DNA of 64,000 bases from Capsulimonas corticalis. GTDB lineage: Bacteria > Armatimonadota > Armatimonadia > Armatimonadales > Capsulimonadaceae. This document shows, one piece after another, positions 1 to 64,000 of this stretch (its first letter is position 1; each line of letters starts with the position of its first letter). The position numbers were made by a program, and so were the translations under genes. The notes under the pieces were generated by a model. The model was not told the origin of the DNA. It saw only the letters and a program-made list of their open reading frames with translations, and did not search any database. The DNA lies in the NCBI RefSeq assembly GCF_003574315.2, contig NZ_AP025739.1, forward strand, positions 806,001 to 870,000, read 5' to 3'.

Positions 1-304
1 TCGGATGCTTGATCTCGCCGGGCGGGAACGGCGAAGCAAGAGCGGGGTCATCGCGGCGAATGATCTTCTCCATCCAGCTTTCCAGCTTTTGCCCCGCGAG
101 GTCGGCGGAAGGGAAAATCGCGACCGCGTAAAGCTGCTTCGGCGCCAGGTCGCCGGGAGTAAAAACGGTGGCGCCGTCCTCCACCTTTTGCGTCCAGCCC
201 TCAGGCGCGGGAATCGATTGAGCGAAGGCGGGAAGCGACAGGAGGGAACAGACCAGCGCGGCGGCCGGAGCGACGAGAAACGATGACGAGATTCGTGTGG
301 CCAT
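1..304 (-). CDS. Secreted protein of unknown function, N-terminal part only
   Basis: The gene starts with ATG at 304 and runs off the left edge of the window, so only about 101 residues are visible. The N-terminus is a clear Sec signal peptide: MATR, a hydrophobic stretch ending LLSLPAFA, then a likely AxA cleavage before QSIPAPEGW. The visible mature part has a Trp-rich start ('PEGWTQKVEDG') and a segment 'LYAVAIFPSADLAGQKLESW', typical of periplasmic or outer-surface proteins with no recognised family. It is divergent from the small gene at 511. Base composition and codon use look like the neighbours. Function is unknown; the reading frame and the export signal are well supported. Confidence 0.7.
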   Translation of the reverse strand, partial: MATRISSSFLVAPAAALVCSLLSLPAFAQSIPAPEGWTQKVEDGATVFTPGDLAPKQLYAVAIFPSADLAGQKLESWMEKIIRRDDPALASPFPPGEIKHP

Positions 305-510
305 AAGGTGTTTTCAGAGGTATCCTTGCGCGACGATGCGACGTTGGCGTCAGTTTACCGAACGGAAAACACGATTCTCAACAGGCAGGCGGGAAAATCG
401 CAAAAGTATAAAAGAAGGCATTGTGAGATAACGACAACGAATTGCCCGTTTCACTCATCACGAACGCGGGTACACCATCTACTGTTTCGCAAATTGAAAG
501 GAGTATCACA

Positions 511-741
511 ATGGCGAATATCGAAACAGAGAAGCGTTTGAATGACGAGGCGTTCCGCAAGTCGCAGGAAACTCGCCGCCGGGAGATCGACCAGGCGCGG
601 AAACCGGCGGAAAAACAAGAGCCGGACAGCCGCGAAACGAAGGCGCTGCGCCGGAACAGCGAGATCGACCCCGACAGCGATCCCGACGGAGTTGACGCCC
701 TGGACGAAGACACCATCCGCGTGACCTCGGGGCGCGGCTAA
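511..741 (+). CDS. Small charged hypothetical protein (76 aa)
   Basis: I place the start at ATG 511 because a good ribosome-binding site (GAAAGGAG) lies 10 bases upstream; an upstream in-frame ATG at 442 lacks one. The protein is very hydrophilic and rich in Arg, Glu, Lys and Asp, with a basic, probably helical first half (residues 1-50) and an acidic tail containing 'DPDSDPDGVDALDEDT'. No signal peptide, membrane segment or Cys is present. It is probably cytosolic and partly disordered. The run TATAAA at 407-412 could be part of its promoter, but no convincing -35 was seen. I do not recognise a family. Confidence 0.55.
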   Translation: MANIETEKRLNDEAFRKSQETRRREIDQARKPAEKQEPDSRETKALRRNSEIDPDSDPDGVDALDEDTIRVTSGRG

Positions 742-756
742 CGCGCCGCCGCAGTG

Positions 757-2211
757 TCAGGCCGCCAGCGGCAGATCCGTCTGTTCCTCGCCGACCACGT
801 CCAGGAAGATTTCCGTGAGCGCGGGATCGAAGTGGGATCCGGCAAGCCCCCGGATATGCTCGCAGACGCGGTCGTGGGACCAGGCGCGCCGGTAGGGGCG
901 GTCGGAGCGCAGGGCGTCCCACACATCGACCAGGGCGAAGAGGCGGGCGGCGCGCGGGATCTCTTCGCCGCTGAGGCCGCAGGGATAGCCCGTGCCATCC
1001 CACTTTTCGTGATGGTAACGAGGAATGTCGAGCGCGGGCTCCAGAAACTCGATCGGCTGGAGCATCTGGACGGCGTATTCGGGATGCAGGCGCATGATCG
1101 CCCATTCGGATTCCGTCAGAGCTCCGGGCTTGAGCAGAATCTCATCCGGAATCCCCATCTTGCCGATATCGTGCAGCAGCGCGCCCTGACGCAGGGTATT
1201 CAGCTCGTCATCGTTCATGCCCAGCGCCTCCCCCATGCGCAGGGCCAGGTCGGTGACGCGGCGGCAATGGCCCTCCGTCTCGTGGTCGCGCATCTCCAGC
1301 GCGCGGCTCCAACCTTCAATGGTCGCGTTATAAGCGACCAGCAGCTCCGCCGTCCGCAGGTGGACGCGCTCCTCCAAATCGTTGTTGGTTTGCCGCAGCT
1401 CTTCATGGGCGCGGCGCAGGGCTTCAGCGGATGCGAGGCGCTCGGCGGACGCGGCCTGGGCGTTGCGCTGATAGCTGTAGACACAGATCGCGGCGCCCAG
1501 AGACATCAAGAGCGCCATGACGAAGCCGACCCAGAGCGCCCTCTGCAAATGCTCCAGATGCTTGAGATATTGAGTGGCGTTCATATCGACACCCACAATC
1601 CCCACCAGGCTCCCTTGCGAATCCCGCAACGGCGCATAGCCGCTCATGAAACTCCCCCACCGGTCAGGATAGACTTTCGAGTCGGAGCCGCCGATCCCGG
1701 TGCGCAGTGTTTCGATCATCGACTGCGGCGCTTCGGGGTACGCATCCATGATATGTGACTTGTCGTCCACCCCATCGCCGTTGGAGTCGCCGGCGGGAGT
1801 AGGATCGAGAATAAAGTACACTTTGTCCTGGCGCAGCACGCAGGTGTAGACGAACTTCATGTCGCCGCTCGCGGTGAGGATACGCGCCAGCGGGGCGATC
1901 GCGCGGCGATACTCCGGCGACGCCTCTTGCTCGGGCGAGACAAATTGTTTGTGCGCGTCCGCATCGACCACGGTCGCCGCCATGGCGGCCGTGCGGCTAA
2001 GCTCGGCGCGCATGCCGTCGAAGGCCGCGCGCTGAGCGCTGCAATAGAGCGCGACGCTGCTGACGCAGCTCGCCAGCAGCAGGACAACGCCCGCGAGCAA
2101 AGCCGCCTTGGCGGGCGCCATCGCCGTCAAGCCCCGCTTGATCCGCCGCCGCCGGTATTGGGAAGATTTGCTGGACAATTTATTCATGATCTTAGAGACG
2201 CGACGCGACAT
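757..2211 (-). CDS. Membrane sensor HD-GYP phosphodiesterase
   Basis: This 484-residue protein probably hydrolyses the second messenger c-di-GMP. It has an N-terminal membrane helix (about 30-55, after an Arg-rich stretch), a periplasmic Cache/CHASE-like sensor region (about 60-225), a second membrane helix (about 228-250), a short coiled coil, and an HD-GYP domain. Diagnostic motifs are 'LLHDIGKMGIPD', 'LHPEYAVQML' and 'YHHEKWDGTGYP' followed by GLSGEEIP. The metal-binding His and Asp residues and the GYP signature are intact, so activity is likely. It starts 5 bases after the stop of the upstream GGDEF gene, so the two opposing enzymes are probably co-transcribed. A second ATG nine codons in is a possible alternative start. 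Confidence 0.9.
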   Translation of the reverse strand: MSRRVSKIMNKLSSKSSQYRRRRIKRGLTAMAPAKAALLAGVVLLLASCVSSVALYCSAQRAAFDGMRAELSRTAAMAATVVDADAHKQFVSPEQEASPEYRRAIAPLARILTASGDMKFVYTCVLRQDKVYFILDPTPAGDSNGDGVDDKSHIMDAYPEAPQSMIETLRTGIGGSDSKVYPDRWGSFMSGYAPLRDSQGSLVGIVGVDMNATQYLKHLEHLQRALWVGFVMALLMSLGAAICVYSYQRNAQAASAERLASAEALRRAHEELRQTNNDLEERVHLRTAELLVAYNATIEGWSRALEMRDHETEGHCRRVTDLALRMGEALGMNDDELNTLRQGALLHDIGKMGIPDEILLKPGALTESEWAIMRLHPEYAVQMLQPIEFLEPALDIPRYHHEKWDGTGYPCGLSGEEIPRAARLFALVDVWDALRSDRPYRRAWSHDRVCEHIRGLAGSHFDPALTEIFLDVVGEEQTDLPLAA

Positions 2212-2216
2212 TGGCT

Positions 2217-3947
2217 TTAAGACGCTTTCCGGCGTTCGGAGATTGGGTCCATCTCCAGCGGAGCAGACTCGGCGACCTGTTTCGCCAGAACCACACGGTT
2301 TCTTCCCGCGCGTTTCGCTTCGTACAGCGCCTGATCCGCGCTGCTCACCAGCAGCTCCGGAGTTTCCTGGTCGGCGGAGCAGGCGGCGACTCCGATACTG
2401 ACGGTAATTTGCCGGTGCGCGAAGGCGTACGCCTCGATGGACGCGCGGACGCGCTCCGCCATCATTCGCGCGCCCTCCAGGTCGTTGAGCGGCAGCAGCA
2501 TCGCGAACTCCTCGCCGCCGTAACGCGCCACGATATCCGTATCCCGCGCGCCGGCCTCCAGCAGATGCGCCACGTCCTTGAGCACCGCGTCTCCCGCCGG
2601 ATGGCCGAAGGTATCGTTGTAATGTTTGAAGCGGTCGACATCCAGCAGCAGCAGCGCGAACGGCGCGCCGTAGCGCGCCGCGCGGGCGCAGGCTTCGCTC
2701 AGACGCTCGTAAAACACGCGATGGTTGACGAGCCCCGTCATGCCGTCGGTCATCGCCAGGCTTTCCAGCCGCTCATTGGCCGCCGCCAGCGATGCGTTCT
2801 TAAGCTCAATCGCTTCCTGCGCCTCCTGAAGATCCAGATACGCTGTTTGCAGGTCGCGGTTCAGCCTGGCGTTATCCAGAATCGCGGCGATCTGCCGGAA
2901 CAGCACCAGCACCACCAGCAGCGCCGCGCCGCCGTAGACGCCGTTCTCAAGCGTGGCCGGTCCCCGGCTCCGAATGCAGTAAACCACCAGACTGGCGACC
3001 ACGGGCAGCAGCGCATAGGGAAAGAGTGAGCGCCAGAGGGGGCCTTCCGCCCGGCGCGCTCCGTCCGCGCGCCGCAAAAACAGCTCATCCTCCGACGATT
3101 GCGGGCGCCGCAGCACGGTCGCCGCAAGCGCGATCAGTAGATACGCCAGCGGCCAAAAGATGTCCACGAGCTCGCCGGTCGCATAGGTCCCATGCAGCGT
3201 CTGATAGGCAAACACGACGTCCGCGATGACAATGCTGACAAACCCGCCCGCCAGAAGCGCGACTGCGGCGCTGGGAATCGTCCGGCGTTCCTGAACGGAG
3301 AGGATCAAGACGCAGCCCAGCAGGATCAGATCGCCAATCGGGTATTCGGCGCTCAGCGCCGCCGCGAGCAGGGTTTCATGGGACGCCAGCACAGTCGGCC
3401 CCAGCACAAAGTACCAGCTGAACGTGAGGATGGACGCCATGATCATCAGGCTGTCCAAAAATACGCGCAGACGCATCGCGGGCGAGATCGGGCGCGACGG
3501 CATCAAGAGGATGGCTGTCAGGAGCAGCGGGTGCTCCAGCACGTAAGCAATATCCGCCAGCGAGGGGAACGGCGTTTCCCGCTTGGCGATCACTTCGTAA
3601 TAGCACCAGATGCCCTCGCCGATCACATCCGCAAACGCCGCCAGCGCCAAAAACGTACAGGAAAGGCGAATGGCGCGGGCGCGCCGGCTTCCTTCTCCGC
3701 CCTCCGCGTTTCGGGACGCCCACAGGTCCCGAAACATCCATAACGCCGCCGCAAGCGGCGCCAGCACGCAGCTGCAGTTGTCGAAGACGACACGGCGCTC
3801 ATGGGAAATCCCCGGCAGGAGGAGCGCCAGCAAGAGCAGGCCGATATAGCTAACGGTAAAGATCAGCCGGCGGCGAAAGAGAGGACCTATGGTATTGGCG
3901 GGAGCATCCTCCAGCGTGATCGTATGCAAAGGAACAGCCTCACGCAT
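2217..3947 (-). CDS. Membrane-bound diguanylate cyclase (GGDEF)
   Basis: A 576-residue protein predicted to make c-di-GMP from two GTP. The first 340 residues form a polytopic membrane region of about nine or ten hydrophobic segments resembling MASE-type sensor domains, followed by a short coiled coil ('AYLDLQEAQEAIELKNASLAAANERL' region). The C-terminal GGDEF domain has the start signature 'LAMTDGMTGLVNHR', the substrate loop 'DVDRFKHYNDTFGHPAGD' and the active-site motif RYGGEEFAMLLP. No clear RxxD inhibitory site was checked in detail. Downstream it is nearly continuous with the HD-GYP gene; upstream only 27 bases separate it from the small membrane protein at 3975, so it may belong to the radical SAM/Lgt-like operon. 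Confidence 0.92.
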   Translation of the reverse strand: MREAVPLHTITLEDAPANTIGPLFRRRLIFTVSYIGLLLLALLLPGISHERRVVFDNCSCVLAPLAAALWMFRDLWASRNAEGGEGSRRARAIRLSCTFLALAAFADVIGEGIWCYYEVIAKRETPFPSLADIAYVLEHPLLLTAILLMPSRPISPAMRLRVFLDSLMIMASILTFSWYFVLGPTVLASHETLLAAALSAEYPIGDLILLGCVLILSVQERRTIPSAAVALLAGGFVSIVIADVVFAYQTLHGTYATGELVDIFWPLAYLLIALAATVLRRPQSSEDELFLRRADGARRAEGPLWRSLFPYALLPVVASLVVYCIRSRGPATLENGVYGGAALLVVLVLFRQIAAILDNARLNRDLQTAYLDLQEAQEAIELKNASLAAANERLESLAMTDGMTGLVNHRVFYERLSEACARAARYGAPFALLLLDVDRFKHYNDTFGHPAGDAVLKDVAHLLEAGARDTDIVARYGGEEFAMLLPLNDLEGARMMAERVRASIEAYAFAHRQITVSIGVAACSADQETPELLVSSADQALYEAKRAGRNRVVLAKQVAESAPLEMDPISERRKAS

Positions 3948-3974
3948 ATATTATCGGGAAATGAACGAATTCCT

Positions 3975-4253
3975 TTACCAGGGAAGCAAGAGCGTGCGAT
4001 GATGGGTGATCAGGAGGCCGATTTGCCAGACAAAGACCGCGCCCCAGAAGATCGTCACCCAGGGGGGCTTGGCCCAGCATCGCCATTCCCGAACGCCGCG
4101 CGCCGAGGCGAGGAGGTAAAAAACGGTCGCGAGACCGCTGAGGGCGAGGAGCGAATACTTTTGGAAGATCAGAACGAGAAAAGCGGCCTTGCAGAAAGTG
4201 AACGCCCAGCCTTCATATGCGCGGCCCTGGCGCTGGCGGTCCCATTCGCTCAT
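3975..4253 (-). CDS. Small membrane protein, last gene of the radical SAM cluster
   Basis: The 92-residue protein starts at ATG 4253, which overlaps the radical SAM stop codon as ATGA, so it is translationally coupled. It has two or three hydrophobic segments, 'FTFCKAAFLVLIFQKYSLLAL' (about 18-38) continuing to 'SGLATVFYLL' (about 39-48), and 'VTIFWGAVFVWQIGLLI' (about 66-82), with a Trp/Arg-rich loop in between. It ends with HHRTLLLPW. No enzyme motif is visible. The tight coupling suggests it is a membrane partner or scaffold of the radical SAM and Lgt-like enzymes. I do not recognise a family. Confidence 0.75.
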   Translation of the reverse strand: MSEWDRQRQGRAYEGWAFTFCKAAFLVLIFQKYSLLALSGLATVFYLLASARGVREWRCWAKPPWVTIFWGAVFVWQIGLLITHHRTLLLPW

Positions 4254-5698
4254 AACGGCGCGCCTTGGGTCACCATGGGAAGCGCGATGCCCGCCGCGCG
4301 GGGCCGGCGGCCGCGATGCAGAATATTGTATTCGCAAAACGAGATCGCTTCGCCAGTTTCCGTCAAGATCTTGGTGCAGCACTGATCGATGCGACGGCGA
4401 TCGTACGTATGGGCGTCCATGAACGGCTTGACCACGATCCGGAAGACGCGGCGGCCCATCTGTTCGGGCTTGCCAAGCAAGGGCAGGACATCGCGCAGGC
4501 CGCCGCGCATGAACAGGATCGCAAGGTCCCGCAGCGTGCGCGCGCCGCGCAGATGGACCGTGTCCGACCAGACACGCCGGGCCGCGCCGCCGATCACTCC
4601 GGCGAAGCTGATTCGATCGGAGAAGAGGTCTAGATACTGCGCGACGTCCAGGTGGCGCGGCAGCGGCGTGATCGTCTCGCGGCGGGCGTCGAGGAGGCCG
4701 TAGGTCAGCGCGCTGCAATCGGGGTGGCTGCACGGAAGCCCGACAAAATCCGAACGCCGCAGCGCGCCTCCCGTCTGCGCCTCCAGCAGCGCGATCACAT
4801 CCGTGAGCGTCAGGCGCTCCGGCGCGGCGTAGTCGTCATGCTCGTAGCGGCCGCTGCTCATCACGGGCTGGAAGTTCAGGCCGTTGACATGATCGTGCGC
4901 GAGGGCGTATCGATACAGATCGCCGATCTCGTCGTCGTTCACGCCGCGCTCCACGGTGGGGACCAGCGTGACAAAGAGCCCCGCCTCCCCGGCCTTCTGA
5001 AGCGCCAGCTCTTTTTCCGCGCGCAGATCGCGGCCATACAAACGCTCGTGCACGTCCGGGCGAAAACTGCTGAACGAAAAGAACAGTTCGACTTTGTCCC
5101 GGTGGCGAGACAGAGTCGCGCAGAGCGCATCGCTCTGCGCGATGCGCAGCCCATTGGTGTTGACCAGAATGCGCCCGATGGGATACTCCAGCGCCAGATC
5201 CAAAATCTCGGCGAACTGAGGATGGATCGTCGGCTCGCCGCCGCTGAGCATCAGGAGATCCAGCGCCGACTGCCGCCGAAAGAACTCATCCAGCCGCCGG
5301 CGCGCTTCGTCGACCGTCATGAAGTCGTGACCATGCGCGTCGGCGTAGCAGGTCGGGCAGCGCAGGTTGCAGGCCAGGGTGATTTCCAGCAATAACACGC
5401 AAACGGGAGGTCCGGAGTTCGGATCGCACACCGTGTCCCCGCCGCAGCACCCGCCCCCGACGCGCGCGGGCACATACTGGCGCAGGCGGCGATACTCCCC
5501 CGCATCCGAAGCAAGCAGCGCGCGGCTCGCGCCGTGGCGCGGGCAAACGCTCTCCATCCAGACCCGCCCGCCGTGCTCCGTCAAGACTGCGGGAATATCA
5601 CGCAGGCATTGCGGGCAGAGGCTTTGCGTCTCCTCGGTCCAGGGCGCATCCGACCCCGCCGCCATCGTCTCTGGATTGTCCACGCCGGTTGGTTTCAT
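4250..5698 (-). CDS. Radical SAM enzyme with extra Cys centres, Tes/MJ0619-like
   Basis: I start at ATG 5698, which overlaps the zinc-ribbon gene stop as ATGA; the longer open frame upstream is only the shadow of that gene. The 482-residue protein has an N-terminal Cys-rich part (C28-P-Q-C31, C52 in 'VCPRHG', C84/C85, C91, C100), the radical SAM motif 'CNLRCPTC' (C110, C114, C117) and 'SGGEPTIHP'. Its C-terminal part has 'PCSHPDC' and 'CCTKILTETGEAISFCEYN'. The CPxC/CPxHG start, the aux-cluster cysteines and the FCxYN ending resemble the group containing tetraether lipid synthase (Tes) and MJ0619, which act on unactivated or pterin carbons. The Lgt-like neighbour favours a lipid substrate. 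Family membership is well supported; the substrate is inference. Confidence 0.85.
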   Translation of the reverse strand: MKPTGVDNPETMAAGSDAPWTEETQSLCPQCLRDIPAVLTEHGGRVWMESVCPRHGASRALLASDAGEYRRLRQYVPARVGGGCCGGDTVCDPNSGPPVCVLLLEITLACNLRCPTCYADAHGHDFMTVDEARRRLDEFFRRQSALDLLMLSGGEPTIHPQFAEILDLALEYPIGRILVNTNGLRIAQSDALCATLSRHRDKVELFFSFSSFRPDVHERLYGRDLRAEKELALQKAGEAGLFVTLVPTVERGVNDDEIGDLYRYALAHDHVNGLNFQPVMSSGRYEHDDYAAPERLTLTDVIALLEAQTGGALRRSDFVGLPCSHPDCSALTYGLLDARRETITPLPRHLDVAQYLDLFSDRISFAGVIGGAARRVWSDTVHLRGARTLRDLAILFMRGGLRDVLPLLGKPEQMGRRVFRIVVKPFMDAHTYDRRRIDQCCTKILTETGEAISFCEYNILHRGRRPRAAGIALPMVTQGAPL

Positions 5699-6216
5699 AA
5701 GTTCTTCAGACTGGTGAGGCAGGCGACGAGCGCGCCCAGGGCCAGCAGGATCGTCAGCGCGACGCCAATTCCCATGCCCTGGGTGAAGGCGCGGTGCTTT
5801 CGGTTGAGCGCCAGGAATGTGATGGGAATCGCCAGGATCCCAATACCGCCCAGCATGAGCGTCAGGGGCACGAAAAGGAATCCCAAGATCCCGTCCACGA
5901 TCTTGTTGCCGGTGATCAGTTTTTGTTCGGGCGCGGCCGGAGGGATCCGTCCCATTGCCGAATTCCATGGCTCCGATTGGACCGGCGAGACCCGCGCGCC
6001 GCAGTTGGGGCAGATCGGCTGAAATCGCGGCAATTGCAGGCCGCAGTTGGAGCAATGCCCCGCCATCGTCATGGGGTTCGGAGCGTCGCCCGGAATTGGC
6101 GGCGGCGGGGCGGGCGGAACGATCGAAAGCTCCAGGCCACAGCGCGGGCAATGGGTTTCCATTCCCTGGAGCTCCAGACCACAGCCGGGACAGGCGCTGG
6201 AATGACTCATGGTCAT
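5695..6216 (-). CDS. Zinc-ribbon protein with two C-terminal membrane helices
   Basis: The start at ATG 6216 overlaps the stop of the Lgt-like gene (ATGA), giving 173 residues. The N-terminal half has two double-Cys zinc ribbons: 'CPGCGLEL ... CPRCGLEL' (about 8-30) and 'CSNCGLQL ... CPNCGARV' (about 53-77), separated by a Pro-rich linker. After a further linker come two membrane segments, 'ILGFLFVPLTLMLGGIGILAI' (about 108-128) and 'GVALTILLALGALVACL' (about 148-166). Such zinc-ribbon membrane proteins often act as assembly or regulatory partners. Both its start and its stop are coupled to neighbouring genes, so it probably works with the Lgt-like and radical SAM enzymes. Specific function unknown. 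Confidence 0.85.
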   Translation of the reverse strand: MTMSHSSACPGCGLELQGMETHCPRCGLELSIVPPAPPPPIPGDAPNPMTMAGHCSNCGLQLPRFQPICPNCGARVSPVQSEPWNSAMGRIPPAAPEQKLITGNKIVDGILGFLFVPLTLMLGGIGILAIPITFLALNRKHRAFTQGMGIGVALTILLALGALVACLTSLKNL

Positions 6217-6920
6217 GACTGAGCGCCTCCCGTCGCCACGATCAGCCGCGCGGGAGCCAGCAGACGCTGGAGCTTGACGGCGAAAAAGACAAAGCCGGCG
6301 GCGCACGCCCACTGCGCCGCCGTGAGGCCGAGCGCCAACACGCTTCCTTCGCGAAAGAACTCAATCGCGAACCGCGCCGCGCAGTAGAGCGCGCCTTGCA
6401 GGAAGAACAGCGTATTCTCCGGCGGCCGCTTGCGGTCGCACCAGAGCAAGATCGCCAGGATGACGGCGTTCGCGGCGCTCAGATAGATCTGCGTCGGGTG
6501 ACGCATGGCCCCGTGCCCCCAGATCCCCCAGGGCTCATTTGTCGGCTTCCCATAACAGCAGCCGGCGAAGTAACAGCCCCAGCGCCCGACCGCCTCGCCG
6601 GCGCTCAGCGCCACGGCGAACAAGTCTCCCGTCGGACGCCGGATTCCCAAAGAGCGCTTGCAGACCATCGCCGCGAGATAACCGCCGGCCAGCGCCCCCA
6701 GCACCGACTTGCCGTCCGACCCGGCCACGATCCACTGGGCGATGTGCGCTCCGACCAGTCCGCCGAGCGCTCCCGCCATCATCACGATCGCCATGCCGCT
6801 CGTGGCGAGCTTGCGGCGGCGCGCCATCCCCATCCACGCGGCCAATCCTACGCCATACCCCAGGGCGTAGCATCCGCTCGCGGGCGTCCATGAGACCCAA
6901 TTTTGCAGCATTGAGAGCAT
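6213..6920 (-). CDS. Lgt-like membrane transferase (prolipoprotein diacylglyceryl transferase family)
   Basis: A polytopic membrane protein of the Lgt family, whose founding member moves diacylglycerol from phosphatidylglycerol to lipoprotein cysteines. I prefer ATG 6920 because GGAGACAAG precedes it; ATG 6938 is an alternative. The conserved signature region reads 'GRWGCYFAGCCYGKPT', followed by 'HPTQIY' and 'RFAIEFFREGS', so the arginine, histidine and glutamate positions typical of Lgt are kept. The GR motif, however, carries three cysteines (GCYFAGCC) instead of the usual GNFxN. This marks a divergent paralog class rather than housekeeping Lgt. It is the first gene of a four-gene ATGA-coupled set with a Tes-like radical SAM enzyme, so a lipid headgroup or lipid-anchoring reaction is plausible. 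Confidence 0.82.
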   Translation of the reverse strand: MLSMLQNWVSWTPASGCYALGYGVGLAAWMGMARRRKLATSGMAIVMMAGALGGLVGAHIAQWIVAGSDGKSVLGALAGGYLAAMVCKRSLGIRRPTGDLFAVALSAGEAVGRWGCYFAGCCYGKPTNEPWGIWGHGAMRHPTQIYLSAANAVILAILLWCDRKRPPENTLFFLQGALYCAARFAIEFFREGSVLALGLTAAQWACAAGFVFFAVKLQRLLAPARLIVATGGAQS

Positions 6921-6938
6921 CTTGTCTCCATTATACAT

Positions 6939-7238
6939 CGCCGGGGAGCACGCCTCACTGGGACGAAAGACCTAATTTCGCCTGGCGCGGTCGCCGCCTA
7001 CCCGCCGCAGGGTTTCCGCAGCCTCGCAATCTTACCGGGACCGCCATTCGGTACGCGGTAAAACTTATGAAAAGGCGCCATAAATTCGTTCGAGAGTCCC
7101 AATTATGGAGTATCATTGAAGGGACGATGTCCGCAAAAGGTCTGAAGAAGAAAACACCAGACTTCATGAAGCGGTCCGAAACCTTGGTCAGATCGCCCGC
7201 AAGCCTATCTTTTTCCCGCGCTCGAAAGGAACATTACC
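6939..7238. other. Intergenic region between divergent genes
   Basis: This 300-base stretch separates the Lgt-like operon from the lipoprotein gene at 7239. Part of it (about 7070-7120) is AT-richer, with runs such as AATTATGG and GTATCATTGAAGG, and probably holds one or both promoters. I found no hexamer pair good enough to assign. A frame open from about 7067 lacks protein-like features and overlaps the lipoprotein gene, so I do not call it. Confidence 0.4.
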
Positions 7239-7751
7239 TTGCAGTCATTTCGCGTATTCCCCGCCCTATGCATTCTTGGTTTGGCGCTGACGCCATTTCT
7301 CGCCGGCTGTGGCGGCGGAGGCGGTGGCGGCGGTGACAGCACTTCCACGCCCCCGGCCGGAACGCCGGCCTCCATCACGGGCACGGCGCCCAACGGCCTG
7401 GTCGCCACGGTCACGGAAAACACCAATATCGTCAGCGCGGGCGGAAATGTCATTTACACCTATAAGCTGACCAACCCTACCGGCGCCAGCATCACGATCA
7501 CCTCGGGCAGCGCATCGCCGACGACGCCCAGCGTCACCCTTGGGATCAAAAACGCCGGCGGAACGCCCGTGTACTCATCGATCCCGCCGCCGCCGCCGCT
7601 CTTCACGGCGACGCTCGCTCCGGGTCAGTCGCTGACATCCACCGAAACCGTCTCGGCGTTCGGATCAACCGGCGTCTACCAGGCGACCGCCAAGTTCGGC
7701 GACATCACCCCCGTCTTCAGCGTCGGCCCACTGGCCGTCACCGTCCAATAA
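7239..7751 (+). CDS. Glycine-rich lipoprotein with a BsuPI/Ig-like domain
   Basis: The 170-residue protein starts at TTG 7239, chosen because the ribosome-binding site GAAAGGA ends 9 bases upstream and the signal peptide begins here. It has a lipoprotein signal peptide with lipobox LAGC at about 21-24, followed at once by eight or more glycines and a Ser/Thr/Pro linker. The rest is Thr-rich and beta-strand-like ('VIYTYKLTNPTGASITITSGS', 'LAPGQSLTSTETV'), resembling intracellular-protease-inhibitor or Ig-like folds that bind outside the cytosol. It should be anchored in the outer or inner membrane. The same 'C-Gly run' design occurs in the lipoprotein at 20365. Binding target unknown. Confidence 0.8.
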   Translation: MQSFRVFPALCILGLALTPFLAGCGGGGGGGGDSTSTPPAGTPASITGTAPNGLVATVTENTNIVSAGGNVIYTYKLTNPTGASITITSGSASPTTPSVTLGIKNAGGTPVYSSIPPPPPLFTATLAPGQSLTSTETVSAFGSTGVYQATAKFGDITPVFSVGPLAVTVQ

Positions 7752-7767
7752 TCGCCCCCAATCTCAC

Positions 7768-8427
7768 CTACACTTTCTGGCTGGGCGGAGCGCTGGTCTC
7801 CGCCCGCCAGATGTGTTTGTGAACCCACGCCTTACCACTCTCGTAGTACGTCCCCCAGACATAGCCGATCAAACTAATGACGTTGATCGCCGCCACGATG
7901 GCGCTTCCCGCCCACCAATACGACTTGCCGTAGATGACGTTAAAATCGCCCAAAAACGAACCCGAAAGGCAAAGCATCGGATACCAGAGCAGCACGACGA
8001 ACCATTGGTTCGCGGCGGCGGACGCAAGGATGATGCGCCAGATCAGGGATACGCGAAGATACCGCGCCGCGAGCGCCAGCCCGATCCCCAGAATATAATT
8101 GACCAGGTTCCCCGCAAGCGCGACCCACCAATCCTGCCGATCCGTAAGCTGAGGCGGATAGGTGATCTCTCCCCAGTAACCAAAGAAGTGCAACCGAATT
8201 CCATGCGCGCCAAACAGCGCCGCGACCAGCGCGTGCCCTCCCTCGTGCAGCAGCACGATCGGCGGCCACAAGAAGTAAGACGCGATTCCGTTAGCCAGTC
8301 GCAGATCCTCAGGCGTCACCTGGTCGTCGAACAGACTGCGCCGCTTGCGCCAGACATCGACGGCCATGCGAATGGCGAGGACACCGTAAACAATGGAAAT
8401 AATATTGAGAACGCCAGAGCCGATCAT
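7768..8427 (-). CDS. M50-like membrane zinc metalloprotease
   Basis: A 219-residue polytopic membrane protein. The motif 'LLHEGGHAL' is the HExxH zinc site inside a hydrophobic segment, as in site-2-protease-type (M50) peptidases. 'ALAGNLVNYILGIGLAL' matches the family's conserved AGP/N segment, and a later 'LGDFNVIY' sits where the third zinc ligand Asp is expected. The protein is compact, with no PDZ domain, about five membrane helices and a hydrophilic C-terminal tail. It converges on the lipoprotein gene at 7751, only 16 bases away. The substrate is unknown, and some family members of this size are inactive or chaperone-like, so catalysis is probable but not certain. Confidence 0.75.
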   Translation of the reverse strand: MIGSGVLNIISIVYGVLAIRMAVDVWRKRRSLFDDQVTPEDLRLANGIASYFLWPPIVLLHEGGHALVAALFGAHGIRLHFFGYWGEITYPPQLTDRQDWWVALAGNLVNYILGIGLALAARYLRVSLIWRIILASAAANQWFVVLLWYPMLCLSGSFLGDFNVIYGKSYWWAGSAIVAAINVISLIGYVWGTYYESGKAWVHKHIWRAETSAPPSQKV

Positions 8428-8483
8428 AGTTAAGTTGTCCTGTTCCTGAATGACAGCTTACCTGATCCCGACGATGAACGCTG

Positions 8484-9419
8484 TTACTCGCGCCCGTTCC
8501 ACGCGACGAGCGCGGAAATCGTGACGACGGAAATCAATGTGGAGAAGAGAATCGCGCGTGAGGTGACGGCGGCTTCGCGGTCGTAGAGCTTGGCGAGCAT
8601 GAAGGGGCCGGTCCCGATGGGGAGGGCGCTGAGCAGCAGCGCCGTGTGGGACCAGAGCGGCGGCATGGGAAAGACGCAGAAGGCGAGCGCGCCCGTCACG
8701 ACCGGCTGGAACAGCAGTTTGAGGACGACGAGCCGCCATACCGTGGACATTTCGCACGAGGCGGCGGGCTGCGCGAGAAACAAACCGATCGTCACCAGCG
8801 CACACGGACTCGCGGCCGCCCCAAGCAATGTGGTGAAACGCAGAATAGGGATCGGCAGCGTCACATGCAGCGCCGCGCACAGCAGCCCGATCACCGGCGC
8901 GACCAGCAGCGGATTCGTCGCCAGCGACCGCGCCGCCTTGACGAGGGTCCGCCCCAGGCTCTTCTCCTGCTGCAAGTCCATCTCGATCAGCACGATGGCT
9001 CCGGCAAAGAGCACGCAGGCAATCAAAAACGAGGAGATCGCCGCCGGCGGCAGACCCCGCTCCCCAAACACCGCCAGACACAACGGGATTCCCATAAATC
9101 CCGTGTTCGGATAAGACGCCCCCAGCCCCTCAATGCTCTTATCCGCCAGCCGATGACTCTTCCGCCGATCCAGCGCAAACGAGACAACAAAAGTCGCCGC
9201 CATCCCGCCCACGAACGCCGCCAGAAACCCCGGATGGTCCACCTCGCCCCAGGTAATCTGCGCCATCGACTGAAACAGCACCACCGGCAGCGCTAATCGT
9301 ACGACAAACGTGTTCAGGTGATCGACGGCCGACGGCGCAAGCACGCCGCGCCTCGCGCAGAAGTAGCCGACGAAGATCAGCGCGAATATGGGGAGGACGG
9401 CGTTGAGGACGGATTGCAT
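8484..9419 (-). CDS. AEC-family (auxin efflux carrier-like) transporter
   Basis: This 311-residue integral membrane protein has about ten hydrophobic helices in two repeats of five. Recognisable family segments are the N-terminal 'ILPIFALIFVGYFCARRGVL' region, 'ALPVVLFQSMAQI', the Asn-containing 'ATNPLLVAPVIGLL' crossover, and 'SPCALVTIGLFLAQ'. Bacterial AEC members move organic acids such as malate or other small anions across the inner membrane. It is followed 64 bases later by the M50-like gene on the same strand and preceded by the EutBC fusion gene on the same strand; no functional link to either is evident. Confidence 0.88.
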   Translation of the reverse strand: MQSVLNAVLPIFALIFVGYFCARRGVLAPSAVDHLNTFVVRLALPVVLFQSMAQITWGEVDHPGFLAAFVGGMAATFVVSFALDRRKSHRLADKSIEGLGASYPNTGFMGIPLCLAVFGERGLPPAAISSFLIACVLFAGAIVLIEMDLQQEKSLGRTLVKAARSLATNPLLVAPVIGLLCAALHVTLPIPILRFTTLLGAAASPCALVTIGLFLAQPAASCEMSTVWRLVVLKLLFQPVVTGALAFCVFPMPPLWSHTALLLSALPIGTGPFMLAKLYDREAAVTSRAILFSTLISVVTISALVAWNGRE

Positions 9420-9505
9420 GCGAGCAGACCTTGCTTGATCGAGTCGACAGCATCCATCATATCATATTTTACGCCGATGTCGAATGAGGAACAAACGCCC
9501 AAGTC

Positions 9506-11677
9506 TCACAGCGCGGCTTGCGGCGAATGTTCCAGGGAGGAGAGATCGGCTTCTTCCTTGAGCAGCACGCCGGAGAGCTGGCGGCGGCGGGATTCTTGCA
9601 TCAGGTAGAGAAGGCGGGCGGCGGCGATGGGGTATGGGAGGCCTTCGGGGCGGATGTTGGAGAGGCAGTTGCGCTGGGAGTCGGCGGTGGCGGCGTGGGC
9701 TTGCCAGGTGAGGTAGACGCCGAGGGAGTCGGGCGTGGTGAGGCCGGGGCGTTCGCCGATGAGGACGACGACCATGTCGGCGCGGAGGGCTTCGGCGACG
9801 GCGTCGCCGACCGCGACGCGGCCTTGTTGGACGAGGACGGCGGGCCCGATGCGCCAGTCGGATTGGCGGAGCGTGGGGAGGACGGCCTGAAGCAAGGGCG
9901 CGGAGTGGCGGTTCGCGGCGGTGGCGCTGAGGCCGTCGGCGATGACGAACACGATGTCCCAGTTCTTGGGCTGGTCGGCGAGCAGGCCGAGCGACGGGGC
10001 GCTCAGGCGGCGGCCCAGGTCGGGGCGCTGGATGTATTCAGAGCGGTCGGCGGCTTCGCTATGCAGGCGAATCGTCTCCAGGCCAAGTTCGGCGAGGCCC
10101 GCCTGTAAACTCTCCGTATCCAGCGGAGATCCAACGGCGTCGCGGGCCTGGGCGTGGTCCCACTGGAAATCGAGATGGTCGCCGGTCGGCTGCGATACTC
10201 CGGTTGGGGCGACGCCGATCCGGGCCGGCGTGAACTCGCGCAGGCGCGTCCAGACGGACGCGGGGGCTAGCGAAGTTCCGACGGGGGCGATCTCGTGGAG
10301 CGCCTCCAGCATCGGGCTGTCCGCGCGCGACCCCGTCAGCCGCTGATGCCGACCCTGAGCGTCAAAGATCCCCATTCGCTCCAGCCACGCTTCGAACTCG
10401 GGCGCCGGGCGCTTTCCCAAAATGCGGCGGACGTAAAGGGCGTCGTGGAACGAAGTGCTCTGGTAGTTGAGCATGATGTCGTCCGCGCCGGGGACGCCCA
10501 TGATAAACGTGCAGCCGGCGGCGGCGATCAGCGTGAGCAGGACATCCATGTCGTCCTGGTCGGCCTCGGCGTGATTGGTGTAACAAACGTCGCAGCCCAT
10601 CGGCAGGCCGAGCAGCTTGCCGGCGCAGTGGTCCTCTAATCCCGCCCGGATGATCTGCTTGCCGTTAAAAAGATATTCGGGACCGATGAAGCCGACCACC
10701 GTGTTGACGAGCAGCGGCGAAAAGGCGCGCGCGACGGCGTAGGCGCGGCACTCCAACGTCTGCTGATCGACGCCGTGGTGCGCGTCCGCCGAAAGCGCGC
10801 TCCCCTGCCCCGTCTCGAAGTACATGACGTTGTCGCCGACCGAGCCGCGCCCCAGCGCCAGCGCCATCTCGTGCGCTTCGCGCAGCATCGTGAGGTTAAC
10901 GCCAAAGCCCTGGTTGGCGGCCTCCGTGCCGGCGACCGATTGGAAGACCAGATCGATCGGCGCGCCCCGCTCCATCGCCTGCATCGCGTTCGTGACATGG
11001 GTCAGCACGCACGACTGCACGGGCATGTCGAAACGCCGGCGCATCTCGTCCAGCATCTCGACCAAACGGATACAGGCGTCCACGTTGTCCGTCGCCGGGT
11101 TGATCCCAATCACCGCGTCGCCGCCGCCGAGCAGCAGGCCGTCCAAGAGACTGGCGGCCACGCCGCGCGGATCGTCGGTGGGATGGTTGGGCTGCACGCG
11201 CGTGGAAAGGCGTCCTTCCAGGCCGAGGGTATTGCGAAACCGCGTGACAACGCGGCATTTGGCCCCGACCGCCACCAGATCCTGCACGCGCATGATCTTG
11301 GTGACAGCGGCGGCCATCTCCGGCGTGATCCCCGGCGCCAGCCGCGCGAGGGCGTCGGCGTCCGCATCATCGGACAGCAGCCAGTCCCGAAAACCGCCCA
11401 CCGTCAAATGCGCGATCGGCGCGAACGCGGCCGCGTCATGCGTATCCACGATCAGCCGCGTGACTTCGTCGCTCTCATACGGGACGACCGCGCACGACAA
11501 AAACTCCGTGAGGCGTGTCTCCGCCAGCGCCATCTGCGCGGCCACCCGCTCCTGCGCGCTTTGGGCGGCGACACCCGCCAGCGCATCCCCCGACCGCAGC
11601 GGAGTCGCCTTCGCAAGCAGCGTCTTCAAATCGGAAAACGTATAAACGCCGCCGCCCACCGTATGCCGATATGTCAT
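9506..11677 (-). CDS. eutBC: Fused ethanolamine ammonia-lyase (EutB-EutC)
   Basis: This protein deaminates ethanolamine to acetaldehyde and ammonia using adenosylcobalamin. I start at ATG 11677 (GGGAG nearby), giving 723 residues. The first ~465 are the EutB barrel subunit ('YTFSDLKTLLAKA' start, 'RVQPNHPTDDPRG', 'GLLLGGGDAVIGINPATDN', 'FETGQGSALSADAHHGVDQQT', 'MGCDVCYTNHAEADQDD'). From ~475 to the end is a complete EutC subunit ('ARIGVAPTG', 'DHAQARDAVG', 'VIADGLSATAANRHS', 'LSNIRPEGLPY'). The two subunits are normally separate genes; here they are joined in one frame with no visible frameshift. No eutA reactivase, EutR or microcompartment shell gene is nearby. It sits at the end of the amine/amide catabolism island. 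Confidence 0.93.
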   Translation of the reverse strand: MTYRHTVGGGVYTFSDLKTLLAKATPLRSGDALAGVAAQSAQERVAAQMALAETRLTEFLSCAVVPYESDEVTRLIVDTHDAAAFAPIAHLTVGGFRDWLLSDDADADALARLAPGITPEMAAAVTKIMRVQDLVAVGAKCRVVTRFRNTLGLEGRLSTRVQPNHPTDDPRGVAASLLDGLLLGGGDAVIGINPATDNVDACIRLVEMLDEMRRRFDMPVQSCVLTHVTNAMQAMERGAPIDLVFQSVAGTEAANQGFGVNLTMLREAHEMALALGRGSVGDNVMYFETGQGSALSADAHHGVDQQTLECRAYAVARAFSPLLVNTVVGFIGPEYLFNGKQIIRAGLEDHCAGKLLGLPMGCDVCYTNHAEADQDDMDVLLTLIAAAGCTFIMGVPGADDIMLNYQSTSFHDALYVRRILGKRPAPEFEAWLERMGIFDAQGRHQRLTGSRADSPMLEALHEIAPVGTSLAPASVWTRLREFTPARIGVAPTGVSQPTGDHLDFQWDHAQARDAVGSPLDTESLQAGLAELGLETIRLHSEAADRSEYIQRPDLGRRLSAPSLGLLADQPKNWDIVFVIADGLSATAANRHSAPLLQAVLPTLRQSDWRIGPAVLVQQGRVAVGDAVAEALRADMVVVLIGERPGLTTPDSLGVYLTWQAHAATADSQRNCLSNIRPEGLPYPIAAARLLYLMQESRRRQLSGVLLKEEADLSSLEHSPQAAL

Positions 11678-11739
11678 GACGATCTCCCGCTTTCGAACCG
11701 CTCGCATTTCACAAAAAGCTTAGCTGGCCTTCGCTTCGA

Positions 11740-12012
11740 CTGCCCGGGCAAACCCACCCCACGCTTCGGCCGCCCCCTCGGGGCAAACCCACCCCGGCGC
11801 TTAGCATGCTCCCTTGCAAACCCACCCCCGCGCTACGCGCGCCCCCTCCCGCCGACGGGAAGGGTTAGTCGGATTGCCTCTTACGAAAGCCGCCTGCGAT
11901 AATACACTCTGAAATACCCTTCCCGTCGCGGGAGGGGTGGCCCGCAGGGCCGGGGTGGGTTTGCCACGGGAGGGGGCGGCCGAAGGCCGGGGATAGGTTT
12001 GCCCGGACCCCG
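11740..12012. repeat. Palindromic intergenic element, copy 1
   Basis: The gap between eutBC and the acetamidase gene is filled by a nested palindrome. The core (11854-11927) has inverted ends GACGGGAAGGGT and ACCCTTCCCGTC around about 50 bases. Outside it lie longer arms built of AACCCACCCC, CGCGCTACGCGCG and CCCCTCCCG on the left and their complements on the right. The same core, in reverse orientation and about 90% alike, occurs at 13961-14032. The arms also contain tandem copies of the AACCCACCCC block. This looks like a small non-autonomous mobile or REP-like element; no protein is encoded. Confidence 0.75.
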
Positions 12013-12021
12013 CAAACCCGA

Positions 12022-12957
12022 TCACAAATTCGCAACGCGCGCAAGCAGCGCTTTGTCCATCTTGCAGACGACCGTGTAGGCCGGATCGAAGACGTTGGCG
12101 ATCTCGTACTCGACGCATTGGCCCATCAGGGTGTGCGCTTCCGTCCAGGTCAGCGCATACTCTTCTTGCAGCCAGCGGGCCATTTCGCTGGTGGCGTGCT
12201 GGAGAGCCTGGTCCAAGGGGCGGGCGTTTCCCGCCGCCACGATGTGAGTGGCCGTTTCGGCTCGGGGCCATTCGATCGATTTGCCTTTGATTACCGAGAG
12301 GGTGAATTCGACGTCGAACGAAATCTCGATTCCCGTCCCGCAAACTTCGCCGCAGCCTTGAACGGCGTGGCCGTCGCCGATGAAGAACAGGGCGCCGGAG
12401 ACGGCGACGGGAAAGTACACCGTGACGCCTTCCGTGAAGCCCTTGTAGTCCATGTTGCCGCCGTTCGTGGATGATGTCGCGGTGGAGATCGCCTGCCCGC
12501 CGGACGGCGCGACGCCGAAGCAGCCGACCATCGGACGGATCGGGATCGGCAAGCGCGCGAGCTTGGTCGCCGGAGACGTCAGGACGGCGATCCCGGCGTC
12601 CCAGTCCACATCCCACTCACCGCTGCCTTCGGCGAAGCCGGGCGGCGGCGGGAGCAGCGCGACATCGGCGGGGTCCATCACATTGGAGGCCAGCTGCACT
12701 CCGCTCCACCCAAAGCGCCGGTTCGGACGCAATCGATCCAGCCGGACCGCCAGCGTATCGCCCGGCTCCGCGCCCTCGACATAGAACGGCCCGGTCATCG
12801 GGTTGACGCCTTTGTGCCGCCGCTCGCGATGAAGATCGAAACCACCGGCGTCCAGCGTCGTCGTCGCCACGGTATCGCCGTCGGCGATCCGCAGGACCGG
12901 CGGGTGCGAACCGAGCGTGCTGAAATAATGGGTCGGCGTAAACTGGTGTTTGCTCAT
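12022..12957 (-). CDS. Acetamidase/formamidase family amidohydrolase
   Basis: A 311-residue cytosolic protein of the FmdA_AmdA family, which hydrolyses short amides such as formamide or acetamide to the acid and ammonia. Family signatures include 'DGDTVATTTLDAGG', 'HKGVNPMTGPFYVEGAEPGDTLAVRLDRL', 'RPMVGCFGVAP', 'GGNMDYKGFTEGVTVYFPV' and 'GALFFIGDGHAVQGCGEVCGTGIE'. Length is normal for the shorter bacterial members. It lies downstream of the SDR gene (103 bases) on the same strand and upstream of eutBC, in an island of nitrogen-compound catabolism genes, so ammonia release from amides is a fitting role. The real substrate is not set by sequence. Confidence 0.88.
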   Translation of the reverse strand: MSKHQFTPTHYFSTLGSHPPVLRIADGDTVATTTLDAGGFDLHRERRHKGVNPMTGPFYVEGAEPGDTLAVRLDRLRPNRRFGWSGVQLASNVMDPADVALLPPPPGFAEGSGEWDVDWDAGIAVLTSPATKLARLPIPIRPMVGCFGVAPSGGQAISTATSSTNGGNMDYKGFTEGVTVYFPVAVSGALFFIGDGHAVQGCGEVCGTGIEISFDVEFTLSVIKGKSIEWPRAETATHIVAAGNARPLDQALQHATSEMARWLQEEYALTWTEAHTLMGQCVEYEIANVFDPAYTVVCKMDKALLARVANL

Positions 12958-13060
12958 GGGTCTCGATCCAACATGGAAATATTCGATACGTCAAGACGCC
13001 CCCGGCCCCATGAGGGGCGCAGACCATACGATCGAGAACGCGAGGGGTGCGTCCCTCATA

Positions 13061-13828
13061 TCAGTCGGCGACGCCGGATTCGGGGAGCGTCTGGCCGCCG
13101 TCGACGCACAGCGTTTGTCCGGTGATCCATCCCGCCTCATCCGAAGCGAAGAACGCCATCGCGTAGGCGATGTCTTCGGGCGAGCCCAGCTTGCCCATGG
13201 GGATCGCGCGCGTCATCTTGCTCAGGTACTCTTCGCCCAGTTGCGCCAGGCCCTCCGTCAAAATATTCCCGGGCTCCACGCCGTTCACGGTAATCCCGAA
13301 CTTCGCAAGCTCCACGGCCGCGTTTCGGATAAAACCGTTGACGCCGCCCTTGGTCGCGCCATAATGCGCGAATCCAGGCATGCCTGTTTTCGGACCGGTA
13401 ATGGACGAGGTGAACAAAATTCGGCCCCGCCCCTGCTGTTTCATGGCCGGCAGGACAGCCTGCGTGGCGAAGAGCGCGCCCTTCAAATTGAGGTTGTGAC
13501 AGCGGTCCCAATCCTCCTCAGTGATCTCTTCCAGCATGGCCTCCCAAAAGACGCCGGCGTTATGGACGAGGATGTCGATCGCCCCATAAGTCTCCAAAGC
13601 CGCCGCCGCGACTTTTTCATTGTCGGCTTTCACGCTGATGTCCGCCGGAACGAAGATCGCCTCACCCCCAGCGTCCCGAATCTCCCGCGCGACGCGCTCC
13701 CCGGCCTCGACATTTCGGTTCGCCGCCACGACTTTGGCGCCTTCCCGCGCGAAGACATGCGCGATCCCATAACCGATCCCGGCGCTCGCCCCCGTCACGA
13801 TGGCCACCCGGCCGTGTATTCCCTTCAC
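13061..13828 (-). CDS. SDR-family oxidoreductase
   Basis: A 255-residue classical short-chain dehydrogenase starting at GTG 13828, with the ribosome-binding site AAGGAGATT just upstream. The Rossmann motif is 'TGASAGIGYGIA' (about 13-24), then 'VHNAGVF' (NNAG equivalent), catalytic Ser in 'FTSSITGP' and the YxxxK motif in 'HYGATKGGVNGF'. The C-terminal 'GWITGQTLCVDGGQTLPE' matches FabG/UcpA-type dehydrogenases. An Asn in 'VAANRNVEAGERVAR' suggests NADP(H) or NAD(H) without a clear preference. The substrate is unknown; it is located between the permease and acetamidase genes of the amine/amide island. Confidence 0.9.
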   Translation of the reverse strand: MKGIHGRVAIVTGASAGIGYGIAHVFAREGAKVVAANRNVEAGERVAREIRDAGGEAIFVPADISVKADNEKVAAAALETYGAIDILVHNAGVFWEAMLEEITEEDWDRCHNLNLKGALFATQAVLPAMKQQGRGRILFTSSITGPKTGMPGFAHYGATKGGVNGFIRNAAVELAKFGITVNGVEPGNILTEGLAQLGEEYLSKMTRAIPMGKLGSPEDIAYAMAFFASDEAGWITGQTLCVDGGQTLPESGVAD

Positions 13829-13884
13829 ACAATCTCCTTGAAAACAGAAATGACGTACTGCCTGCCCGGCAAACTCCCTCTAGT

Positions 13885-14112
13885 CCTACCTACCCCCGCG
13901 CTTCGCGCGCCCCCTCCCGTGGCAAACCCACCCCCGCGCTTCGCGCGACCCCTCCCGTCACCGGGAAGGGTTATTTCAGAGTGTGTTATCGCAGGCCGCT
14001 CCCGTAAGAGGCAATCCGACTAACCCTTCCCGCCCGAGGGAGGGGTCGCGCGAAGCGCGGGGGTGGGTTTACCCGGGAGGGGTGGCCCGAAGGGCCGGGG
14101 TAGGTTAGGACC
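13885..14112. repeat. Palindromic intergenic element, copy 2 (inverted core)
   Basis: This region between the SDR and permease genes mirrors the element at 11740. Its core (13961-14032) starts CCGGGAAGGGTTATTTCAGA and ends CGACTAACCCTTCCCG, which is the reverse complement of the copy-1 core with a few changes. Left arms contain two copies of ACCCCCGCGCTTCGCGCG; right arms carry CGCGCGAAGCGCGGGGGTGG and GGGGTGGCCCGAAGGGCCGG. Together they could fold as one long stem in DNA or RNA. No coding potential is evident. Confidence 0.75.
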
Positions 14113-14137
14113 AGAGGGGGTTTGCACGGCCCCGGAT

Positions 14138-15550
14138 TTACGCAATCGCCGTTGAGGACCCGCGCGACTTCATGCGTTCGATCAGCATCCACACAATGCC
14201 GACCGCCATGTAACCGGCGAAGACCTGCGGCAGATAGTTGTCCGGCGCGACCGGCCACGGATAGACGCTGCCCTTGACCGCCAGGCCCATGAACAGGACG
14301 CCGGCGACCGCGCTGAAGATCAGCATCGGCGAGAGCGACTTATCCCGGGACGCCGAGACCACCGCGCCGACCGCGATGAGAATATACGCCAGCAGGAAGC
14401 CGTACGTGGCGATCATGCCGTTCATGTTGTAGATGTCCAGAACCGCGACGTGCTTCATGCTCAGGCCAAAGAGAACCACGATCATGATGGCCGCGCAAAC
14501 GGTCGCGGCGATGTGCGGCGTGGCGTTGGTGTCGTGCGATTTGCCGAGATGCGCGTGGATCAGGCCGTCGCGGGACATCGCCGAAAGGATGCGCGAGGTC
14601 GCCGTCACGCAGGCCAGCGAACAAGCAAACAAACTGACGATCGCGCCGATGGAGACGAGAACGCCCAGGACGGGCGCGTGGGCGATGTCGGCCATGGCGG
14701 TCAGCGCCACCAGGTTCGGATCGTCCAGGTGCGTCTTGTAGGCGGAGAACGCCGAGACCATCATGAACGACATGATCATAAAGAACGTGCCGGCGATCGC
14801 CGTGCTCATGAAGACCGCGCGGGGGATGGAGCGCTTTGGATCGCGCGCCTCGGCGCCCAGCGCCGTCGCGCTTTCAAAGCCGACGAAGGAGAAGATTCCC
14901 AGGACCATTCCGCCCTGAAGCCCCGTCAGCGTCATGCCCTTGAGCGAAAGCTGCGGTCCCAGATGCAGGCCCGTATGCGCGACCATCAGAAGACCGAGAA
15001 CGAAGATCAGACTGATGGAGACGCCCTCCAGAATCAGCATCATCTTCGCCGAAAGCCGCACGTCGCGGTAAGCGACAAACCAGACCAGTCCCACTACGAG
15101 CACGAACATCACCATGGCGGGCATGGCGATATTCAGGTTCTTCAGCAACGTCTGCGCGTACGGCGCCGTGTAGGAGGCGACGGCGATTCCCGTCGTAAGA
15201 TACGCGAGGATCAGCGCCCAGCCCGTGATGAAACCGGCGGTCGGTCCCAGGCTTTTCGTCACGTAGGAGTAAAGCGCGCCGGGCGTCGCGGTCTTGCTGG
15301 CGAACTGCTTGATGCAGACGCCGATCAAGAGAAGGCCCAGCGTGGCGAGCAGGTACGTGAACCACGTCCCGTTCCCGGAAGAGCCGAAGACGAGCTGAAG
15401 GTTGACGGCCGGCGTGAGAGTCGGCGCGATGTTGGCGATGGACTGCGCCAGCGTCTCAGTGGAGCTAAGCGCGTCGCGTCGGTAGCCGACGGCATGGTGG
15501 TTATGTTCCCCCAGATCGAGATGATCGGCGGGGAGTTGAACGGTAGCCAT
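14138..15550 (-). CDS. APC-family amino acid/amine permease
   Basis: A 470-residue transporter with about 12 membrane helices. I start at ATG 15550, where AAGGAAGAAAAAAG precedes it. Characteristic APC features are 'LAQSIANIAPTLTPAVNLQLVFG' in helix 1, 'FASKTATPGALYSYVTKSLGPTAGF' between helices 2 and 3, and 'IFSFVGFESATALGAEARDPKRSIPRAV' for the conserved helix 6-loop. The N-terminal stretch is His-rich and hydrophilic. Position between the SDR and the amine/alcohol oxidation genes suggests uptake of an amine or amino acid that feeds the amine oxidase or EutBC, but APC sequence alone does not reveal the substrate. Confidence 0.88.
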   Translation of the reverse strand: MATVQLPADHLDLGEHNHHAVGYRRDALSSTETLAQSIANIAPTLTPAVNLQLVFGSSGNGTWFTYLLATLGLLLIGVCIKQFASKTATPGALYSYVTKSLGPTAGFITGWALILAYLTTGIAVASYTAPYAQTLLKNLNIAMPAMVMFVLVVGLVWFVAYRDVRLSAKMMLILEGVSISLIFVLGLLMVAHTGLHLGPQLSLKGMTLTGLQGGMVLGIFSFVGFESATALGAEARDPKRSIPRAVFMSTAIAGTFFMIMSFMMVSAFSAYKTHLDDPNLVALTAMADIAHAPVLGVLVSIGAIVSLFACSLACVTATSRILSAMSRDGLIHAHLGKSHDTNATPHIAATVCAAIMIVVLFGLSMKHVAVLDIYNMNGMIATYGFLLAYILIAVGAVVSASRDKSLSPMLIFSAVAGVLFMGLAVKGSVYPWPVAPDNYLPQVFAGYMAVGIVWMLIERMKSRGSSTAIA

Positions 15551-15671
15551 GATCTTTTTTCTTCCTTTTTCCGATGACGCAAGATCGCCGCGAAAACGGC
15601 GAGGGACGTTCACTTCGGCGCCGAAGGAATATCAAGGATTTGAGAGATCGGCGGCTTCGCCTTGCAAACGG

Positions 15672-16682
15672 TCAGTCCATGAGGAGTACGGCCCGGTAGC
15701 GGACTTTGTTGTCGCGTACGTGCTGAACGGCGTCGTTGGCGCGCTCAAAAGCAAAGGTCTCGATCTGGGGAACGATCCCGTACCGGGCCGCGAGCCCGAG
15801 CATTTCAATCATCTCTGACCGGCTTCCGATCGGAGACCCCATGATTCGGCGGCGCTTGTCCTGGAAGGCGAACACGGAAAGCGGGATCGGATCGTTCCCG
15901 ATCCCGACCAGGTTGAACACCCCGTCGGAATCCAGACAGTTCAGATAAGCGTTATAATCCTTTCCTGAGGCGACGGTGTCGATGATGATGTCGAGCGGCC
16001 GCGACGGTTTTTGTGGCGGAGATCCGTCCCGTCCGACAATCACCGCCTCGGCGGCGCCGAGCCGCGCGGCGTACTCCGCCTTCTCCGGAGACGTCGTGAA
16101 GACCGTGACCCGGTTTCCGAGCTTGGCCGCGAACTGCACGGCCAGATGCCCCAGGCCGCCGATGCCGATCACGCCGATCTCCTGACCGCCGCGCATTCCC
16201 GCGTGGCGCAGCCCGGAATAAACCGTAATGCCCGCGCACAGCAGCGGCCCCGCCGCCGCGGACGCCAGGCCGTCCGGAATGGGGAAGGCGAAGCGGGAGT
16301 CGACGGTCATATAATCGCCGAACCCGCCGTACTGGTGCAGGATCGTCGCCTGATTCGCGTCGCACATCTGCTCGTTGCCGCGCAGACAGTCGCGGCAGCC
16401 CAGGCACGCGCCGGACTGCCAGCCGACGCCCACCCGGTCCCCGATCTTAAGATGCGTCACGCCCGGCCCCAGCTCCACGACTTCGCCGACCGCCTCATGG
16501 CCCGGCACGACGGGAAAGGTCGCGCCGCCCCAATCGTTATCGACGACGTGGATGTCCGAGTGGCACAGGCCGCAGCTTTGAACGCGGATCACGCAGTCGA
16601 AGCCGCTGACGGCGCCGATTTCATATTCGAACGGGCGCAGCGGCTCGCCCGGCGCGTACGCGGCCAGCGCATGGACTTTCAT
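15672..16682 (-). CDS. Zinc-dependent alcohol dehydrogenase (CAD/YahK-like)
   Basis: A 336-residue medium-chain dehydrogenase. The catalytic zinc site is seen as 'SCGLCHSDIHVVDNDWG' plus 'GHEAVGEV', and the structural zinc site as 'CLGCRDCLRGNEQMC'. The nucleotide fold has 'GVIGIGGLGHLAVQFAAKLG'. The short chain length and 'GDRVGVGWQSGACLGC' resemble the cinnamyl-alcohol/YahK group, which reduces aldehydes with NADPH. It starts 3 bases after the amine oxidase stop, so the two are one transcription unit: amine oxidase makes an aldehyde, and this enzyme can reduce it to the alcohol (or the reverse). Confidence 0.92.
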   Translation of the reverse strand: MKVHALAAYAPGEPLRPFEYEIGAVSGFDCVIRVQSCGLCHSDIHVVDNDWGGATFPVVPGHEAVGEVVELGPGVTHLKIGDRVGVGWQSGACLGCRDCLRGNEQMCDANQATILHQYGGFGDYMTVDSRFAFPIPDGLASAAAGPLLCAGITVYSGLRHAGMRGGQEIGVIGIGGLGHLAVQFAAKLGNRVTVFTTSPEKAEYAARLGAAEAVIVGRDGSPPQKPSRPLDIIIDTVASGKDYNAYLNCLDSDGVFNLVGIGNDPIPLSVFAFQDKRRRIMGSPIGSRSEMIEMLGLAARYGIVPQIETFAFERANDAVQHVRDNKVRYRAVLLMD

Positions 16683-16685
16683 CAG

Positions 16686-18713
16686 TCAGTGCGCTCCGTT
16701 CTTATGGTCGGATCCCGATGAGGAACAGCCGCAGCCGCCGGTCTCCTGAGCGATCCCGTGACAGCGCTTCGACTCGGTCGGGGGCACATCCAGCGCCGGG
16801 TTACGATCGAAGAAGCCAACCGGCTTCAGCATGAACCCGACATAGCCCACCGGCATCACCGGCCAATCCTCGGGACGCGGGATATGGTTGTGCGCGAGGG
16901 TGTACCAGACCACCAGATCCGTGTCTTCGATCGGACGGTTGCCCTGCGTGTACATCGGCAGCCCGGCGTCGGTCTGGCTCTGGTTTGGATATTTTCCGGT
17001 CGCATAAAGTTCGTCGGCGTCGAACGGAGTCACCCACAGATGCTTGCTCATGTAGCCGGCCCGCTTGCTGACGTAGGCGCTCGGATGCTGGAAGGCGGCG
17101 CTGTTCTCCCCCGGCATGAGCTTATAAGAGACCGGCAGGCCAAGACGGTTGATGGAGTGGGGATTGACGATCTTCCAGTAGCGGCCGCGCAGCGGATCCA
17201 CGAGCTGCTGCGCCTCATGCTCGGTCTTCAGGGTCGTCGCCTGCGCGTAGTAGCCGTTGCCTGCCGGATTGTCCGGCCCCTCCGGCTCCAGCTCGCAATG
17301 CACCTCCTGCACGGAGTTGCGCGGACCGTCCACCATCATATCCATGCGGATATTGAAGATATGCTCGTGGTTCGGCGCGTAGAGGCCGGGCGCGAGCAGC
17401 GAGCCGTATTTACGCGTCTCGCCAGGCGGCAGCGCCGAGGTGTTCATAATGCCGGTCAGCTTGATCTCATACTGGATCGTTCCATCCTGGTAGAAGTACC
17501 AGAAGAAGCCGTACTCGTAGTTGCCGACCGTCGCGATGAACGAGACGACCAGACGCCGCGAGCGGCGCACTTCGGTATGGTTGTTGCGCCAATCGACGTG
17601 CTTCCAGAGGATCCCAAAGTCTTCCTCGTGCATGCAGACGGCGTTCGGCAGCTTGACGGGCTCGCCCCGGCTGCTCGTCATAAAGGCGTCGAAGTACCGG
17701 ATCTCGCCCAGACAGTCGCAGCCAAGCTCCAGGGCGTTCGCGAGCATCCCAATGCCGTACTCGCCGCAGTCGAAGGCGTTCTTGTGGTAGTGGTTGTAGC
17801 CCGGATCGCCGTAGGGCACGACCATGTCGCAGAGCGCGGCTCGGTAGAGAATGGGGCGCGCCTTGCCGCCGTCCTCATAGCCGACCGTGTAGAGCACGAG
17901 CCCTTCGCGCGGCGTGAAGCCGATCCGAAACGACCACTTCTGCCACGTCACATGATGCCCATCGACAGTGAAGCTCGGTCCATCGGGCTGCGCGACCTCG
18001 AACGGCTTGAGGTCCGCGCGATAGCCGCCCGTCTGGCTGAACTCGGACACATACTCGCGGCTGTAGTTGCCCGGCTCCGGCGGGAGGGCGACGACGCCGG
18101 TATCGATCACTTCCAGCACCCGCTGCTCGTTCAAATCGTAGATGACCGCGACGCCTTCGATGGGCCTGGCGTAGCCGTTGTCCATCGTCTCGGCGCGCAG
18201 CCAGGCCATGGCGCGCAGCACGCGCCGCGTTTCATAAGACGCGCTTTCCCCGCCATACCAGCCGGCGGACCACGGGTCCACCATCACCAGACTCATGTCC
18301 GAGATTCCGCGCTTCGCGAGCGCCGCCTGGAACTCCGGGCTGTTCTTGACGCCTTCCTCGCATTCGAAGAACTCGTCGAGCATCACTGACGGCTGCACGC
18401 CGGGAATATGCTCCCATCGGACGACGGACATGTCCGTCAGGGACACCACGGCTTCATAAGTCTTGCCGTCGGCGTTGTCGAGGATCTGCACGGCGGCTTC
18501 GCGCGGCGCGGCCGTCTCGGCCGTCCAGCCATACACGACCTCCTTGGCCGGCTCCGCCAGAGTCGCCAGCACGAACCGCATCTTATCGCCCAGGAGGCCC
18601 GACGCGCGCAGCACGCCGGCCGCCGCCGCAATCTCCTCGCCGCTGAGCGGCTCCAGTGGGTGCATGCGCGGCGGAGCCGCGACGGCTTCTATGATCGATC
18701 CTGTCGTCGCCAT
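16686..18713 (-). CDS. Copper-containing primary amine oxidase
   Basis: The enzyme oxidises primary amines to aldehydes with release of ammonia and hydrogen peroxide. The 675-residue protein starts at ATG 18713 after TAGGAGAAG. The self-processed topaquinone site is 'NYEY' (Y399); the catalytic base is D315 in 'FDCGEYG'; copper ligands are H449 and H451 ('NHEHIF') and H610 ('NHIPRPEDWP'). There is no signal peptide, so it is probably cytosolic as in Arthrobacter enzymes. After the normal end of the fold a tail (651-675) reads 'CHGIAQETGGCGC' followed by 'DHKNGAH', a possible extra metal site. It heads a unit with the alcohol dehydrogenase. Confidence 0.95.
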   Translation of the reverse strand: MATTGSIIEAVAAPPRMHPLEPLSGEEIAAAAGVLRASGLLGDKMRFVLATLAEPAKEVVYGWTAETAAPREAAVQILDNADGKTYEAVVSLTDMSVVRWEHIPGVQPSVMLDEFFECEEGVKNSPEFQAALAKRGISDMSLVMVDPWSAGWYGGESASYETRRVLRAMAWLRAETMDNGYARPIEGVAVIYDLNEQRVLEVIDTGVVALPPEPGNYSREYVSEFSQTGGYRADLKPFEVAQPDGPSFTVDGHHVTWQKWSFRIGFTPREGLVLYTVGYEDGGKARPILYRAALCDMVVPYGDPGYNHYHKNAFDCGEYGIGMLANALELGCDCLGEIRYFDAFMTSSRGEPVKLPNAVCMHEEDFGILWKHVDWRNNHTEVRRSRRLVVSFIATVGNYEYGFFWYFYQDGTIQYEIKLTGIMNTSALPPGETRKYGSLLAPGLYAPNHEHIFNIRMDMMVDGPRNSVQEVHCELEPEGPDNPAGNGYYAQATTLKTEHEAQQLVDPLRGRYWKIVNPHSINRLGLPVSYKLMPGENSAAFQHPSAYVSKRAGYMSKHLWVTPFDADELYATGKYPNQSQTDAGLPMYTQGNRPIEDTDLVVWYTLAHNHIPRPEDWPVMPVGYVGFMLKPVGFFDRNPALDVPPTESKRCHGIAQETGGCGCSSSGSDHKNGAH

Positions 18714-18819
18714 AACACGCTTCTCCTATCATCCGACCTTGAGGCCGGACGACGTCATACACAGAAACAGGGAAAAGAAGTGGCGGCGCCGCCAGCGTAT
18801 ACGAATAGGGCAGAGAAAC

Positions 18820-18888
18820 AAAAAAAGACGCTCTTCCATTCCAGAGCTCGCATGCTTGCGAGCGTTACGGTATCGGGAAGACGTCTTT
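18820..18888 (-). terminator. Terminator-like double hairpin in the amine oxidase leader
   Basis: Read on the minus strand, the arms GACGTCTTCC (18885-18876) and GGAAGAGCGTC (18837-18827) form a 10-bp stem with one bulged base. They enclose a perfect 7-bp hairpin (GCTCGCA, loop 4, TGCGAGC; 18863-18846), followed by seven T residues (18826-18820). This has the form of an intrinsic terminator between the promoter near 18963 and the amine oxidase start at 18713. It could end a ~130-nt small RNA or act as a transcription attenuator. I could not match the leader to a known riboswitch class. Confidence 0.65.
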
Positions 18889-18962
18889 GCCTTGCTTTAT
18901 CACGAGGGGATGCGGCTGCTACAGCGCGCGATGTCGTCAAATCGCCATGATCGGACACAGGG

Positions 18963-19007
18963 ATGATATCACATTCGATCCAATGCTGTCAATAGCGAAA
19001 ACGCTAT
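18963..19007 (-). promoter_or_regulatory. Strong sigma70-type promoter with palindromic operator
   Basis: On the minus strand TTGACA (18992-18987), an 18-base spacer and TATCAT (18968-18963) form a near-consensus promoter aimed at the amine oxidase gene. Immediately upstream and sharing one base with the -35 is a perfect palindrome ATAGCGTTTTCGCTAT (19007-18992): six-base arms around TTTT/AAAA. This is a good candidate operator for a local repressor. The expected transcript would have a leader of about 240 bases holding the terminator-like structure. Confidence 0.75.
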
Positions 19008-19101
19008 CGAAATCTCACCTCACTTTCCAATGTGTTACCAATAACCCCTGCCTTCTCGTGAATTGTCAAGCCCGAGTGCAGCGAAGATAACGTAATGTCG
19101 G

Positions 19102-19138
19102 AGCGCCCCTAACGAGTATGATATTCGTTGGGGGCGCT
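19102..19138 (-). terminator. Hairpin after the aldo/keto reductase gene
   Basis: An inverted repeat AGCGCCCC(C)AACGA ... TCGTTAGGGGCGCT lies 10 bases beyond the stop of the aldo/keto reductase gene. It has about 14 paired bases with one bulge and a loop of about 8. No T-run follows on the minus strand, so it is either a weak terminator or a transcript-stabilising end. Confidence 0.45.
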
Positions 19139-19147
19139 GATTCATTA

Positions 19148-20125
19148 TTACGCCAGCGTTTCCTGGATGAATGCGATGTCGGCGGCGGTGAGGGCGCGGC
19201 CGTCGGCGGCGAGGTTGCATTTGGCCTGGCGCTCGTTGCGGAAGCCGGGGATGACGCAGGCGACGCGCGGCTGGGCGAGGATGTAGTTGAGGGCGACAGA
19301 GGCGAGGTCTTCGGTCGTGGAGCCGAAGCGGGCTTTGAGCTTTTCGAGCTTGGGCTTGAGCGCGGCGATGGCCTCGGCGCCGAAGGCGGAGCTGTCTTTG
19401 CGGTGGTCGCCGGGCTCAAACTGGGGCGGATTCTCGGGGTTGTATTTATCGAGAAGACGCGCCTGGGCGAGCGGGCTGAAGGCGACGAAGGTCATGTTGT
19501 GCTCTTCGAGCAATTTGGCGACGCGGGAGCCGGGGCGGACGAACTGATCGTCGAGCGCGTGCGCCCAGCTTTGCAGGACCTGCGGCTTGACGACCGGGAC
19601 GACGCGCTCGAAGTCGTCGGCCGAGTACGCCGATTGGCCCTTGACGCGGACCTTGCCTTCGGCGACCAGAGCGTCGAGCGTGGCGGCGGCTTCGGGCAGG
19701 TACTTGGCGTCGGGGCCGAAGTCGCCATGGTGGAAGTAGTAGACGTCGATATAGTCGCGCTTCAGGTTGATCAGCGACTGCTCGCACTGATGCCGGATAT
19801 GCGCGGGCTCGTAGGCGTGCTCGGCGGTGCCGGGAAAATGGCCGATTTTGGTGGCGACGATGTAGTCGTTGGTGTTGACGCCCAGCTTGTCGAAGACGCG
19901 GGCCAGCATCCGCTCGGCCTTGCCGTTGCCGTAGACATCGGCGTTGTCGAAGTGATTGACCCCGGCGTCGATGGCCGCCTTGATCCCGGCGACGATATCG
20001 TCCTCATCCACGTTCGCCCATCCGTTGGGGCTCCCGTTGACCCAGTTCAGACCTCCCATGGTCCAGCAGCCGAAGCTGATCTCCGAAACGTTGACGCCGC
20101 TTGCGCCCAGTGGCCGGTAATTCAT
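19148..20125 (-). CDS. Aldo/keto reductase
   Basis: A 325-residue NADPH-dependent oxidoreductase of the aldo/keto reductase superfamily. I start at ATG 20125 (GAGGGAGA upstream); the longer frame has no site. The catalytic tetrad is visible: Asp in 'NHFDNADVYG', Tyr in the same motif, Lys in 'VATKIGHFPG' and His in 'VYYFHHGDFG'. 'VNGSPNGWANVDEDD' is an insert before the second helix. The C-terminal 'QPRVACVIPGFRNERQAKCNLAADGRALTAADI' is the typical cofactor-binding end. It has its own unit upstream of the amine island and may detoxify or reduce aldehydes generated by it; the natural substrate is unknown. Confidence 0.9.
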   Translation of the reverse strand: MNYRPLGASGVNVSEISFGCWTMGGLNWVNGSPNGWANVDEDDIVAGIKAAIDAGVNHFDNADVYGNGKAERMLARVFDKLGVNTNDYIVATKIGHFPGTAEHAYEPAHIRHQCEQSLINLKRDYIDVYYFHHGDFGPDAKYLPEAAATLDALVAEGKVRVKGQSAYSADDFERVVPVVKPQVLQSWAHALDDQFVRPGSRVAKLLEEHNMTFVAFSPLAQARLLDKYNPENPPQFEPGDHRKDSSAFGAEAIAALKPKLEKLKARFGSTTEDLASVALNYILAQPRVACVIPGFRNERQAKCNLAADGRALTAADIAFIQETLA

Positions 20126-20252
20126 GAATGTCTCCCTCGTCCAACCGAAAAGATATGCGACGTTGTGTCCGTGCGCCTTCCCGATTCTACCTGACGGATG
20201 AGGTTTCATGCATATTGAAGGCGACGGGCGCGCAAGCGATCTGAATGATTAC

Positions 20253-20280
20253 TTTACATCCATGAGATCCATGATATAAT
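20253..20280 (+). promoter_or_regulatory. Promoter of the IPT lipoprotein gene
   Basis: TTTACA (20253-20258), a 16-base spacer and a perfect TATAAT (20275-20280) point toward the lipoprotein gene at 20365. The leader would be about 80 bases. The spacer contains the direct repeat ATCCATGAGATCCATGA. Confidence 0.65.
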
Positions 20281-20364
20281 AGTGCAGGCTCCGCCGTCCG
20301 CGAATGGGCGCCCGCCCCATCGCGTCGCCGGCGAACTTCTACGGAGCACGGAAAAGGTCCCCCT

Positions 20365-20934
20365 TTGAAATACGCAACTCGACAACGACTCCGCATGGCG
20401 GGAATTGCGGCGTTCGCCCTTTCCGTCGCCGCGGTCGCCGGATGCGGCGGCGGCGGTTCGTCCGATAACGGCGGAACGACCACCCCGGTGGAAACGATCA
20501 ACGGCGTCGTGATCAGTTCAGTCACCCCGAACGTCGTACCCCTGACCGCCGGCCAGATTATCACCGTCACCGGAACAGGCTTTGAAGCCAAGGACGCCAC
20601 GGGAACCATCATGCCCGTCACCGTGCATCTCGGCAGCACCACCGTCAGCTCCACCGTGATCTCCGACACCACACTGACCGCCGTGACGCCGGCGGCGCCG
20701 TTCGGCGGCGTCGTGGATGTGCGCGTGCTGAACGCGAAGGGCATCAGCGCCAAGACCACCGGCGACCTGCTCACCTTCGTCGACACCAGCACGACGGGGA
20801 CCACCACGGGAACCACGACGGGGACCACCACAGGCACGACGACGGGGACCACAACGGGTACGACGACAGGAACCAGCACGGGAACAACCACCAGCACCAC
20901 GACCGGTGGCGGTCCGCCGCCCCCGCCGCTGTAA
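20365..20934 (+). CDS. IPT/TIG-domain lipoprotein with Thr-Gly repeat tail
   Basis: A 189-residue exported lipoprotein. The signal peptide (about 1-27) ends in lipobox VAGC, followed by a Gly run as in the lipoprotein at 7239. The middle (about 45-135) is an IPT/TIG Ig-like domain: 'VISSVTPNVVPLTAGQIITVTGTGFEA' and 'GSTTVSSTVISDTTLTAVTPAAPFGGVVDVRVLN'. The tail is a low-complexity stretch of repeated GTTT units ending GGGPPPPPL, probably extended and flexible, holding the domain away from the membrane. IPT domains often bind surface polymers. The gene has its own promoter and is followed by the metK leader. Confidence 0.85.
   Translation: MKYATRQRLRMAGIAAFALSVAAVAGCGGGGSSDNGGTTTPVETINGVVISSVTPNVVPLTAGQIITVTGTGFEAKDATGTIMPVTVHLGSTTVSSTVISDTTLTAVTPAAPFGGVVDVRVLNAKGISAKTTGDLLTFVDTSTTGTTTGTTTGTTTGTTTGTTTGTTTGTSTGTTTSTTTGGGPPPPPL
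20791..20905 (+). repeat. In-frame 12-base tandem repeat (Gly-Thr-Thr-Thr)
   Basis: About eight imperfect copies of a 12-base unit of the form GGGACCACCACG encode GTTT repeats in the lipoprotein tail. Third codon positions vary between copies, showing that the repeat is old or is selected at the protein level. Copy number could change by slippage. Confidence 0.85.
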
Positions 20935-20973
20935 AACTGGCGCATTTGACAGCGTTCGCCGCAGGCGGTTTCA

Positions 20974-21003
20974 TTGACAATTTGAAGCCGCCTGTGGTAT
21001 ATT
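20974..21003 (+). promoter_or_regulatory. Promoter of the metK riboswitch transcript
   Basis: TTGACA (20974-20979), 18 bases, then TATATT (20998-21003). The transcript would begin near 21010, about 22 bases before the SAM riboswitch. A hairpin (CCGCAGGCGG ... CCGCCTGTGG, about 20959-20997) encloses the -35 and may be the terminator remnant of the upstream gene. Confidence 0.65.
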
Positions 21004-21031
21004 CAACTCAATCCAATAGCGCAGCATGACG

Positions 21032-21150
21032 TTCTTATCAAGAGTGGTGGAGGGACCGGCCCTACGAAACCACAACAACCACCCCGCCCGGGGCAGGTGT
21101 TAATTCCGGCGTCGCATTCTTTTTCAGGAATGGGGACGCAAGATAAGACA
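21032..21150 (+). promoter_or_regulatory. SAM-I (S-box) riboswitch
   Basis: The conserved S-box pattern is clear: P1 arm TTCTTATC followed by AAGAG, 'GGTGGAGGGACCGGCCC', 'GAAACC', 'CAACAACC', 'AGGTGTTAATTCC' (usual form GGTGCTAATTCC), and the closing P1 arm GATAAGA at about 21142-21148. It lies between a promoter and metK, the enzyme that makes S-adenosylmethionine, so SAM binding should shut down metK expression. The structure downstream of the aptamer is not an obvious terminator; control could act on translation. Confidence 0.95.
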
Positions 21151-21243
21151 AGCGAACGAACCACTTCTCCCGCTTGCCTCTCGAAAACTTGATAATCCCG
21201 CCGCTGCTCTCAATCCAAAGTCTGCTTGAGAGGAAGCACATCC

Positions 21244-22395
21244 ATGTCCGACATCAAATTCTTCACTTCCGAGTCCGTCTCCGAAGGCCACCCCGATAAG
21301 CTCGCCGACCAGATCAGCGACGCCATTCTCGACGAGCTTCTCCGCCAGGATCCCAAGAGCCGCGTCGCCGTCGAAACGCTGCTGACGCGCGGTCTGGCCG
21401 TCATCGCCGGCGAGGTCACCACGTCGGGTTACGTCGAGATCAGCGACGTCGTCCGGAACACCATCAACGAAGTCGGCTACACCAAAACGGATTATGGGTT
21501 CGACGGCGAGACCACTGGCGTGCTCGTCGCGCTGCAAAAGCAGTCGCCCGACATCGCGGTCGGCGTCGATGAAGGCGGCACGGACGCGGCGCAGGGCGCG
21601 GGCGATCAGGGCATGATGTTCGGCTTCGCCGTCAACGAGACCCCCGAACTGATGCCGCTGCCAATCACCATCGCGCACCGACTCACCGGCCTCTACGCCC
21701 AGGTCCGCAAGGACGCCGGCCTCGGCCTGCGCCCCGACGCCAAAAGCCAGGTCACCGTGGCCTACGACCGCGCCACCGACAAGCCGCTCTACATCGACAC
21801 GATTGTCTTCAGCGCCCAGCACGACCGCGAGCTGACCCAGGCCGATGTCCAGAAGCTCGTCACCGAGAAGGTCATTCAGCCGGTGCTCGCCGACTTTGAG
21901 AAGTACGTCACGCAGGAAATCAAGTACCACGTCAACCCGACCGGCATCTTCGTCATCGGCGGCCCGCAGGCCGACACCGGCGTCACCGGCCGCAAGATCA
22001 TCGTGGACACCTACGGCGGCTACGCCCGCCACGGCGGCGGCGCCTTCTCCGGTAAGGACCCGAGCAAAGTCGACCGCAGCGCCGCCTACGCCGCGCGCTT
22101 CATCGCCAAAAACATCGTCGCCGCCGGCCTCGCCGAACGCTGCGAAATCCAGCTCGCCTACGCCATCGGCGTCGCCCAGCCCGTCAGCGTCCTCGTCGAA
22201 ACTTTCGGCACCGGCTCCATCTCCGACAACGAGATCAGCAAGCGCGTCCAGGACGCCTTCGACCTGACCCCGCGCGGCATCATCACCCTGCTCGACCTCG
22301 TCAACCCGATCTACAAGCAGACCGCCAAAAACGGCCACTTCGGCAACCCCGCCTTCGGCTGGGAAAAGACCGACCTCGCCGCGAAGCTGGCGTAA
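21244..22395 (+). CDS. metK: S-adenosylmethionine synthetase
   Basis: Makes S-adenosylmethionine from methionine and ATP in the cytosol as a tetramer. The start is ATG 21244, preceded by GAGAGGAAG; an upstream TTG in frame is not needed. The 383 residues match the family length. Motifs include '[24 protein letters not shown]' (ATP/methionine site), '[12 protein letters not shown]' with the hallmark GDQG, '[47 protein letters not shown]' (the [10 protein letters not shown]-loop) and the closing '[14 protein letters not shown]'. All catalytic regions look intact. It is controlled by the SAM-I riboswitch just upstream, so it also supplies SAM for the window's radical SAM enzyme. Confidence 0.97.
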
Positions 22396-22410
22396 AGCCA
22401 ATTTAACGAA

Positions 22411-22450
22411 AACAGCCCCCATTCCAAAGTCTGGAATGGGGGCTGTTTTT
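22411..22450. terminator. Intrinsic terminator after metK, shared with the convergent gene
   Basis: AACAGCCCCCATTCCA and TGGAATGGGGGCTGTT form a perfect 16-bp stem with an 8-base loop or smaller, followed by TTTTT on the plus strand. The left side is preceded by GAAAA, giving a shorter T-run on the minus strand, so it probably also ends the convergent TonB receptor transcript. Confidence 0.9.
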
Positions 22451-22468
22451 CTGGCAAAGGATCAGCGG

Positions 22469-24517
22469 CTACTTACTCTCCACCCCCAACCAAATCACCC
22501 GCTGGGCGGCGGCGGATTGCGTGAGGCCGGTGAGGGAGGTGGCGACGGCGGGAAATTCGCGGTGGCCGGCGCCTAGCAGGTTGGTGGCGGCGGTGAAGAC
22601 GCGCCAGGGCTGGGCGGCGGAGCCGATTTGGTAGCCGATCTTGAGGTCGGCGCGCACGTAGGCGCTGATGGGGACATGGGCGCCGTTGTGGAGCAAGTCC
22701 ACGTAGACGGAATCGCCGACGTAGCGCAGGTCCGTGCGAAATGAGATGCGGGGCGCGCCGGCTGTCTCGACCACGAGGTTCGCTTTGTTTTTGGGCGAGA
22801 AACTGACGGCGGTCGCCTGATCGGCTGCGATGTCTTCATAGGAGTAATTTAGCTCCCCCCGAAGGCCGCGCGCGATGGGGAAGGCGCTTTCAAACTCCAG
22901 GCCCGCCGCTCGCGCATTTCCCAGGTTCTCCGTCGTATAGGTCATGCCGGTGTTCGGCGGAAACGGGGGGCTGGGCGCGAACTGGACCGGCGCGATGTGC
23001 ATGAGATCATGGATCTGATTGTAATAAGCGTTCACGCCAAAGTAACCAGAGCGCGTTTCTTTACGGTATCCCAGCTCCAAACTGTGAATCGTTTCGGGGC
23101 GCAGATGCAGATTCCCAAGCACCTGAACGCTGAACACATTCGGGACGATCGGAACGCTGATATCGAAATAATTGTCCAGAAGCGCCGGGGCGCGGAAGGC
23201 GCCGCCATAGGAAAGCCGCACCGTTTGATCTTTCGGCAGGTGATGCACGAGGCTGAGATGGGACGAAACGTTGGCGCCGTATGCAGAGTCGTCGTCCAGG
23301 CGCACGCCGGCGAACAGCGTCGTTTGCGCGCCGATCCGCGCCTCATCCTGTCCAAAAATGCCCCAGGAGGTTCTCGACCGGGACTGATTGCCCGTCAGAA
23401 AAGCCGTAACCTCCGACTTGCGAACATTCATACCGTAAATGAACTGCTGATTGCTGGAAACCGCATGCTGCTGCTGGAAGTCCAGACTGGAGATGCGACT
23501 CGAAATATTCAGAGAAGCGGGATCGGTCGTGTCCATCGTATTGAGAAACGCCCGAATCTGGATTGGGTTGCGCGCATGGTCCTCGCTGTACGACAGCGTA
23601 TAGTTACGGCTCTGCCATAAGCTGTCCAGCATGACCATGGCGGAATTGAAATCTTCGTGCGTATCGCTGGCGTTGGCGGAAAGACGCAGTGTCCCGCGCC
23701 CCAGCGTTCGCTCGGCATCCGCCATCAGTATGACTGACGAGTGATCATCCGCAACTTTGTTCTTTTCTTCACTCCCATAGCCAGCCGTCGATTTGAAGCC
23801 GCCGCCAAACGAATAGCTCCACCCATTCTGCTTGCCTCCGGAGAGCGCCTCGACATCATTGCCGCTCTCTGCGCCGCGCGCCGCCAGCAGCGATGTTTTC
23901 GCGGCGGCGGCAATCTCCTGAGGCGTCTTGGTGATAATATTGATCACGCCATTAAACGCATTGGCGCCGTAAAGCGTCGACCCCGGCCCGCGCACGATCT
24001 CGATCTGTTTGATCCGGGAAAGCAGCAGCGGCTCCTGAGCCCAGAAAACGGATCCATAAAAATCCTGGTAAATCGAGCGCCCATCGACCATCACGAGCAG
24101 CTTGTTGGCGTATTCGTCGTTAAAGCCGCGTATGGACACGTCCGCCTCGGACGAGTTGAGATCCACGACATCGACGCCAGGCGCCGAGCGCAGCAGATCC
24201 GTGATCGTACGCGCTCCCGACGCCCGGATTTCCTCTTCGGTGATGACGGTCATCGCGGCCGGGGAATCGCTGACACGACCGGCGGTCTTGGTGGATGTGG
24301 TGACGATCACCTGATCGCTGAGCAGCAGCTCCATATCCTGCGACGTATTTTCCCGGCCTGGACTCGACGCATCAGGAGACGCAGCGTAAACTTCCGACGC
24401 CTCGGCGGACAGCAAAACGGCGGTGAGCAGTAGAAGAGACAATTTCAGGTACGACATAAATATAGATCGCTTTGCACGGTAATACAACAAGAACGACGGG
24501 CGAGAATAGCCAATCAT
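22469..24517 (-). CDS. TonB-dependent outer membrane receptor, paralog 1
   Basis: One of three tandem paralogs that import a substrate across the outer membrane using TonB energy. The start at ATG 24517 overlaps the stop of paralog 2 as ATGA, with GGAG just before; ATG 24457 ('MSYLKLSLLLL') gives a more normal signal peptide and is the alternative. After the signal peptide come a TonB-box-like 'DQVIVTTSTKTA', the plug domain ('SPAAMTVITEEEIRASGARTITDLLRSAPGVDVVDLNSSEADVSIRGF' region and 'EIVRGPGSTLYGANAFNGVINIITK'), and a 22-strand barrel ending 'AAAQRVIWLGVESK'. No siderophore or vitamin synthesis gene is adjacent, so the ligand is unknown. It is the most divergent of the three. Confidence 0.9.
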   Translation of the reverse strand: MIGYSRPSFLLYYRAKRSIFMSYLKLSLLLLTAVLLSAEASEVYAASPDASSPGRENTSQDMELLLSDQVIVTTSTKTAGRVSDSPAAMTVITEEEIRASGARTITDLLRSAPGVDVVDLNSSEADVSIRGFNDEYANKLLVMVDGRSIYQDFYGSVFWAQEPLLLSRIKQIEIVRGPGSTLYGANAFNGVINIITKTPQEIAAAAKTSLLAARGAESGNDVEALSGGKQNGWSYSFGGGFKSTAGYGSEEKNKVADDHSSVILMADAERTLGRGTLRLSANASDTHEDFNSAMVMLDSLWQSRNYTLSYSEDHARNPIQIRAFLNTMDTTDPASLNISSRISSLDFQQQHAVSSNQQFIYGMNVRKSEVTAFLTGNQSRSRTSWGIFGQDEARIGAQTTLFAGVRLDDDSAYGANVSSHLSLVHHLPKDQTVRLSYGGAFRAPALLDNYFDISVPIVPNVFSVQVLGNLHLRPETIHSLELGYRKETRSGYFGVNAYYNQIHDLMHIAPVQFAPSPPFPPNTGMTYTTENLGNARAAGLEFESAFPIARGLRGELNYSYEDIAADQATAVSFSPKNKANLVVETAGAPRISFRTDLRYVGDSVYVDLLHNGAHVPISAYVRADLKIGYQIGSAAQPWRVFTAATNLLGAGHREFPAVATSLTGLTQSAAAQRVIWLGVESK

Positions 24518-26508
24518 CGGCTCTCCACTCCCAGCCAGATCACGCGCTGGTCGGCGGCGGATTGTGCGGTGCCGTCGAGGGGGCTGGGAACCTGCGGAAA
24601 TTCGCGATGGCCGTCGCCAATCAGATTGGTGGCGCTGGTGAAGACACGCCAGGGATGGGCGGCGGAGCCAACTTGGTACGCGATCTTAAGATCGGCGCGC
24701 AGATAGGCGCTGACGTTATAGATCTGGTTGTTTTGATAGATGTCTCGGAAAATGGAGCCCCCCACATAATGCAGATCCGTGCGGAATGAGACACGGGATG
24801 ACCCGAATGTCTCCAGCGCCAGGTTGGCTTTATGTTTGGGGGAGAAGTTCACAGGGCCGCCCTGGTCGTCCTGCACGTCTTGATACGAATAGTTAAACTG
24901 ACCGCGCAGGCCGCGCGCGACTGGGAACGCGCTTTCCAGCTCCAAGCCCATCGCGCGCGCCCCGCCGATGTTCTCGGACGTACTGGTGCTGGGCGTATTC
25001 GGCGGGAACGGGGGGCTCGGCGCATACTCTGTGGGGATGGCGTTGATCAAATCCGAAATCTGATTGTAGAACGCATTTACGCCGACATACCCGTCCTTCA
25101 TCTCGCGGCGATATCCCACCTCATAGCTGTGAATTTTCTCCGGGCGGACATGAAGATTGCCCTCCAGCAAAACATTGAAGACACCGGGAATGATCGGGAT
25201 GCTGTAGTTGTAGTAATTCTCGATCAGTGTGGGAGCGCGGAACGCGGAGCCATACGACGCCCGGAGGGTCTGCGAGGCGGACAGATGATGCACGAGGCTG
25301 AGATGAGGCGAGACGGTCTCGCCATAGGTCGAATCGTGGTCCAGACGCATTCCGGCGAACAGCGTCGTCTGAACTCCCAGGCGCGCTTCATCCTGCCCGA
25401 AGACGCTCCAGGAGGAGCGCGATTTGCTTTGGTTGGCGGTCAAGAACGCCTTGACCTCCGTCGTCCGATAGTCCAGACCGTAGACCAGATTATTCTGGCT
25501 GGAAACGGAGTGCTGCTGCTGGGCGCTAACATCGACGATGCGGCTTTGAATATTCAGATTTGAGGGATTAGACACTTCGAGGGTGTTGACAAACGCTCGG
25601 ATTTGCAGCGGATTGCGCGCATGGTCCTGATCGTACGACGCCGTGTAGTTGCGGCTGCGCCAGTCGGCGTCGCGAGCGCTGTAAATCGCGTCGAAATCGC
25701 CCAGGGTGTCGTTCGTGTTGACCGAAAGGCGCAGGACGCCGCCCGGCAGAGCGCGCTGCGCGTCGGCCATCAGGATATTGGTCGTGTGAGCGTCGTAAAT
25801 CTTGTTTTTCTCTTCGCTCCCATATCCATCCGAAGAATTGTAGCCGCCGCCCACGGAATAGCTCCACGCGCCGCTTTTGCCGCCCGCATAGCTTTCAATC
25901 GCGCTTCCATTCTCGCCGCCGCGCTCGGCCGTCAGGAAAGTCTTTGATCCGGCGGCGATCTCCTGCGGCGTTTTGGTGATGATATTGATCACGCCGCTAA
26001 ACGCGTTGGCGCCGTAAAGCGTCGATCCCGGCCCGCGCACGATCTCGATCTGCTTGATTCGCGATAAGAGCAACGGCTCTTGCTGCCAGTAGACCGAGCC
26101 ATAAAAGTCCTGATAGATCGAGCGCCCATCAACCATGACCAGCAGTTTATTGGAGAACTGGTTATTAAATCCACGGATCGAGACGTTCGCCTGCGAGGAG
26201 TTGGTGTCCATGACATCGACGCCCGGCGCCGAGCGCAGCAAATCCGGAATTGTCCGCGCTCCCGAAGCGCGGATCTGGTCCTCGGTGATGACCGTTACGG
26301 CGGCCGGAGAATCGCTGACGCTGCCGGCAGTCTTGGTCGCCGTGGTGACGATGACTTGGTCGCTGAGCAGCAGCTCCATATCCTGAGACGTATTCTCACG
26401 ACCTGGATTCAACGCATCAGGAGACGCCGAATAAGCCTCTCGAATCCCGGCTCCCAGCAAAGTGGCGGCGAGCAATAGAGACGAAAGCTTTGTATAAGAT
26501 ACTAACAT
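24514..26508 (-). CDS. TonB-dependent outer membrane receptor, paralog 2
   Basis: A 664-residue receptor with the same order as its neighbours: signal peptide (MLVSYTKLSSLLLAATLLGAG...), TonB box-like 'DQVIVTTATKTA', plug domain with 'IEIVRGPGSTLYGANAFSGVINIITK', and beta-barrel ending 'RVIWLGVESR'. It is nearly identical at the DNA level to paralog 3 over parts of the plug-barrel junction (around 25860-25940 versus 27970-28050), while ligand-facing loops such as 'SGAWSYSVGGGYNSSDGYG' and following differ more. That points to recent duplication with loop divergence or gene conversion. A shared upstream element sits about 65-95 bases before the start. Confidence 0.92.
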   Translation of the reverse strand: MLVSYTKLSSLLLAATLLGAGIREAYSASPDALNPGRENTSQDMELLLSDQVIVTTATKTAGSVSDSPAAVTVITEDQIRASGARTIPDLLRSAPGVDVMDTNSSQANVSIRGFNNQFSNKLLVMVDGRSIYQDFYGSVYWQQEPLLLSRIKQIEIVRGPGSTLYGANAFSGVINIITKTPQEIAAGSKTFLTAERGGENGSAIESYAGGKSGAWSYSVGGGYNSSDGYGSEEKNKIYDAHTTNILMADAQRALPGGVLRLSVNTNDTLGDFDAIYSARDADWRSRNYTASYDQDHARNPLQIRAFVNTLEVSNPSNLNIQSRIVDVSAQQQHSVSSQNNLVYGLDYRTTEVKAFLTANQSKSRSSWSVFGQDEARLGVQTTLFAGMRLDHDSTYGETVSPHLSLVHHLSASQTLRASYGSAFRAPTLIENYYNYSIPIIPGVFNVLLEGNLHVRPEKIHSYEVGYRREMKDGYVGVNAFYNQISDLINAIPTEYAPSPPFPPNTPSTSTSENIGGARAMGLELESAFPVARGLRGQFNYSYQDVQDDQGGPVNFSPKHKANLALETFGSSRVSFRTDLHYVGGSIFRDIYQNNQIYNVSAYLRADLKIAYQVGSAAHPWRVFTSATNLIGDGHREFPQVPSPLDGTAQSAADQRVIWLGVESR

Positions 26509-26570
26509 AAAAGGCTTTACCAGTCAGGGTAGATGTAATCCACCGTTCAACTTCGTAACGATGAGTATGG

Positions 26571-26603
26571 AAATTATCGGTGAAAGCCCGTATTTTCCAC
26601 AGG
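26571..26603 (-). promoter_or_regulatory. Conserved upstream element of TonB receptor paralog 2
   Basis: Read on the minus strand this is CCTGTGGAAAATACGGGC, 6-7 variable bases, then CCGATAAT. The same element precedes paralog 3 at 28738-28708. Sequences on both sides diverge, so the element has been kept selectively. GATAAT resembles a -10 box and TGGAAA 15 bases upstream a poor -35, so it may be a promoter with an activator site. Confidence 0.6.
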
Positions 26604-26632
26604 GAAAAGCCTTCGCGTGAATCGAACACCGA

Positions 26633-28630
26633 TTATCGGCTCTCCACTCCCAGCCAGATCACGCGCTGGGCGGCGGCGGATTGGGCGCCGCTGCTGAGAG
26701 GGCTGGGCGCTTGCGGGAATTCTCGGTGGCCGTCGCCGAGCAGATTGGTGGCGGAGGTGAAGGCGCGCCAGGGATGAGCGGCAGGCCCGAATTGGTACGC
26801 AATCTTAAGATCGGCGCGCAGGTAGGCGTGGATGTCGTAGCGGACGTCGTTGTGATAGAGGTCTCGGAAGATGGATTTGCCGACATAGTGCAGATCCGTA
26901 CGGAATGAGACGCGGGAGCCGCCCACGGTTTCCAGCGCCAGGTTTGCTTTGTGGGCGGGCGAGAAGCTGATCGGGCCGTCTTTGTCGTCCTTCACGTCTT
27001 GATAGGAATAGTTGAATTGACCGCGCAGGCCGCGCGCAACTGGGAACGCACTCTCCAGCTCCACCCCCATGGCGCGCGCGCCGCCGATGTTCTCGGACAT
27101 AAAGGTGAGCGGCGTGTTCGGCGGAAATGGCGGGGACGGCGCATATGTTGTCGGAAGCGCGTACATCAAATCCGAGATCTGGTTGTAGAACGCATTCACG
27201 CCGACATACGCGTCCTTCATCTCGCGCCGATAACCAATCTCGTAGCTGTGGATCTTCTCCGGACGGACGTGAAGGTTGCCCCCAAGCTGGAGAGTGAGCA
27301 CATCCGGGATGATAGGAACGCTGAAATTGAAGTAATTGTCGAGCAGGGTCGGGGCGCGGAACGCGGATCCATACGACACCCGAATGGTCTGCGCGGCGTC
27401 CAGATGATGCACGAGGCTGACGTGCGGCGAGACGGTTTCCCCATAAGCCGAGTCGTGATCCAGACGCATGCCGGCAAACAGCGTCGTTTTGGCTCCCAGG
27501 CGCGCCTCATCCTGCCCAAAGACGCTCCAGGTAGAGCGCGATTTGTTTTGGTTGGCCGTCAGGAACGCCTTGATCTCCGACGTTCGATAGTCCAGGCCGT
27601 ACACGAGCTGGTTTCGATTGGAGACGACGTGCTGCTGCTGGGCGTCGAAATCGACGATCCGGCTCTGGATGTTCAGACCGGCGGGATCGGACAGATCCAG
27701 GGTGTTGACGAACGCTCGGATTTGCAGCGGGTTGCGCGCATGATCCTGGTCGTACGACGCCGTGTAGTTGCGGCTGCGCCAATCGCCGTCGGGAACGAGA
27801 AAGATGGAGCTGAAATCGCTCTTGGAGTCGTTCGTGTTGACTGAAAGGCGCAGGACGCCGCCGGGCAGAGCGCGCTGAGCGTCGGCCATCAGAATATGGG
27901 TCGAGTGAGCGTCGGGGACCCTGGTCTTTTCTTCGCTTCCATACCCATCCGACGAGTTGTAGCCGCCGCCCACGGAATAGCTCCACGCGCCGCTTTTGCC
28001 GCCCGCATAGCTTTCAATCGCGCTTCCATTCTCACCGCCGCGCTCAGCCGTCAGGAAAGTCTTCGTTCCGGCGGCGATCTCCTGCGGCGTCTTGGTGATG
28101 ATATTGATGACGCCGCTAAACGCGTTGGCGCCGTAAAGCGTCGATCCCGGCCCGCGCACGATCTCGATCTGCTTGATCCGAGAAAGCAGCAGCGGCTCCT
28201 GCTGCCAGAACACCGCGCCGTAAAAATCCTGGTAGATCGAGCGCCCATCGACCATCACGAGCAGCTTGTTGGAGAATTGATCGTTGAAGCCCCGGATGGA
28301 GACGTTGGACTGCGAGGAGTTGACATCCATGACATCGACGCCCGGCGCCGAGCGCAGCAAGGCCGTCAGTGTCCGCGCGCCCGAAGCGCGGATCTGGTCC
28401 TCGGTGATGACCGTGAGCGCCGCCGGGGAATCGCTGACGCGTCCGGCGGTCTTAGTGGCCGTGGTGACGATCACCTGATCGCTGAGCAGCAGCTCCATAT
28501 CTTCCGAGGTGTCGCTTCGTCCCGCCGCCGCCATAACGGGCGAGGCGCCGCGCACCGCCGTCGCCGCGGCGCAGAGGAGAGTCGTCGCTACAAGGGACCG
28601 AACGAAGAAGTTTGTGGGAGCAGTAGACAT
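26633..28630 (-). CDS. TonB-dependent outer membrane receptor, paralog 3
   Basis: A 665-residue receptor and the first of the three in transcription order. It starts at ATG 28630 with a signal peptide ending near 'AAATAVRGASPV'. The N-terminal 'DMELLLSDQVIVTTATKTAG', the plug signature 'IRASGARTLTALLRSAPGVDVMD' and 'VRGPGSTLYGANAFSGVINIITKTPQEIAAG', and the final 'AAAQRVIWLGVESR' match the neighbours. Its C-terminal codons contain GGAGTGGAGAG, as in paralog 2 where the same bases serve as the ribosome-binding site for the next gene. Upstream is the shared element at 28708. Ligand unknown. Confidence 0.92.
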   Translation of the reverse strand: MSTAPTNFFVRSLVATTLLCAAATAVRGASPVMAAAGRSDTSEDMELLLSDQVIVTTATKTAGRVSDSPAALTVITEDQIRASGARTLTALLRSAPGVDVMDVNSSQSNVSIRGFNDQFSNKLLVMVDGRSIYQDFYGAVFWQQEPLLLSRIKQIEIVRGPGSTLYGANAFSGVINIITKTPQEIAAGTKTFLTAERGGENGSAIESYAGGKSGAWSYSVGGGYNSSDGYGSEEKTRVPDAHSTHILMADAQRALPGGVLRLSVNTNDSKSDFSSIFLVPDGDWRSRNYTASYDQDHARNPLQIRAFVNTLDLSDPAGLNIQSRIVDFDAQQQHVVSNRNQLVYGLDYRTSEIKAFLTANQNKSRSTWSVFGQDEARLGAKTTLFAGMRLDHDSAYGETVSPHVSLVHHLDAAQTIRVSYGSAFRAPTLLDNYFNFSVPIIPDVLTLQLGGNLHVRPEKIHSYEIGYRREMKDAYVGVNAFYNQISDLMYALPTTYAPSPPFPPNTPLTFMSENIGGARAMGVELESAFPVARGLRGQFNYSYQDVKDDKDGPISFSPAHKANLALETVGGSRVSFRTDLHYVGKSIFRDLYHNDVRYDIHAYLRADLKIAYQFGPAAHPWRAFTSATNLLGDGHREFPQAPSPLSSGAQSAAAQRVIWLGVESR

Positions 28631-28707
28631 AGGTGACCCTCAGAATAATCCTTCACGCTTCTGACGCTCAGGGAGCAGATCGCCCTGTCGAAGAAGCCGC
28701 TAATGGG

Positions 28708-28738
28708 ATTATCGGAAGACGCCCGTATTTTCCACAGG
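28708..28738 (-). promoter_or_regulatory. Conserved upstream element of TonB receptor paralog 3
   Basis: Minus-strand sequence CCTGTGGAAAATACGGGC, GTCTT, CCGATAAT, matching the element at 26603-26571 over both halves with the same order. It lies about 80-110 bases before the paralog 3 start and also within the short gap to the divergent gene at 28770, so it could influence both. Confidence 0.6.
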
Positions 28739-28769
28739 TAAGCGGAGGCTGTCTGGGTAGAATGGCCTT

Positions 28770-29567
28770 ATGACATGCAAAACGTTCGCCCTGCTCGGGC
28801 TTCTCGCTCTCGCCGCCCTGCCTGCCCGCGCCGACGACGGCGGGATTACCTTTGGCGGCTCGCCCCGATTGCTCTCAGGACACAAGACCATCGCGATGGA
28901 CAGCGAGGTGGTGACAATGGATGTGAGGGACCAAACCGTGACGGTGCATTGCCGATTCGTATTCAAGAATCACGGCCCCGCCTGCACCGTGCGTATGGGG
29001 TTCCCAGATCAAGCGCGCGGGGAGCGCGCTTTTCAGGACGATCCGAAAAAGCCGCCCAATCCCAATGGGACGTTCAATTCATTCACGTCCAAAGTAGACG
29101 GCAAGCCCGCGCCCACAAGCGTCGTGATAGACGCCGCCAATAACAGCAACGTCTGGCATGCAAAAACCGTCGCGTTCGGCGCGAACCAAACGCATATTGT
29201 CGAAGACGACTACTCGACATACGTCGGCGGCCAGATCACCGACCATAACAGCGCCATCTCTCAAACGTATTATGTCCTGCATACCGGCTCATCCTGGAAT
29301 GGAAACATCGGCCGCGCCGAGGTGATCGTCCGCTTCCACCGCAAGAAAATGCCCGGCCCGCTCAAAGCAATCGATCTGCGCAAAATCGGCAACCCCGAAG
29401 CCGGCGACATAAAACTCGCCCCCTACGGCCCAAACGCCGTCGTCTGGCGCGGCCCATCCACTCCCACCATTGCGGGAACGACCCTGCGCTTCGTGCGCTC
29501 AAACTTCAAGCCGCAGTATCTCGACGATGTGATTCTCTACTTCGGGGACATAAAGATGTCGGGATAG
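28770..29567 (+). CDS. Secreted protein of unknown function
   Basis: A 265-residue exported protein with signal peptide 'LLGLLALAALPARA' ending near residue 21. The mature part is beta-rich: 'GHKTIAMDSEVVTMDVRDQTVTVHCRFVFKNHG' looks like a two-layer beta domain that responds to 'potential-difference' style secreted DUFs, followed by 'GQITDHNSAISQTYYVLHTGSSWNGNIGRAEVIVRFH'. Two Cys residues (in 'VHCRF' and 'PACTV') are close enough to form a disulfide. No catalytic motif is recognised. It is divergent from the TonB receptors and may share the upstream regulatory element with them, which hints at common control. Confidence 0.75.
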   Translation: MTCKTFALLGLLALAALPARADDGGITFGGSPRLLSGHKTIAMDSEVVTMDVRDQTVTVHCRFVFKNHGPACTVRMGFPDQARGERAFQDDPKKPPNPNGTFNSFTSKVDGKPAPTSVVIDAANNSNVWHAKTVAFGANQTHIVEDDYSTYVGGQITDHNSAISQTYYVLHTGSSWNGNIGRAEVIVRFHRKKMPGPLKAIDLRKIGNPEAGDIKLAPYGPNAVVWRGPSTPTIAGTTLRFVRSNFKPQYLDDVILYFGDIKMSG

Positions 29568-29568
29568 A

Positions 29569-30744
29569 TCATGCTGCGAACAAGGCCAAGAGATCGGGAT
29601 CGTCGCCCACAAGATCCAGCGCCGCCCGCCCCTTCACGTCACGCAAGGTTCGGTCGGCGCCGCGATCCACATATAGCTGAACAAGATCGTTGCCACCATG
29701 GCGAATCGCGCGCATCAAAGGCGTCATTCCTTCGTTGTCCTGCGTATTCACATCCAGGCCAAGGTCAAGCAACAGAGTTTGGATTTCGACGCCATGCCGC
29801 CACGACCAGCCTTCGATCAAATTGAGGGCGGTTTGTCCCTGGTGATCCGTCAGGCGGGGATCGGCGCCGTGCGCCAACAGCGAACGAACTTGCTCCGGCC
29901 GCCCACCCCAAATCGCACGCATCAGCGCCGTGCGCCCTTTCGCATCCCGTTGATCGATATCCGCGCCGACGCTCCGATTGCCGTTCAAAGCGTCATCCTC
30001 TGCCGGCAAACCGTACTCCTGGAGCAATAAGACGATCTGGCTCCAGCCACCGCGCCGCGCCTCCCACACGGCGGACTCGAGCGTATTCGCCCCACGATCC
30101 AACAGCAGACGCGCCACGGCGACTTGCCCGCTCCTCGCGGCGGCGCTCAGCGGCAGAAGCTTATCGATCGGCGTATTCGGATCTGCCCCAGCGTCCAGAA
30201 AGGCCGTACCCCGATCCACATCCCCCAGCATAATCGCATCGAGAAAACCAACAGACGACGATATCTGCGCCAGATAGGCGGCGACTTCGCGATGCCCCTT
30301 TCTCGCGGCGACCGCAATTGGACTGCGCCGGCCAACGGCTCCGCCAGGCGCGACATTCGCGCCGCGCTCTACAAGCAACTGAACGGTTTCCAGATTCCCG
30401 CTGAACGCCGCAGCCGCAATCAACGGCGCATTCCACCCCGGCAACAAGCTCTCGACATCCACACCACGATCTAAGTGGCCGCGAAGGAGCTCCGTTTCTC
30501 CCAGAAGCGCGGCCTCCGCCGGCCCAATATTCGCTCCCGCCTCTCGGTACAGCCCAACCATCTCCCTATCGCCTCGCGCGCACGCCAGAAACAAGGGAGA
30601 TTGAGTCCCAAGACGCGTCGGATGATTGACCTCCGCTCCCCGCGCCAGCAAGCAACGAGCGGCCTTGACATCGCCAAAAACGGCGGCGGAGCATAAGTGA
30701 TTGTGCAGGCGAATGCGCTTTTTCGTTTCTATCGAATGCTCCAT
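29569..30744 (-). CDS. Ankyrin-repeat protein 1
   Basis: A 391-residue protein made of about ten ankyrin repeats of 33 residues, with typical 'TPLMRAIRHGGNDLVQLYVDRGAD' and 'TALMRAIWGGRPEQVRSLLAHGADPRL' units. It has no signal peptide or membrane segment, so it should be a cytosolic protein-binding scaffold. The order of repeats and many residues match the ankyrin protein encoded just upstream (30786-32150), a clear duplication. The start at ATG 30744 has GGAAGA upstream. Bacterial ankyrin proteins act in host interaction, toxin-antitoxin or signalling; nothing nearby decides this. Confidence 0.88.
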   Translation of the reverse strand: MEHSIETKKRIRLHNHLCSAAVFGDVKAARCLLARGAEVNHPTRLGTQSPLFLACARGDREMVGLYREAGANIGPAEAALLGETELLRGHLDRGVDVESLLPGWNAPLIAAAAFSGNLETVQLLVERGANVAPGGAVGRRSPIAVAARKGHREVAAYLAQISSSVGFLDAIMLGDVDRGTAFLDAGADPNTPIDKLLPLSAAARSGQVAVARLLLDRGANTLESAVWEARRGGWSQIVLLLQEYGLPAEDDALNGNRSVGADIDQRDAKGRTALMRAIWGGRPEQVRSLLAHGADPRLTDHQGQTALNLIEGWSWRHGVEIQTLLLDLGLDVNTQDNEGMTPLMRAIRHGGNDLVQLYVDRGADRTLRDVKGRAALDLVGDDPDLLALFAA

Positions 30745-30785
30745 GACAAGAATCTTCCTATGATATCGCCAACAAATCTCAACAA

Positions 30786-32150
30786 TTAAGCCGCCAGCAG
30801 AGCCGCACGATGCGGATCGCGCAGGGCAAAGTCCATCGCCGTTTCTCCCTTGGCGTTGCGCAGGGTGCGGTCGGCGCCGTGATCCAGGTAAAGCTGCATG
30901 AGATCTTCATGACCGTAGCGTGTCGCGCACATGAGGGGCGTCGTCCCCTCGTTGTCTTGAGTATTCACGTCGAGGCCAAGGTCGAGAAGGATGGTTTGGA
31001 CCTCGACGCCATGATGCCACCCCCAGCCTGCCAGCAAGCCCAAACCGCTCTGGCCTTGGGCGTTGACGTGATGAATGTCCGCACCATGGTCCAACAAGAG
31101 GCGTACGTGGTCCGGTTTGCCGCACCAGATTGCCCGCATCAGCGGCGTCCAGCCCTGGTCGTCCTTGACATCGACAGCCGCGCCGGCGTCCAGCAACAGT
31201 TGCGTCGTTTCCAATGGTTTTCGGCGTCCGAGCCAATGCAGGGCCGTGCATCCCGAGGCGTCGCGGATATTGGGATCCGCGCCGTGCGCGAGCAACGCCC
31301 GCACAAGCGATGGAAAAAGCATCGCCTGACCGAGGAGCATCCCATCCGTCTTCTCCGATTCGTTCACAGGAAGCCCGCACTCCACCAGCAACAAAACAAT
31401 ATCCGTCCACCCGCCCCACAAGGCTTCGTCCCAAGCTGTGATCTTATGTCCGGGTGATCCATCCTTATGCAGAAGCTGAACGGAGCCAAAAACATCCGCG
31501 CCCCGATCCAGCAACATGCGAACAGTGTCTACTTGGCCGGTCATCGCCGCGGCGGCAAGAGGCAGAAGATCGCCAATGGGCGTATTGGGATCGGCGCCGC
31601 CGTCGAGAAACGCCGCCGCCGCCTCTGTCTCGCCGAGCATAACCGCTTCCAGCAAGCCAATGGACGGACCAATTTGGGCCAGATATGAAGCCGCTTCGCG
31701 ATGCCCTCGCTTTGCGGCGCAGGCAAGCGGCGTCTGCCTGCTATTGAGCGCGGCAAGACTTGCGCCCCGCTCCACGAGCAAACGAACGGTCTCCAGATGG
31801 CCGCCATAAGCCGCCGCCGCGACGAGCGACGAATGCCAAACAGGGACGTTGGCTTTCTCGACAGACATTCCCGCATCGAGCATCTCGCGCAGAAGCTCCG
31901 TCTCTCCCAGGATCGCGGCTTCCGCCGATCGGATATCGGCTCCCGCCTTCCGAAACAGCGCGGCCATCTGCGCATCGCCATACCGGCAAGCTTGGAAGAG
32001 AGGAGACATACAACCGGATCCCGTTGGATAATTGACTTCGGCTCCGCGCGCAAGCCAGTAATGGGCAACCTGGATATCGCCAAAGGTCGCGGCGGACCAA
32101 AGATGAGTATGGAGCTTTAGGCGACGTTGTTCGTCTGGGGAAAACTGCAT
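30786..32150 (-). CDS. Ankyrin-repeat protein 2
   Basis: A 454-residue paralog of the preceding ankyrin protein, with about 12 repeats. Examples are 'TPLACAAKRGHREAASYLAQIG', 'DASGCTALHWLGRRKPLETTQLLLDAGA' and 'TPLMCATRYGHEDLMQLYLDHGADRTLRNAKGETAMDFALRDPH'. It starts at ATG 32150 with GAGAGGAAACC upstream and a fair promoter at 32175-32202. Compared with its paralog it has an inserted stretch of about 60 residues in the middle ('DGSPGHKITAWDEALWGGWTDIVLLLVECG'). The two genes are 41 bases apart and are probably one transcription unit, likely diverged scaffold partners. Confidence 0.88.
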   Translation of the reverse strand: MQFSPDEQRRLKLHTHLWSAATFGDIQVAHYWLARGAEVNYPTGSGCMSPLFQACRYGDAQMAALFRKAGADIRSAEAAILGETELLREMLDAGMSVEKANVPVWHSSLVAAAAYGGHLETVRLLVERGASLAALNSRQTPLACAAKRGHREAASYLAQIGPSIGLLEAVMLGETEAAAAFLDGGADPNTPIGDLLPLAAAAMTGQVDTVRMLLDRGADVFGSVQLLHKDGSPGHKITAWDEALWGGWTDIVLLLVECGLPVNESEKTDGMLLGQAMLFPSLVRALLAHGADPNIRDASGCTALHWLGRRKPLETTQLLLDAGAAVDVKDDQGWTPLMRAIWCGKPDHVRLLLDHGADIHHVNAQGQSGLGLLAGWGWHHGVEVQTILLDLGLDVNTQDNEGTTPLMCATRYGHEDLMQLYLDHGADRTLRNAKGETAMDFALRDPHRAALLAA

Positions 32151-32174
32151 GCTGGTTTCCTCTCAAGCGGCGAG

Positions 32175-32202
32175 AATATATTTACCAGTATTTTACTATC
32201 AA
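32175..32202 (-). promoter_or_regulatory. Promoter of the ankyrin gene pair
   Basis: On the minus strand TTGATA (32202-32197), 16 bases, TATATT (32180-32175). The region is AT-rich relative to the genes and lies 25 bases before the start of the second ankyrin gene. Confidence 0.55.
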
Positions 32203-32286
32203 AATGCAAATTCTCCGCCATATTTACTATACGCCTGCGCGAAACGATATTGTACTGTAGAATAGCGTCTGTCAAGGTTCACCGCA

Positions 32287-33129
32287 ATGCCCAAGAAAAC
32301 GAATTCTGACCGCCGACTGCTTCGATCGTATCCATCGTTACCGACTGTAGAGGTATCGCTCAAGAATCGAGAGCTTACCGTCCATACTTTGAATGGAAAT
32401 CCATATCACCGAAACCACAATATCGATGTCTACTCAGCCTGCTGGCTCAATGATGATCTTTATTTTGTCATTCAATCACAAGTTGGAAATAGCCGGCCAC
32501 TTCAAAAAGTCCATTTTCAATCAACCGCAAATGTAGGTCCGACACGTGATGATGTCGCCGCAAACGTATGGATCAATCATGGATTTGCCGCCGTTCACCT
32601 GAAAGAAGAAGAACTACTTTTCCTAACCGAGCAGGATAAGATACTAAGGCAACCTCTTGCGTTACGGCGGCAATCCAGTAATCAAACGGTCGCCGCATGG
32701 TCGCCATCGATGCCGGTTCTAGCGATCCTGGACGAGAAAGGCCTGGGCATATGGCGTCCAGAACTCAACACAATAGAGACGCAGTATCTATGGGAATCAC
32801 TCGATATCGCCCGCCGGGTTGATCAGAGCGAAATCCTTTGGTCACCCAACGGCCAATCCCTCATCATCGTGCGTGAACATTTGCCGCGAATGAGTTATGA
32901 GCAGATGGAGGCGGCGAGTCCGAAAGAGATCGAACAATACCTGGAATCGAGAATGACAGACGTCGCCGTACTGCAAACGGCGCCACGCCGCGAAGTGCTT
33001 CGCACGGAATCGCTGCCGCGATTGACGCTTATCGAGTGGGAGGACGATGTTGCCTATCGGACGCGCCAGCACTTGCCGGGCCGATTTAATGACGCCTATC
33101 TGCGCAGGCTCGTCCATAGCCAAAACTGA
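32287..33129 (+). CDS. Hypothetical protein with beta-propeller-like strands
   Basis: A 280-residue protein with no signal peptide and lower GC than its neighbours, which may mean recent transfer. The sequence alternates short beta strands ending in Trp or Leu-Asp ('FAAVHLKEEELLFLTEQDKIL', 'TVAAWSPSMPVLAILDEKGLGIW', 'SEILWSPNGQSLIIVREHL'), the spacing of WD40/TolB-like blades ('WSP...' twice). No enzyme site is visible. It is divergent from the ankyrin pair. I cannot assign a function; a small or partial propeller acting as a binding protein is plausible. Confidence 0.65.
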   Translation: MPKKTNSDRRLLRSYPSLPTVEVSLKNRELTVHTLNGNPYHRNHNIDVYSACWLNDDLYFVIQSQVGNSRPLQKVHFQSTANVGPTRDDVAANVWINHGFAAVHLKEEELLFLTEQDKILRQPLALRRQSSNQTVAAWSPSMPVLAILDEKGLGIWRPELNTIETQYLWESLDIARRVDQSEILWSPNGQSLIIVREHLPRMSYEQMEAASPKEIEQYLESRMTDVAVLQTAPRREVLRTESLPRLTLIEWEDDVAYRTRQHLPGRFNDAYLRRLVHSQN

Positions 33130-33353
33130 GTTATGGAGAAGGAGAATTTACTTATCATACAGGACAGGTGTGACTGATTTTTGTGAACCGCCTATTTCCC
33201 ACAAGCTTCCAATTGTGGGCCGGAATCGGAAACGAGCGTTTCACAATCATCCGTCACACCCGTGGGCGCCGCGAACACAGGAGTTTGGGCCATTGATCCC
33301 GAACTAAACGTCCATCGGATCTCCGTCTTCTTCCAGGCATTGAGGCTAACACC

Positions 33354-34478
33354 GTGGCCGACGAAACCAGTTCTTCGACAGACAATATCGACTACGACGC
33401 GGACGCCGTGGCGCGGCTCCGCGACCTGGCGGAATCGTATCGGGCGCAGGGCAAGTACGCGGAGGCCGAGTGGCCCCTTCGCAGGGCTTTGGAGATGTGC
33501 GAAGCATCCCTTGGCGCCGATCATCTCGATACCGCGCTCTGTCTCAATAACCTGGCGGAGCTGTACAAGAATCAAGGGCGATATCAGGACGCCGGAGTTC
33601 TTCACAAGCGCGCGTTTATGACGAGGCGAAAACTGCTCGGCGATAAGCACCCGGCCACCGCCACCAGTATCAATAATCTGGCGGAATATTACGAAAGCCA
33701 AGGCAAGTACGATCGCGCGGAGCCGCTGTACCGGCATGCGGCGGCGGTTTTTGGCGAAGTGATGGGGGCCGAACATCCAAACACCGCAACAATCCTCAAC
33801 AACCTCGCGGAGCTCTGCAAACGTCAAGGCAAGTACGCGGAGGCCGGGGCGCTCCATAAGCAAGCGCTGCGAATCTTCCAAAAGTCTCTCGGCGAGATGC
33901 ACCCCGATACGGCGAGTAGCCTTAACAATCTGGGCGAATTGTATGGGATTCTTGGAAAGTATGACCAGGCGGAGACGCTCTGCGCTCGCGCGCTGGATAT
34001 TCGAGCGCGGATACTGGGGCCGGAGCATCCCAGCACGGCGACCTGCTACCACGAGCTGGCGGCGCTGCGCCAAAAGCAAGGCAAGTACGCGGAGGCCGAG
34101 CCGCTGTATCGCCGCGCGCTGACGATCCGAAAGAAGACGTTCGGCGCCGAACACGCCCACACCGCCGCGACCGTCAGCAACCTGGCGGAGCTGTACAAAA
34201 GCCAGGGCAAGTACGAGCAAGCGGAAGCACTCTGCATCAAGGCGCTGCGCGCCCTGGAGAAGACACTGGGCGCCGACCACCCGAACACGGCGACAAGCCG
34301 CAATAACCTGGCGCAAATCTACGAATGCCAAGGCAGGCATACGGAAGCGGAGCCGCTTTACGCGCGCGCCCTCGCGAGTCTGGAATCCGCGCTGGGCGTC
34401 CAGCATCCCAGCGCGGCGACGGTTCGCGCCAATCGGGATAACAACCGAATGCTCCGAGACCAATCCCCGCGCGCCTAA
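33354..34478 (+). CDS. Tetratricopeptide-repeat protein (kinesin light chain type)
   Basis: A 374-residue protein starting at GTG 33354 (GAGG 8 bases before). It contains about eight 42-residue TPR units with the kinesin-light-chain pattern '[36 protein letters not shown]'. The repeats form a superhelical scaffold for protein binding. There is no signal peptide or transmembrane helix, and no effector domain such as NB-ARC or CHAT is attached, though such repeats are often found near them. Its repeats are well conserved between units, which suggests expansion by duplication. It converges on ccoI, ending 14 bases from it. No partner is evident. Confidence 0.85.
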   Translation: [374 protein letters not shown]

Positions 34479-34492
34479 AAGCAAAATAGGAT

Positions 34493-37006
34493 CTATTGAT
34501 TCGAGGAAACGGAGCGCTCCTCCAGCCCGCGCCGCAGGCGTTTGGTGTTGAAGACGACGCTGAGACTGCTGACGAGCATGGCGGCGGCGGCGACAACGGG
34601 CGGGGCGTGGCCGGTGATGGCGATAGGAATGCAGACGGCGTTGTAGAGGCAGGCCCAGAAGAGGTTCTGGCGGATGATGGCGGCGGTGCGGCGTGAAATG
34701 TGGAACAAATCGGCGAGGCGGGTGAGGTCGCCAGAGATCAGGGTGACGTCGGAGGCGCGCTGGGCGATCTCGGTTCCAGAGCCGAAGGCGATGCCGACGT
34801 TAGCCTGCGCGAGCGCGGGGGCGTCGTTGACGCCATCGCCGACCATCGCGACGACGGTTCCGCCGCTGGCTTGCTGCGCGGCGCGCAGGTGCGCCACCTT
34901 GCCGTCCGGGCGCATCTCCGCCGTCGCCTGCGTGACGCCGACGGAGTTCGCGACGGCCTGGACAGTCGCGGCGGCGTCGCCGGAAAGCAGCTCGACGCTC
35001 AGCCCCATGGCCCGTAATCGGGTGATGGATTCGCGGGCGCCGACGCGGGGGGCGTCGCCAAGAATGAAGAAGCCGCGCACTTCATGCGCGGCGCCGTAGA
35101 AGAGTACGGTGCCGCCAATCGCTTCTTCGGCCTGCGCGCGCGACAGAAGATCCGGCGATAACAGGGCGTTCTCCGACGCCGCGAGGGCGCGGTTGCCGAC
35201 GAACCAGCGGACGCCGTCCACGACGCCTGTGACCCCGGCGGCTTCATGCCGCTCAAATCCCACGACCTCGCTCCGCCCCGGGCAGCCCTGCCCTTCGGCG
35301 TAAGCAAGCAACGAGCGGCCCAGAGGATGCTCGGACGATCGCTCCAAAGCCGCGACGGCCTCCAGGTCGTCAGGACGCCCCTGCTCGACCGTTTCAAAGC
35401 CGCGCACGGAGAAGACGCCCTCGGTGAGCGTGCCAGTCTTGTCCAGGATCACGTGACGGACACGCGGCAGCACTTCCAGCACTTCGGTATTGACGATGAG
35501 GATCCCGCGCGCCGCCGCCGCGCCGACTCCCGTGGTGATCGCCAGCGGAGTCGCCAATCCCAGCGCGCAGGGGCAGGCGATGACTAAGATCGAGACGACG
35601 CGAATGAGGACCTGCTCGGCGGAGTGGTGCGTCAGCGCCAGCGCCAGTCCCGTTCCAAACGCCAGGGTGATGATGGCGGGGATAAACACGCGTGAGATGC
35701 GGTCCGCCCAGCGTTCGGCGGGCGACTTCGTGGCGAGCGCCTTTTCCACGAGGGCGATCATCTGCGCGAGCGTGCCGCCGTCGCCAATACGCGTCACTTC
35801 CAGGGTCAGCGGAGCATCGGTGGCGACGGTCGCGCCGATCACTTCATCCCCCACACTCTTCGTCACCGGTCGGGATTCGCCCGTCAGCAAGCTTTCATCG
35901 ACCTGGGCCGTCCCCGCGACGACGCGACCGTCGGCGGGAATGCGCTCGCCGGGGCGCACCAGCACATGGTCCCCCAGTCCCAGCTTGCCGAGCGCGACTA
36001 GTGTTTCGCGGCCGTCCGGCGTCAACACCGTCGCCTTGCGCGGCAGCAGGCCGTAGAGCAGCGCGACCGCTCCCGCCGCCTGTCCCTTGGCGCCGGATTC
36101 GATGTGCTTGCCGATGAGAACTAAGGCGATCAGCATGTCCGCCGTGTCGAAATAAACGTGGACGCTGTGATGCGCCATCGACCATAAACTAAATAGAAAG
36201 GCCGTCCAGGAGCCCAGCGTGATCAGTGTCTCCATCGTCGCCGCGCCGCGCCGCGCGGCCTGGGCGGCGCGCTGAAAGATCGGCCATCCGGCCCACATCA
36301 CGGGAAGCGAGAGCGCCAGCGCCCAGCGCGGCAGGATCTCGCTCGCCTGCGCGCCTAGCGACTGCCAGTAATTGAGATAAAGCGCCAGGCTGAACATGCC
36401 CGCGTTCATCGCGAACACAAACGCCACCACCGCGCGCACAAAGTCCCCGCGCCGCGCCTTTGTCGCCGCCGTCGCGCCCTCCGCCCCTTTGTCCGAATAG
36501 TTCTCCGCCGTGTACCCCAGCCGCCGAATCCGCGCCGCGATGTCGCTCTGGTCGATCCGGGCCGGCTTGTAGGTGACGCGCACGACATCCGCCGCGAAGT
36601 AGACCTGGCAGTCCATCACGCCCTTCTCATGCTTCAGCGCGTTCTCGATCAGCCAGGCGCACGACGCGCACCACATTCCGCCGACCTGAAACGCCGCCTC
36701 GCGCGTCGCCTCCAGCTCGTTGTGCGGGTTGGTATTGATGGTTTCGCTGAGAACAGGCTCGGCGGGCGTATCGGGCCGGGCGATCAGGCCCATCTGGAGA
36801 CACTGCTGATAGAGGGGAGCTTCGCGAGGATCGGCGCCGGGCGCCAATTGCCCGCTTTCGACGAGGATCTGGTAGACCTGACGGCAGCCGCGGCAGCAGA
36901 ACACGCGCGCCTCGCCGCCGGGGACGGGCTCCGTGATCGGCGCATGCGCCGTCATTCCGCAAAGATCGCAGACGACGACGGGCGCCGCCGTGGATGTGGT
37001 CGCCAT
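34493..37006 (-). CDS. ccoI: Copper-exporting P-type ATPase for cbb3 oxidase assembly
   Basis: An 837-residue P1B-type ATPase of the CcoI/FixI class that pumps copper out of the cytosol for insertion into cbb3 oxidase. The N-terminus has a Cys-rich site ('CDLCGM', 'CCRGCRQVY') and a heavy-metal domain with '[15 protein letters not shown]'. Then follow the actuator 'LTGESRPV', the transmembrane metal site '[15 protein letters not shown]', the phosphorylation site '[11 protein letters not shown]', and '[25 protein letters not shown]' near the end. All catalytic motifs are intact. It follows the ccoG gene and a small membrane gene on the same strand, as in fixGHI operons; the oxidase genes ccoNOP are not in the window. 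Confidence 0.93.
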
Positions 37007-37020
37007 GAGTGATACTTCGC

Positions 37021-37236
37021 CTACTGCGAGTCTCCGGCCTGCGGGTTGGTGTTCTTGTACATCTGTTTCGGATGCATCGTGACCTGCGCGGTGATGGAGA
37101 TCATCAAGCCGAAAAAGAAGATAAACAGCACCACCAGCGCCACCAGAAAAACGCTGCCGCTGGACGGCCGGTTGCGCGCCCGCAGCACCGGGCTGACATA
37201 ATTCGTAACTTTGCGATTGCTCCAGCTTTTCGCCAT
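37021..37236 (-). CDS. Small membrane protein between ccoG and ccoI
   Basis: I start at ATG 37236, giving 71 residues; the longer frame reads into the repeat element and is not real. It is basic at the N-terminus ('[27 protein letters not shown]'), has one strong membrane helix ('[21 protein letters not shown]', about 29-49), then a short polar tail '[21 protein letters not shown]'. Its place is that of FixH in fixGHI, but it does not look like FixH. It is probably a subunit or factor for cbb3 oxidase biogenesis. Coupling to ccoI is by a gap of 14 bases. Confidence 0.7.
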
Positions 37237-37283
37237 GATTTCTTGCTTTCTTGGGGATCCCCTGGGGCCTATTCCCGCGTAAT

Positions 37284-37528
37284 CCCTATTCCCCCGCGCT
37301 TTAGCGCGTTTTCCCCTTTTTCCCAGCAAGCCGCTTCGCGGGGGAAAAGGGGAGCCAATCATTATCGGCCATTCACACTCGACAAGAATGTGTGAAGATG
37401 ATATTGTTTACAAATACTCTCCGAATTCTTCGTTGATACTTATCGAGCGAGCAAGGACCATAATTATGAGCGCCCCTTTTCCCCCTGGGTAAAAGGGGAA
37501 GGCGCGCTAAAGCGCTGGGGGAATAGGG
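37284..37528. repeat. Long inverted-repeat intergenic element (second type)
   Basis: The gap between ccoG and the small gene is an inverted-repeat element. The left arm (37284-37326) begins CCCTATTCCCCC, contains GCGCTTTAGCGCG and ends CCCAG; the right arm (37485-37528) is its complement with few changes, ending GGGGGAATAGGG. The arms flank about 160 bases of AT-richer DNA with internal hairpins such as TTCACAC ... GTGTGAA. Both arms carry CGCGCTAAAGCGC-like inner palindromes. The arms differ in sequence from the element at 11740 but the plan is the same. Confidence 0.8.
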
Positions 37529-37535
37529 CCATCCC

Positions 37536-38822
37536 CTATTCCGGCCGGTAAAACACCAGCTTCACCTGCGCCCGCTCTTTGGGCGACACCAGATTCAGCG
37601 TCACGACCTTGCGCTCGCCCGGCGCTGTTTCGGTTGCGGGGCCGGTCAGGATCAGCGGCGCGGCGCGCTGCTCTCGTGGGGCGAGCGTGAGGGTCGAAGC
37701 GCCGTGGATTTCGGCGCGGGCGTTCATGCCGTCCACGGATAAGGCGTATGTTTGCGGCTCGGGAGTTCCATTCTCCACGGTCAGCAAATAGTCGTTGTGG
37801 ATTCCGGCGGCGTCCTGCGTAATCGCGCCGTTCGCGATCGCCGTCGCCGTCATCTTTTCATGGCCGAATAGGGACAGCCCGACATAGCCCGCGAAGACGA
37901 CCAGTGTCGCCAGCACCCAGAACCGGGTGGCGTCCCAGAAACCGAGGCGCTGCTTCCAGGTAAGATTACTGGCGGCGCGCTCGGGCTCTAGGCCGTAACG
38001 ATATTCGATCAGCCCGGCCTTGCCGCGCTTGCCCAGAACGTCGTTGCAGGAGTCGACGCAGACGCCGCAGTTGATACAGGCGAGCTGTCCGGCGCCGTTC
38101 TTGATATCGATCCCCATCGGGCAGTCGACGACACACTTCCCGCACTTGATACAGTCGTCCTCGCGCTCATTAAGATAGCGCACGGCGAGGGTGTTCTTGT
38201 CCGCGACAATGCCCATCAAGGGGCCGTAAGGACAGGCGGAGTAGCAAAATTTGCGGCGCACCCAGAGCATGTCCGCCGCCACCACGGCGGCGATAATGTA
38301 GACGGTGAGCGCGGCGGGAACGTCCGTCCACGGCCGCAGCGCGGCGTGGCCCACATCGGAAGGCGACAGCCAGTAGGCCGCCACAGTCATTCCCGTCCCT
38401 ACCGACATCGCCAGCAAAATCAGCGACCAGACACCGCGCGACAGCGCAAAGCGCGGCTGGCCAGGGCGCGTGCGGAACGCCTTATCCAGCCGTTTTTTGA
38501 GCGAATCGGCGAAGTCGCTCGCCATCGTCTGCGGACAAACCCAGCCGCACCAGAGACGTCCGTAAAGAACGGACACCGCCACCAGCGCCCAGGTGGCGAG
38601 CATCGAGACCCAGAACAGCATCAAAAGATCCTGCGCCGCCGTGCGATGCCACGCAAAGTAAAACTCATGGCGCCGCACATCCAGACGCATGCCGTTTGTC
38701 AGCGGCAAAGCCACCAAAAGAACGCCGCACAGCAATTGCACAACGCGCCGCCACGGATTCCAGCGCCCTTTTTTGGGCGCGGGCGACGGCTGGATAATTC
38801 GGTCAGTAAGGTCGATCGCCAT
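37536..38822 (-). CDS. ccoG: Cytochrome c oxidase accessory protein CcoG
   Basis: A 428-residue membrane ferredoxin of the CcoG/FixG/RdxA family, which reduces copper for cbb3 oxidase maturation. It has four to five membrane helices (about 28-50, 65-88, 125-150, 160-185, and a last one near 290-310). The metal sites are 'GRLWCGWVCPQT', 'FCYSACPYG' and the ferredoxin pair 'CIKCGKCVVDCPMG' and 'CINCGVCVDSCNDV'. The C-terminal 'YALSVDGM' to 'PLILTGPA' region is a periplasmic Ig-like domain. It is the first gene of the set with ccoI and has a Crp/Fnr-type promoter upstream. ccoNOP are absent from this window. Confidence 0.95.
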   Translation of the reverse strand: MAIDLTDRIIQPSPAPKKGRWNPWRRVVQLLCGVLLVALPLTNGMRLDVRRHEFYFAWHRTAAQDLLMLFWVSMLATWALVAVSVLYGRLWCGWVCPQTMASDFADSLKKRLDKAFRTRPGQPRFALSRGVWSLILLAMSVGTGMTVAAYWLSPSDVGHAALRPWTDVPAALTVYIIAAVVAADMLWVRRKFCYSACPYGPLMGIVADKNTLAVRYLNEREDDCIKCGKCVVDCPMGIDIKNGAGQLACINCGVCVDSCNDVLGKRGKAGLIEYRYGLEPERAASNLTWKQRLGFWDATRFWVLATLVVFAGYVGLSLFGHEKMTATAIANGAITQDAAGIHNDYLLTVENGTPEPQTYALSVDGMNARAEIHGASTLTLAPREQRAAPLILTGPATETAPGERKVVTLNLVSPKERAQVKLVFYRPE

Positions 38823-38883
38823 TGTTCAAACCCGATACGAAACACAAAACGGGCGCTAACTTCCGCGCCCAAACTGTGACTCA

Positions 38884-38929
38884 ATTATACCTGATTGCGC
38901 CAAACACTTTGCGAATTATTTCACAAAGT
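38884..38929 (-). promoter_or_regulatory. Crp/Fnr-type activator site and -10 box of the ccoG operon
   Basis: On the minus strand the 24-base imperfect palindrome ACTTTGTGAAATAATTCGCAAAGT (38929-38906) contains TGTGA-N6-TCGCA, matching the Crp/Fnr family pattern TGTGA-N6-TCACA. It is followed by TATAAT (38889-38884). The centre lies about 40-41 bases before the expected start, the class II activation position. A Crp/Fnr/FixK-type protein sensing oxygen or redox is the expected regulator. Confidence 0.7.
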
Positions 38930-39054
38930 ACCGGAACAATCAGAACCGCCCCGCGCGGCCCCACCCACCTGCGAAGCTTTCCCCAGGTGAGATAACAGAA
39001 ACGACGCCGTGGGATTCTGGAAAAGTGATATAATGATCGCAAGAGGATTGAGTT

Positions 39055-39639
39055 ATGGCGACGCAAGCACGCCGGCTCCATACGCCGGACGAATATCTCT
39101 CCATGGAGAGGCAGGCGGAGGTTCGCAGCGAATACATACGCGGCGAGATTTTCGCGATGTCCGGCGCCAGCCTGCAACATACGGACATTACCTTAAATGT
39201 CGGCAGTGAATTGCGCATGCAACTCAAAGGCAAACCATACCGCGCTTCCGTCTCCGACCTGCGCGTGCAAGTCGGACACGCGGGTTTGTACACTTATCCA
39301 GATATTGTCGTCACATGCGGCGCTCCACAATTCGCAGATGCGCATGTGGATACGGTTCTCAATCCGACGCTTATTGCCGAAGTACCTTCTCCCTCAACAG
39401 AAAGTTATGATCGCGGCGAGAAATCCATCTATTATCGACAAATACCGACGCTAAAGCAATACTTGCTGATTTCGCAGAATCGACCGCACATCGAACTTTA
39501 CACTCGACAGGCCGAAGATAGTTGGTTGCTGACAGAAATAAGCAACCTAGATGGAGCGATACTGCTGGAATGCATCTCCTGCACATTGGCGATGTCGGAA
39601 ATCTACGACCGCGTTGTATTTGAAACGCGTGCCAAATAG
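39055..39639 (+). CDS. Uma2-family (DUF820) restriction-endonuclease-fold protein
   Basis: A 194-residue protein of the Uma2 family, which has a PD-(D/E)xK nuclease fold and is common in cyanobacteria, Planctomycetes and Armatimonadota. Signature segments are 'SEYIRGEIFAMSGAS', 'VSDLRVQVGHAGLYTYPDIVVTCG' (central Asp of the fold) and 'PTLIAEVPSPSTESYDRGEKSIYYRQIPTLKQYLLISQ', which contains the E-x-K-like active site. TATAAT at 39029-39034 lies just upstream. Activity on DNA is unproved for most members. It is a single gene with no partner nearby. Confidence 0.88.
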   Translation: MATQARRLHTPDEYLSMERQAEVRSEYIRGEIFAMSGASLQHTDITLNVGSELRMQLKGKPYRASVSDLRVQVGHAGLYTYPDIVVTCGAPQFADAHVDTVLNPTLIAEVPSPSTESYDRGEKSIYYRQIPTLKQYLLISQNRPHIELYTRQAEDSWLLTEISNLDGAILLECISCTLAMSEIYDRVVFETRAK

Positions 39640-39660
39640 CCGTTTTATACAGCGCGATAA

Positions 39661-40239
39661 TTACGCCGCGCCGTTTCTCTTTTTCCACCGCTCCCGAATG
39701 AGTTCGAGCGCCGCACGACATTCTTTTCTGGTTTTCAGCGATGCCGACTCGTCAACGTTTAACCGTTTCAAGCTTTTCTTCAACCCCGCTCGCAGTTCGG
39801 GCTTCACTTCTTTCCAAACTTCTTGATTATCGAGAACGATGCCGACAAACCTCACATAGTCAAGATCGATATCCTCTTCCGCCGGCGGTTGGAACAGCAG
39901 TCTGATATCTTCTATTTGATACTTAATGCTGGAGGACCAATGTGAAAGCAGAAGAAGCAAGCAGGCTGAAGAAGTCTTGTTATGGTAGCTCGCCTCAGAA
40001 TCGGGAGTTACACCTGCCGCAATATCAGCGGTCATGTAAGCGCAGTAATGCGTCGCAACATTCGCTGTTGTCATCCAGTCGCCAATTGGCTGCTCGTTGA
40101 TATAGCACTCCAAAACTCTGTGCGCCATATGCAGATTGGAGTATTGAAACTCGAAGCACTCCTCCAGCATCCAACGGTCAATTACCCCCAGGTTTTTACG
40201 CTGCAATATCTTCTGACGATCCTCTTCACTCAATGCCAT
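39661..40239 (-). CDS. Hypothetical protein (192 aa), unknown family
   Basis: A cytosolic protein with no signal peptide or membrane segment. It starts 'MALSEEDRQKILQRKNLGVIDRWMLEECFEFQYSNLHMAHRVLECYIN'. Many residues are charged and the secondary structure looks mostly helical. Several aromatic residues and the segment 'EDIDLDYVRFVGIVLDNQEVWKEVKPELRAGLKKSL' may form a binding face. The gene is 22 bases beyond the Uma2 gene end and convergent with it. I do not recognise it. A small protein of this style beside Uma2 could be an accessory or immunity protein, but nothing shows this. Confidence 0.65.
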   Translation of the reverse strand: MALSEEDRQKILQRKNLGVIDRWMLEECFEFQYSNLHMAHRVLECYINEQPIGDWMTTANVATHYCAYMTADIAAGVTPDSEASYHNKTSSACLLLLLSHWSSSIKYQIEDIRLLFQPPAEEDIDLDYVRFVGIVLDNQEVWKEVKPELRAGLKKSLKRLNVDESASLKTRKECRAALELIRERWKKRNGAA

Positions 40240-40253
40240 CCTTTAACCTCCAA

Positions 40254-41192
40254 TCATTTCCCGCCAAGTAGCACACGCAGGCCTTCGCCCGCTTCTTCGT
40301 AAATTTGCTTGGATGCGTCCACGATCCCCGTCATATGCAGGGCGCCGTGGATCAATCCCGGCAGGCGCTTGCGGTGGACGGGGACGCCGGCGGATTGGAG
40401 TTTGTCGGCGTACTGTTCGCCGTCGTCGCGCAGAGGGTCGTATTCGGCGGTGAGAATGACGGCGGGGGGAAGGCTGGTGAAATCGGGGGCGCGCAGGGGG
40501 GAGGCGTCGGGGCTCGCAGCGTCGGCGGGGTCGCTGAGATAATAGTCCCAGCAGGTTTCCATGGAGGCGCGCGTGAGGGAGTAGCCCTGGGCGAACTCGG
40601 TGTAGGAGGGCGTGTCGAAGGCGCAATTGGTGACGGGGTAGATGAGAAGCTGGGCGGCGATGGGGGGACCGCCGGCGTCCCGCGTGCGGCGGGCGACGGC
40701 GGCGGCGAGGTTGCCGCCGGAGCTGTCGCCGGCGACGATCAGGCGCGATGGATCTCCGCCCAGGTCGGCGCCGTGCGCGGCAATCCACTGGGTGACTTCC
40801 CAGCAGTCGTTGAGCGGGAGCGGAAATTTGTGCTCGGGGGCGAGCCGATAATCGACGGAAACCACCAGGCAGCCCGTCGCGTTCGCGAGCTGGCGGCAGG
40901 GCGTGTCGAAGATGTCGAGCGTTCCCCGGAACCAGCCGCCGCCGTGACTGAAGACCAGGATCGGCGGGGCGGCGGCGGCCCCCAAAGGCGTATAAGCCCG
41001 CACGGGGATATCGGCGTCCGAGGCTGGGATGCGCAGGTCCTGCACGCGATCGACGGCGGGCGGCGCCGCCTGCCACGCGATCAGACCTCGAGCGGCGGCG
41101 CGCGTCTCTTCCATGGGAAGCGCGCCGATGGGCGCGGCGCCGGCGGCGCGCATCTTTTCCAGCAGGGCGGCGACTTGTGGATCGAGCGGCAT
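40254..41192 (-). CDS. Alpha/beta hydrolase, HSL/GDXG lipase-esterase family
   Basis: A 312-residue esterase of the hormone-sensitive-lipase class. The oxyanion motif is 'FSHGGGWFRG' (about 87-96), the nucleophile elbow is 'GDSSGGNLAAA' (about 153-163), the catalytic acid is in 'AEYDPLRDDGEQYADKL' and the His in 'LIHGALHM'. An N-terminal cap helix starts the protein ('PQVAALLEKMRAAG'). Length and order fit the family. It has no export signal, so it acts inside the cell on short-chain esters. It lies 14 bases after the start of the hypothetical gene at 39661, same strand; no function can be tied to neighbours. Confidence 0.92.
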   Translation of the reverse strand: MPLDPQVAALLEKMRAAGAAPIGALPMEETRAAARGLIAWQAAPPAVDRVQDLRIPASDADIPVRAYTPLGAAAAPPILVFSHGGGWFRGTLDIFDTPCRQLANATGCLVVSVDYRLAPEHKFPLPLNDCWEVTQWIAAHGADLGGDPSRLIVAGDSSGGNLAAAVARRTRDAGGPPIAAQLLIYPVTNCAFDTPSYTEFAQGYSLTRASMETCWDYYLSDPADAASPDASPLRAPDFTSLPPAVILTAEYDPLRDDGEQYADKLQSAGVPVHRKRLPGLIHGALHMTGIVDASKQIYEEAGEGLRVLLGGK

Positions 41193-41315
41193 CGAATCTC
41201 TCCTGACGGCGGTAAGCGGTATTTCGTCAAGAATACCCCGTGGCCGTCATGCGAGGCAAGCAACGCGAGCCAAAAATCATAAGGACAGGGCGGCGGATGC
41301 GACCGACGCGTCCCG

Positions 41316-42038
41316 TCAAATCAGCCGCTGCCCGCCGTCCACATGCAGCGTTTCCCCCGTGGTGAAGGTGTTTCCCATCAGATAAAGCGCCGCCTGCGCG
41401 ATGTCTTCCGGAGCGCCGATGCGTCCCACCGGAAGCCGTCCCGCCATCTGCTCGAACAACGCCGCTTTGTTTCCGCCGCTGATGGTGTCCCAGACCGGCG
41501 TATCCACCCATCCCGGCGAGATCAAGTTGACGCGGATCGGCGCGATCTCCAGCGCCAGGGCGCGCACGAACCCAACCAGTCCGGCGTTGGCCGCCGCCAC
41601 AATGGAGCCGCGCGGGCCGGGCCGGTCGGCGGCGATGCCGCCGGTGAAGGTAAAGGAGCCGCCGGGACGGATCCGATCGACGCCGTGCTTCACCAGCAGC
41701 AATGGCCCGATCAGCTTGGAATCGAGAGTTCGGCGGGCGTCGTCGATCTCGAACTCGCGCACCGGCTGATACGCCGCCGAGACGGCGGTGCAGAGGAGAT
41801 GATCGAACGATCCCACCGATTCCAAGAGCGTTTTGACCTGAGACTCATCCGTGGCGTCCGCGACACTCGTTTGAATTCGCTCCCTGTCGCCGATGGCAAC
41901 CGCCGCTTGATCCAGCTTCTCCTGAGAACGGCCGACGATCACGACCTTCGCGCCGTCCTTCCACGCCGCGCGAGCAATCCCTAACCCAATTCCCGATCCG
42001 CCTCCCACAACAATCACAGTTTGATTTGCCAGCGTCAT
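41316..42038 (-). CDS. SDR-family oxidoreductase controlled by MarR
   Basis: A 240-residue short-chain dehydrogenase. I start at ATG 42038 (AGGAAGAGG upstream); frames that start earlier read into the operator region. The cofactor motif is 'VVGGGSGIGLGIARA', followed by 'GRSQEKLDQAA' (Arg after strand 2, suggesting NADP). The usual active-site Ser/Tyr/Lys pattern is unusual: the region where YxxxK is expected reads 'GGIAADRPGPRGSIVAAANAGLVGFVRALALE', which lacks the canonical Tyr. It ends 'LHVDGGQRLI'. It is divergent from the MarR regulator gene with operators in between, so induction by a small compound is likely. Confidence 0.85.
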   Translation of the reverse strand: MTLANQTVIVVGGGSGIGLGIARAAWKDGAKVVIVGRSQEKLDQAAVAIGDRERIQTSVADATDESQVKTLLESVGSFDHLLCTAVSAAYQPVREFEIDDARRTLDSKLIGPLLLVKHGVDRIRPGGSFTFTGGIAADRPGPRGSIVAAANAGLVGFVRALALEIAPIRVNLISPGWVDTPVWDTISGGNKAALFEQMAGRLPVGRIGAPEDIAQAALYLMGNTFTTGETLHVDGGQRLI

Positions 42039-42053
42039 TGGATACCTCTTCCT

Positions 42054-42121
42054 AAGTATCTTGAAGTCAAGATACTTTATTTCAAGATACCTTGTTTTCT
42101 CCGCGCTTGTCAAGCTATAAT
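42054..42121. promoter_or_regulatory. Divergent SDR/MarR control region with MarR-type operators
   Basis: The SDR promoter on the minus strand is TTGACA (42113-42108), 18 bases, TATCTT (42089-42084). The MarR promoter on the plus strand is TTGTTT (42092-42097), 18 bases, TATAAT (42116-42121). A perfect inverted repeat AAGTATCTTG-aagt-CAAGATACTT lies at 42054-42077, near the SDR start, and a related site CAAGATACCTTG at 42083-42094 covers the SDR -10. Binding there would repress the SDR gene and touch the regulator's own -35. Confidence 0.75.
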
Positions 42122-42126
42122 CTTCC

Positions 42127-42612
42127 ATGCGAATCGATAAAGTGGATGAGATTTTGGCGCAGTGGCGCCGCGAGCAGCCCGAACTCAATACCGAGACCAT
42201 CGCGGTCGTCGGCCGTATCTTATTGTCGGCGGAGATGTTAAAGGCGCGCATCCAGCCGGTGTTTGAGAGCTATGGCGTCAGCTTTGGCGGCGGCGACGTG
42301 CTGGCGTCGCTGCGCCGCAATGGCCCGCCATACGAGCTTTCCCCCACCCAGCTCTACCGCGAATTAATGCTGACCTCCGGAACGATGACGAATCGCCTGG
42401 ATCGATTGGAGCGCGACGGTTTCATTATCCGCCGGCCCAACCCCGACGACCGGCGCAGCGCCCTCGTGTGCATGACGCCCAAGGGCTTAGCGACCATCAA
42501 CACGATCATGCACGAGCATATGGAGAACGAACAGGACCTTCTTCATGCGCTCAGCGCCGAGGATCAGCAGCAGCTGGCGGGGCTTCTTTCGCGCCTGATT
42601 CTCAGTCTCTAG
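42127..42612 (+). CDS. MarR-family transcriptional regulator
   Basis: A 161-residue winged-helix repressor. The DNA-binding part reads 'LSPTQLYRELMLTSGTMTNRLDRLERDGFIIRRPNPDDRRSALVCMTPKGLATI', the classic MarR helix-wing with the DxRS/R motif, and the N- and C-terminal helices form the dimer. It is divergently transcribed from the SDR gene, and the operators between them make it the likely SDR and self repressor. The ATG at 42127 begins only 5 bases after a TATAAT box, so the mRNA may be leaderless and no ribosome-binding site is seen. The ligand is unknown. Confidence 0.9.
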   Translation: MRIDKVDEILAQWRREQPELNTETIAVVGRILLSAEMLKARIQPVFESYGVSFGGGDVLASLRRNGPPYELSPTQLYRELMLTSGTMTNRLDRLERDGFIIRRPNPDDRRSALVCMTPKGLATINTIMHEHMENEQDLLHALSAEDQQQLAGLLSRLILSL

Positions 42613-42629
42613 AAGGCGTCTTAAAAAAT

Positions 42630-42689
42630 TGCTAAGATATTAGCATCAATCTCTTGACATTGCGCATTCTCGGTGCTAAGATATTAGCA
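42630..42689 (+). promoter_or_regulatory. blaI-type promoter flanked by two identical operators
   Basis: TTGACA (42654-42659), 17 bases, TAAGAT (42677-42682) form the promoter of the regulator gene. The palindrome TGCTAAGATATTAGCA occurs exactly twice: at 42630-42645, upstream of the -35, and at 42674-42689, covering the -10. The two sites are 44 bases apart (four helical turns), fitting cooperative repression by the dimeric BlaI-type repressor encoded next. Confidence 0.85.
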
Positions 42690-42705
42690 TCGAGGAGAAT
42701 ATCCG

Positions 42706-43107
42706 ATGTCCAAGCCGTTATCGCACAAACTCAGCCGCCGGGAGCGGCAGATTATGGATATCGTTTACCAGCACGGGCAGGCGTCCGCCGCCCAGGTCAT
42801 GGAATCGATGCCCGACGCGCCCAGTTACTCCGCCGTGCGCGCCCTGCTGCGCATCTTAGAGGACAAAGGGCACTTGCGCCACATTCAGGAAGGCGCGCAC
42901 TATGTTTTCCTTCCCACCCAGCCGCGCCAGAGCGCCGCGCGCTCGGCGATCGAGCAGGTCGTGCAGACATTCTTCGGCGGCAGCGTCGAACGCGCCGTCT
43001 CCACCTTGCTCTCCGACGATGAGACGCAGCTTTCCGATCGTGATATCGCCCGGCTGACCGCCCTCATCGCGCAGGCAAAAGCGGAAGAAGCCAAGCAAGA
43101 TTCATAA
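42706..43107 (+). CDS. BlaI/MecI/CopY-family repressor
   Basis: A 133-residue winged-helix repressor. The family start 'LSRRERQIMDIVYQHGQASAAQVMESMPDAPSYSAVRALLRILEDKGHLRHIQEGAHYVFLP' is complete, followed by the helical dimer part. In related pairs the M56 sensor protease triggers cleavage of this repressor near the end of the wing domain. Its start is ATG 42706 after CGAGGAG. It is followed 32 bases later by the M56 gene, so the two form one operon under the double operator. Confidence 0.95.
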   Translation: MSKPLSHKLSRRERQIMDIVYQHGQASAAQVMESMPDAPSYSAVRALLRILEDKGHLRHIQEGAHYVFLPTQPRQSAARSAIEQVVQTFFGGSVERAVSTLLSDDETQLSDRDIARLTALIAQAKAEEAKQDS

Positions 43108-43139
43108 GACGCCCACGACGACCTTCAGGAGACAAGGCA

Positions 43140-45230
43140 ATGAATGGATCATTATATAGCATTGCAATACAGCACTGGGGATTGCCTGCGCAGCGACTGC
43201 TGCTTGCGCTCGCCGATGTGTCGGCGAAATCAATTCTCCTCTTCTTGGCGGCCGGCGTGCTCGTCCTGGCCCTGCGGCAGGCTTCGGCGGCGCGAAAGCA
43301 TTTGATCTGGCTGCTCTGCCTCGCCGGCATGCTTGCGCTTCCCCTCTTCACGGCGCTGATCCCAGGCCGCGAAGTGCAGGCAGTTCAACAGGCGTTTCAT
43401 GTGGACGTCATCCAAGCAAAGCAAACGCCGGACAAGGACGCTCCCAAGCCTGTCCCGGCTTCCTCCGGGATTGCAAGCGTGAACGGCGCTCCCTCCCCAG
43501 CGGCGGTCACCCGCCGCACACACGAATCCCAGCAGGATAGCGCTCGCAATCGCCCTTTGCCATTCGATGCATGGAAGATTGTGATTGGTTTCATGGCGCT
43601 TTGTTATACGTTCTTCTGGGCGCTCGGCATCCTCGTTGTTTTTGCCCGCATGGGTTTCGCTCTGCTGCGCCTGCGCTGGCTCCAGAAAACGCTGACGCCG
43701 ATCACACACGAGCCGACAGTGCGGATCGCCGCGCACGTCGCCGCCCAGATGGGGTGGAAGCGCCCGATCCTGCTCTATGAGGGCGACGCGGTCGCGACGC
43801 CCATCACCTGGGGAGCGCGGAGCCCCATCGTCGCGCTTCCCCTCGCAGCGCGGGAATGGCCGGAAGCACGGCTGCGCGCGGCGCTGCTGCATGAATTCGC
43901 GCATATCCAGCGCGGCGACTGGCTCGCGCAGATGCTGGCGTTTTCCGTGTGCGCCCTCTACTGGTTCCACCCATGCGCCTGGCTCGCGGCCCGATTTATG
44001 CGCCAGCAATGCGAGCACGCGGCCGACGATTACGCCGTCACGCATGGCCTGAAGGCGTCGGACTACGCTGCCGAGCTGCTCGAAATCGCCCGTTCACTGC
44101 AATCCCGCAGAAGCCCGCGCTTTGCGGTGGCGATGGCGCCCCGTCCCAGGATAGAAGCTCGCCTTCGAGCGATCCTCGCCGCAGACCAGCGCCGCGATCC
44201 CGTCACGAAGCGGCTCTGGAAAGGCGGTCTGGCGGCGACGGCGTGCCTGCTGCTCCTCGGCTCGGCGGTTCGCTTCTCCTCGCGAGCGACGGGAACACCT
44301 GGGATCGACAGACCGGCGTCGGCTCCATCACCATGGGACAACGCAATCGTCGCTCCCGCTCCCGATGCGCCGGTCACGCTGCCAAACGGCGCCGTGATCC
44401 GTCTGGCGGGTGTCGCGGACACGCAGGGAAACCCCAACCACTGGTGGTCTCCCAGCGGCGGCCCCGTGGCGCAGAGCCTTCTCAAGAACACGCTCATTTA
44501 CCCCAGCATGCCGTCCGGCGCCCAAGGGCGTGTCTTCGCAGCCTCGATTCAATATGACGTTCACAAACAACCCATGGCTTCTGGCGCGCCGCCGCCGCCC
44601 TGGGATTGGGTCTATCTCCATTCTCCGGAATACGGCGCCGTTTACTACACCAAACCAACTTTGATGGATCGCATCGAGCCAAAGCTCGAAAAACCCGACC
44701 TTTCTCGATTCCAGGAGCATGAAACACGGTCAGGAGCCGCCGTCACTTATCAAATGCTGGACAGCGCTCCTATCGCGGCGTCTGCGCGGACCGCAACCGT
44801 GCGGGTCGCGTGCGCCGCCGGCCTATGGACCGGAAAAATCCGCTGCAAGAAAACCGCCGGAAAAATCTATATCGAAATGCCGGGCGGCCCTGTCATCTTC
44901 ACGTTGGTTTCCAATCCCCATCATTTGAAAGACGCCAAGGCGCTCGCGCGCGCTAACGCCATTGTCGGGGTATCCGATTACTTTGGCTCCGCAGAGGTGG
45001 ACGGAGTGATGCGCGAGGTGAGAAATTTCGATCGGGATGTGGTCGCCCTGGACTCGGGCGGACGAGCTATCTACGATATCAAAGGCTACAGCATGCCGAG
45101 CGGCGCCGGGAAAACAGAGCAGCAAGGTCTTATTCCCATCCCGATCCTGAACCGCACCGCAGCCTTTGAACTGCGCGCACGACCGTATTACTGGGCGGAG
45201 TTCCGGAATATCCGCCTCAAATCCCAATAA
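43140..45230 (+). CDS. M56-family membrane sensor protease (BlaR1-like)
   Basis: A 696-residue membrane zinc protease partnered with the BlaI-type repressor. Membrane helices are at about 30-47, 52-72, 145-170 and 262-285. The zinc site is 'HEFAH' (H251, E252, H255) with the third ligand Glu in 'QQCEHAADDYAV' (E292). After a last membrane anchor near 340-355 comes a large periplasmic part of about 340 residues that has no penicillin-binding motifs (no SxxK/SxN/KTG), so the signal is not a classical beta-lactam. The start has AGGAGACAAGG upstream. What the external domain senses is unknown. Confidence 0.88.
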   Translation: MNGSLYSIAIQHWGLPAQRLLLALADVSAKSILLFLAAGVLVLALRQASAARKHLIWLLCLAGMLALPLFTALIPGREVQAVQQAFHVDVIQAKQTPDKDAPKPVPASSGIASVNGAPSPAAVTRRTHESQQDSARNRPLPFDAWKIVIGFMALCYTFFWALGILVVFARMGFALLRLRWLQKTLTPITHEPTVRIAAHVAAQMGWKRPILLYEGDAVATPITWGARSPIVALPLAAREWPEARLRAALLHEFAHIQRGDWLAQMLAFSVCALYWFHPCAWLAARFMRQQCEHAADDYAVTHGLKASDYAAELLEIARSLQSRRSPRFAVAMAPRPRIEARLRAILAADQRRDPVTKRLWKGGLAATACLLLLGSAVRFSSRATGTPGIDRPASAPSPWDNAIVAPAPDAPVTLPNGAVIRLAGVADTQGNPNHWWSPSGGPVAQSLLKNTLIYPSMPSGAQGRVFAASIQYDVHKQPMASGAPPPPWDWVYLHSPEYGAVYYTKPTLMDRIEPKLEKPDLSRFQEHETRSGAAVTYQMLDSAPIAASARTATVRVACAAGLWTGKIRCKKTAGKIYIEMPGGPVIFTLVSNPHHLKDAKALARANAIVGVSDYFGSAEVDGVMREVRNFDRDVVALDSGGRAIYDIKGYSMPSGAGKTEQQGLIPIPILNRTAAFELRARPYYWAEFRNIRLKSQ

Positions 45231-45242
45231 CGACAGACCATA

Positions 45243-45284
45243 CGGGGACTTCGCAAGTAGATCGGCCTACTTGCGAAGTCCCCG
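45243..45284. repeat. Perfect 18-bp inverted repeat
   Basis: CGGGGACTTCGCAAGTAG, loop ATCGGC, CTACTTGCGAAGTCCCCG: a perfect 18-bp stem between the M56 gene and the GH51 promoter. There is no T-run after it, so it is not a clear intrinsic terminator; it ends 1 base before the next -35 box. It could be a terminator that depends on other factors, a regulator site or a small repeat element. Confidence 0.75.
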
Positions 45285-45285
45285 A

Positions 45286-45330
45286 TTGACAAATACCAAT
45301 CTAAACGTTACAATGAACGAAATTATCGTT
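45286..45330 (+). promoter_or_regulatory. GH51 promoter with palindrome at the start site
   Basis: TTGACA (45286-45291), 17 bases, TACAAT (45309-45314) is nearly consensus. The inverted repeat AACGA-aatta-TCGTT (45316-45330) covers the expected start point, a good place for a repressor. A LacI- or GntR-type sugar regulator would fit the arabinofuranosidase that follows. Confidence 0.75.
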
Positions 45331-45356
45331 TATTTTCTCAGGGAGACCGTTTAGAG

Positions 45357-47825
45357 ATGCGACATCATTGCTGGAAATTTGGGGCGCTTGCGGCGATCAC
45401 GACGGCGGTGCTGGCGGCGCCTGCCGGCGCGGCTTCGGGGCGGCTGACGGTCAAGGCAGACCAGCCGGGGGCCAGAATTAGCCCAATGCTTTATGGTCTG
45501 ATGACCGAAGAGATCAACCACTCTTATGACGGCGGCCTGTACGGCGAGCTGATCCAGAACCGGGTTTTCAAGGACGACGCCGCAAATCCCGTCCACTGGT
45601 CGGTGGATTTGAACGGCGGGGCTGCGGGATCCATCGCGCTCGATGCTAATCAGCCGATCCCGGATACGGCGCTGACCACGTGTCTGCGTCTGGACGTATC
45701 GACGGCGGGAACGGGGCGCGGCGTGGGCGCCGCAAACGACGGCTACTGGGGCATTCCCGTCAAGCCCAGCACAAGCTATCGGGCTTCGTTCTACGCCAAG
45801 GCCGACGACAACTTCAAGGGGCCGCTCACGCTGACGATCGAGAGCACGGACGGAACCCGCGTCGCCGCGCAGGCCGCCGCTCCTGCTCCGGGCGCCACTT
45901 GGAAGAAGTACACGGTCACGCTGAAGACGGACGCCGCGGTCACGGAAGGATCCCAGTATCGCTTTATCGTTTCCGCCAAGGGAACCGGCGCCGTCTGGCT
46001 CAACCAGATCTCGCTCTTCCCGCCCACTTTTAACAACCGTCCCAACGGCAACCGCATCGATCTGATGGATCTTCAGGCGGGCATGTCGCCGACATTCCTG
46101 CGCTTGCCCGGCGGTAACTATCTGGAAGGCGGCTCCATCGACGAACGGTTCGACTGGAAGAAGACCCTCGGCCCGATCGAGCAGCGGCCGGGGCACCAAG
46201 GCCCGTGGAGTTATCGTTCAACGGACGGCCTCGGGCTTCTGGAGTTTCTAGAGTGGTGTGAGGATCTGAAGATCGAGCCGCTGCTCGCCGTCTACGCGGG
46301 ATACTCCTTGGACGGCCAGCATATCGAGCCCGGCCCGGCGCTGGCGCCGTTCGTGCAGGACGCACTGGATGAGATCGAGTATCTGACCGGCGACAAAAAT
46401 ACAACCTGGGGCGCGCGGCGCATCGCCGACGGCCACCCGAAACCATTCCCGCTGCACTATGTCGAGATCGGCAACGAAGATGAGTTCGATAAATCCGCAA
46501 GCTATGACGGCCGCTACGCGCAGTTCCAGGACGCGATCAAGGCCAAATATCCCAAGCTGCAATTGATCGCCACCTCGACCGTCACCCAGCGCAAGCCCGA
46601 TCTGATCGACGACCATTTTTACAGGACGGCGGCGGAGATGGAGCGCGACAGCGGGCATTACGACAACTACGACCGCAGCGGCCCGAAGATCTTCGTCGGC
46701 GAATGGGCGTCGCAAGATGTGAGCACTCCCTGGGTCGACGCCGACAAAAAAGGCCCCACCCCCAGCCTCTCCGCCGCGCTCGGCGACGCCGCTTGGATGA
46801 TCGGCATGGAGCGCAACTCCGACATCGTCCTGATGTCCTGCTACGCCCCGATGTTCGTCAATGTCAACAAAGGCGCGCGGCAGTGGGCCGTAAACCTCAT
46901 CGGGTACGACGCCAACGCCAGCTTCGGCTCGCCGTCCTACTACGCGCAGGCGATGTTCGGCGCGAACAAAGGCGATGTCGTGCTGCCTGCCGCCGTCACG
47001 CTCGCCGACGCCCCCGTTCAGCCGGCGCCCAAGGGCAAGGTCGGCGTCGGAACCTGGGCGACGCAGGCCGAGTTCAAGGACATTCAGGTGACGCAAGGCG
47101 CCGCCTCGATCCTGCCGGCGGGCGACGTCCACTGGGCGCTGGGACCGGGAGAATGGAAGCAGGACGGCGGCGTCCTCCAGCAATCCAGCAATGCAAACGG
47201 TACGGACGCGCTGCTCGGCGACGCCGCCTGGACCGATTACACCTATCACGTCAAGGCGCGCAAGATCGGCGGCAAGGAAGGCTTCCTGATCAAGTTCCAT
47301 GCCCAGGACAGCGACAACTATGTCCAATGGAACATCGGCGGCTGGAGCAACACGCGCTCCACGCTCCAGCGCGCGAGCGACGGCGCCGTCGAAGAGTTTG
47401 GCGGCTCCAAGCCGCTGACCGTCGAAACCGGCCGATGGTACGACATCCGTATTGAAGTCCAGGGCATGAAGATCCGCTGCTACCTCGACGACCAGCTCAT
47501 CACCGAAGCCACCGACACGCCGTCCGTCGTCAGTCCGCTCTACACCACCGCCAGCCGCGATCTCAAATCCGGCGACGTGATCTTAAAAGTCGTCAACACC
47601 GCCGCCGACGCCCAAACGCTGGATGTCGATATCCAGGGCGTCAAGAACGTCGCCAAAGACGCCCAGGAGCACGTGCTGACAGGTCGTCTGCGCGACATCA
47701 ACACCATCGACGCCCCCAAAAACGCCGCCGTCACCGATAGCACCCTCCATGGCGCCGGCCCGACATTCACGCACGAGTTCCCCGCCTACTCCGTCACCGT
47801 TCTGAGATTGAAGACGAAAAAATAG
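45357..47825 (+). CDS. Secreted GH51 alpha-L-arabinofuranosidase with CBM and LamG-like domains
   Basis: An 822-residue exported enzyme that removes arabinose side groups from plant polysaccharides. The signal peptide ends near 'APAGAAS' (residue ~26). Domains: CBM4/9-like insert at about 80-222, GH51 barrel around 230-600, and a laminin-G/concanavalin-like module near 560-720. The acid/base is E374 in 'YVEIGNEDEF' and the nucleophile is E449 in 'IFVGEWASQ'. 'LRLPGGNYLEGG' is another family mark. It begins the small glycosidase island with the GH172-type gene at 48318. Confidence 0.93.
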   Translation: MRHHCWKFGALAAITTAVLAAPAGAASGRLTVKADQPGARISPMLYGLMTEEINHSYDGGLYGELIQNRVFKDDAANPVHWSVDLNGGAAGSIALDANQPIPDTALTTCLRLDVSTAGTGRGVGAANDGYWGIPVKPSTSYRASFYAKADDNFKGPLTLTIESTDGTRVAAQAAAPAPGATWKKYTVTLKTDAAVTEGSQYRFIVSAKGTGAVWLNQISLFPPTFNNRPNGNRIDLMDLQAGMSPTFLRLPGGNYLEGGSIDERFDWKKTLGPIEQRPGHQGPWSYRSTDGLGLLEFLEWCEDLKIEPLLAVYAGYSLDGQHIEPGPALAPFVQDALDEIEYLTGDKNTTWGARRIADGHPKPFPLHYVEIGNEDEFDKSASYDGRYAQFQDAIKAKYPKLQLIATSTVTQRKPDLIDDHFYRTAAEMERDSGHYDNYDRSGPKIFVGEWASQDVSTPWVDADKKGPTPSLSAALGDAAWMIGMERNSDIVLMSCYAPMFVNVNKGARQWAVNLIGYDANASFGSPSYYAQAMFGANKGDVVLPAAVTLADAPVQPAPKGKVGVGTWATQAEFKDIQVTQGAASILPAGDVHWALGPGEWKQDGGVLQQSSNANGTDALLGDAAWTDYTYHVKARKIGGKEGFLIKFHAQDSDNYVQWNIGGWSNTRSTLQRASDGAVEEFGGSKPLTVETGRWYDIRIEVQGMKIRCYLDDQLITEATDTPSVVSPLYTTASRDLKSGDVILKVVNTAADAQTLDVDIQGVKNVAKDAQEHVLTGRLRDINTIDAPKNAAVTDSTLHGAGPTFTHEFPAYSVTVLRLKTKK

Positions 47826-47894
47826 CCCGAACGCCGCATCCAATCGCCCCGCATCTTCGTTACTGAACTATCCGACGAAGACGCGGGGCAAACG

Positions 47895-48281
47895 ATGGAC
47901 CACCAAGCAAAAACCCACGACAAACACTCATCACCCTCCACAGGCGACCGCATCGCCACATTTTTGATGTTCGCAATGCCCACGGCGGCGTCCGGCGCCA
48001 TCGCCGGCGTGATCTGGGTATTCTGCCATCACACCACTTCCCTTCCCATCGCTCTCGCGTTCACCGCCGGGGCGTTTCTCGTGGCGCTCATTTGCTTTTT
48101 CGCGACTTTGAAGGATCAGACAGATTTCATCGTCGTACCAATGATCATCATGGCGCTCACATTCATGATGATTCCCGTTTTTCACAAAGCGCACGAGCGG
48201 CGCCTGAGACGATTGCGGTATTCCTCGACGCACACAGTGCGAGCGGCGGCGCGTCAGAATTTGAGATCGCTGGTCGGCTAA
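47895..48281 (+). CDS. Small membrane protein (128 aa), unknown
   Basis: A protein with a hydrophilic His-rich N-terminus ('MDHQAKTHDKHSSPSTGDR') and three membrane segments: 'TFLMFAMPTAASGAIAGVIWVF' (about 22-43), 'LPIALAFTAGAFLVALICFFA' (about 50-70) and 'FIVVPMIIMALTFMMIPVF' (about 78-96). The C-terminal tail is strongly basic ('KAHERRLRRLRYSS'). No ribosome-binding site better than GACGCGGGG is seen. It lies between the GH51 and GH172 genes, end-to-end with the latter. I do not recognise a family. Confidence 0.65.
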   Translation: MDHQAKTHDKHSSPSTGDRIATFLMFAMPTAASGAIAGVIWVFCHHTTSLPIALAFTAGAFLVALICFFATLKDQTDFIVVPMIIMALTFMMIPVFHKAHERRLRRLRYSSTHTVRAAARQNLRSLVG

Positions 48282-48317
48282 ACGGCGCCTTGCCGCCGGA
48301 CAGGGATCCGCGCGGCG

Positions 48318-49466
48318 TTATTCGATCTTGGTCGAATCCGGCAGCGGCTCGTTCCCCCAGAGCGGGCCGCCGCCCATTTCGCGGCGCCAGCTGTCGCGCC
48401 AGCGATGGATGTCCGGCGGGAGGATTCTGGGCATCGGCTGCCGCTTTTCTTTGGGCAGGATCGCCGGGAACGGCAGGTGCGGCTCGCTCTGATACCAGTA
48501 AGCGACGGTCGCCAGATCGAGTGTCAGCGTGTTGGCGTGGCCGTGCTCGATCGACGCGCGCAGGGATTTCTCGAAGTAGATCGGATCTTCCAGGTGAAAC
48601 CGGTAGCAGTGCGTGCGGCCGAAGAAGCCCGTTTCACCGTTCACCCGCGCATAGCCGAAGTACGGATGTGCGTAAGGTTCCTTGGGACACCAGGAAGAGT
48701 TGAAGTAATCCTCCGTCCCGGTGCCGTGCAGCGATCCCGGCCACGGCTCGCCGTCGATCAAAAACATGTCGTCGCCCTCGCCGTACCAGAGCGGCGTCGG
48801 TGAATCGACATAGTAATTCACGCCGACATAGTGGCCCGCGCCCTCGGCGTGCACAAAGACATGGTTGTTCGCGTCCGAGGGATTGATCGGCTGCACGCCC
48901 AGCGTCTCCCACTCGTTCTCCCGGTCCCCGCTCCGCGATTCCGGTCCCGGCATCTGCCGGTTCCACCAGGCGTGAAACCGCCCGACTTCCGGGCCGACGC
49001 CGCCCGTATGCTCCTCGTAATCGATATAGTAGTAAAAGTTCTTGATCGGCAGCTCGGACTGGTTCTCAATCTCAATGCGCGCGCCGTCGCCAAACGGCAT
49101 CGGGAAGTAGCAGTTCAGCGCATTGCCGCCCGCCGGCGCGGCCGCCAGCGGCAGCGAAGCATAGAGGTAACGCTCCGCCCACCCCTGTCCAAAGAAATCC
49201 CCCAGCGGACACTCCACCGACGGCGACGCTTCCCCATCCCAATACATGCGCAAAATCGCATTGCGCTTGATCATCGGATCGTCACAATTGATCGTGATCC
49301 AGATGTGCTTGACCGCGCCCGCGCCCGCAATCTGGGCAAGCGACCGCGTTTCTCCCGCCTCGATGGGAACGAAATCATTGTTCCCCCCAGTGCGGTCATA
49401 GGAAGAGACGCGTTTCGTGCGCACGCCGGGGCGCAGTAGTGGAAGATGATCGAGAGGTCCGGGCAT
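48318..49466 (-). CDS. DUF2961 / GH172-type glycoside hydrolase
   Basis: A 382-residue protein of the DUF2961 family (GH172), whose characterised members act on alpha-D-fructofuranosides, D-arabinofuranosides and related sugars. Signature parts are 'KRVSSYDRTGGNNDFVPIEAGET', 'IWITINCDDPMIKRNAILRMYWDGEASPSVECPLGDFFG', 'NCYFPMPFGDGARIEIENQS' and 'LHGTGTEDYFNSSW' with the likely catalytic Glu. There is no signal peptide, so it acts in the cytosol. It starts at ATG 49466 with AAAGGAG before. Its company with the GH51 enzyme suggests a joint arabinan or fructan-like substrate. Confidence 0.88.
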   Translation of the reverse strand: MPGPLDHLPLLRPGVRTKRVSSYDRTGGNNDFVPIEAGETRSLAQIAGAGAVKHIWITINCDDPMIKRNAILRMYWDGEASPSVECPLGDFFGQGWAERYLYASLPLAAAPAGGNALNCYFPMPFGDGARIEIENQSELPIKNFYYYIDYEEHTGGVGPEVGRFHAWWNRQMPGPESRSGDRENEWETLGVQPINPSDANNHVFVHAEGAGHYVGVNYYVDSPTPLWYGEGDDMFLIDGEPWPGSLHGTGTEDYFNSSWCPKEPYAHPYFGYARVNGETGFFGRTHCYRFHLEDPIYFEKSLRASIEHGHANTLTLDLATVAYWYQSEPHLPFPAILPKEKRQPMPRILPPDIHRWRDSWRREMGGGPLWGNEPLPDSTKIE

Positions 49467-49503
49467 GGGGGTTCTCCTTTGTAATCGCGTTGTGCGTCGC
49501 GGG

Positions 49504-50250
49504 CTACTGCCCCGACACTTTGGTCACCGTACAGGAAGTAAACACCCAGGAGGAGTCTTTTGTCGAAATCGTATAAGGATAGTCCCCCGCAGACGGGGCG
49601 CTGATGAGAAAAGTCAAATGCTGCGGAGCGTCGGAGCCAGGAAGCGGCGTCGTCTGCTGTGCGCCGTCTGTTCCGAAGATATCGAAATTCACGGTTCCCG
49701 GAGTTGGGCCGAAGATCCCCATCGGAAAAACAACAAGGTCGGCAAGATAGAGACCGGGTCCGGGCGAGGTAACGCTCAGCTTCAGCGAGCTGGAAAAGGG
49801 ACCAATCGACTGGGAAGACGGGGCGAAAAACGCCGAAGGCTCTTGAGTAACGTTCATTACCAAACACGGCGCGATGAGCATGATGTCGGCGCGTCCCGGC
49901 TCACTCTCATGACTGGGGCTGAGGCTGGCGTAGGGGATGGTCAGCGAATTGGCCTGCATCGGATGAGAGCTGGTTGCTAACAGCGTGTGCTTCTGATCGT
50001 TGGTTAAAGGAGCGATCATGTATGCTCGATGGATCGCCTCCGGCAGGAGGCGCAGTCCTGCGGCGTTGGCGACCGAGGAGATGGAAAACTTGGGAACAGG
50101 CTTGGCGTTTTCAAAACTCGCGAGAGGGCGCGCCGACAGCGGCTTATTATTCGCGGGACGCGGCGGCATTGGCGCCGCAGGGCACGAACAAGTGAAGCCA
50201 AGGGCGCAAGCCGCCGCAATTCCGAAAATGGTCGATCGTGATCCGCGCAT
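49504..50250 (-). CDS. Secreted protein, likely lipoprotein, unknown
   Basis: A 248-residue exported protein. It starts at ATG 50250 with GGAGGATC upstream. The signal peptide 'STIFGIAAACALGFTCSCPAAP' could be a lipoprotein type, with Cys near 21-23. The mature half is Ser/Pro-rich, then has beta-rich 'LSVTSPGPGLYLADLVVFPMGIF', 'HLTFLISAPSAGDYPYTISTK', similar to Ig-like or LEA-type pieces without certain match. It ends 'VFTSCTVTKVSGQ'; one further Cys could pair with 'APCLV'. It probably binds or stabilises other proteins or sugars outside the cytosol. Function unknown. Confidence 0.65.
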   Translation of the reverse strand: MRGSRSTIFGIAAACALGFTCSCPAAPMPPRPANNKPLSARPLASFENAKPVPKFSISSVANAAGLRLLPEAIHRAYMIAPLTNDQKHTLLATSSHPMQANSLTIPYASLSPSHESEPGRADIMLIAPCLVMNVTQEPSAFFAPSSQSIGPFSSSLKLSVTSPGPGLYLADLVVFPMGIFGPTPGTVNFDIFGTDGAQQTTPLPGSDAPQHLTFLISAPSAGDYPYTISTKDSSWVFTSCTVTKVSGQ

Positions 50251-50344
50251 AAGATCCTCCAGACAATTGAATATGAGATCGCGTACACCATCCTACCATT
50301 AAAACCTATCGCGGACAACCCCAGGACAAATGTTCGATGTTTGC

Positions 50345-50374
50345 TTGACATTCACCCGTCCCGTCCCGCATACT
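50345..50374 (+). promoter_or_regulatory. Promoter of the RNase-H-like gene
   Basis: TTGACA (50345-50350), 18 bases, CATACT (50369-50374). The expected start point, near 50381, is only about 10 bases before ATG 50391, so the leader is very short and no ribosome-binding site is visible. Confidence 0.55.
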
Positions 50375-50390
50375 ATTGCTGAGAACTACT

Positions 50391-51170
50391 ATGCTGACAT
50401 CCACTTTTGTACACGCCCCCGGCGTCGGACCCGCGACGGAGCAGATGCTTTGGAGCCAGGGCGCCATCGACTGGAAATCCTATCAAGATCGCGCCCAGGA
50501 GCTTCGGCTGCCGGCGCGGCATCGCGAGGCGCTGGAGACGACGGTCGCGGATAGTATCGCGGCGCTGGAGGAGGCGCGGATCGATTACTTCGCGCATAAT
50601 CTCGCAAAAAAAGAACACTGGCGCGCGGTGAGCGAGTTCTCCAAGATCGGATATCTGGATATCGAGACGGACGGGGGATTTGGGCCGGATTCCATTACCG
50701 TGATCGGGCTCTACGACGGCTTCGAGACGCATACGTATCTGAAGGACAAGAATCTGGCGCAGTTCGCCTTTGAATGCCAGGACTATGATGGGTTTGTGAC
50801 GTTCTTTGGGACGGGGTTTGATATCCCGTTTCTGAAGCGCCGTTTCCCGGTGCTGGAAAGCGTCTTCGCGGATCGGTTTCACGTCGACCTGTGTCCGCTG
50901 CTCAAGCGCCTGGGGCATCGGGGCGGCCTGAAAAGTATTGAAAAGCAGCTGGGGATCGCGCGCGTGGAGGAAGCAGACGGGCTGTCTGGAACCGACGCGA
51001 TTCGTCTGTGGCGCGAATATCGTCGCGGGGGACGCCACTCCGAAGAAGCGCTGCGGCTTCTCCTGAGTTACAATCAGGAAGACGTCGTCAACATGAAGTT
51101 CTTACTGGACTATGCGCTGCCGCGCATGCGCGCGGACAGCGGCTTTCCGTCCGAAATCGTCACGGCGTAA
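50391..51170 (+). CDS. RNase H-like 3'-5' exonuclease domain protein (YprB-type)
   Basis: A 259-residue protein starting at ATG 50391. After an N-terminal helical part ('ATEQMLWSQGAIDWKSYQDRA') comes a DnaQ-like exonuclease fold of the YprB group: 'IGYLDIETDGG' (Exo I, DxE), 'FVTFFGTGFDIPFLKRRFP' (Exo II Asp), and 'LLLSYNQEDVVNMKFLLDYAL' (Exo III Asp). These acidic residues suggest two-metal nuclease activity on DNA or RNA. The N-terminal 'FVHAPGVGPATEQMLW' resembles a helix-hairpin-helix. It is a single gene, so the process is unknown; DNA repair or RNA turnover is possible. Confidence 0.85.
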   Translation: MLTSTFVHAPGVGPATEQMLWSQGAIDWKSYQDRAQELRLPARHREALETTVADSIAALEEARIDYFAHNLAKKEHWRAVSEFSKIGYLDIETDGGFGPDSITVIGLYDGFETHTYLKDKNLAQFAFECQDYDGFVTFFGTGFDIPFLKRRFPVLESVFADRFHVDLCPLLKRLGHRGGLKSIEKQLGIARVEEADGLSGTDAIRLWREYRRGGRHSEEALRLLLSYNQEDVVNMKFLLDYALPRMRADSGFPSEIVTA

Positions 51171-51178
51171 GATCCGGT

Positions 51179-51565
51179 TTAAGATTGAGCCGGCGCGCTC
51201 TGCGCCGGCCGGGCCTTCCAGGCTCCGGAAATCCCCTCAAAAATTTGCAGCCGGCGCGTCACCGGCCCCATCATCGTCAGAATTCTCCACACGCCCGCGC
51301 CCCGGCGCGCCGCAATTCTTAGCTGACGCCCCAGATCCTCCAGAAACCCTTGCAGCTTCAGCAGCCATCGAATACCGTTCGAGTCGACATACGGGGACTG
51401 TGTGACGTCTACGACAACGACGCGCGCGCCGCTGGCGCGCACTCGGTCCAAAACATCCTGCGGGGATAACCCCGCGCCGTCCAGGGGACCGTCGCAGCGC
51501 AGCAGCAGCACACGTCCCAGAAGACGCTGAATAATACTCACGAATGGATCGCCTTTCCAAATCAT
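51179..51565 (-). CDS. STAS-domain protein (anti-sigma antagonist type)
   Basis: A small protein with a STAS domain: 'VLLLRCDGPLDGAGLSPQDVLDRVRASGARVVVVDVTQSPYVDSNGIRWLLKLQGFLEDLGRQLRIAAR'. The 'VDSNGI' segment contains the Ser that is phosphorylated in SpoIIAA-like proteins. I use ATG 51565 (128 residues); GTG 51541, with GGAAAGG nearby, is about as likely. It may control a sigma-factor kinase or other partner elsewhere. The C-terminal tail 'KARPAQSAPAQS' is short and flexible. No partner switch genes are adjacent. Confidence 0.75.
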   Translation of the reverse strand: MIWKGDPFVSIIQRLLGRVLLLRCDGPLDGAGLSPQDVLDRVRASGARVVVVDVTQSPYVDSNGIRWLLKLQGFLEDLGRQLRIAARRGAGVWRILTMMGPVTRRLQIFEGISGAWKARPAQSAPAQS

Positions 51566-51727
51566 CGCCCGTCGGGCGCGCAGGGGGAATTGGCGCGGCG
51601 TGCCGGCCACTCGATTATTACCCACGGACGAGGCGGAGGCAAACAGAAAAATCAGAGTCAGGCAGGCGAAAGCGCGGGAGAATCTTGGACACCGCGCGGA
51701 GAGCGCGGCGTCCAAGACGTCATCAGA

Positions 51728-52159
51728 TCAATTGTTGACGGCGATGATCTTGAGGCGGCCGCCTTTGACGGGCGCGAACCAGACCTCGCCGTCGCCGATC
51801 ATCACGCCGCGCCAGTTGACGAAAAGGTCCTTCTCGCGCTGGCGCGCGACGGCCTTCTTGACCTTGGGGGTGAAGATCGCCGGGTAACGCCGAAGAAACA
51901 GGGCGGGACTCACGGTCTGACCCGGCTTTCCGTGGACGCTGGTGTGCAGCGGAAACGCCGCCAATGAGGCGATCTTCTTCGCGTCATTGTTCGCTGCGGC
52001 GATCTTCAGCGTACGCAAAAAGAGCGCCACGGAGGCGTCGTGATCGATCCCCGCCACGGCGTACTTGCCGGCCGCCCGCGCGGGCGGCGCGGCGAAGACG
52101 CAGGCCGCCCCCAGGACTAAAAATATGGCGACCGCCGCCATAGAGGAACGCGTTCTCAT
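51728..52159 (-). CDS. Secreted protein of unknown function (143 aa)
   Basis: I start at ATG 52159 (AGGAAACC upstream). The signal peptide is 'MAAVAIFLVLGAACVFAAPPARAA' with cleavage around residue 30. The mature part is helical, then strand-rich: 'VALFLRTLKIAAANNDAKKIASLAAFPLHTS' and 'VNWRGVMIGDGEVWFAPVKGGRLKIIAVNN'. The latter resembles the end of small NTF2-like domains (for example 'GEVWFA...IIAVN'), which are often secreted ligand-binding or enzyme folds. This is a tentative fold assignment. The gene is upstream of the STAS gene on the same strand. Confidence 0.7.
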   Translation of the reverse strand: MRTRSSMAAVAIFLVLGAACVFAAPPARAAGKYAVAGIDHDASVALFLRTLKIAAANNDAKKIASLAAFPLHTSVHGKPGQTVSPALFLRRYPAIFTPKVKKAVARQREKDLFVNWRGVMIGDGEVWFAPVKGGRLKIIAVNN

Positions 52160-52247
52160 TCTCGGTTTCCTATTCCCGCCGCAGCGGGGCCTTGCGAATC
52201 TCTCCCGGTAATCCGCCAGGGGCGGACGGCTTGAATGACAAACGGCG

Positions 52248-53030
52248 TTAAAGGCGCAGGAGCTTTCGCTTCGCCATCCGAAACTCATCCTCGGTGAGCG
52301 CGCCTATTTTGTGAAGATTGGAGAGGCGCTCCAGATCGGCCACCAGATCCGTCGGCGGCGCGGCGGCCTGCGTGTCTTTGCCCAGAGTCGCGTAGGAGGA
52401 CGGGGACTGCCTTGGCGCGGCGGAGACATGCTCCAGCAGCGAATCGAAGGTCTCCGCGGGCGCTTCCGGCGCGGGCGCTGCGGGCGTCTCCGCCGGGACG
52501 ACGGGGGCGGCGGGCTCCGGATGCTCTTCCGTAGCCGTGGCGGTCGAATGAACGGGCGCTTCGGCGGGCGCGCTGTGCAGCTGCTGCATGATAGAGGCGC
52601 GCGCGGCGGCGCGCTGAGCGGCTTCTTCGATGGACGCGCGCTCGTCGGCTTCCCGCTCGCGCTGGATCTGCGCGAGACGCTCGGCCTCCATCTCATGCTG
52701 CCGTCGCTCCATATTTGGCCGGTCGATCTCGTAGCGCACTTTCTTCAGAAAGGCCGCCGCCTGCGCCTGCACGCGCTGATTCTGCGCGGAGCCAAACCCG
52801 ACGTTCGACGCCGCAATCTCTACCCCGCTCCCCTCGGACAGCGGCAGGATCTTCGCCTCGACCTGCACGGGGATCTGGAGCTGCTCCGCCTGCTGTGTCT
52901 CCCGGACCACAATCCGCGTGCGCTCCTGCGCGACCACTTTCCACTTCAGCGACACCGCCGCCCGCTGGCACGCCAGCATAACCACGTCCGGGGGCTCCGT
53001 CATTACCAGTTTCTCTTTATAAGACGCCAT
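52248..53030 (-). CDS. SHOCT-domain protein with an N-terminal lipid/DNA-binding-like part
   Basis: A 260-residue cytosolic protein. The N-terminal ~95 residues form a compact domain ('PPDVVMLACQRAAVSLKWKVVAQERTRIVVRET', 'GSGVEIAASNVGFGSAQNQRVQAQAAAFLKKV'). A charged coiled coil (about 100-140) and a Pro/Ala/Glu-rich disordered linker follow. The C-terminal 32 residues are a SHOCT motif, 'LVADLERLSNLHKIGALTEDEFRMAKRKLL', a short helix pair found at protein ends that helps oligomerise or localise. The function of the N-terminal part is unknown. Confidence 0.82.
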   Translation of the reverse strand: MASYKEKLVMTEPPDVVMLACQRAAVSLKWKVVAQERTRIVVRETQQAEQLQIPVQVEAKILPLSEGSGVEIAASNVGFGSAQNQRVQAQAAAFLKKVRYEIDRPNMERRQHEMEAERLAQIQREREADERASIEEAAQRAAARASIMQQLHSAPAEAPVHSTATATEEHPEPAAPVVPAETPAAPAPEAPAETFDSLLEHVSAAPRQSPSSYATLGKDTQAAAPPTDLVADLERLSNLHKIGALTEDEFRMAKRKLLRL

Positions 53031-53221
53031 TAACTCTGTCCCCTCTTTGGAATTTCGAATGTTCGTCGCCGCAAAATCTGGCGCCGTAATATTCCCTCAT
53101 CGTAGCATGAACCGCAAGCGCCGTCAATCGGACGCCGCATGTGTGTTATACGGTCTGGAATGGGTAAGAGTTCACTATAGTTTTTGACCGCGCATTGCGC
53201 GAGCCGCAAAAGGAACATCAC

Positions 53222-53611
53222 ATGAAAGCACGATATCCCATTCTCGCCGCACTCGGCGTTTTCGCCGCTCTCGGATCCGCCAGCGCTCAGCCGGCGTCCT
53301 CCAGCGCCGTCTTTGTCGGCGGCACGCCCGTGATGCGCGTCCGCGTCGCCGCCGGCGGCATGACGCCCGAACAGCGCGCCGACCAGATCCAGCAGCGCGT
53401 CAACCTCGCGCTCGGACACGGACCGATCGCCGCCTCCGACATCACCGTGGAGCCGTCCGGCAATGAAGCGGTCGTCAATGTCAAAGGCCAGCTGCTGCTG
53501 ACCGCCGACTGGGCGACGGCCCGGTACAACCAGAGCACTCCCATGGAGCTCGCCCAGACCTGGGCGGACAACATGCGTGGCATCCTGCCGTCGCTGACCC
53601 AGGCGAAATAA
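53222..53611 (+). CDS. Secreted protein of unknown function (129 aa)
   Basis: I start at ATG 53222 because a ribosome-binding site (AAAGGAACATCAC) precedes it. The signal peptide 'MKARYPILAALGVFAALGSASAQ' ends at AQ. The mature part resembles BON-like or small beta-alpha domains: 'AVFVGGTPVMRVRVAAGGMTPEQRADQIQQRVNLALGHGPIAASDITVEPSGNEAVVNVKGQLLLTADWATARYN'. Such domains in outer-surface proteins bind lipids or help stress resistance. No catalytic residues are seen. It is followed by the glycine-rich stress-type gene. Confidence 0.75.
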   Translation: MKARYPILAALGVFAALGSASAQPASSSAVFVGGTPVMRVRVAAGGMTPEQRADQIQQRVNLALGHGPIAASDITVEPSGNEAVVNVKGQLLLTADWATARYNQSTPMELAQTWADNMRGILPSLTQAK

Positions 53612-53721
53612 TCGGATTTTCGCCCAGCCCGAACGTTTCGGACCGGATATTTCTATAGAGGGAATTTCGGCGCTGCGGCTTCAAGATTTTGGAGATCGAG
53701 CGCAGGCAGAGGAGCAGTCAC

Positions 53722-54252
53722 GTGGCAAAAACAGTAGTCGGGCTTTTCGAAGATTCGGCGCGGGCGCAGGCGGCCGTTCAGGAGCTGATCCAGGCGGGCT
53801 TCCCGCGCGGCGATATCGGCGTGATCGCCAACGGGGATGAGGACGGCGCGTACGATGAGACCACGGCGGGCGGCGTTCACCACACCACCGGCGAAGAAGC
53901 GACAAGGGGAGCGGAAACCGGGGCGGTGATCGGCGGAGTCGCCGGACTGCTGGTGGGGCTGGGCGCGTTCGCGATTCCCGGTATCGGACCGATCGTCGCC
54001 GCCGGCCCCATCGCCGCGGCGATCGCCGGAATCGGCGTCGGCGCGGTGGCCGGCGGTTTGATGGGCGCGCTTATCCATGTCGGCGTTCCCGAAGATGAGG
54101 CGCGTTACTACGCCGAAGGCGTACGTCGCGGCGGTACGCTCGTCACCGTCAAGGCCGATTCGGATTCCGCCGACCGCGCCGCGAGTATCTTCCAGACCCA
54201 CCGCGCGCTCGATATCGGCAACAGTGTCGGCGCATCGAGCGGCGTGGTTTAG
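53722..54252 (+). CDS. Glycine-rich general-stress-type protein (YflT/DUF1269-like)
   Basis: I start at GTG 53722 since GAGGAGCAG lies just before it; an upstream ATG at 53689 has no such site. The 176-residue protein begins 'VAKTVVGLFEDSARAQAAVQELIQAGFPRGDIGVIAN', the beta-alpha-beta start shared with YflT-type stress proteins. Then a long Gly/Ala-rich hydrophobic stretch ('GAVIGGVAGLLVGLGAFAIPGIGPIVAAGPIAAAIAGIGVGAVAGGLMGALIHVGV', about 75-125) may sit in the membrane or form helical glycine zippers. The end returns to 'YYAEGVRRGGTLVTVKADSDSADRAASIF'. It is likely linked to stress or envelope homeostasis; precise role unknown. Confidence 0.82.
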   Translation: MAKTVVGLFEDSARAQAAVQELIQAGFPRGDIGVIANGDEDGAYDETTAGGVHHTTGEEATRGAETGAVIGGVAGLLVGLGAFAIPGIGPIVAAGPIAAAIAGIGVGAVAGGLMGALIHVGVPEDEARYYAEGVRRGGTLVTVKADSDSADRAASIFQTHRALDIGNSVGASSGVV

Positions 54253-54261
54253 GGCGTCGTC

Positions 54262-56634
54262 TTAACGCTTGACCGGGAGCGGGGCGGGCGCGGGAGCCTC
54301 GCCGGCGTTGTCGGCGTGGGTCACGCAGTTTTTGCCGGTGCGTTTGGATGCTTGGAGCGCTCTGTCGGCGTACTCGATCATCACTGGGATTTCCATGATC
54401 GCCGGCGTCAGCGTGGCGACGCCGACGCTGACGGTGATGGCCCGGTTCGCCCACTGGCCCGCGTTGATCGCCGCGCGGAACCGTTCGGCGATGGCGACGG
54501 CGCCGTCGCTGTCCGTATGCGGCAGGATGACGACGAACTCTTCGCCCCCATAGCGCGCGATCAGATCGACGCCCCGCGCGTTGTCCTGAAGGATCTGGGC
54601 GACGGATTTCAAAACCTCATCGCCGGCCGGGTGTCCAAAGCTGTCGTTGTACGCCTTGAAGTTGTCGATATCGAGCAGCAGCAGCGACAGCGGCATCGTA
54701 TACCGCATCGAACGGGTGAACTCCGCCTCCATCCGCTCCTGGAACGCCCGGTGATTCTTCAGGCCGGTCATGCCGTCCAGCTTGGCCAGCTCCTCCAGTT
54801 TGCGGTTGATCGATTCCAGGCGGCTCTTATGGAACTCCAGCTCCACGCTGTAGTTGTTGATCTGCTCCATCTGCTCCTGAAGCTGGCGCTCATAGCGCTT
54901 GCGCTCGGTGATATCGCGAATCACGGCGCTGAAGAATGTCCCCTGCTCCGTATCCCAGGTCGCGAGAGAAAGCTCCAGCGGCGGCTCCCCGCCGTCTTGC
55001 CGGCGTCCCGCAATCTCAATCGTGCGGTTGAGGATTTTGGACTTATCTCCAGGCGCGGCGTTCGCGTAAAGCGACGGCAGGATCAGATCGAGCTGCCGGC
55101 CGAAGATCTCTTCCTCGGTATAGCCGAACATCTTCCGGGCCCCGTTGTTCCAGGAAATGATCTGATCTTCCTGCGTCACAGTCACAATGGCGTCGTTCGC
55201 GGACTGCGTCACGGAGCGGAATCGCAGCTCGGATTCCCGGCGCGCCATCTCGGCCAGCCGCCGCTCGGTGACGTCGTGGACGATCGAGTACTGGTGCAGG
55301 CGCCCGCCGATATTGACCGGTCCCGTATGCACCTCGACATCCCGGACTTCGTCGTTCGCGACGCGATGCCGTAAGTTATAGTATGGGCGATCCTCGGCGG
55401 CGGCCAGCGCCATCTCATCGCCGACTTTGCCGTCGTCAAAGACGTTGATATCGGACATCGTCCGGCGACGCATCTCCTCAAACGAGCAGCCGTAAAAGGC
55501 GCAGGCCGCCGGGTTGGCGTCCACGATCTCCTCCGTCTGCGCGTCGATCAGCAGCTTCACCGCGCCGTGATGCTGGAAGGTCTGTCGGTAGCGCTCCTCG
55601 CTCTGCCGCAGGGCTTCCTGCGTCTGCTTGCGCTGGGTGATATCCACGTTGGCGCAGATCCCCCCAATGATGCCGCCGTCGGCGTGCCGGATCGGGAAGG
55701 CGTTGCACAGAACGTAGCAAACGCTGCCGTCGGCGCGCAGGTCGGCGCGCTCGATGCCTTCAAACGTCTCGCCGCCGAAGACGCGGGCGACCACATCCTT
55801 CATCGCCTCCGATTCCGAGGGCTGGCAGATCGCCTCCCAGATCGGCTTTAGCAGCGTGTCTTCCGCGCCGATGCCGTACAGAGTTTCAAAAGCGCGGTTC
55901 CATTCGAAGATGCGCCCCTTGGCGTCGTAGCACAGACAGGCGACTGGCAGCCCCTGGAACAGCTCCAGAAAACGCTGAGACGCATATTCGTAAAGGATCG
56001 CGCCGTCGTGCATGTCCTCGTTGCTGATCTCCAGCTCCTGAGTCCGAGCCTCCAGTTCCTGCTTCTGGGCGGCGAGGCTGCGGGTGCGCTCCTCCAGCGC
56101 CTTGGTGACGCGCTTGCGCTTGTCAATCACGCACGTCAGATGCGCGACCGACCGCTTCATCTCCAAAAGCGTGGACGTTTGCCGCGCCAGCCGGCGCAGC
56201 GCCTCCCTCGCCTCGGCGTCGAACTCGCGCGGCGCGCGGTCCATCACCAGCAGCGCGCCCAGAACAAAGCCGTCCGGGGTGGTTAAAGGCGCGCCCGCAC
56301 AAAAACGCACGCAGGCGGGAGCGACGGCAAACGGGTTGCCTTGAAAACGGGCGTCCGAAGAGACGTCCGAAAGGATGAGAAGATCGGGCTGTTCGAGGAC
56401 GAGCGTGGAAAACGCAAGGGCGCGGGGGACCTCGGCGATATCCGCCCCGACGATCGCCTTGCACCATTCCCGCGAGTCGTCCACGAGCGTAATCGCGGCG
56501 ATGGGGACCTGAAAAAGCGCCGCGGCTGTCGCGGCGATATCGTGAAACGCCTCTTCCCGAGGCGAGTCCATCTGCCGATAGCGCCGCAGCGCACTGATTC
56601 TGGCGGGTTCGTTCGTCAGCATAGGCGTATTCAT
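54262..56634 (-). CDS. Multi-sensor diguanylate cyclase (GAF-PAS-PAS-PAS-GGDEF)
   Basis: A cytosolic 790-residue signalling enzyme; start ATG 56634, though ATG 56622 is possible. After the N-terminal GAF domain (about 30-165, 'AATAAALFQVPIAAITLVDD' to 'LRRLARQTSTLLEM') follow a coiled coil, a PAS ('LPVACLCYDAKGRIFEWNRAFETLYGIGAE'), a second ('AVKLLIDAQTEEIVDANPAACAFYGCSFEEM'), a third PAS ('ANDAIVTVTQEDQIISWNNGARKMFGYTEEEI'), and GGDEF ('LAKLDGMTGLKNHRAF', 'DIDNFKAYNDSFGHPAGDEV', 'RYGGEEFVVILP'). The active-site motif is intact. It lacks membrane helices, so it senses cytosolic cues. No EAL or HD-GYP domain is attached. Confidence 0.93.
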   Translation of the reverse strand: MNTPMLTNEPARISALRRYRQMDSPREEAFHDIAATAAALFQVPIAAITLVDDSREWCKAIVGADIAEVPRALAFSTLVLEQPDLLILSDVSSDARFQGNPFAVAPACVRFCAGAPLTTPDGFVLGALLVMDRAPREFDAEAREALRRLARQTSTLLEMKRSVAHLTCVIDKRKRVTKALEERTRSLAAQKQELEARTQELEISNEDMHDGAILYEYASQRFLELFQGLPVACLCYDAKGRIFEWNRAFETLYGIGAEDTLLKPIWEAICQPSESEAMKDVVARVFGGETFEGIERADLRADGSVCYVLCNAFPIRHADGGIIGGICANVDITQRKQTQEALRQSEERYRQTFQHHGAVKLLIDAQTEEIVDANPAACAFYGCSFEEMRRRTMSDINVFDDGKVGDEMALAAAEDRPYYNLRHRVANDEVRDVEVHTGPVNIGGRLHQYSIVHDVTERRLAEMARRESELRFRSVTQSANDAIVTVTQEDQIISWNNGARKMFGYTEEEIFGRQLDLILPSLYANAAPGDKSKILNRTIEIAGRRQDGGEPPLELSLATWDTEQGTFFSAVIRDITERKRYERQLQEQMEQINNYSVELEFHKSRLESINRKLEELAKLDGMTGLKNHRAFQERMEAEFTRSMRYTMPLSLLLLDIDNFKAYNDSFGHPAGDEVLKSVAQILQDNARGVDLIARYGGEEFVVILPHTDSDGAVAIAERFRAAINAGQWANRAITVSVGVATLTPAIMEIPVMIEYADRALQASKRTGKNCVTHADNAGEAPAPAPLPVKR

Positions 56635-56797
56635 GCGTGAGTGATCGCTCTGCCCGGACGTGCGGCGTGGCGTAGCGTGCAAATACCTGAGATTTCCGGC
56701 GCGTTCAAACGCGTCGGCTTTCCAGTTGTAGTATCGGAACGAGCCCGGTAAATCTATAGGCGCCGCACGGACGGATTCCCTAGAATCTTACGAGTCT

Positions 56798-58309
56798 TCA
56801 CGGCTTCGAAACCGAGCTGATATGGCCGTCGGCGTAGACATAGTGATGCGCGCATCGCGTGTCCATCTCGCCGATGACAAGATCGGCGGGAGACTTGATG
56901 TCAGCCACGATCATTTGACTGTTTCCCCGGTAGACGAATTGGTTGTCTCCCAGAGAAAAGAGGCTGTTATCTTGCAGATACGGGAATACCCGATCTTGAA
57001 CGCCGGGCGCGGGAGGCATGCGGCCATCGTAGTCCTGAGCGTACTGCGCCAATCCCAGACCGATTTGTCTCAGATCGGACGCGGCGATCAGATTTTCTTC
57101 CTCACAGCTCAGCTGCTCGCCGGAGTCCAGTTTTTCCCGCGCCGTCGCATCCCGTTTCACAAGGTCCGTGACGAACAGATCGCCGTGTGAGAGAAACGCG
57201 ACCGCCTCGCCGGTTGGCGACCACTGCGGGCGCGGGGGATCGCCGCCCGGCGTTACCCCCAGCGGAGCGGCGGCGTACTTCTTTTTCTCCGTTCGGTTCC
57301 GAATCCAGATCGCGAACGCCCGAACATCGTCCATACGGTCAGAATCGGGCAGCGTCTCGGGAATGACATCGAGCGTTAGCAGGGACGATTTCGGATCGAG
57401 CGCGCCTGCGTCGGCGAAGCCGGCCCCCAGACGCAGGCCCGGATGCGCCTCCCAGTCGTCCGGCATTGGGACGCTCTCACTGGCCCCGCCGGCAAGATCG
57501 CTTCGGACATACTGAGTCGCCTCGCCTCTCGCCGCCGGACGTTTTTTGAAGAGCAGCGATCGATCGTCCAGCCATCCCAGAATCACATGCCCGGTCAGAA
57601 AGGGGATATTTTGCTGCATATCGTCCCCCGGGCGATAAACGATCAGCTCCGGATGGCCGCCGGCGGCGTCCGCCGGGTCCGTATTTTGAATGGTCGCCTC
57701 AAGAAGGACCCGGGCGCCGTCCGGCGACCAGGCGAATGTCGGAACCGAGCCGGGTCTCACCACGCCCATGCGCACGACTTTGGGCGACGCCAGATCTCCC
57801 AGCGTATCGTAACATTCGTACGTCAAATCGACTCGGGCCGGATTCGCGAAATCTCCATACATCGGCAGATCCGCGCCGTCCAGCGCCGCGAGACGCTGGA
57901 CGATCAGATAACGCCCGTCGCCCGACCAGCCCGCCATCGAGATTTGGTCGCGCGGGCGCTCGCCGTTCAACCCCCAGGCCAGGCTTTTGGCGAGCGTCTT
58001 TTCCACCGGCTCGCTGCGCCACGGATCGACGAACTTAATCGCCGTCGACTTCGCGCCATGATCGATCACAAGGCTCTGATAGGCGATCTTCTCCCCGGTC
58101 GGGCTGTATTGGAATTCGGAGAGATGACCGCGAACGGTCATTTGACGCGCCGTCGAAGCCTCCAAAATCCGCCCGCTCCCCAGATAAACGCCATGAACGC
58201 CGCCCAACTGCCCCGGAACACTGTTATCGAGCCGATCGGCGGCGACCGGCAGCGCAATCCAGAGACATATCGAAGCGATCCCACAAGTCAAAACACGGCG
58301 AAATTTCAT
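56798..58309 (-). CDS. Secreted propeller protein with pilin-like (DUF1559-type) end, paralog A
   Basis: I start at ATG 58309 (AGGAAGAAG just before), giving 503 residues. The signal peptide is 'MKFRRVLTCGIASICLWIALPVAA'. The middle (about 45-390) has repeated blades of a TolB/WD40-like propeller ('EFQYSPTGEKIAYQSLVIDHG', 'SMAGWSGDGRYLIVQRL', 'TFAWSPDGARVLLEATI', 'PQWSPTGEAVAFLSHGDLFVTDLVK'). The last ~110 residues carry 'ASDLRQIGLGLAQYAQDYDGRMPP' to 'RCAHHYVYADGHISSVSKP', the pseudopilin-type DUF1559 end with HxxDG-like 'YADGH'. The usual hydrophobic pilin helix is missing. It follows paralog B with 38 bases between, probably co-transcribed. Confidence 0.85.
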   Translation of the reverse strand: MKFRRVLTCGIASICLWIALPVAADRLDNSVPGQLGGVHGVYLGSGRILEASTARQMTVRGHLSEFQYSPTGEKIAYQSLVIDHGAKSTAIKFVDPWRSEPVEKTLAKSLAWGLNGERPRDQISMAGWSGDGRYLIVQRLAALDGADLPMYGDFANPARVDLTYECYDTLGDLASPKVVRMGVVRPGSVPTFAWSPDGARVLLEATIQNTDPADAAGGHPELIVYRPGDDMQQNIPFLTGHVILGWLDDRSLLFKKRPAARGEATQYVRSDLAGGASESVPMPDDWEAHPGLRLGAGFADAGALDPKSSLLTLDVIPETLPDSDRMDDVRAFAIWIRNRTEKKKYAAAPLGVTPGGDPPRPQWSPTGEAVAFLSHGDLFVTDLVKRDATAREKLDSGEQLSCEEENLIAASDLRQIGLGLAQYAQDYDGRMPPAPGVQDRVFPYLQDNSLFSLGDNQFVYRGNSQMIVADIKSPADLVIGEMDTRCAHHYVYADGHISSVSKP

Positions 58310-58347
58310 GAACTTCTTCCTCGCGATAGAAATCGCCATCCGCGATT

Positions 58348-59817
58348 TTACTTTTCCTGCGCCTTCACATGCCCATCGGCGTAGAGCACGATTCTCGCGC
58401 AGGGCATGTCCATCTCTCCAATGACCAGCTCCGCCGGAGCATCCAGACTCGCCAGTGACAGATTGGCGGGCGCGTGATAAATGAAGGCGTGGCCGCCCAC
58501 GGAAAACACACTCTCGCTTTTGATATAGGGATAGATCTTGTCGTGAAATCCAGTGACCGAGGGATAGTTCTCGTCGTGATCCTGGGAGTATTGAATAATT
58601 CCCAGCCCGATCTGCTTCACATTGGACGTCGCGATCTGCTTTTCTTCGTCGCAGTTCAATGTCTCACCGACAGCGAGTTTCTCCCAAGCATTGGCCGGGC
58701 GCTTCACGAGAGTTGTCAGAAATAAATCGCCGTGCGCGATAAAGGCCACGGCTTTGCCGGTCGGCGACCACTGCGCTTGCGGCTTATAGTAGCCTGGCGT
58801 GACGCCCAAGGGAAGCACGCTGAATCTTTTGATTGCGGAATCGCGCTGAATCCAGACGGTGGAGGCCGGAGCCTGATCGAGTTCCTGCGCGGCCGGCAAA
58901 CGGTGGTCGACGACAGCCAGGACCAGGGAAGGATCCTTGGGATCGGACGCCGGCTGCAGATCATGCAGTTCATCCAGATGCAGATCGGGAAACTTATCCC
59001 ACCACTCCGGCTGCGACGCGTCCGATGCAGTTCCGGTCGCGAGATCGTATTGACGGTAGGCGGGCTTCGCGCCTTTGACCGTGCGAACCATCAAGAGATG
59101 CGCGCCGTCCACCCAGCCCAGTATCACATCGGCCGGGTCTACGGTCAGAGGCCGCAGCTTCGCGGTCAGAGGATCGTACAGATAATAACTCCGCTCACGC
59201 CGAGACGGCTTCCCGTCCCAGTGGAAAATCACTCGATCCACGAGCAGCTGGTCGTGCGCCGACGCCCAGGCGTATTCCAGTGAACCCTGGCTTTGCTCGG
59301 TATCAATCGACTCGACGGGAGTAGGATCGGAGGCGCCATCGGCCATAGTGAGGTCTCTCGATTCCAAATGGACCGAGGTCAGCGCCATGTTATGGTCCAG
59401 CAAAAGTTCGATGCGCTTAAAGAGAAGATATCGGTCATCCCCGGCCCACCCGACCATTCTCAGGAAAGGGAAATCTTCGGGGTCCTTCGCGTCTTTCGCG
59501 ATTGGCATTTTGACCAGTGTCTTTATCTCAGGATCCTGCCGCCAGGTATCCACGATCTTGATGGCGAAATAGCGATCCCCATGATCGTCCACGGAGGTCA
59601 CATAGGCGATCTTTTCGCCCGACGGGCTGAACTGGTACTCCAGAACGTTCTCACGCAGCGTAAGCTGCCGCGTGGATTCGACATCCAGGATCTTGCTCTC
59701 CCCCAGATAGATTCCATGGCCGTCTCCCAATGAGCCGGGAGCGGCGGCGCGAACGGGCGGCGGCGAGATGCAAAGCAAGGCGGCGACGGAGCATATGAGG
59801 AAGTGGCGAACGGTCAT
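58348..59817 (-). CDS. Secreted propeller protein with pilin-like (DUF1559-type) end, paralog B
   Basis: A 489-residue paralog of the downstream protein. The signal peptide is 'MTVRHFLICSVAALLCISPPPVRA'. Blades include 'EYQFSPSGEKIAYVTSVDDHG', 'MVGWAGDDRYLLFKRIELL', 'VILGWVDGAHLLMVRTVKG' and 'AQWSPTGKAVAFIAHGDLFLTTLVK'. The C-terminal part repeats the pilin-like ending: 'TSNVKQIGLGIIQYSQDHDENYPS', 'LVIGEMDMPCARIVLYADGHVK'. Both proteins share the 'DPxxx...VDP/TW' arrangement and the same domain order, so the fusion arose before duplication. The start has GGGAGGCG upstream. Probably an exported sensor or binding protein. Confidence 0.85.
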   Translation of the reverse strand: MTVRHFLICSVAALLCISPPPVRAAAPGSLGDGHGIYLGESKILDVESTRQLTLRENVLEYQFSPSGEKIAYVTSVDDHGDRYFAIKIVDTWRQDPEIKTLVKMPIAKDAKDPEDFPFLRMVGWAGDDRYLLFKRIELLLDHNMALTSVHLESRDLTMADGASDPTPVESIDTEQSQGSLEYAWASAHDQLLVDRVIFHWDGKPSRRERSYYLYDPLTAKLRPLTVDPADVILGWVDGAHLLMVRTVKGAKPAYRQYDLATGTASDASQPEWWDKFPDLHLDELHDLQPASDPKDPSLVLAVVDHRLPAAQELDQAPASTVWIQRDSAIKRFSVLPLGVTPGYYKPQAQWSPTGKAVAFIAHGDLFLTTLVKRPANAWEKLAVGETLNCDEEKQIATSNVKQIGLGIIQYSQDHDENYPSVTGFHDKIYPYIKSESVFSVGGHAFIYHAPANLSLASLDAPAELVIGEMDMPCARIVLYADGHVKAQEK

Positions 59818-59914
59818 CAGGGCGCCTCCCGGCGAATTTCATAAGCAGACAACGGGAGAATGCCCGTCAAGGTTTCGTGTCTCGCCGCTCCGATTTTCGT
59901 TTGCTTGTTTTCGT

Positions 59915-60817
59915 TTACTTGGGGCGCCCATGCGGCAGGAAGCCATGGGAGGCAGCCCACGCCTCGGCGGTTTGCGTGAAGAGCTTGGCGACGGGCGTGG
60001 CCGTCTCCCAGGACCGTACGCCCAGGCCGACGCGGAAGTGGAACGGCGGATCCATCGGCAGGCACATCAGGCCGTCGAGATCGTCGGGCAGCGTGGTGCG
60101 CGGCATGAAGGCCACCCCCAGCCCCTCCCGCGCCATCAGAAAGATCGTGCGCGGATCGCTGACCGTATATTGGAAGCGAAGCCGGGCGTCGCCTTCGCCC
60201 AGCTTGCGCAGCGTCTCCGTCACCAGCTTGAACCCCGACTTGGGGATGATCAGCGGCTCGCGGACAAGTTCCTCCGCGCTGACCATCTCCAGACGCCGGA
60301 AGCGGTGGTCCGCCGGAAAGACCACGCAGATTTCGTCCTCGACCAGCAATCGGCTCTCGGCGTTCGGGGTGGGATGCAGCACGATCCCGACGTCCACCAC
60401 GCTTCCCGCCACCCACTCCTCAACCTCGCGCGCCGTGCCTTCAAAGTACACCAGATCGACATCCGGATATTGCCGCTGAAACTCGCCCAGGATCCCCACC
60501 AGCAGACGGGCCGAGAGCGGATACGCCGCCCCCAGCCGCATGCGGCCCGCCGAAACGCCGCGCGAGGCGGCGGCGGCCTGACGGATCGCTTCCAGCGAGA
60601 CCAGCGCCTCGCGGGTATGGACCAGCACCTCCTGTCCCGCCCCCGTCAGCGACACGCCGCGCCGTCCCCGCTCGATCAGCGTCACCCCAAGCTCCGTCTC
60701 CAGTTTCGCCAATCCATGACTGACCGCCGATTGCGTCAGCCCAATCTTATCGGCGGCGTCGGAGAAGTTGCCAGTCTCCACCACCGCGACCAGAAGCTCC
60801 AGTTGACTCAAGTTCAT
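59915..60817 (-). CDS. LysR-family transcriptional regulator
   Basis: A 300-residue regulator starting at ATG 60817 (AAAGGCG upstream). The N-terminal winged helix reads 'LSQLELLVAVVETGNFSDAADKIGLTQSAVSHGLAKLETELGVTLIERGRRGVSLTGAGQEVLVHTREALVSLEAIRQAA', the standard LysR DNA-binding unit. From about 85 to the end is the periplasmic-binding-type effector domain. It is divergently transcribed from the tandem AhbA/B-like gene, and a palindrome between the two is likely its site. The effector is not known. Confidence 0.95.
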   Translation of the reverse strand: MNLSQLELLVAVVETGNFSDAADKIGLTQSAVSHGLAKLETELGVTLIERGRRGVSLTGAGQEVLVHTREALVSLEAIRQAAAASRGVSAGRMRLGAAYPLSARLLVGILGEFQRQYPDVDLVYFEGTAREVEEWVAGSVVDVGIVLHPTPNAESRLLVEDEICVVFPADHRFRRLEMVSAEELVREPLIIPKSGFKLVTETLRKLGEGDARLRFQYTVSDPRTIFLMAREGLGVAFMPRTTLPDDLDGLMCLPMDPPFHFRVGLGVRSWETATPVAKLFTQTAEAWAASHGFLPHGRPK

Positions 60818-60846
60818 ATGAGCGCCTTTCATGCAATCATGTGAAA

Positions 60847-60882
60847 AATGATTTGATTTCATTATACACAGCGAGCCATACT
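60847..60882. promoter_or_regulatory. Divergent promoter region with LysR-type site
   Basis: The palindrome AATGATTTGATTTCATT (60847-60863) matches the T-N11-A type recognised by LysR proteins. On the minus strand TATAAT (60866-60861) forms the LysR gene -10 box and overlaps the palindrome by 3 bases. On the plus strand TTGATT (60853-60858), 18 bases, CATACT (60877-60882) could serve the gene at 60934. Binding would control both. Confidence 0.6.
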
Positions 60883-60933
60883 CTTGTCCAGTGCTCTCGC
60901 AAGAGACAAATCGGGAAGAAAGGCGGGAAGACA

Positions 60934-62076
60934 ATGAGAGATTGGGATACGCCGACGGCGTTTGACGATCCTGTCAACGCGAGCATCCTCGCGATCGGCG
61001 AAGATCGATTGCGGGGGTTCCAGCCAGATCCATTCGGGCAGATCGCGGCGGGGTCCGGCGTGGAGGTCGACATTGTGATCGAGCGCGTCCGGGCCATGCT
61101 GCGCGCCGGCGTGATCCGGCGCGTGCGGCAGACTCTGCTTTCGATCAATCTGGCGCAGGGAGCGCTCGCGGCCTGGAAGATCCCCGAAAGCAGACTCGAG
61201 GACGCGTTCGATTATATGTTCCGCGAGGATCCCTTCTCCGGGCACGTCGTGATCCGCTCGACGGACGCGGGGACGCCCGGCGCGCAGTATCGGCTGTGGA
61301 CGACGATCAAGACGCCGCAGGGCTTTTCTCTGGAGCGCCACGCCGAATTTCTCGCGGCGCAAGTCGGGGCCGAGAGTTATCGCCTCATGCCGGCTCGCCG
61401 ACTGTTTGTGCTGGGCGTCGGACATGTGCGCCGGAAAGGTCTGGCCGTCGGCGACTGTTCGGAAGCGCCGGCCGACGCGCAGGACACGAACATTGTGACG
61501 CTGTCCGACCGGGACTGGCGCGTGCTCGGCGCCCTCAAGCGTGAGTTCACGCCCGAGGAGATCGTCCGCGATCTCTGGAGCGCGCGGATCGACGAGGCGA
61601 ATATGAGCAGGAAGACATTCTACGCCGCCGCGCGGTCGCTGGACGAGCGCGGCGTCATCGGGCGCTTCTCGACATTTCTCGAACACGTCAAACCGGCGGA
61701 CGGCCGGCGCGTCACGCGTTATAATGCGCTCTTTCACTGGGCGGTCCCCGAGGGACGCGAAATCGAGGCGGGACTTCAAATCGGGCGCTTCCCGATCCTG
61801 ACCCACGCCTACTGGCGCGAAGCGGGACCGGAGTTCGGCAATGTCAATCTGATGGCCGTCGCCCACGGCCAGGACAAAGATATCCTGCTGGCGCACAAAG
61901 CGTCCATGGACGCGCATCTGGCGAACCTGGGGATTCCCGTCCACTACACCAGCGTCTTCTGGGGCGGACGCAGTGAGATCAAGCCCTCCGAGATCACCCC
62001 GGAAGCGTATCGTCGCTGGAGCGATTCCGTGGGGTTACAGCATGCGCCCCGGAGCGAAGAGGCGCTCCGGCGATGA
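60934..62076 (+). CDS. Tandem Lrp-type protein resembling AhbA/B and NirD/L
   Basis: A 380-residue protein starting at ATG 60934 (GGGAAGAC upstream), made of two similar halves. Half 1 (about 10-180) begins 'NASILAIGEDRLRGFQPDPFGQIAAGSGVEVDIVIERVRAMLRAGVIRRVRQTLLSIN', half 2 (about 185-365) 'LSDRDWRVLGALKREFTPEEIVRDLWSARIDEANMSRKTFYAAARSLDERGVIGRFSTFLEHV'. Each has a winged helix then an alpha-beta domain, like the siroheme decarboxylases AhbA/AhbB and NirD/L, which derive from Lrp/AsnC regulators. It could thus be a fused enzyme for haem biosynthesis or a regulator. No other haem gene is near. The LysR gene is divergent; a TetR gene overlaps its end. Confidence 0.75.
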   Translation: MRDWDTPTAFDDPVNASILAIGEDRLRGFQPDPFGQIAAGSGVEVDIVIERVRAMLRAGVIRRVRQTLLSINLAQGALAAWKIPESRLEDAFDYMFREDPFSGHVVIRSTDAGTPGAQYRLWTTIKTPQGFSLERHAEFLAAQVGAESYRLMPARRLFVLGVGHVRRKGLAVGDCSEAPADAQDTNIVTLSDRDWRVLGALKREFTPEEIVRDLWSARIDEANMSRKTFYAAARSLDERGVIGRFSTFLEHVKPADGRRVTRYNALFHWAVPEGREIEAGLQIGRFPILTHAYWREAGPEFGNVNLMAVAHGQDKDILLAHKASMDAHLANLGIPVHYTSVFWGGRSEIKPSEITPEAYRRWSDSVGLQHAPRSEEALRR

Positions 62077-62747
62077 ACAACCAGGAGACTGTCCCCAGTT
62101 CTTCGGAAGGTTCGCGCGAGTGGGGCGATGGGCGCCCCGCCGATATCATGACGGTCGCGACGATCCGCGTCATCCTTGCGGCGGCGCGGGTCCTGCTGCT
62201 GGCGCAGGGATATCAACCGACGACTGTCAGTGAGATCGCGCGGGCGGTGAGGATGGCGCCTGAGACGATCATCCGATACTTTCCCAGCAAAGAACGCCTT
62301 TACGCCGCCATCCTTCGGGAAGACCTGGACGCGCTCCTGCGGGCGCTCCATGCGTCCCGCCAGCCCGCCGCCGACCCGCTCGCCAACCTCCTGCACGCGC
62401 ACGACGCCGCAGCGGAGTTCGTCGCCGAGCACCGGCATATCGAAGGGTTTCAATTGCTGACCGAGGCTATCCTATCTCGTTGCGCGCTGAGCGAAGCGAA
62501 CGCGGAGGCCGCCCACAACATCGTCTCGCATTTCGAGCGTTTGATCGAGGAAGGGATGGCGTGCGGGCAGTTCCGGCCGATGCACGCCCGCCGGACGGCG
62601 GCCCTCCAGCTTGGCGTATGTTTCGGCTGCGCGCGCCCCTTTCCGTTGCCGCCTTCGGAGGCGCAATCGCCAATGGGGAACGCCGAGATGAGGCGCGCAT
62701 TCCACGACCTCATCGCCCGCAGCGTCCTCGACCGCCGCGCCCTGTAA
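62073..62747 (+). CDS. TetR-family transcriptional regulator
   Basis: A 224-residue regulator whose ATG at 62073 overlaps the stop of the preceding gene (ATGA), so the pair is translationally coupled. The N-terminal helix-turn-helix 'IRVILAAARVLLLAQGYQPTTVSEIARAVRMAPETIIRYFPSKERLYAAILREDLDALL' is a standard TetR DNA-binding unit. A charged extension of about 30 residues precedes it. The rest is the helical ligand and dimer domain; 'VCFGCARPFPLP' holds two cysteines. No export signal. The ligand is unknown; coupling suggests that the tandem Lrp-like protein and this regulator control or serve the same pathway. Confidence 0.9.
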   Translation: MNNQETVPSSSEGSREWGDGRPADIMTVATIRVILAAARVLLLAQGYQPTTVSEIARAVRMAPETIIRYFPSKERLYAAILREDLDALLRALHASRQPAADPLANLLHAHDAAAEFVAEHRHIEGFQLLTEAILSRCALSEANAEAAHNIVSHFERLIEEGMACGQFRPMHARRTAALQLGVCFGCARPFPLPPSEAQSPMGNAEMRRAFHDLIARSVLDRRAL

Positions 62748-62883
62748 AAAGACATCACTTTCACGCCGGCCAGAGAGACAGGATTCGAAAGCAAGGATCG
62801 GGGTGCGCTGGGAATCGCCGCTGCGCTATACTAGAGTCATGAAACGGGGACGCGGCGTCCCTGGCCGTGGGAGGAGCAATCCG

Positions 62884-63975
62884 ATGACAACTATGACCCA
62901 GGAATGCGAAGCGACGACGGCGTCACCGATGCTGCTGAGCGACGACGAGCGCTGGGACGCCATTGCGCGGCGCGACGCGGCGGCCGATGGCGCATTCTAC
63001 TATTCGGTGCGTACGACGGGCGTGTATTGCCGTCCCTCCTGCGCGTCCCGTCCGGCGAACCGCGTCAACATCCAATTCCACGCGACATGCGCCGACGCGG
63101 AGCTGGCGGGTTTTCGCGCGTGCAAGCGATGCCGTCCCGATGGAGATTCTCTGGCGCGGCGGCGCGCCGCCGCCGTCGCGGAGGCGTGCCGCCTGATCGA
63201 AGCGTCGGACGAAGCGCCGGCGCTGGACGCGCTTGCCGAGTCCGCCGGCGTCAGCCGCTTTCACTTCCATCGGATCTTCAAAGCCGTCACCGGCGTGACG
63301 CCGAAGGCTTACGCCGACGCCCATCGCGCGCGGCGCGTCCGCGACCAGATCGCCCATGGAGCGAATATCTCCGAGGCGATCTATGAAGCCGGCTATCAGT
63401 CGAACAGCCGGTTCTACGAAGCCTCCAACGGGCTGCTTGGGATGACTCCCACCGCCTTCCGCGCCGGCGGCGCGGGCGCCGTGATCCGCTTCGCGATCGG
63501 CGAAAGCTCCCTGGGACCGATCCTCGTCGCGGCGACGGACAAGGGTGTCTGCGCGATCCTGATGGGCGACGATCCGGAGGCGCTCGCCCGCGATCTTCAG
63601 GACCGATTTCCGAAGGCGCAGCTGATCGGCGGCGATCAAGAGTTCGAAACCACAGTCGCGCAAGTGGTCCGCCTGATCGAAACGCCCGCGCGCGGTCTCG
63701 ACCTCCCTCTCGACATCCGGGGAACGGCCTTCCAGCAGCAAGTCTGGCAGGCGCTGCGCGAGATCGCCCCGGGATCGACGGCGAGCTACGCCGACATCGC
63801 GGCGCGCATCGGCAAGCCCAAAGCCGTACGCGCCGTCGCCCAGGCCTGCGCGTCGAACGCCATCGCCGTCGCGATCCCCTGCCACCGAATCGTTCGCACC
63901 GACGGCGAGCTGTCGGGATACCGCTGGGGCGTCGAACGCAAACGCGCCCTGCTGGACCGGGAAGCAGGCGCCTGA
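62884..63975 (+). CDS. ada: Bifunctional DNA alkylation repair protein and regulator Ada
   Basis: A 363-residue protein that repairs methylated DNA and, when methylated, activates the adaptive response. I start at ATG 62884, after GGGAGGAG. The N-terminal methyl-phosphotriester domain has the zinc Cys set C49, C53, C80 and C83 ('YCRPSC', 'RACKRC'), C49 being the expected methyl acceptor. Then comes an AraC-type helix-turn-helix ('LDALAESAGVSRFHFHRIFKAVTGVTPKAYADAHRARRV'). The C-terminal O6-methylguanine transferase domain holds 'AIPCHRIVRTDGELSGYRWG' with C333. All three parts are complete and in the E. coli Ada order. Its own regulatory region is the 136-base gap after the TetR gene. Confidence 0.96.
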   Translation: MTTMTQECEATTASPMLLSDDERWDAIARRDAAADGAFYYSVRTTGVYCRPSCASRPANRVNIQFHATCADAELAGFRACKRCRPDGDSLARRRAAAVAEACRLIEASDEAPALDALAESAGVSRFHFHRIFKAVTGVTPKAYADAHRARRVRDQIAHGANISEAIYEAGYQSNSRFYEASNGLLGMTPTAFRAGGAGAVIRFAIGESSLGPILVAATDKGVCAILMGDDPEALARDLQDRFPKAQLIGGDQEFETTVAQVVRLIETPARGLDLPLDIRGTAFQQQVWQALREIAPGSTASYADIAARIGKPKAVRAVAQACASNAIAVAIPCHRIVRTDGELSGYRWGVERKRALLDREAGA

Positions 63976-64000
63976 CGGATTTCCTTCGCCGCGCTGTCCC

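Follow-up and report, generated by a model that had tools for sequence, protein, structure and literature searches.

Two described enzymes stand closest to the conserved gene pair considered here. One is the radical SAM enzyme GDGT-MAS (Tes), the active site of which accommodates lipid tails and the Tyr459 residue of which is reported to be strictly conserved among about 1,000 archaeal homologues; environmental surveys count bacterial Tes homologues as possible producers of brGDGTs. The other is Lgt, and mutagenesis of the E. coli enzyme showed that Arg143, Arg239, and His103 are critical (PMC4728403). Relatives of both are encoded in one operon of Capsulimonas corticalis, within a stretch of 64,000 nucleotides (the window). 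Sequence comparison suggests that this operon represents one form of a membrane-modification module that is widespread but undescribed, and our literature searches found no paper in which homologues of Lgt are linked to radical SAM genes.

The operon consists of four minus-strand open reading frames (ORFs) (Table 1). They overlap at three ATGA sites, which we read in the raw sequence at 6216-6213, 5698-5695, and 4253-4250, precisely where the initial annotation had placed them. The Lgt-like gene is present as an ORF of the extent given there, but its start is more likely at 6920 than at 6938, because GGAG precedes the ATG at 6920 and because MYNGDK, the first six residues from the upstream start, reads through TATAAT. 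Residues 1 to 19 of the protein are unfolded in the structural model. Scans for promoters and terminators gave nothing useful above shuffled sequences. In related Armatimonadota genomes the four genes adjoin one another, as the neighborhood comparison proposed in the initial annotation would have it, and throughout the phylum they are kept together in two gene orders. Because the same four genes are found together in relatives across the phylum, the arrangement is beyond chance.

Table 1. Genes of the operon, with positions counted from the first nucleotide of the window
Feature	Position	Strand	Remarks
Lgt paralogue (PF01790)	6213..6938	-	Probable true start ATG at 6920
P0002, double zinc-ribbon and transmembrane protein, candidate substrate	5695..6216	-	PF12773, 34 bits (ribbons)
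P0003, radical SAM enzyme, Tes/TrsS superfamily	4250..5698	-	Profile, sequence, and fold matches
P0004, small membrane protein	3975..4253	-	AFxFCK and Cys...Pro...FW motifs conserved

The radical SAM enzyme is present in 49 of 291 Armatimonadota genomes, and the 39 genomes with an Lgt paralogue above the score band of canonical Lgt all fall within these 49. The pair occurs in Armatimonadota and eight further phyla, so that the core set is found in at least nine bacterial phyla. In the wider scans, the Lgt-like and radical SAM genes lie close together on the same strand in every further locus showing both (69 of 69, distributed across nine phyla; median gap, 111 bp). Cultured carriers of the module include Paenibacillus, Flavobacterium, and Chitinophaga, genera that are not known for membrane-spanning lipids. 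The sequences show that the core of the set (the Lgt paralogue, the radical SAM enzyme of the Tes superfamily, and one or more small membrane proteins having a Cys where a transmembrane helix reaches its predicted outer end) is co-encoded in many bacteria. P0004, which matched no Pfam or NCBIfam family, is less widely seen; profile matches to it beside the pair were found in Armatimonadota, a Chloroflexota MAG, and a Clostridia contig. A phage origin was discarded, the only match in viral contigs being a single weak one over 22 residues of P0004, as was a defense function, for which the only matches were to viperin models via the shared radical SAM core.

The Lgt-like protein scores 99.5 bits against PF01790 (gathering score, 24.9) and lies far below every Lgt equivalog cut-off. 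Its model, built like the others from input alignments excluding rows from plasmid records, aligns to 5AZB with a Z score of 17.8 over 213 residues, i.e., it has the Lgt fold. Arg143, Gly154, Arg239, and Glu243 are retained (as R119, G130, R189, and E193), whereas the position of the essential His103 is occupied by Leu80. Among 98 alignable copies of the paralogue, Arg143 and Arg239 are invariant, Glu/Asp243 is kept, and His103 is absent from all, with Leu, Val, Met, Ile, or Phe instead. A canonical Lgt is encoded elsewhere in the same genome. The Lgt-like transferase is divergent, as the initial annotation states, but the divergence does not reside in the Cys-rich GCxxxGCCYG signature, which the canonical Lgt of this genome also has; an invariant Cys at the position of Asn146, considered as a special feature, was dropped for this reason. 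The diagnostic change of the paralogue is the loss of His103.

The invariance of the two arginines suggests that lipid handling has been retained, while the loss of His103 could signify a loss of transferase activity. Alternatively, the Lgt paralogue and the radical SAM enzyme might assemble into a membrane complex in which the small proteins act as structural or redox subunits and the conserved Cys binds a partner or a metal, without any lipidation or tail chemistry. The absence of His103, essential in E. coli Lgt, from every alignable paralogue agrees with such a complex, as do the metal-binding ribbons of P0002 and the presence of conserved Cys residues in P0004 as well, but the phosphatidylglycerol-site arginines, unchanged in all these copies, argue against it, and we regard it as unlikely.

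The small proteins of the module gave no convincing known family in Pfam and NCBIfam, and the membrane part of P0002 had no convincing Pfam match. The last helix of P0002 ends with LVA-Cys, followed by a seven-residue tail, LTSLKNL. In P0002 and its counterparts elsewhere, a transmembrane helix terminates in the Cys on the predicted outer side of the membrane, and in most cases a short tail leads from there to the C terminus. This residue had gone unmentioned in the initial annotation. In the window clade (nine loci), it is kept in 11 of the 12 ribbon/membrane proteins beside the pair; at locus L035, one of three tandem ribbon proteins lacks it. Helix-end Cys proteins, in up to four tandem copies, are present in 85 of 99 Lgt-positive loci; by the rules applied, the other 14 have none. 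Near the pair, 95 of 198 ORFs with a hydrophobic tail have a helix-end Cys near the C terminus, versus 12 of 166 far from it. The p-values here are descriptive, as the signature was sharpened after the data had been viewed and the loci are related; some of the ORFs in GC-rich loci are spurious. Net positive charge precedes the helix in 85% of the helix-end Cys proteins and follows the Cys in 29%.

These proteins do not conform to the classical lipobox ([LVI][ASTVI][GAS]C in N-terminal position), either in residue -1 or in the C-terminal site; P0002 does contain LVAC, only at the C terminus. The residue at -1 (n = 95) is Ala in 30 cases, Ile in 17, Val in 14, Leu in 13, and Thr in 8, and because Ile, Val, or Leu is so frequent there, cleavage by signal peptidase II is not expected in most. 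Within the genus, P0002 shows 50% identity, compared with 76% for Lgt, 87% for P0004, and 91% for the radical SAM enzyme. P0002 thus seems to evolve as a substrate might, rapidly and yet with the Cys kept. The retention of a helix-end Cys in a fast-evolving zinc-ribbon protein and its counterparts is what is new here. The residue could be redox active or structural; its conservation points to a small-protein lipid anchor rather than to bulk lipid.

P0003 combines an HMPTM-type N-terminal ribbon, the CX3CX2C core motif, and a Tes-like C-terminal set of Cys residues. Its closest characterized relative is, as the initial annotation anticipated, a lipid-acting enzyme, GDGT-MAS (E value, 1.7e-50; about 28% identity; the next, MoaA, has 2.5e-5), and the model agrees in fold (Z scores, 43.6 for GDGT-MAS and 20.5 for the next). 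The match to GDGT-MAS extends over 418 residues. The more specific reading as Tes-like is weakened. Against the Tes model NF045702, P0003 scores 192.5 bits, short of the curated cut-off of 450, while a Thorarchaeota Tes scores 636 bits. Within the window clade, Ile or Leu occupies the position of the catalytic Tyr459, and the remaining Lgt-linked radical SAM proteins mostly have Ile, Val, His, Thr, or Ser there, so that the Tyr is replaced in essentially all Lgt-linked homologues. In the window clade, position 77 and the His are gone from the ligands of the N-terminal [4Fe-4S] cluster (C73, C77, C80, and His), a motif retained in most other Lgt-linked phyla, and Met439 is Lys, while the Cys residues of the C-terminal auxiliary cluster are present; ligands of the latter are also lost in many Lgt-linked members outside this clade. 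The Lgt-linked proteins form a single clade in the tree, separate from Tes and from the Lgt-free relatives, some of which have methyltransferase neighbors (SH-aLRT, 92). By these comparisons, P0003 is closest to GDGT-MAS/Tes and yet is not Tes.

The initial suggestion of a role in lipid or lipid-anchor modification is partly supported, and such a role remains reasonable because the closest characterized relative is a lipid enzyme and the genes are neighbors in related genomes. Free membrane-spanning lipids are an alternative. The radical SAM enzyme would then join or alkylate tails, giving membrane-spanning or branched lipids, the Lgt paralogue would move diacylglycerol between lipids, and the small proteins would serve as a scaffold. 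The kinship with GDGT-MAS speaks for this, as do the proposal that bacterial Tes homologues make brGDGTs (PMC8941075; PMC11868695) and the C-terminal cluster Cys residues kept in the window clade. However, that clade lacks Tyr459, Met439, and the N-terminal cluster, many other Lgt-linked members have lost ligands of the C-terminal one, two acidobacterial genomes (L163 and L164) carry a distinct Tes-like protein besides the Lgt-linked one, and PMC13274423 ascribes the membrane-spanning lipids of Bacillota to another enzyme, Mss. Since it also leaves the conserved helix-end Cys unexplained, we consider the production of a free lipid doubtful.

It is about as improbable that the module matures membrane peptides, with the radical SAM enzyme first modifying the small Cys proteins and the Lgt paralogue then anchoring them, and with no radical chemistry on lipid tails. 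In keeping with this, the small proteins are multicopy and fast evolving beside conserved enzymes, the best NCBIfam score of P0003 is with TrsS rather than Tes (NF045646; 235.9 bits, end to end, below the cut-off of 490), and the maturases SuiB and SkfB rank after GDGT-MAS among the fold matches, level with MoaA. Yet SuiB and SkfB match mainly the core domain (Z score of about 20, versus 43.6), the Pfam scan reported no leader-binding or SPASM family, and the small proteins are multipass membrane proteins.

The reading that we prefer, tentatively and on the strength of sequence patterns, is that lipidation of the helix-end Cys by the Lgt paralogue is followed by a modification of the lipid or the helix by the radical enzyme. 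The paralogue would transfer diacylglyceryl from phosphatidylglycerol to the Cys of the small protein (here, P0002), which in most cases would remain multipass and lipid tailed without a signal peptidase II cut; the radical SAM enzyme would subsequently act on the lipid tail of the anchor or on the Cys-bearing helix, with P0004 as a putative helper subunit specific to one sublineage. Among the points against this reading are the cytoplasmic location of the radical SAM enzyme, given that the Cys is predicted to face outward, the C-terminal placement of the motif and its departure from a lipobox at -1, and the Lgt-positive loci without such a protein. A stronger version, in which nine or more phyla possess a second pathway for lipoproteins and the Tes-family enzyme couples or remodels acyl chains into membrane-spanning or cross-linked anchors, we hold to be quite improbable.

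If the Cys is lipidated, bacteria that are easy to grow would possess a second pathway of the Lgt type, one that includes a new radical step, and the module could serve as a model of lipid attachment to helix-linked cysteines outside classical lipoproteins. Because homologues of the P0003 kind branch separately and are linked to an Lgt paralogue, survey counts that include them may mislead paleoclimate work.

Compared with GDGT-MAS/Tes (MJ0619; PDB 7TOL/7TOM), P0003 shares the whole-length fold, including the N-terminal ribbon and the C-terminal domain, the rubredoxin-type CX2C...CX2H and the CX3CX2C motif, and, as far as the window clade is concerned, the Cys residues of the C-terminal cluster, and it differs in the missing Tyr459, Met439, and N-terminal [4Fe-4S] motif and in its tie to the Lgt paralogue. 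TrsS matches it over its full length, at 236 bits. The paralogue has in common with Lgt (PF01790; 5AZB) the fold, Arg143, Gly154, Arg239, Glu243, and GCxxxGCCYG, but His103 is replaced, the equivalog cut-offs are missed, and it is a second gene besides canonical Lgt. Mss, the bacterial membrane-spanning lipid synthase, resembles P0003 by description only, in its proposed Tes-like architecture and lipid substrate, and the available text describes no link to Lgt (PMC13274423). In the MYXO-CTERM/myxosortase system, an invariant Cys is predicted to receive its lipid from an as yet unidentified Lgt-like enzyme (PMC11980579). Both systems have a C-terminal helix and an invariant Cys, but in MYXO-CTERM the Cys comes before the helix and an Arg-rich tail after it, whereas here the order is charge, helix, Cys, and short tail, and the conserved neighbors of the module include no recognizable protease.

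The window sequence contains all four genes reported in the initial annotation, together with the three ATGA overlaps, and belongs to a 7.6-Mb genome assembled as a single contig. For the Lgt-like gene, 6920 is a more probable start than 6938, because the ATG at 6920 is preceded by GGAG, whereas the ATG at 6938 overlaps a TATAAT sequence and residues 1 to 19 have low confidence in the predicted model. The large and small subunits of ethanolamine ammonia-lyase, fused here into one protein, are normally encoded by two separate genes.

Features of the window and of related loci (L-numbers denote homologous loci from other genomes or contigs)
Feature	Location	Strand	Remarks
Lgt-like protein	6938-6213	minus	probable start at 6920
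P0002, double zinc-ribbon and transmembrane protein	6216-5695	minus	
Radical SAM (rSAM) enzyme	5698-4250	minus	
P0004, small membrane protein	4253-3975	minus	
HD-domain gene and membrane GGDEF diguanylate cyclase	757-3947	minus	same strand as operon, directly downstream
Fused EutB-EutC ethanolamine ammonia-lyase, 733 residues	9506-11707	minus	EutB 727 bits, EutC 297 bits
ICMT-like methyltransferase	L053:5911-6600		between rSAM and Lgt paralogue; also L049, L058, L065, L066, L069

The proposed grouping of the four genes is borne out in Armatimonadota, where they sit together in relatives in two orders: Lgt, zinc-ribbon, rSAM, P0004 (window type) and rSAM, Lgt, ribbon protein, P0004-like (other lineage). 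They are the principal coding families conserved near the rSAM enzyme, homologues of which (E < 1e-30) occur in 49 of 291 genomes of the phylum; a 68%-identical enzyme is carried by Armatimonadota contig L081. Excepted from this pattern is a third locus type (L049, L053, L065, L066, and others), which has the ICMT-like gene (PF04140, 47 bits) and no P0004; ICMT-type loci also carry LALGAC-type proteins, in tandem in L053, L066, and L069. An Lgt paralogue scoring over the canonical-Lgt band, the lower edge of which is tightly separated (156.4 versus 156.3 bits), was found in 39 genomes, all among the 49.

In a wider search covering 84,980 species genomes, the best 80 loci were combined with 4 plasmid records. 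Of these 84 loci, 69 show an Lgt-like gene, always on the same strand as the rSAM gene (median gap between matched parts, 111 bp), and such loci occur in Bacteroidota, Bacillota, Planctomycetota, Actinomycetota, Acidobacteriota, Pseudomonadota, Chloroflexota, Melainabacteria, and Armatimonadota. Many of the remaining loci end at contig edges. True Lgt-free rSAM loci (L076, L080, L085, L090, L114, and L118) fall outside the Lgt-linked clade; support for that clade is SH-aLRT 92 (unstarred), and the outgroup branches are long. Five of them, L076, L080, L085, L090, and L118, are possibly TrsS-like: at least two (L076 and L080) have a methyltransferase gene next after the rSAM gene, and several lie near pyridine-nucleotide disulfide oxidoreductases. 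In L077, the Lgt-paralogue/rSAM pair resides on the 344-kb Mycobacterium avium plasmid pS2b, typed as mobilizable.

The Lgt-like protein matches PF01790 (99.5 bits), far under all NCBIfam Lgt cut-offs. Its predicted model aligns with E. coli Lgt over 213 residues (Z 17.8; second-best, 7.1), and the family profile finds 5AZB at 1e-18. According to this profile alignment, Arg143, Gly154, Arg239, and Glu243 (E. coli numbering) are retained, while the position of His103 is occupied by Leu80 and lacks His in all 98 alignable paralogue copies. In Lgt, the bound lipid is surrounded by Arg143 and Arg239, all three Arg143 mutants were inactive, and all five His103 substitutions tested failed complementation (Mao et al., PMC4728403). 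A second, canonical Lgt with His103 is encoded elsewhere in the same genome; in each of 16 carrier genomes of other groups, PF01790 was found in at least two places, a few being split pieces of one gene.

The rSAM enzyme is closest to Tes (archaeal GDGT-MAS, MJ0619). GDGT-MAS is the nearest solved relative of the protein (1.7e-50; MoaA, 2.5e-5) and of the family profile (1.2e-114 versus 2.8e-14), and the predicted structure matches 7TOM with Z 43.6 over 418 residues (next protein, 20.5). However, the enzyme scores under the cut-offs of both TrsS (236 bits) and Tes (192 bits), and the Tes tyrosine, Tyr459, is absent from the window clade and essentially the entire Lgt-linked group; the sole Tyr there belongs to a single B-type row among nine, and the B-type set includes loci without a visible Lgt. 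Tes ligands (PMC9433317) were mapped on an alignment that includes L162, a genuine Tes (636 bits). Nearly all homologues keep the ribbon CX2C...CX2H and the SAM cluster. The N-terminal cluster is missing in the window clade and in a related lineage of Armatimonadota that carries families f15 and f30, tentatively labelled Fimbriimonadia-type.

Granulicella and Chloracidobacterium genomes encode the Lgt-linked enzyme alongside a separate Tes-like protein (L164 and L163), so that counting both as Tes would mix two things. Against the Tes model these acidobacterial proteins score 318 bits (L163) and 315 bits (L164); both retain Met439 and Tyr459 but lack the N-terminal cluster motif.

P0002 ends in ...GVALTILLALGALVA-C-LTSLKNL. 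Around this Cys the protein diverges rapidly among relatives: within-genus identity is 50% (rSAM, 91%; P0004, 87%; Lgt, 76%), and BLAST found no match to it in some same-order genomes. All nine window-clade loci keep at least one ribbon protein with a Cys 6 to 11 residues from the end, closing a hydrophobic helix; this helix-end Cys is present in 11 of 12 ribbon proteins, the exception being a member of a tandem set of three in L035. The feature recurs in other phyla in small proteins at the equivalent position, as FGSC, LSTC, LGIC, GAGAC, or NAAC, often with two to four genes in tandem (L124, L157, L144, L109, and L096). The helix-end Cys occurs in 95/198 hydrophobic-tail ORFs near the Lgt/rSAM pair versus 12/166 far from it in the same loci (Fisher 8e-19), and a second form, a two-helix hairpin whose first helix carries the Cys at its outer end, in 42/104 versus 4/43 (P = 1.6e-4); both definitions were refined once initial results had been seen (initial counts, 76/201 near versus 12/211 far), and the P values are descriptive rather than formal tests, related loci not being independent. 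Either form is present in 85 of 99 Lgt-positive loci. Net positive charge precedes the helix in 85% and follows the Cys in 29%; the positive-inside rule therefore places the Cys outside, the side to which the Lgt active site opens. Ala occupies position -1 in one third, and about half have a larger hydrophobic residue there; signal peptidase II cleavage is thus not expected in most.

Modified substrates usually appear as fast-changing, multicopy small proteins with one fixed residue, beside constant enzymes. Gene linkage, folds, residue conservation, and motif enrichment are established here, and the pairing of such a Cys protein with an enzyme of Lgt fold that keeps its phosphatidylglycerol arginines suggests S-lipidation at an unusual place. 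The relatives of the rSAM enzyme act on lipid tails, but it lacks the Tes tyrosine. The acceptor, donor, order of steps, radical chemistry, and role of P0004 in this model are what we infer.

Within the limits of our search, no paper on the Lgt-paralogue/rSAM gene pair was found. Bacterial Tes homologues have been proposed, without proof, to make brGDGTs (Zeng et al., PMC8941075), likewise in a Black Sea study (PMC11868695); the L163/L164 proteins would be better candidates for this than the Lgt-linked enzyme. Bacillota membrane-spanning lipids have been ascribed to the synthase Mss (PMC13274423). For MYXO-CTERM proteins, an unknown Lgt-like enzyme has been predicted to act on C-terminal cysteines (PMC11980579), the topology of which is opposite to that in the present small proteins.
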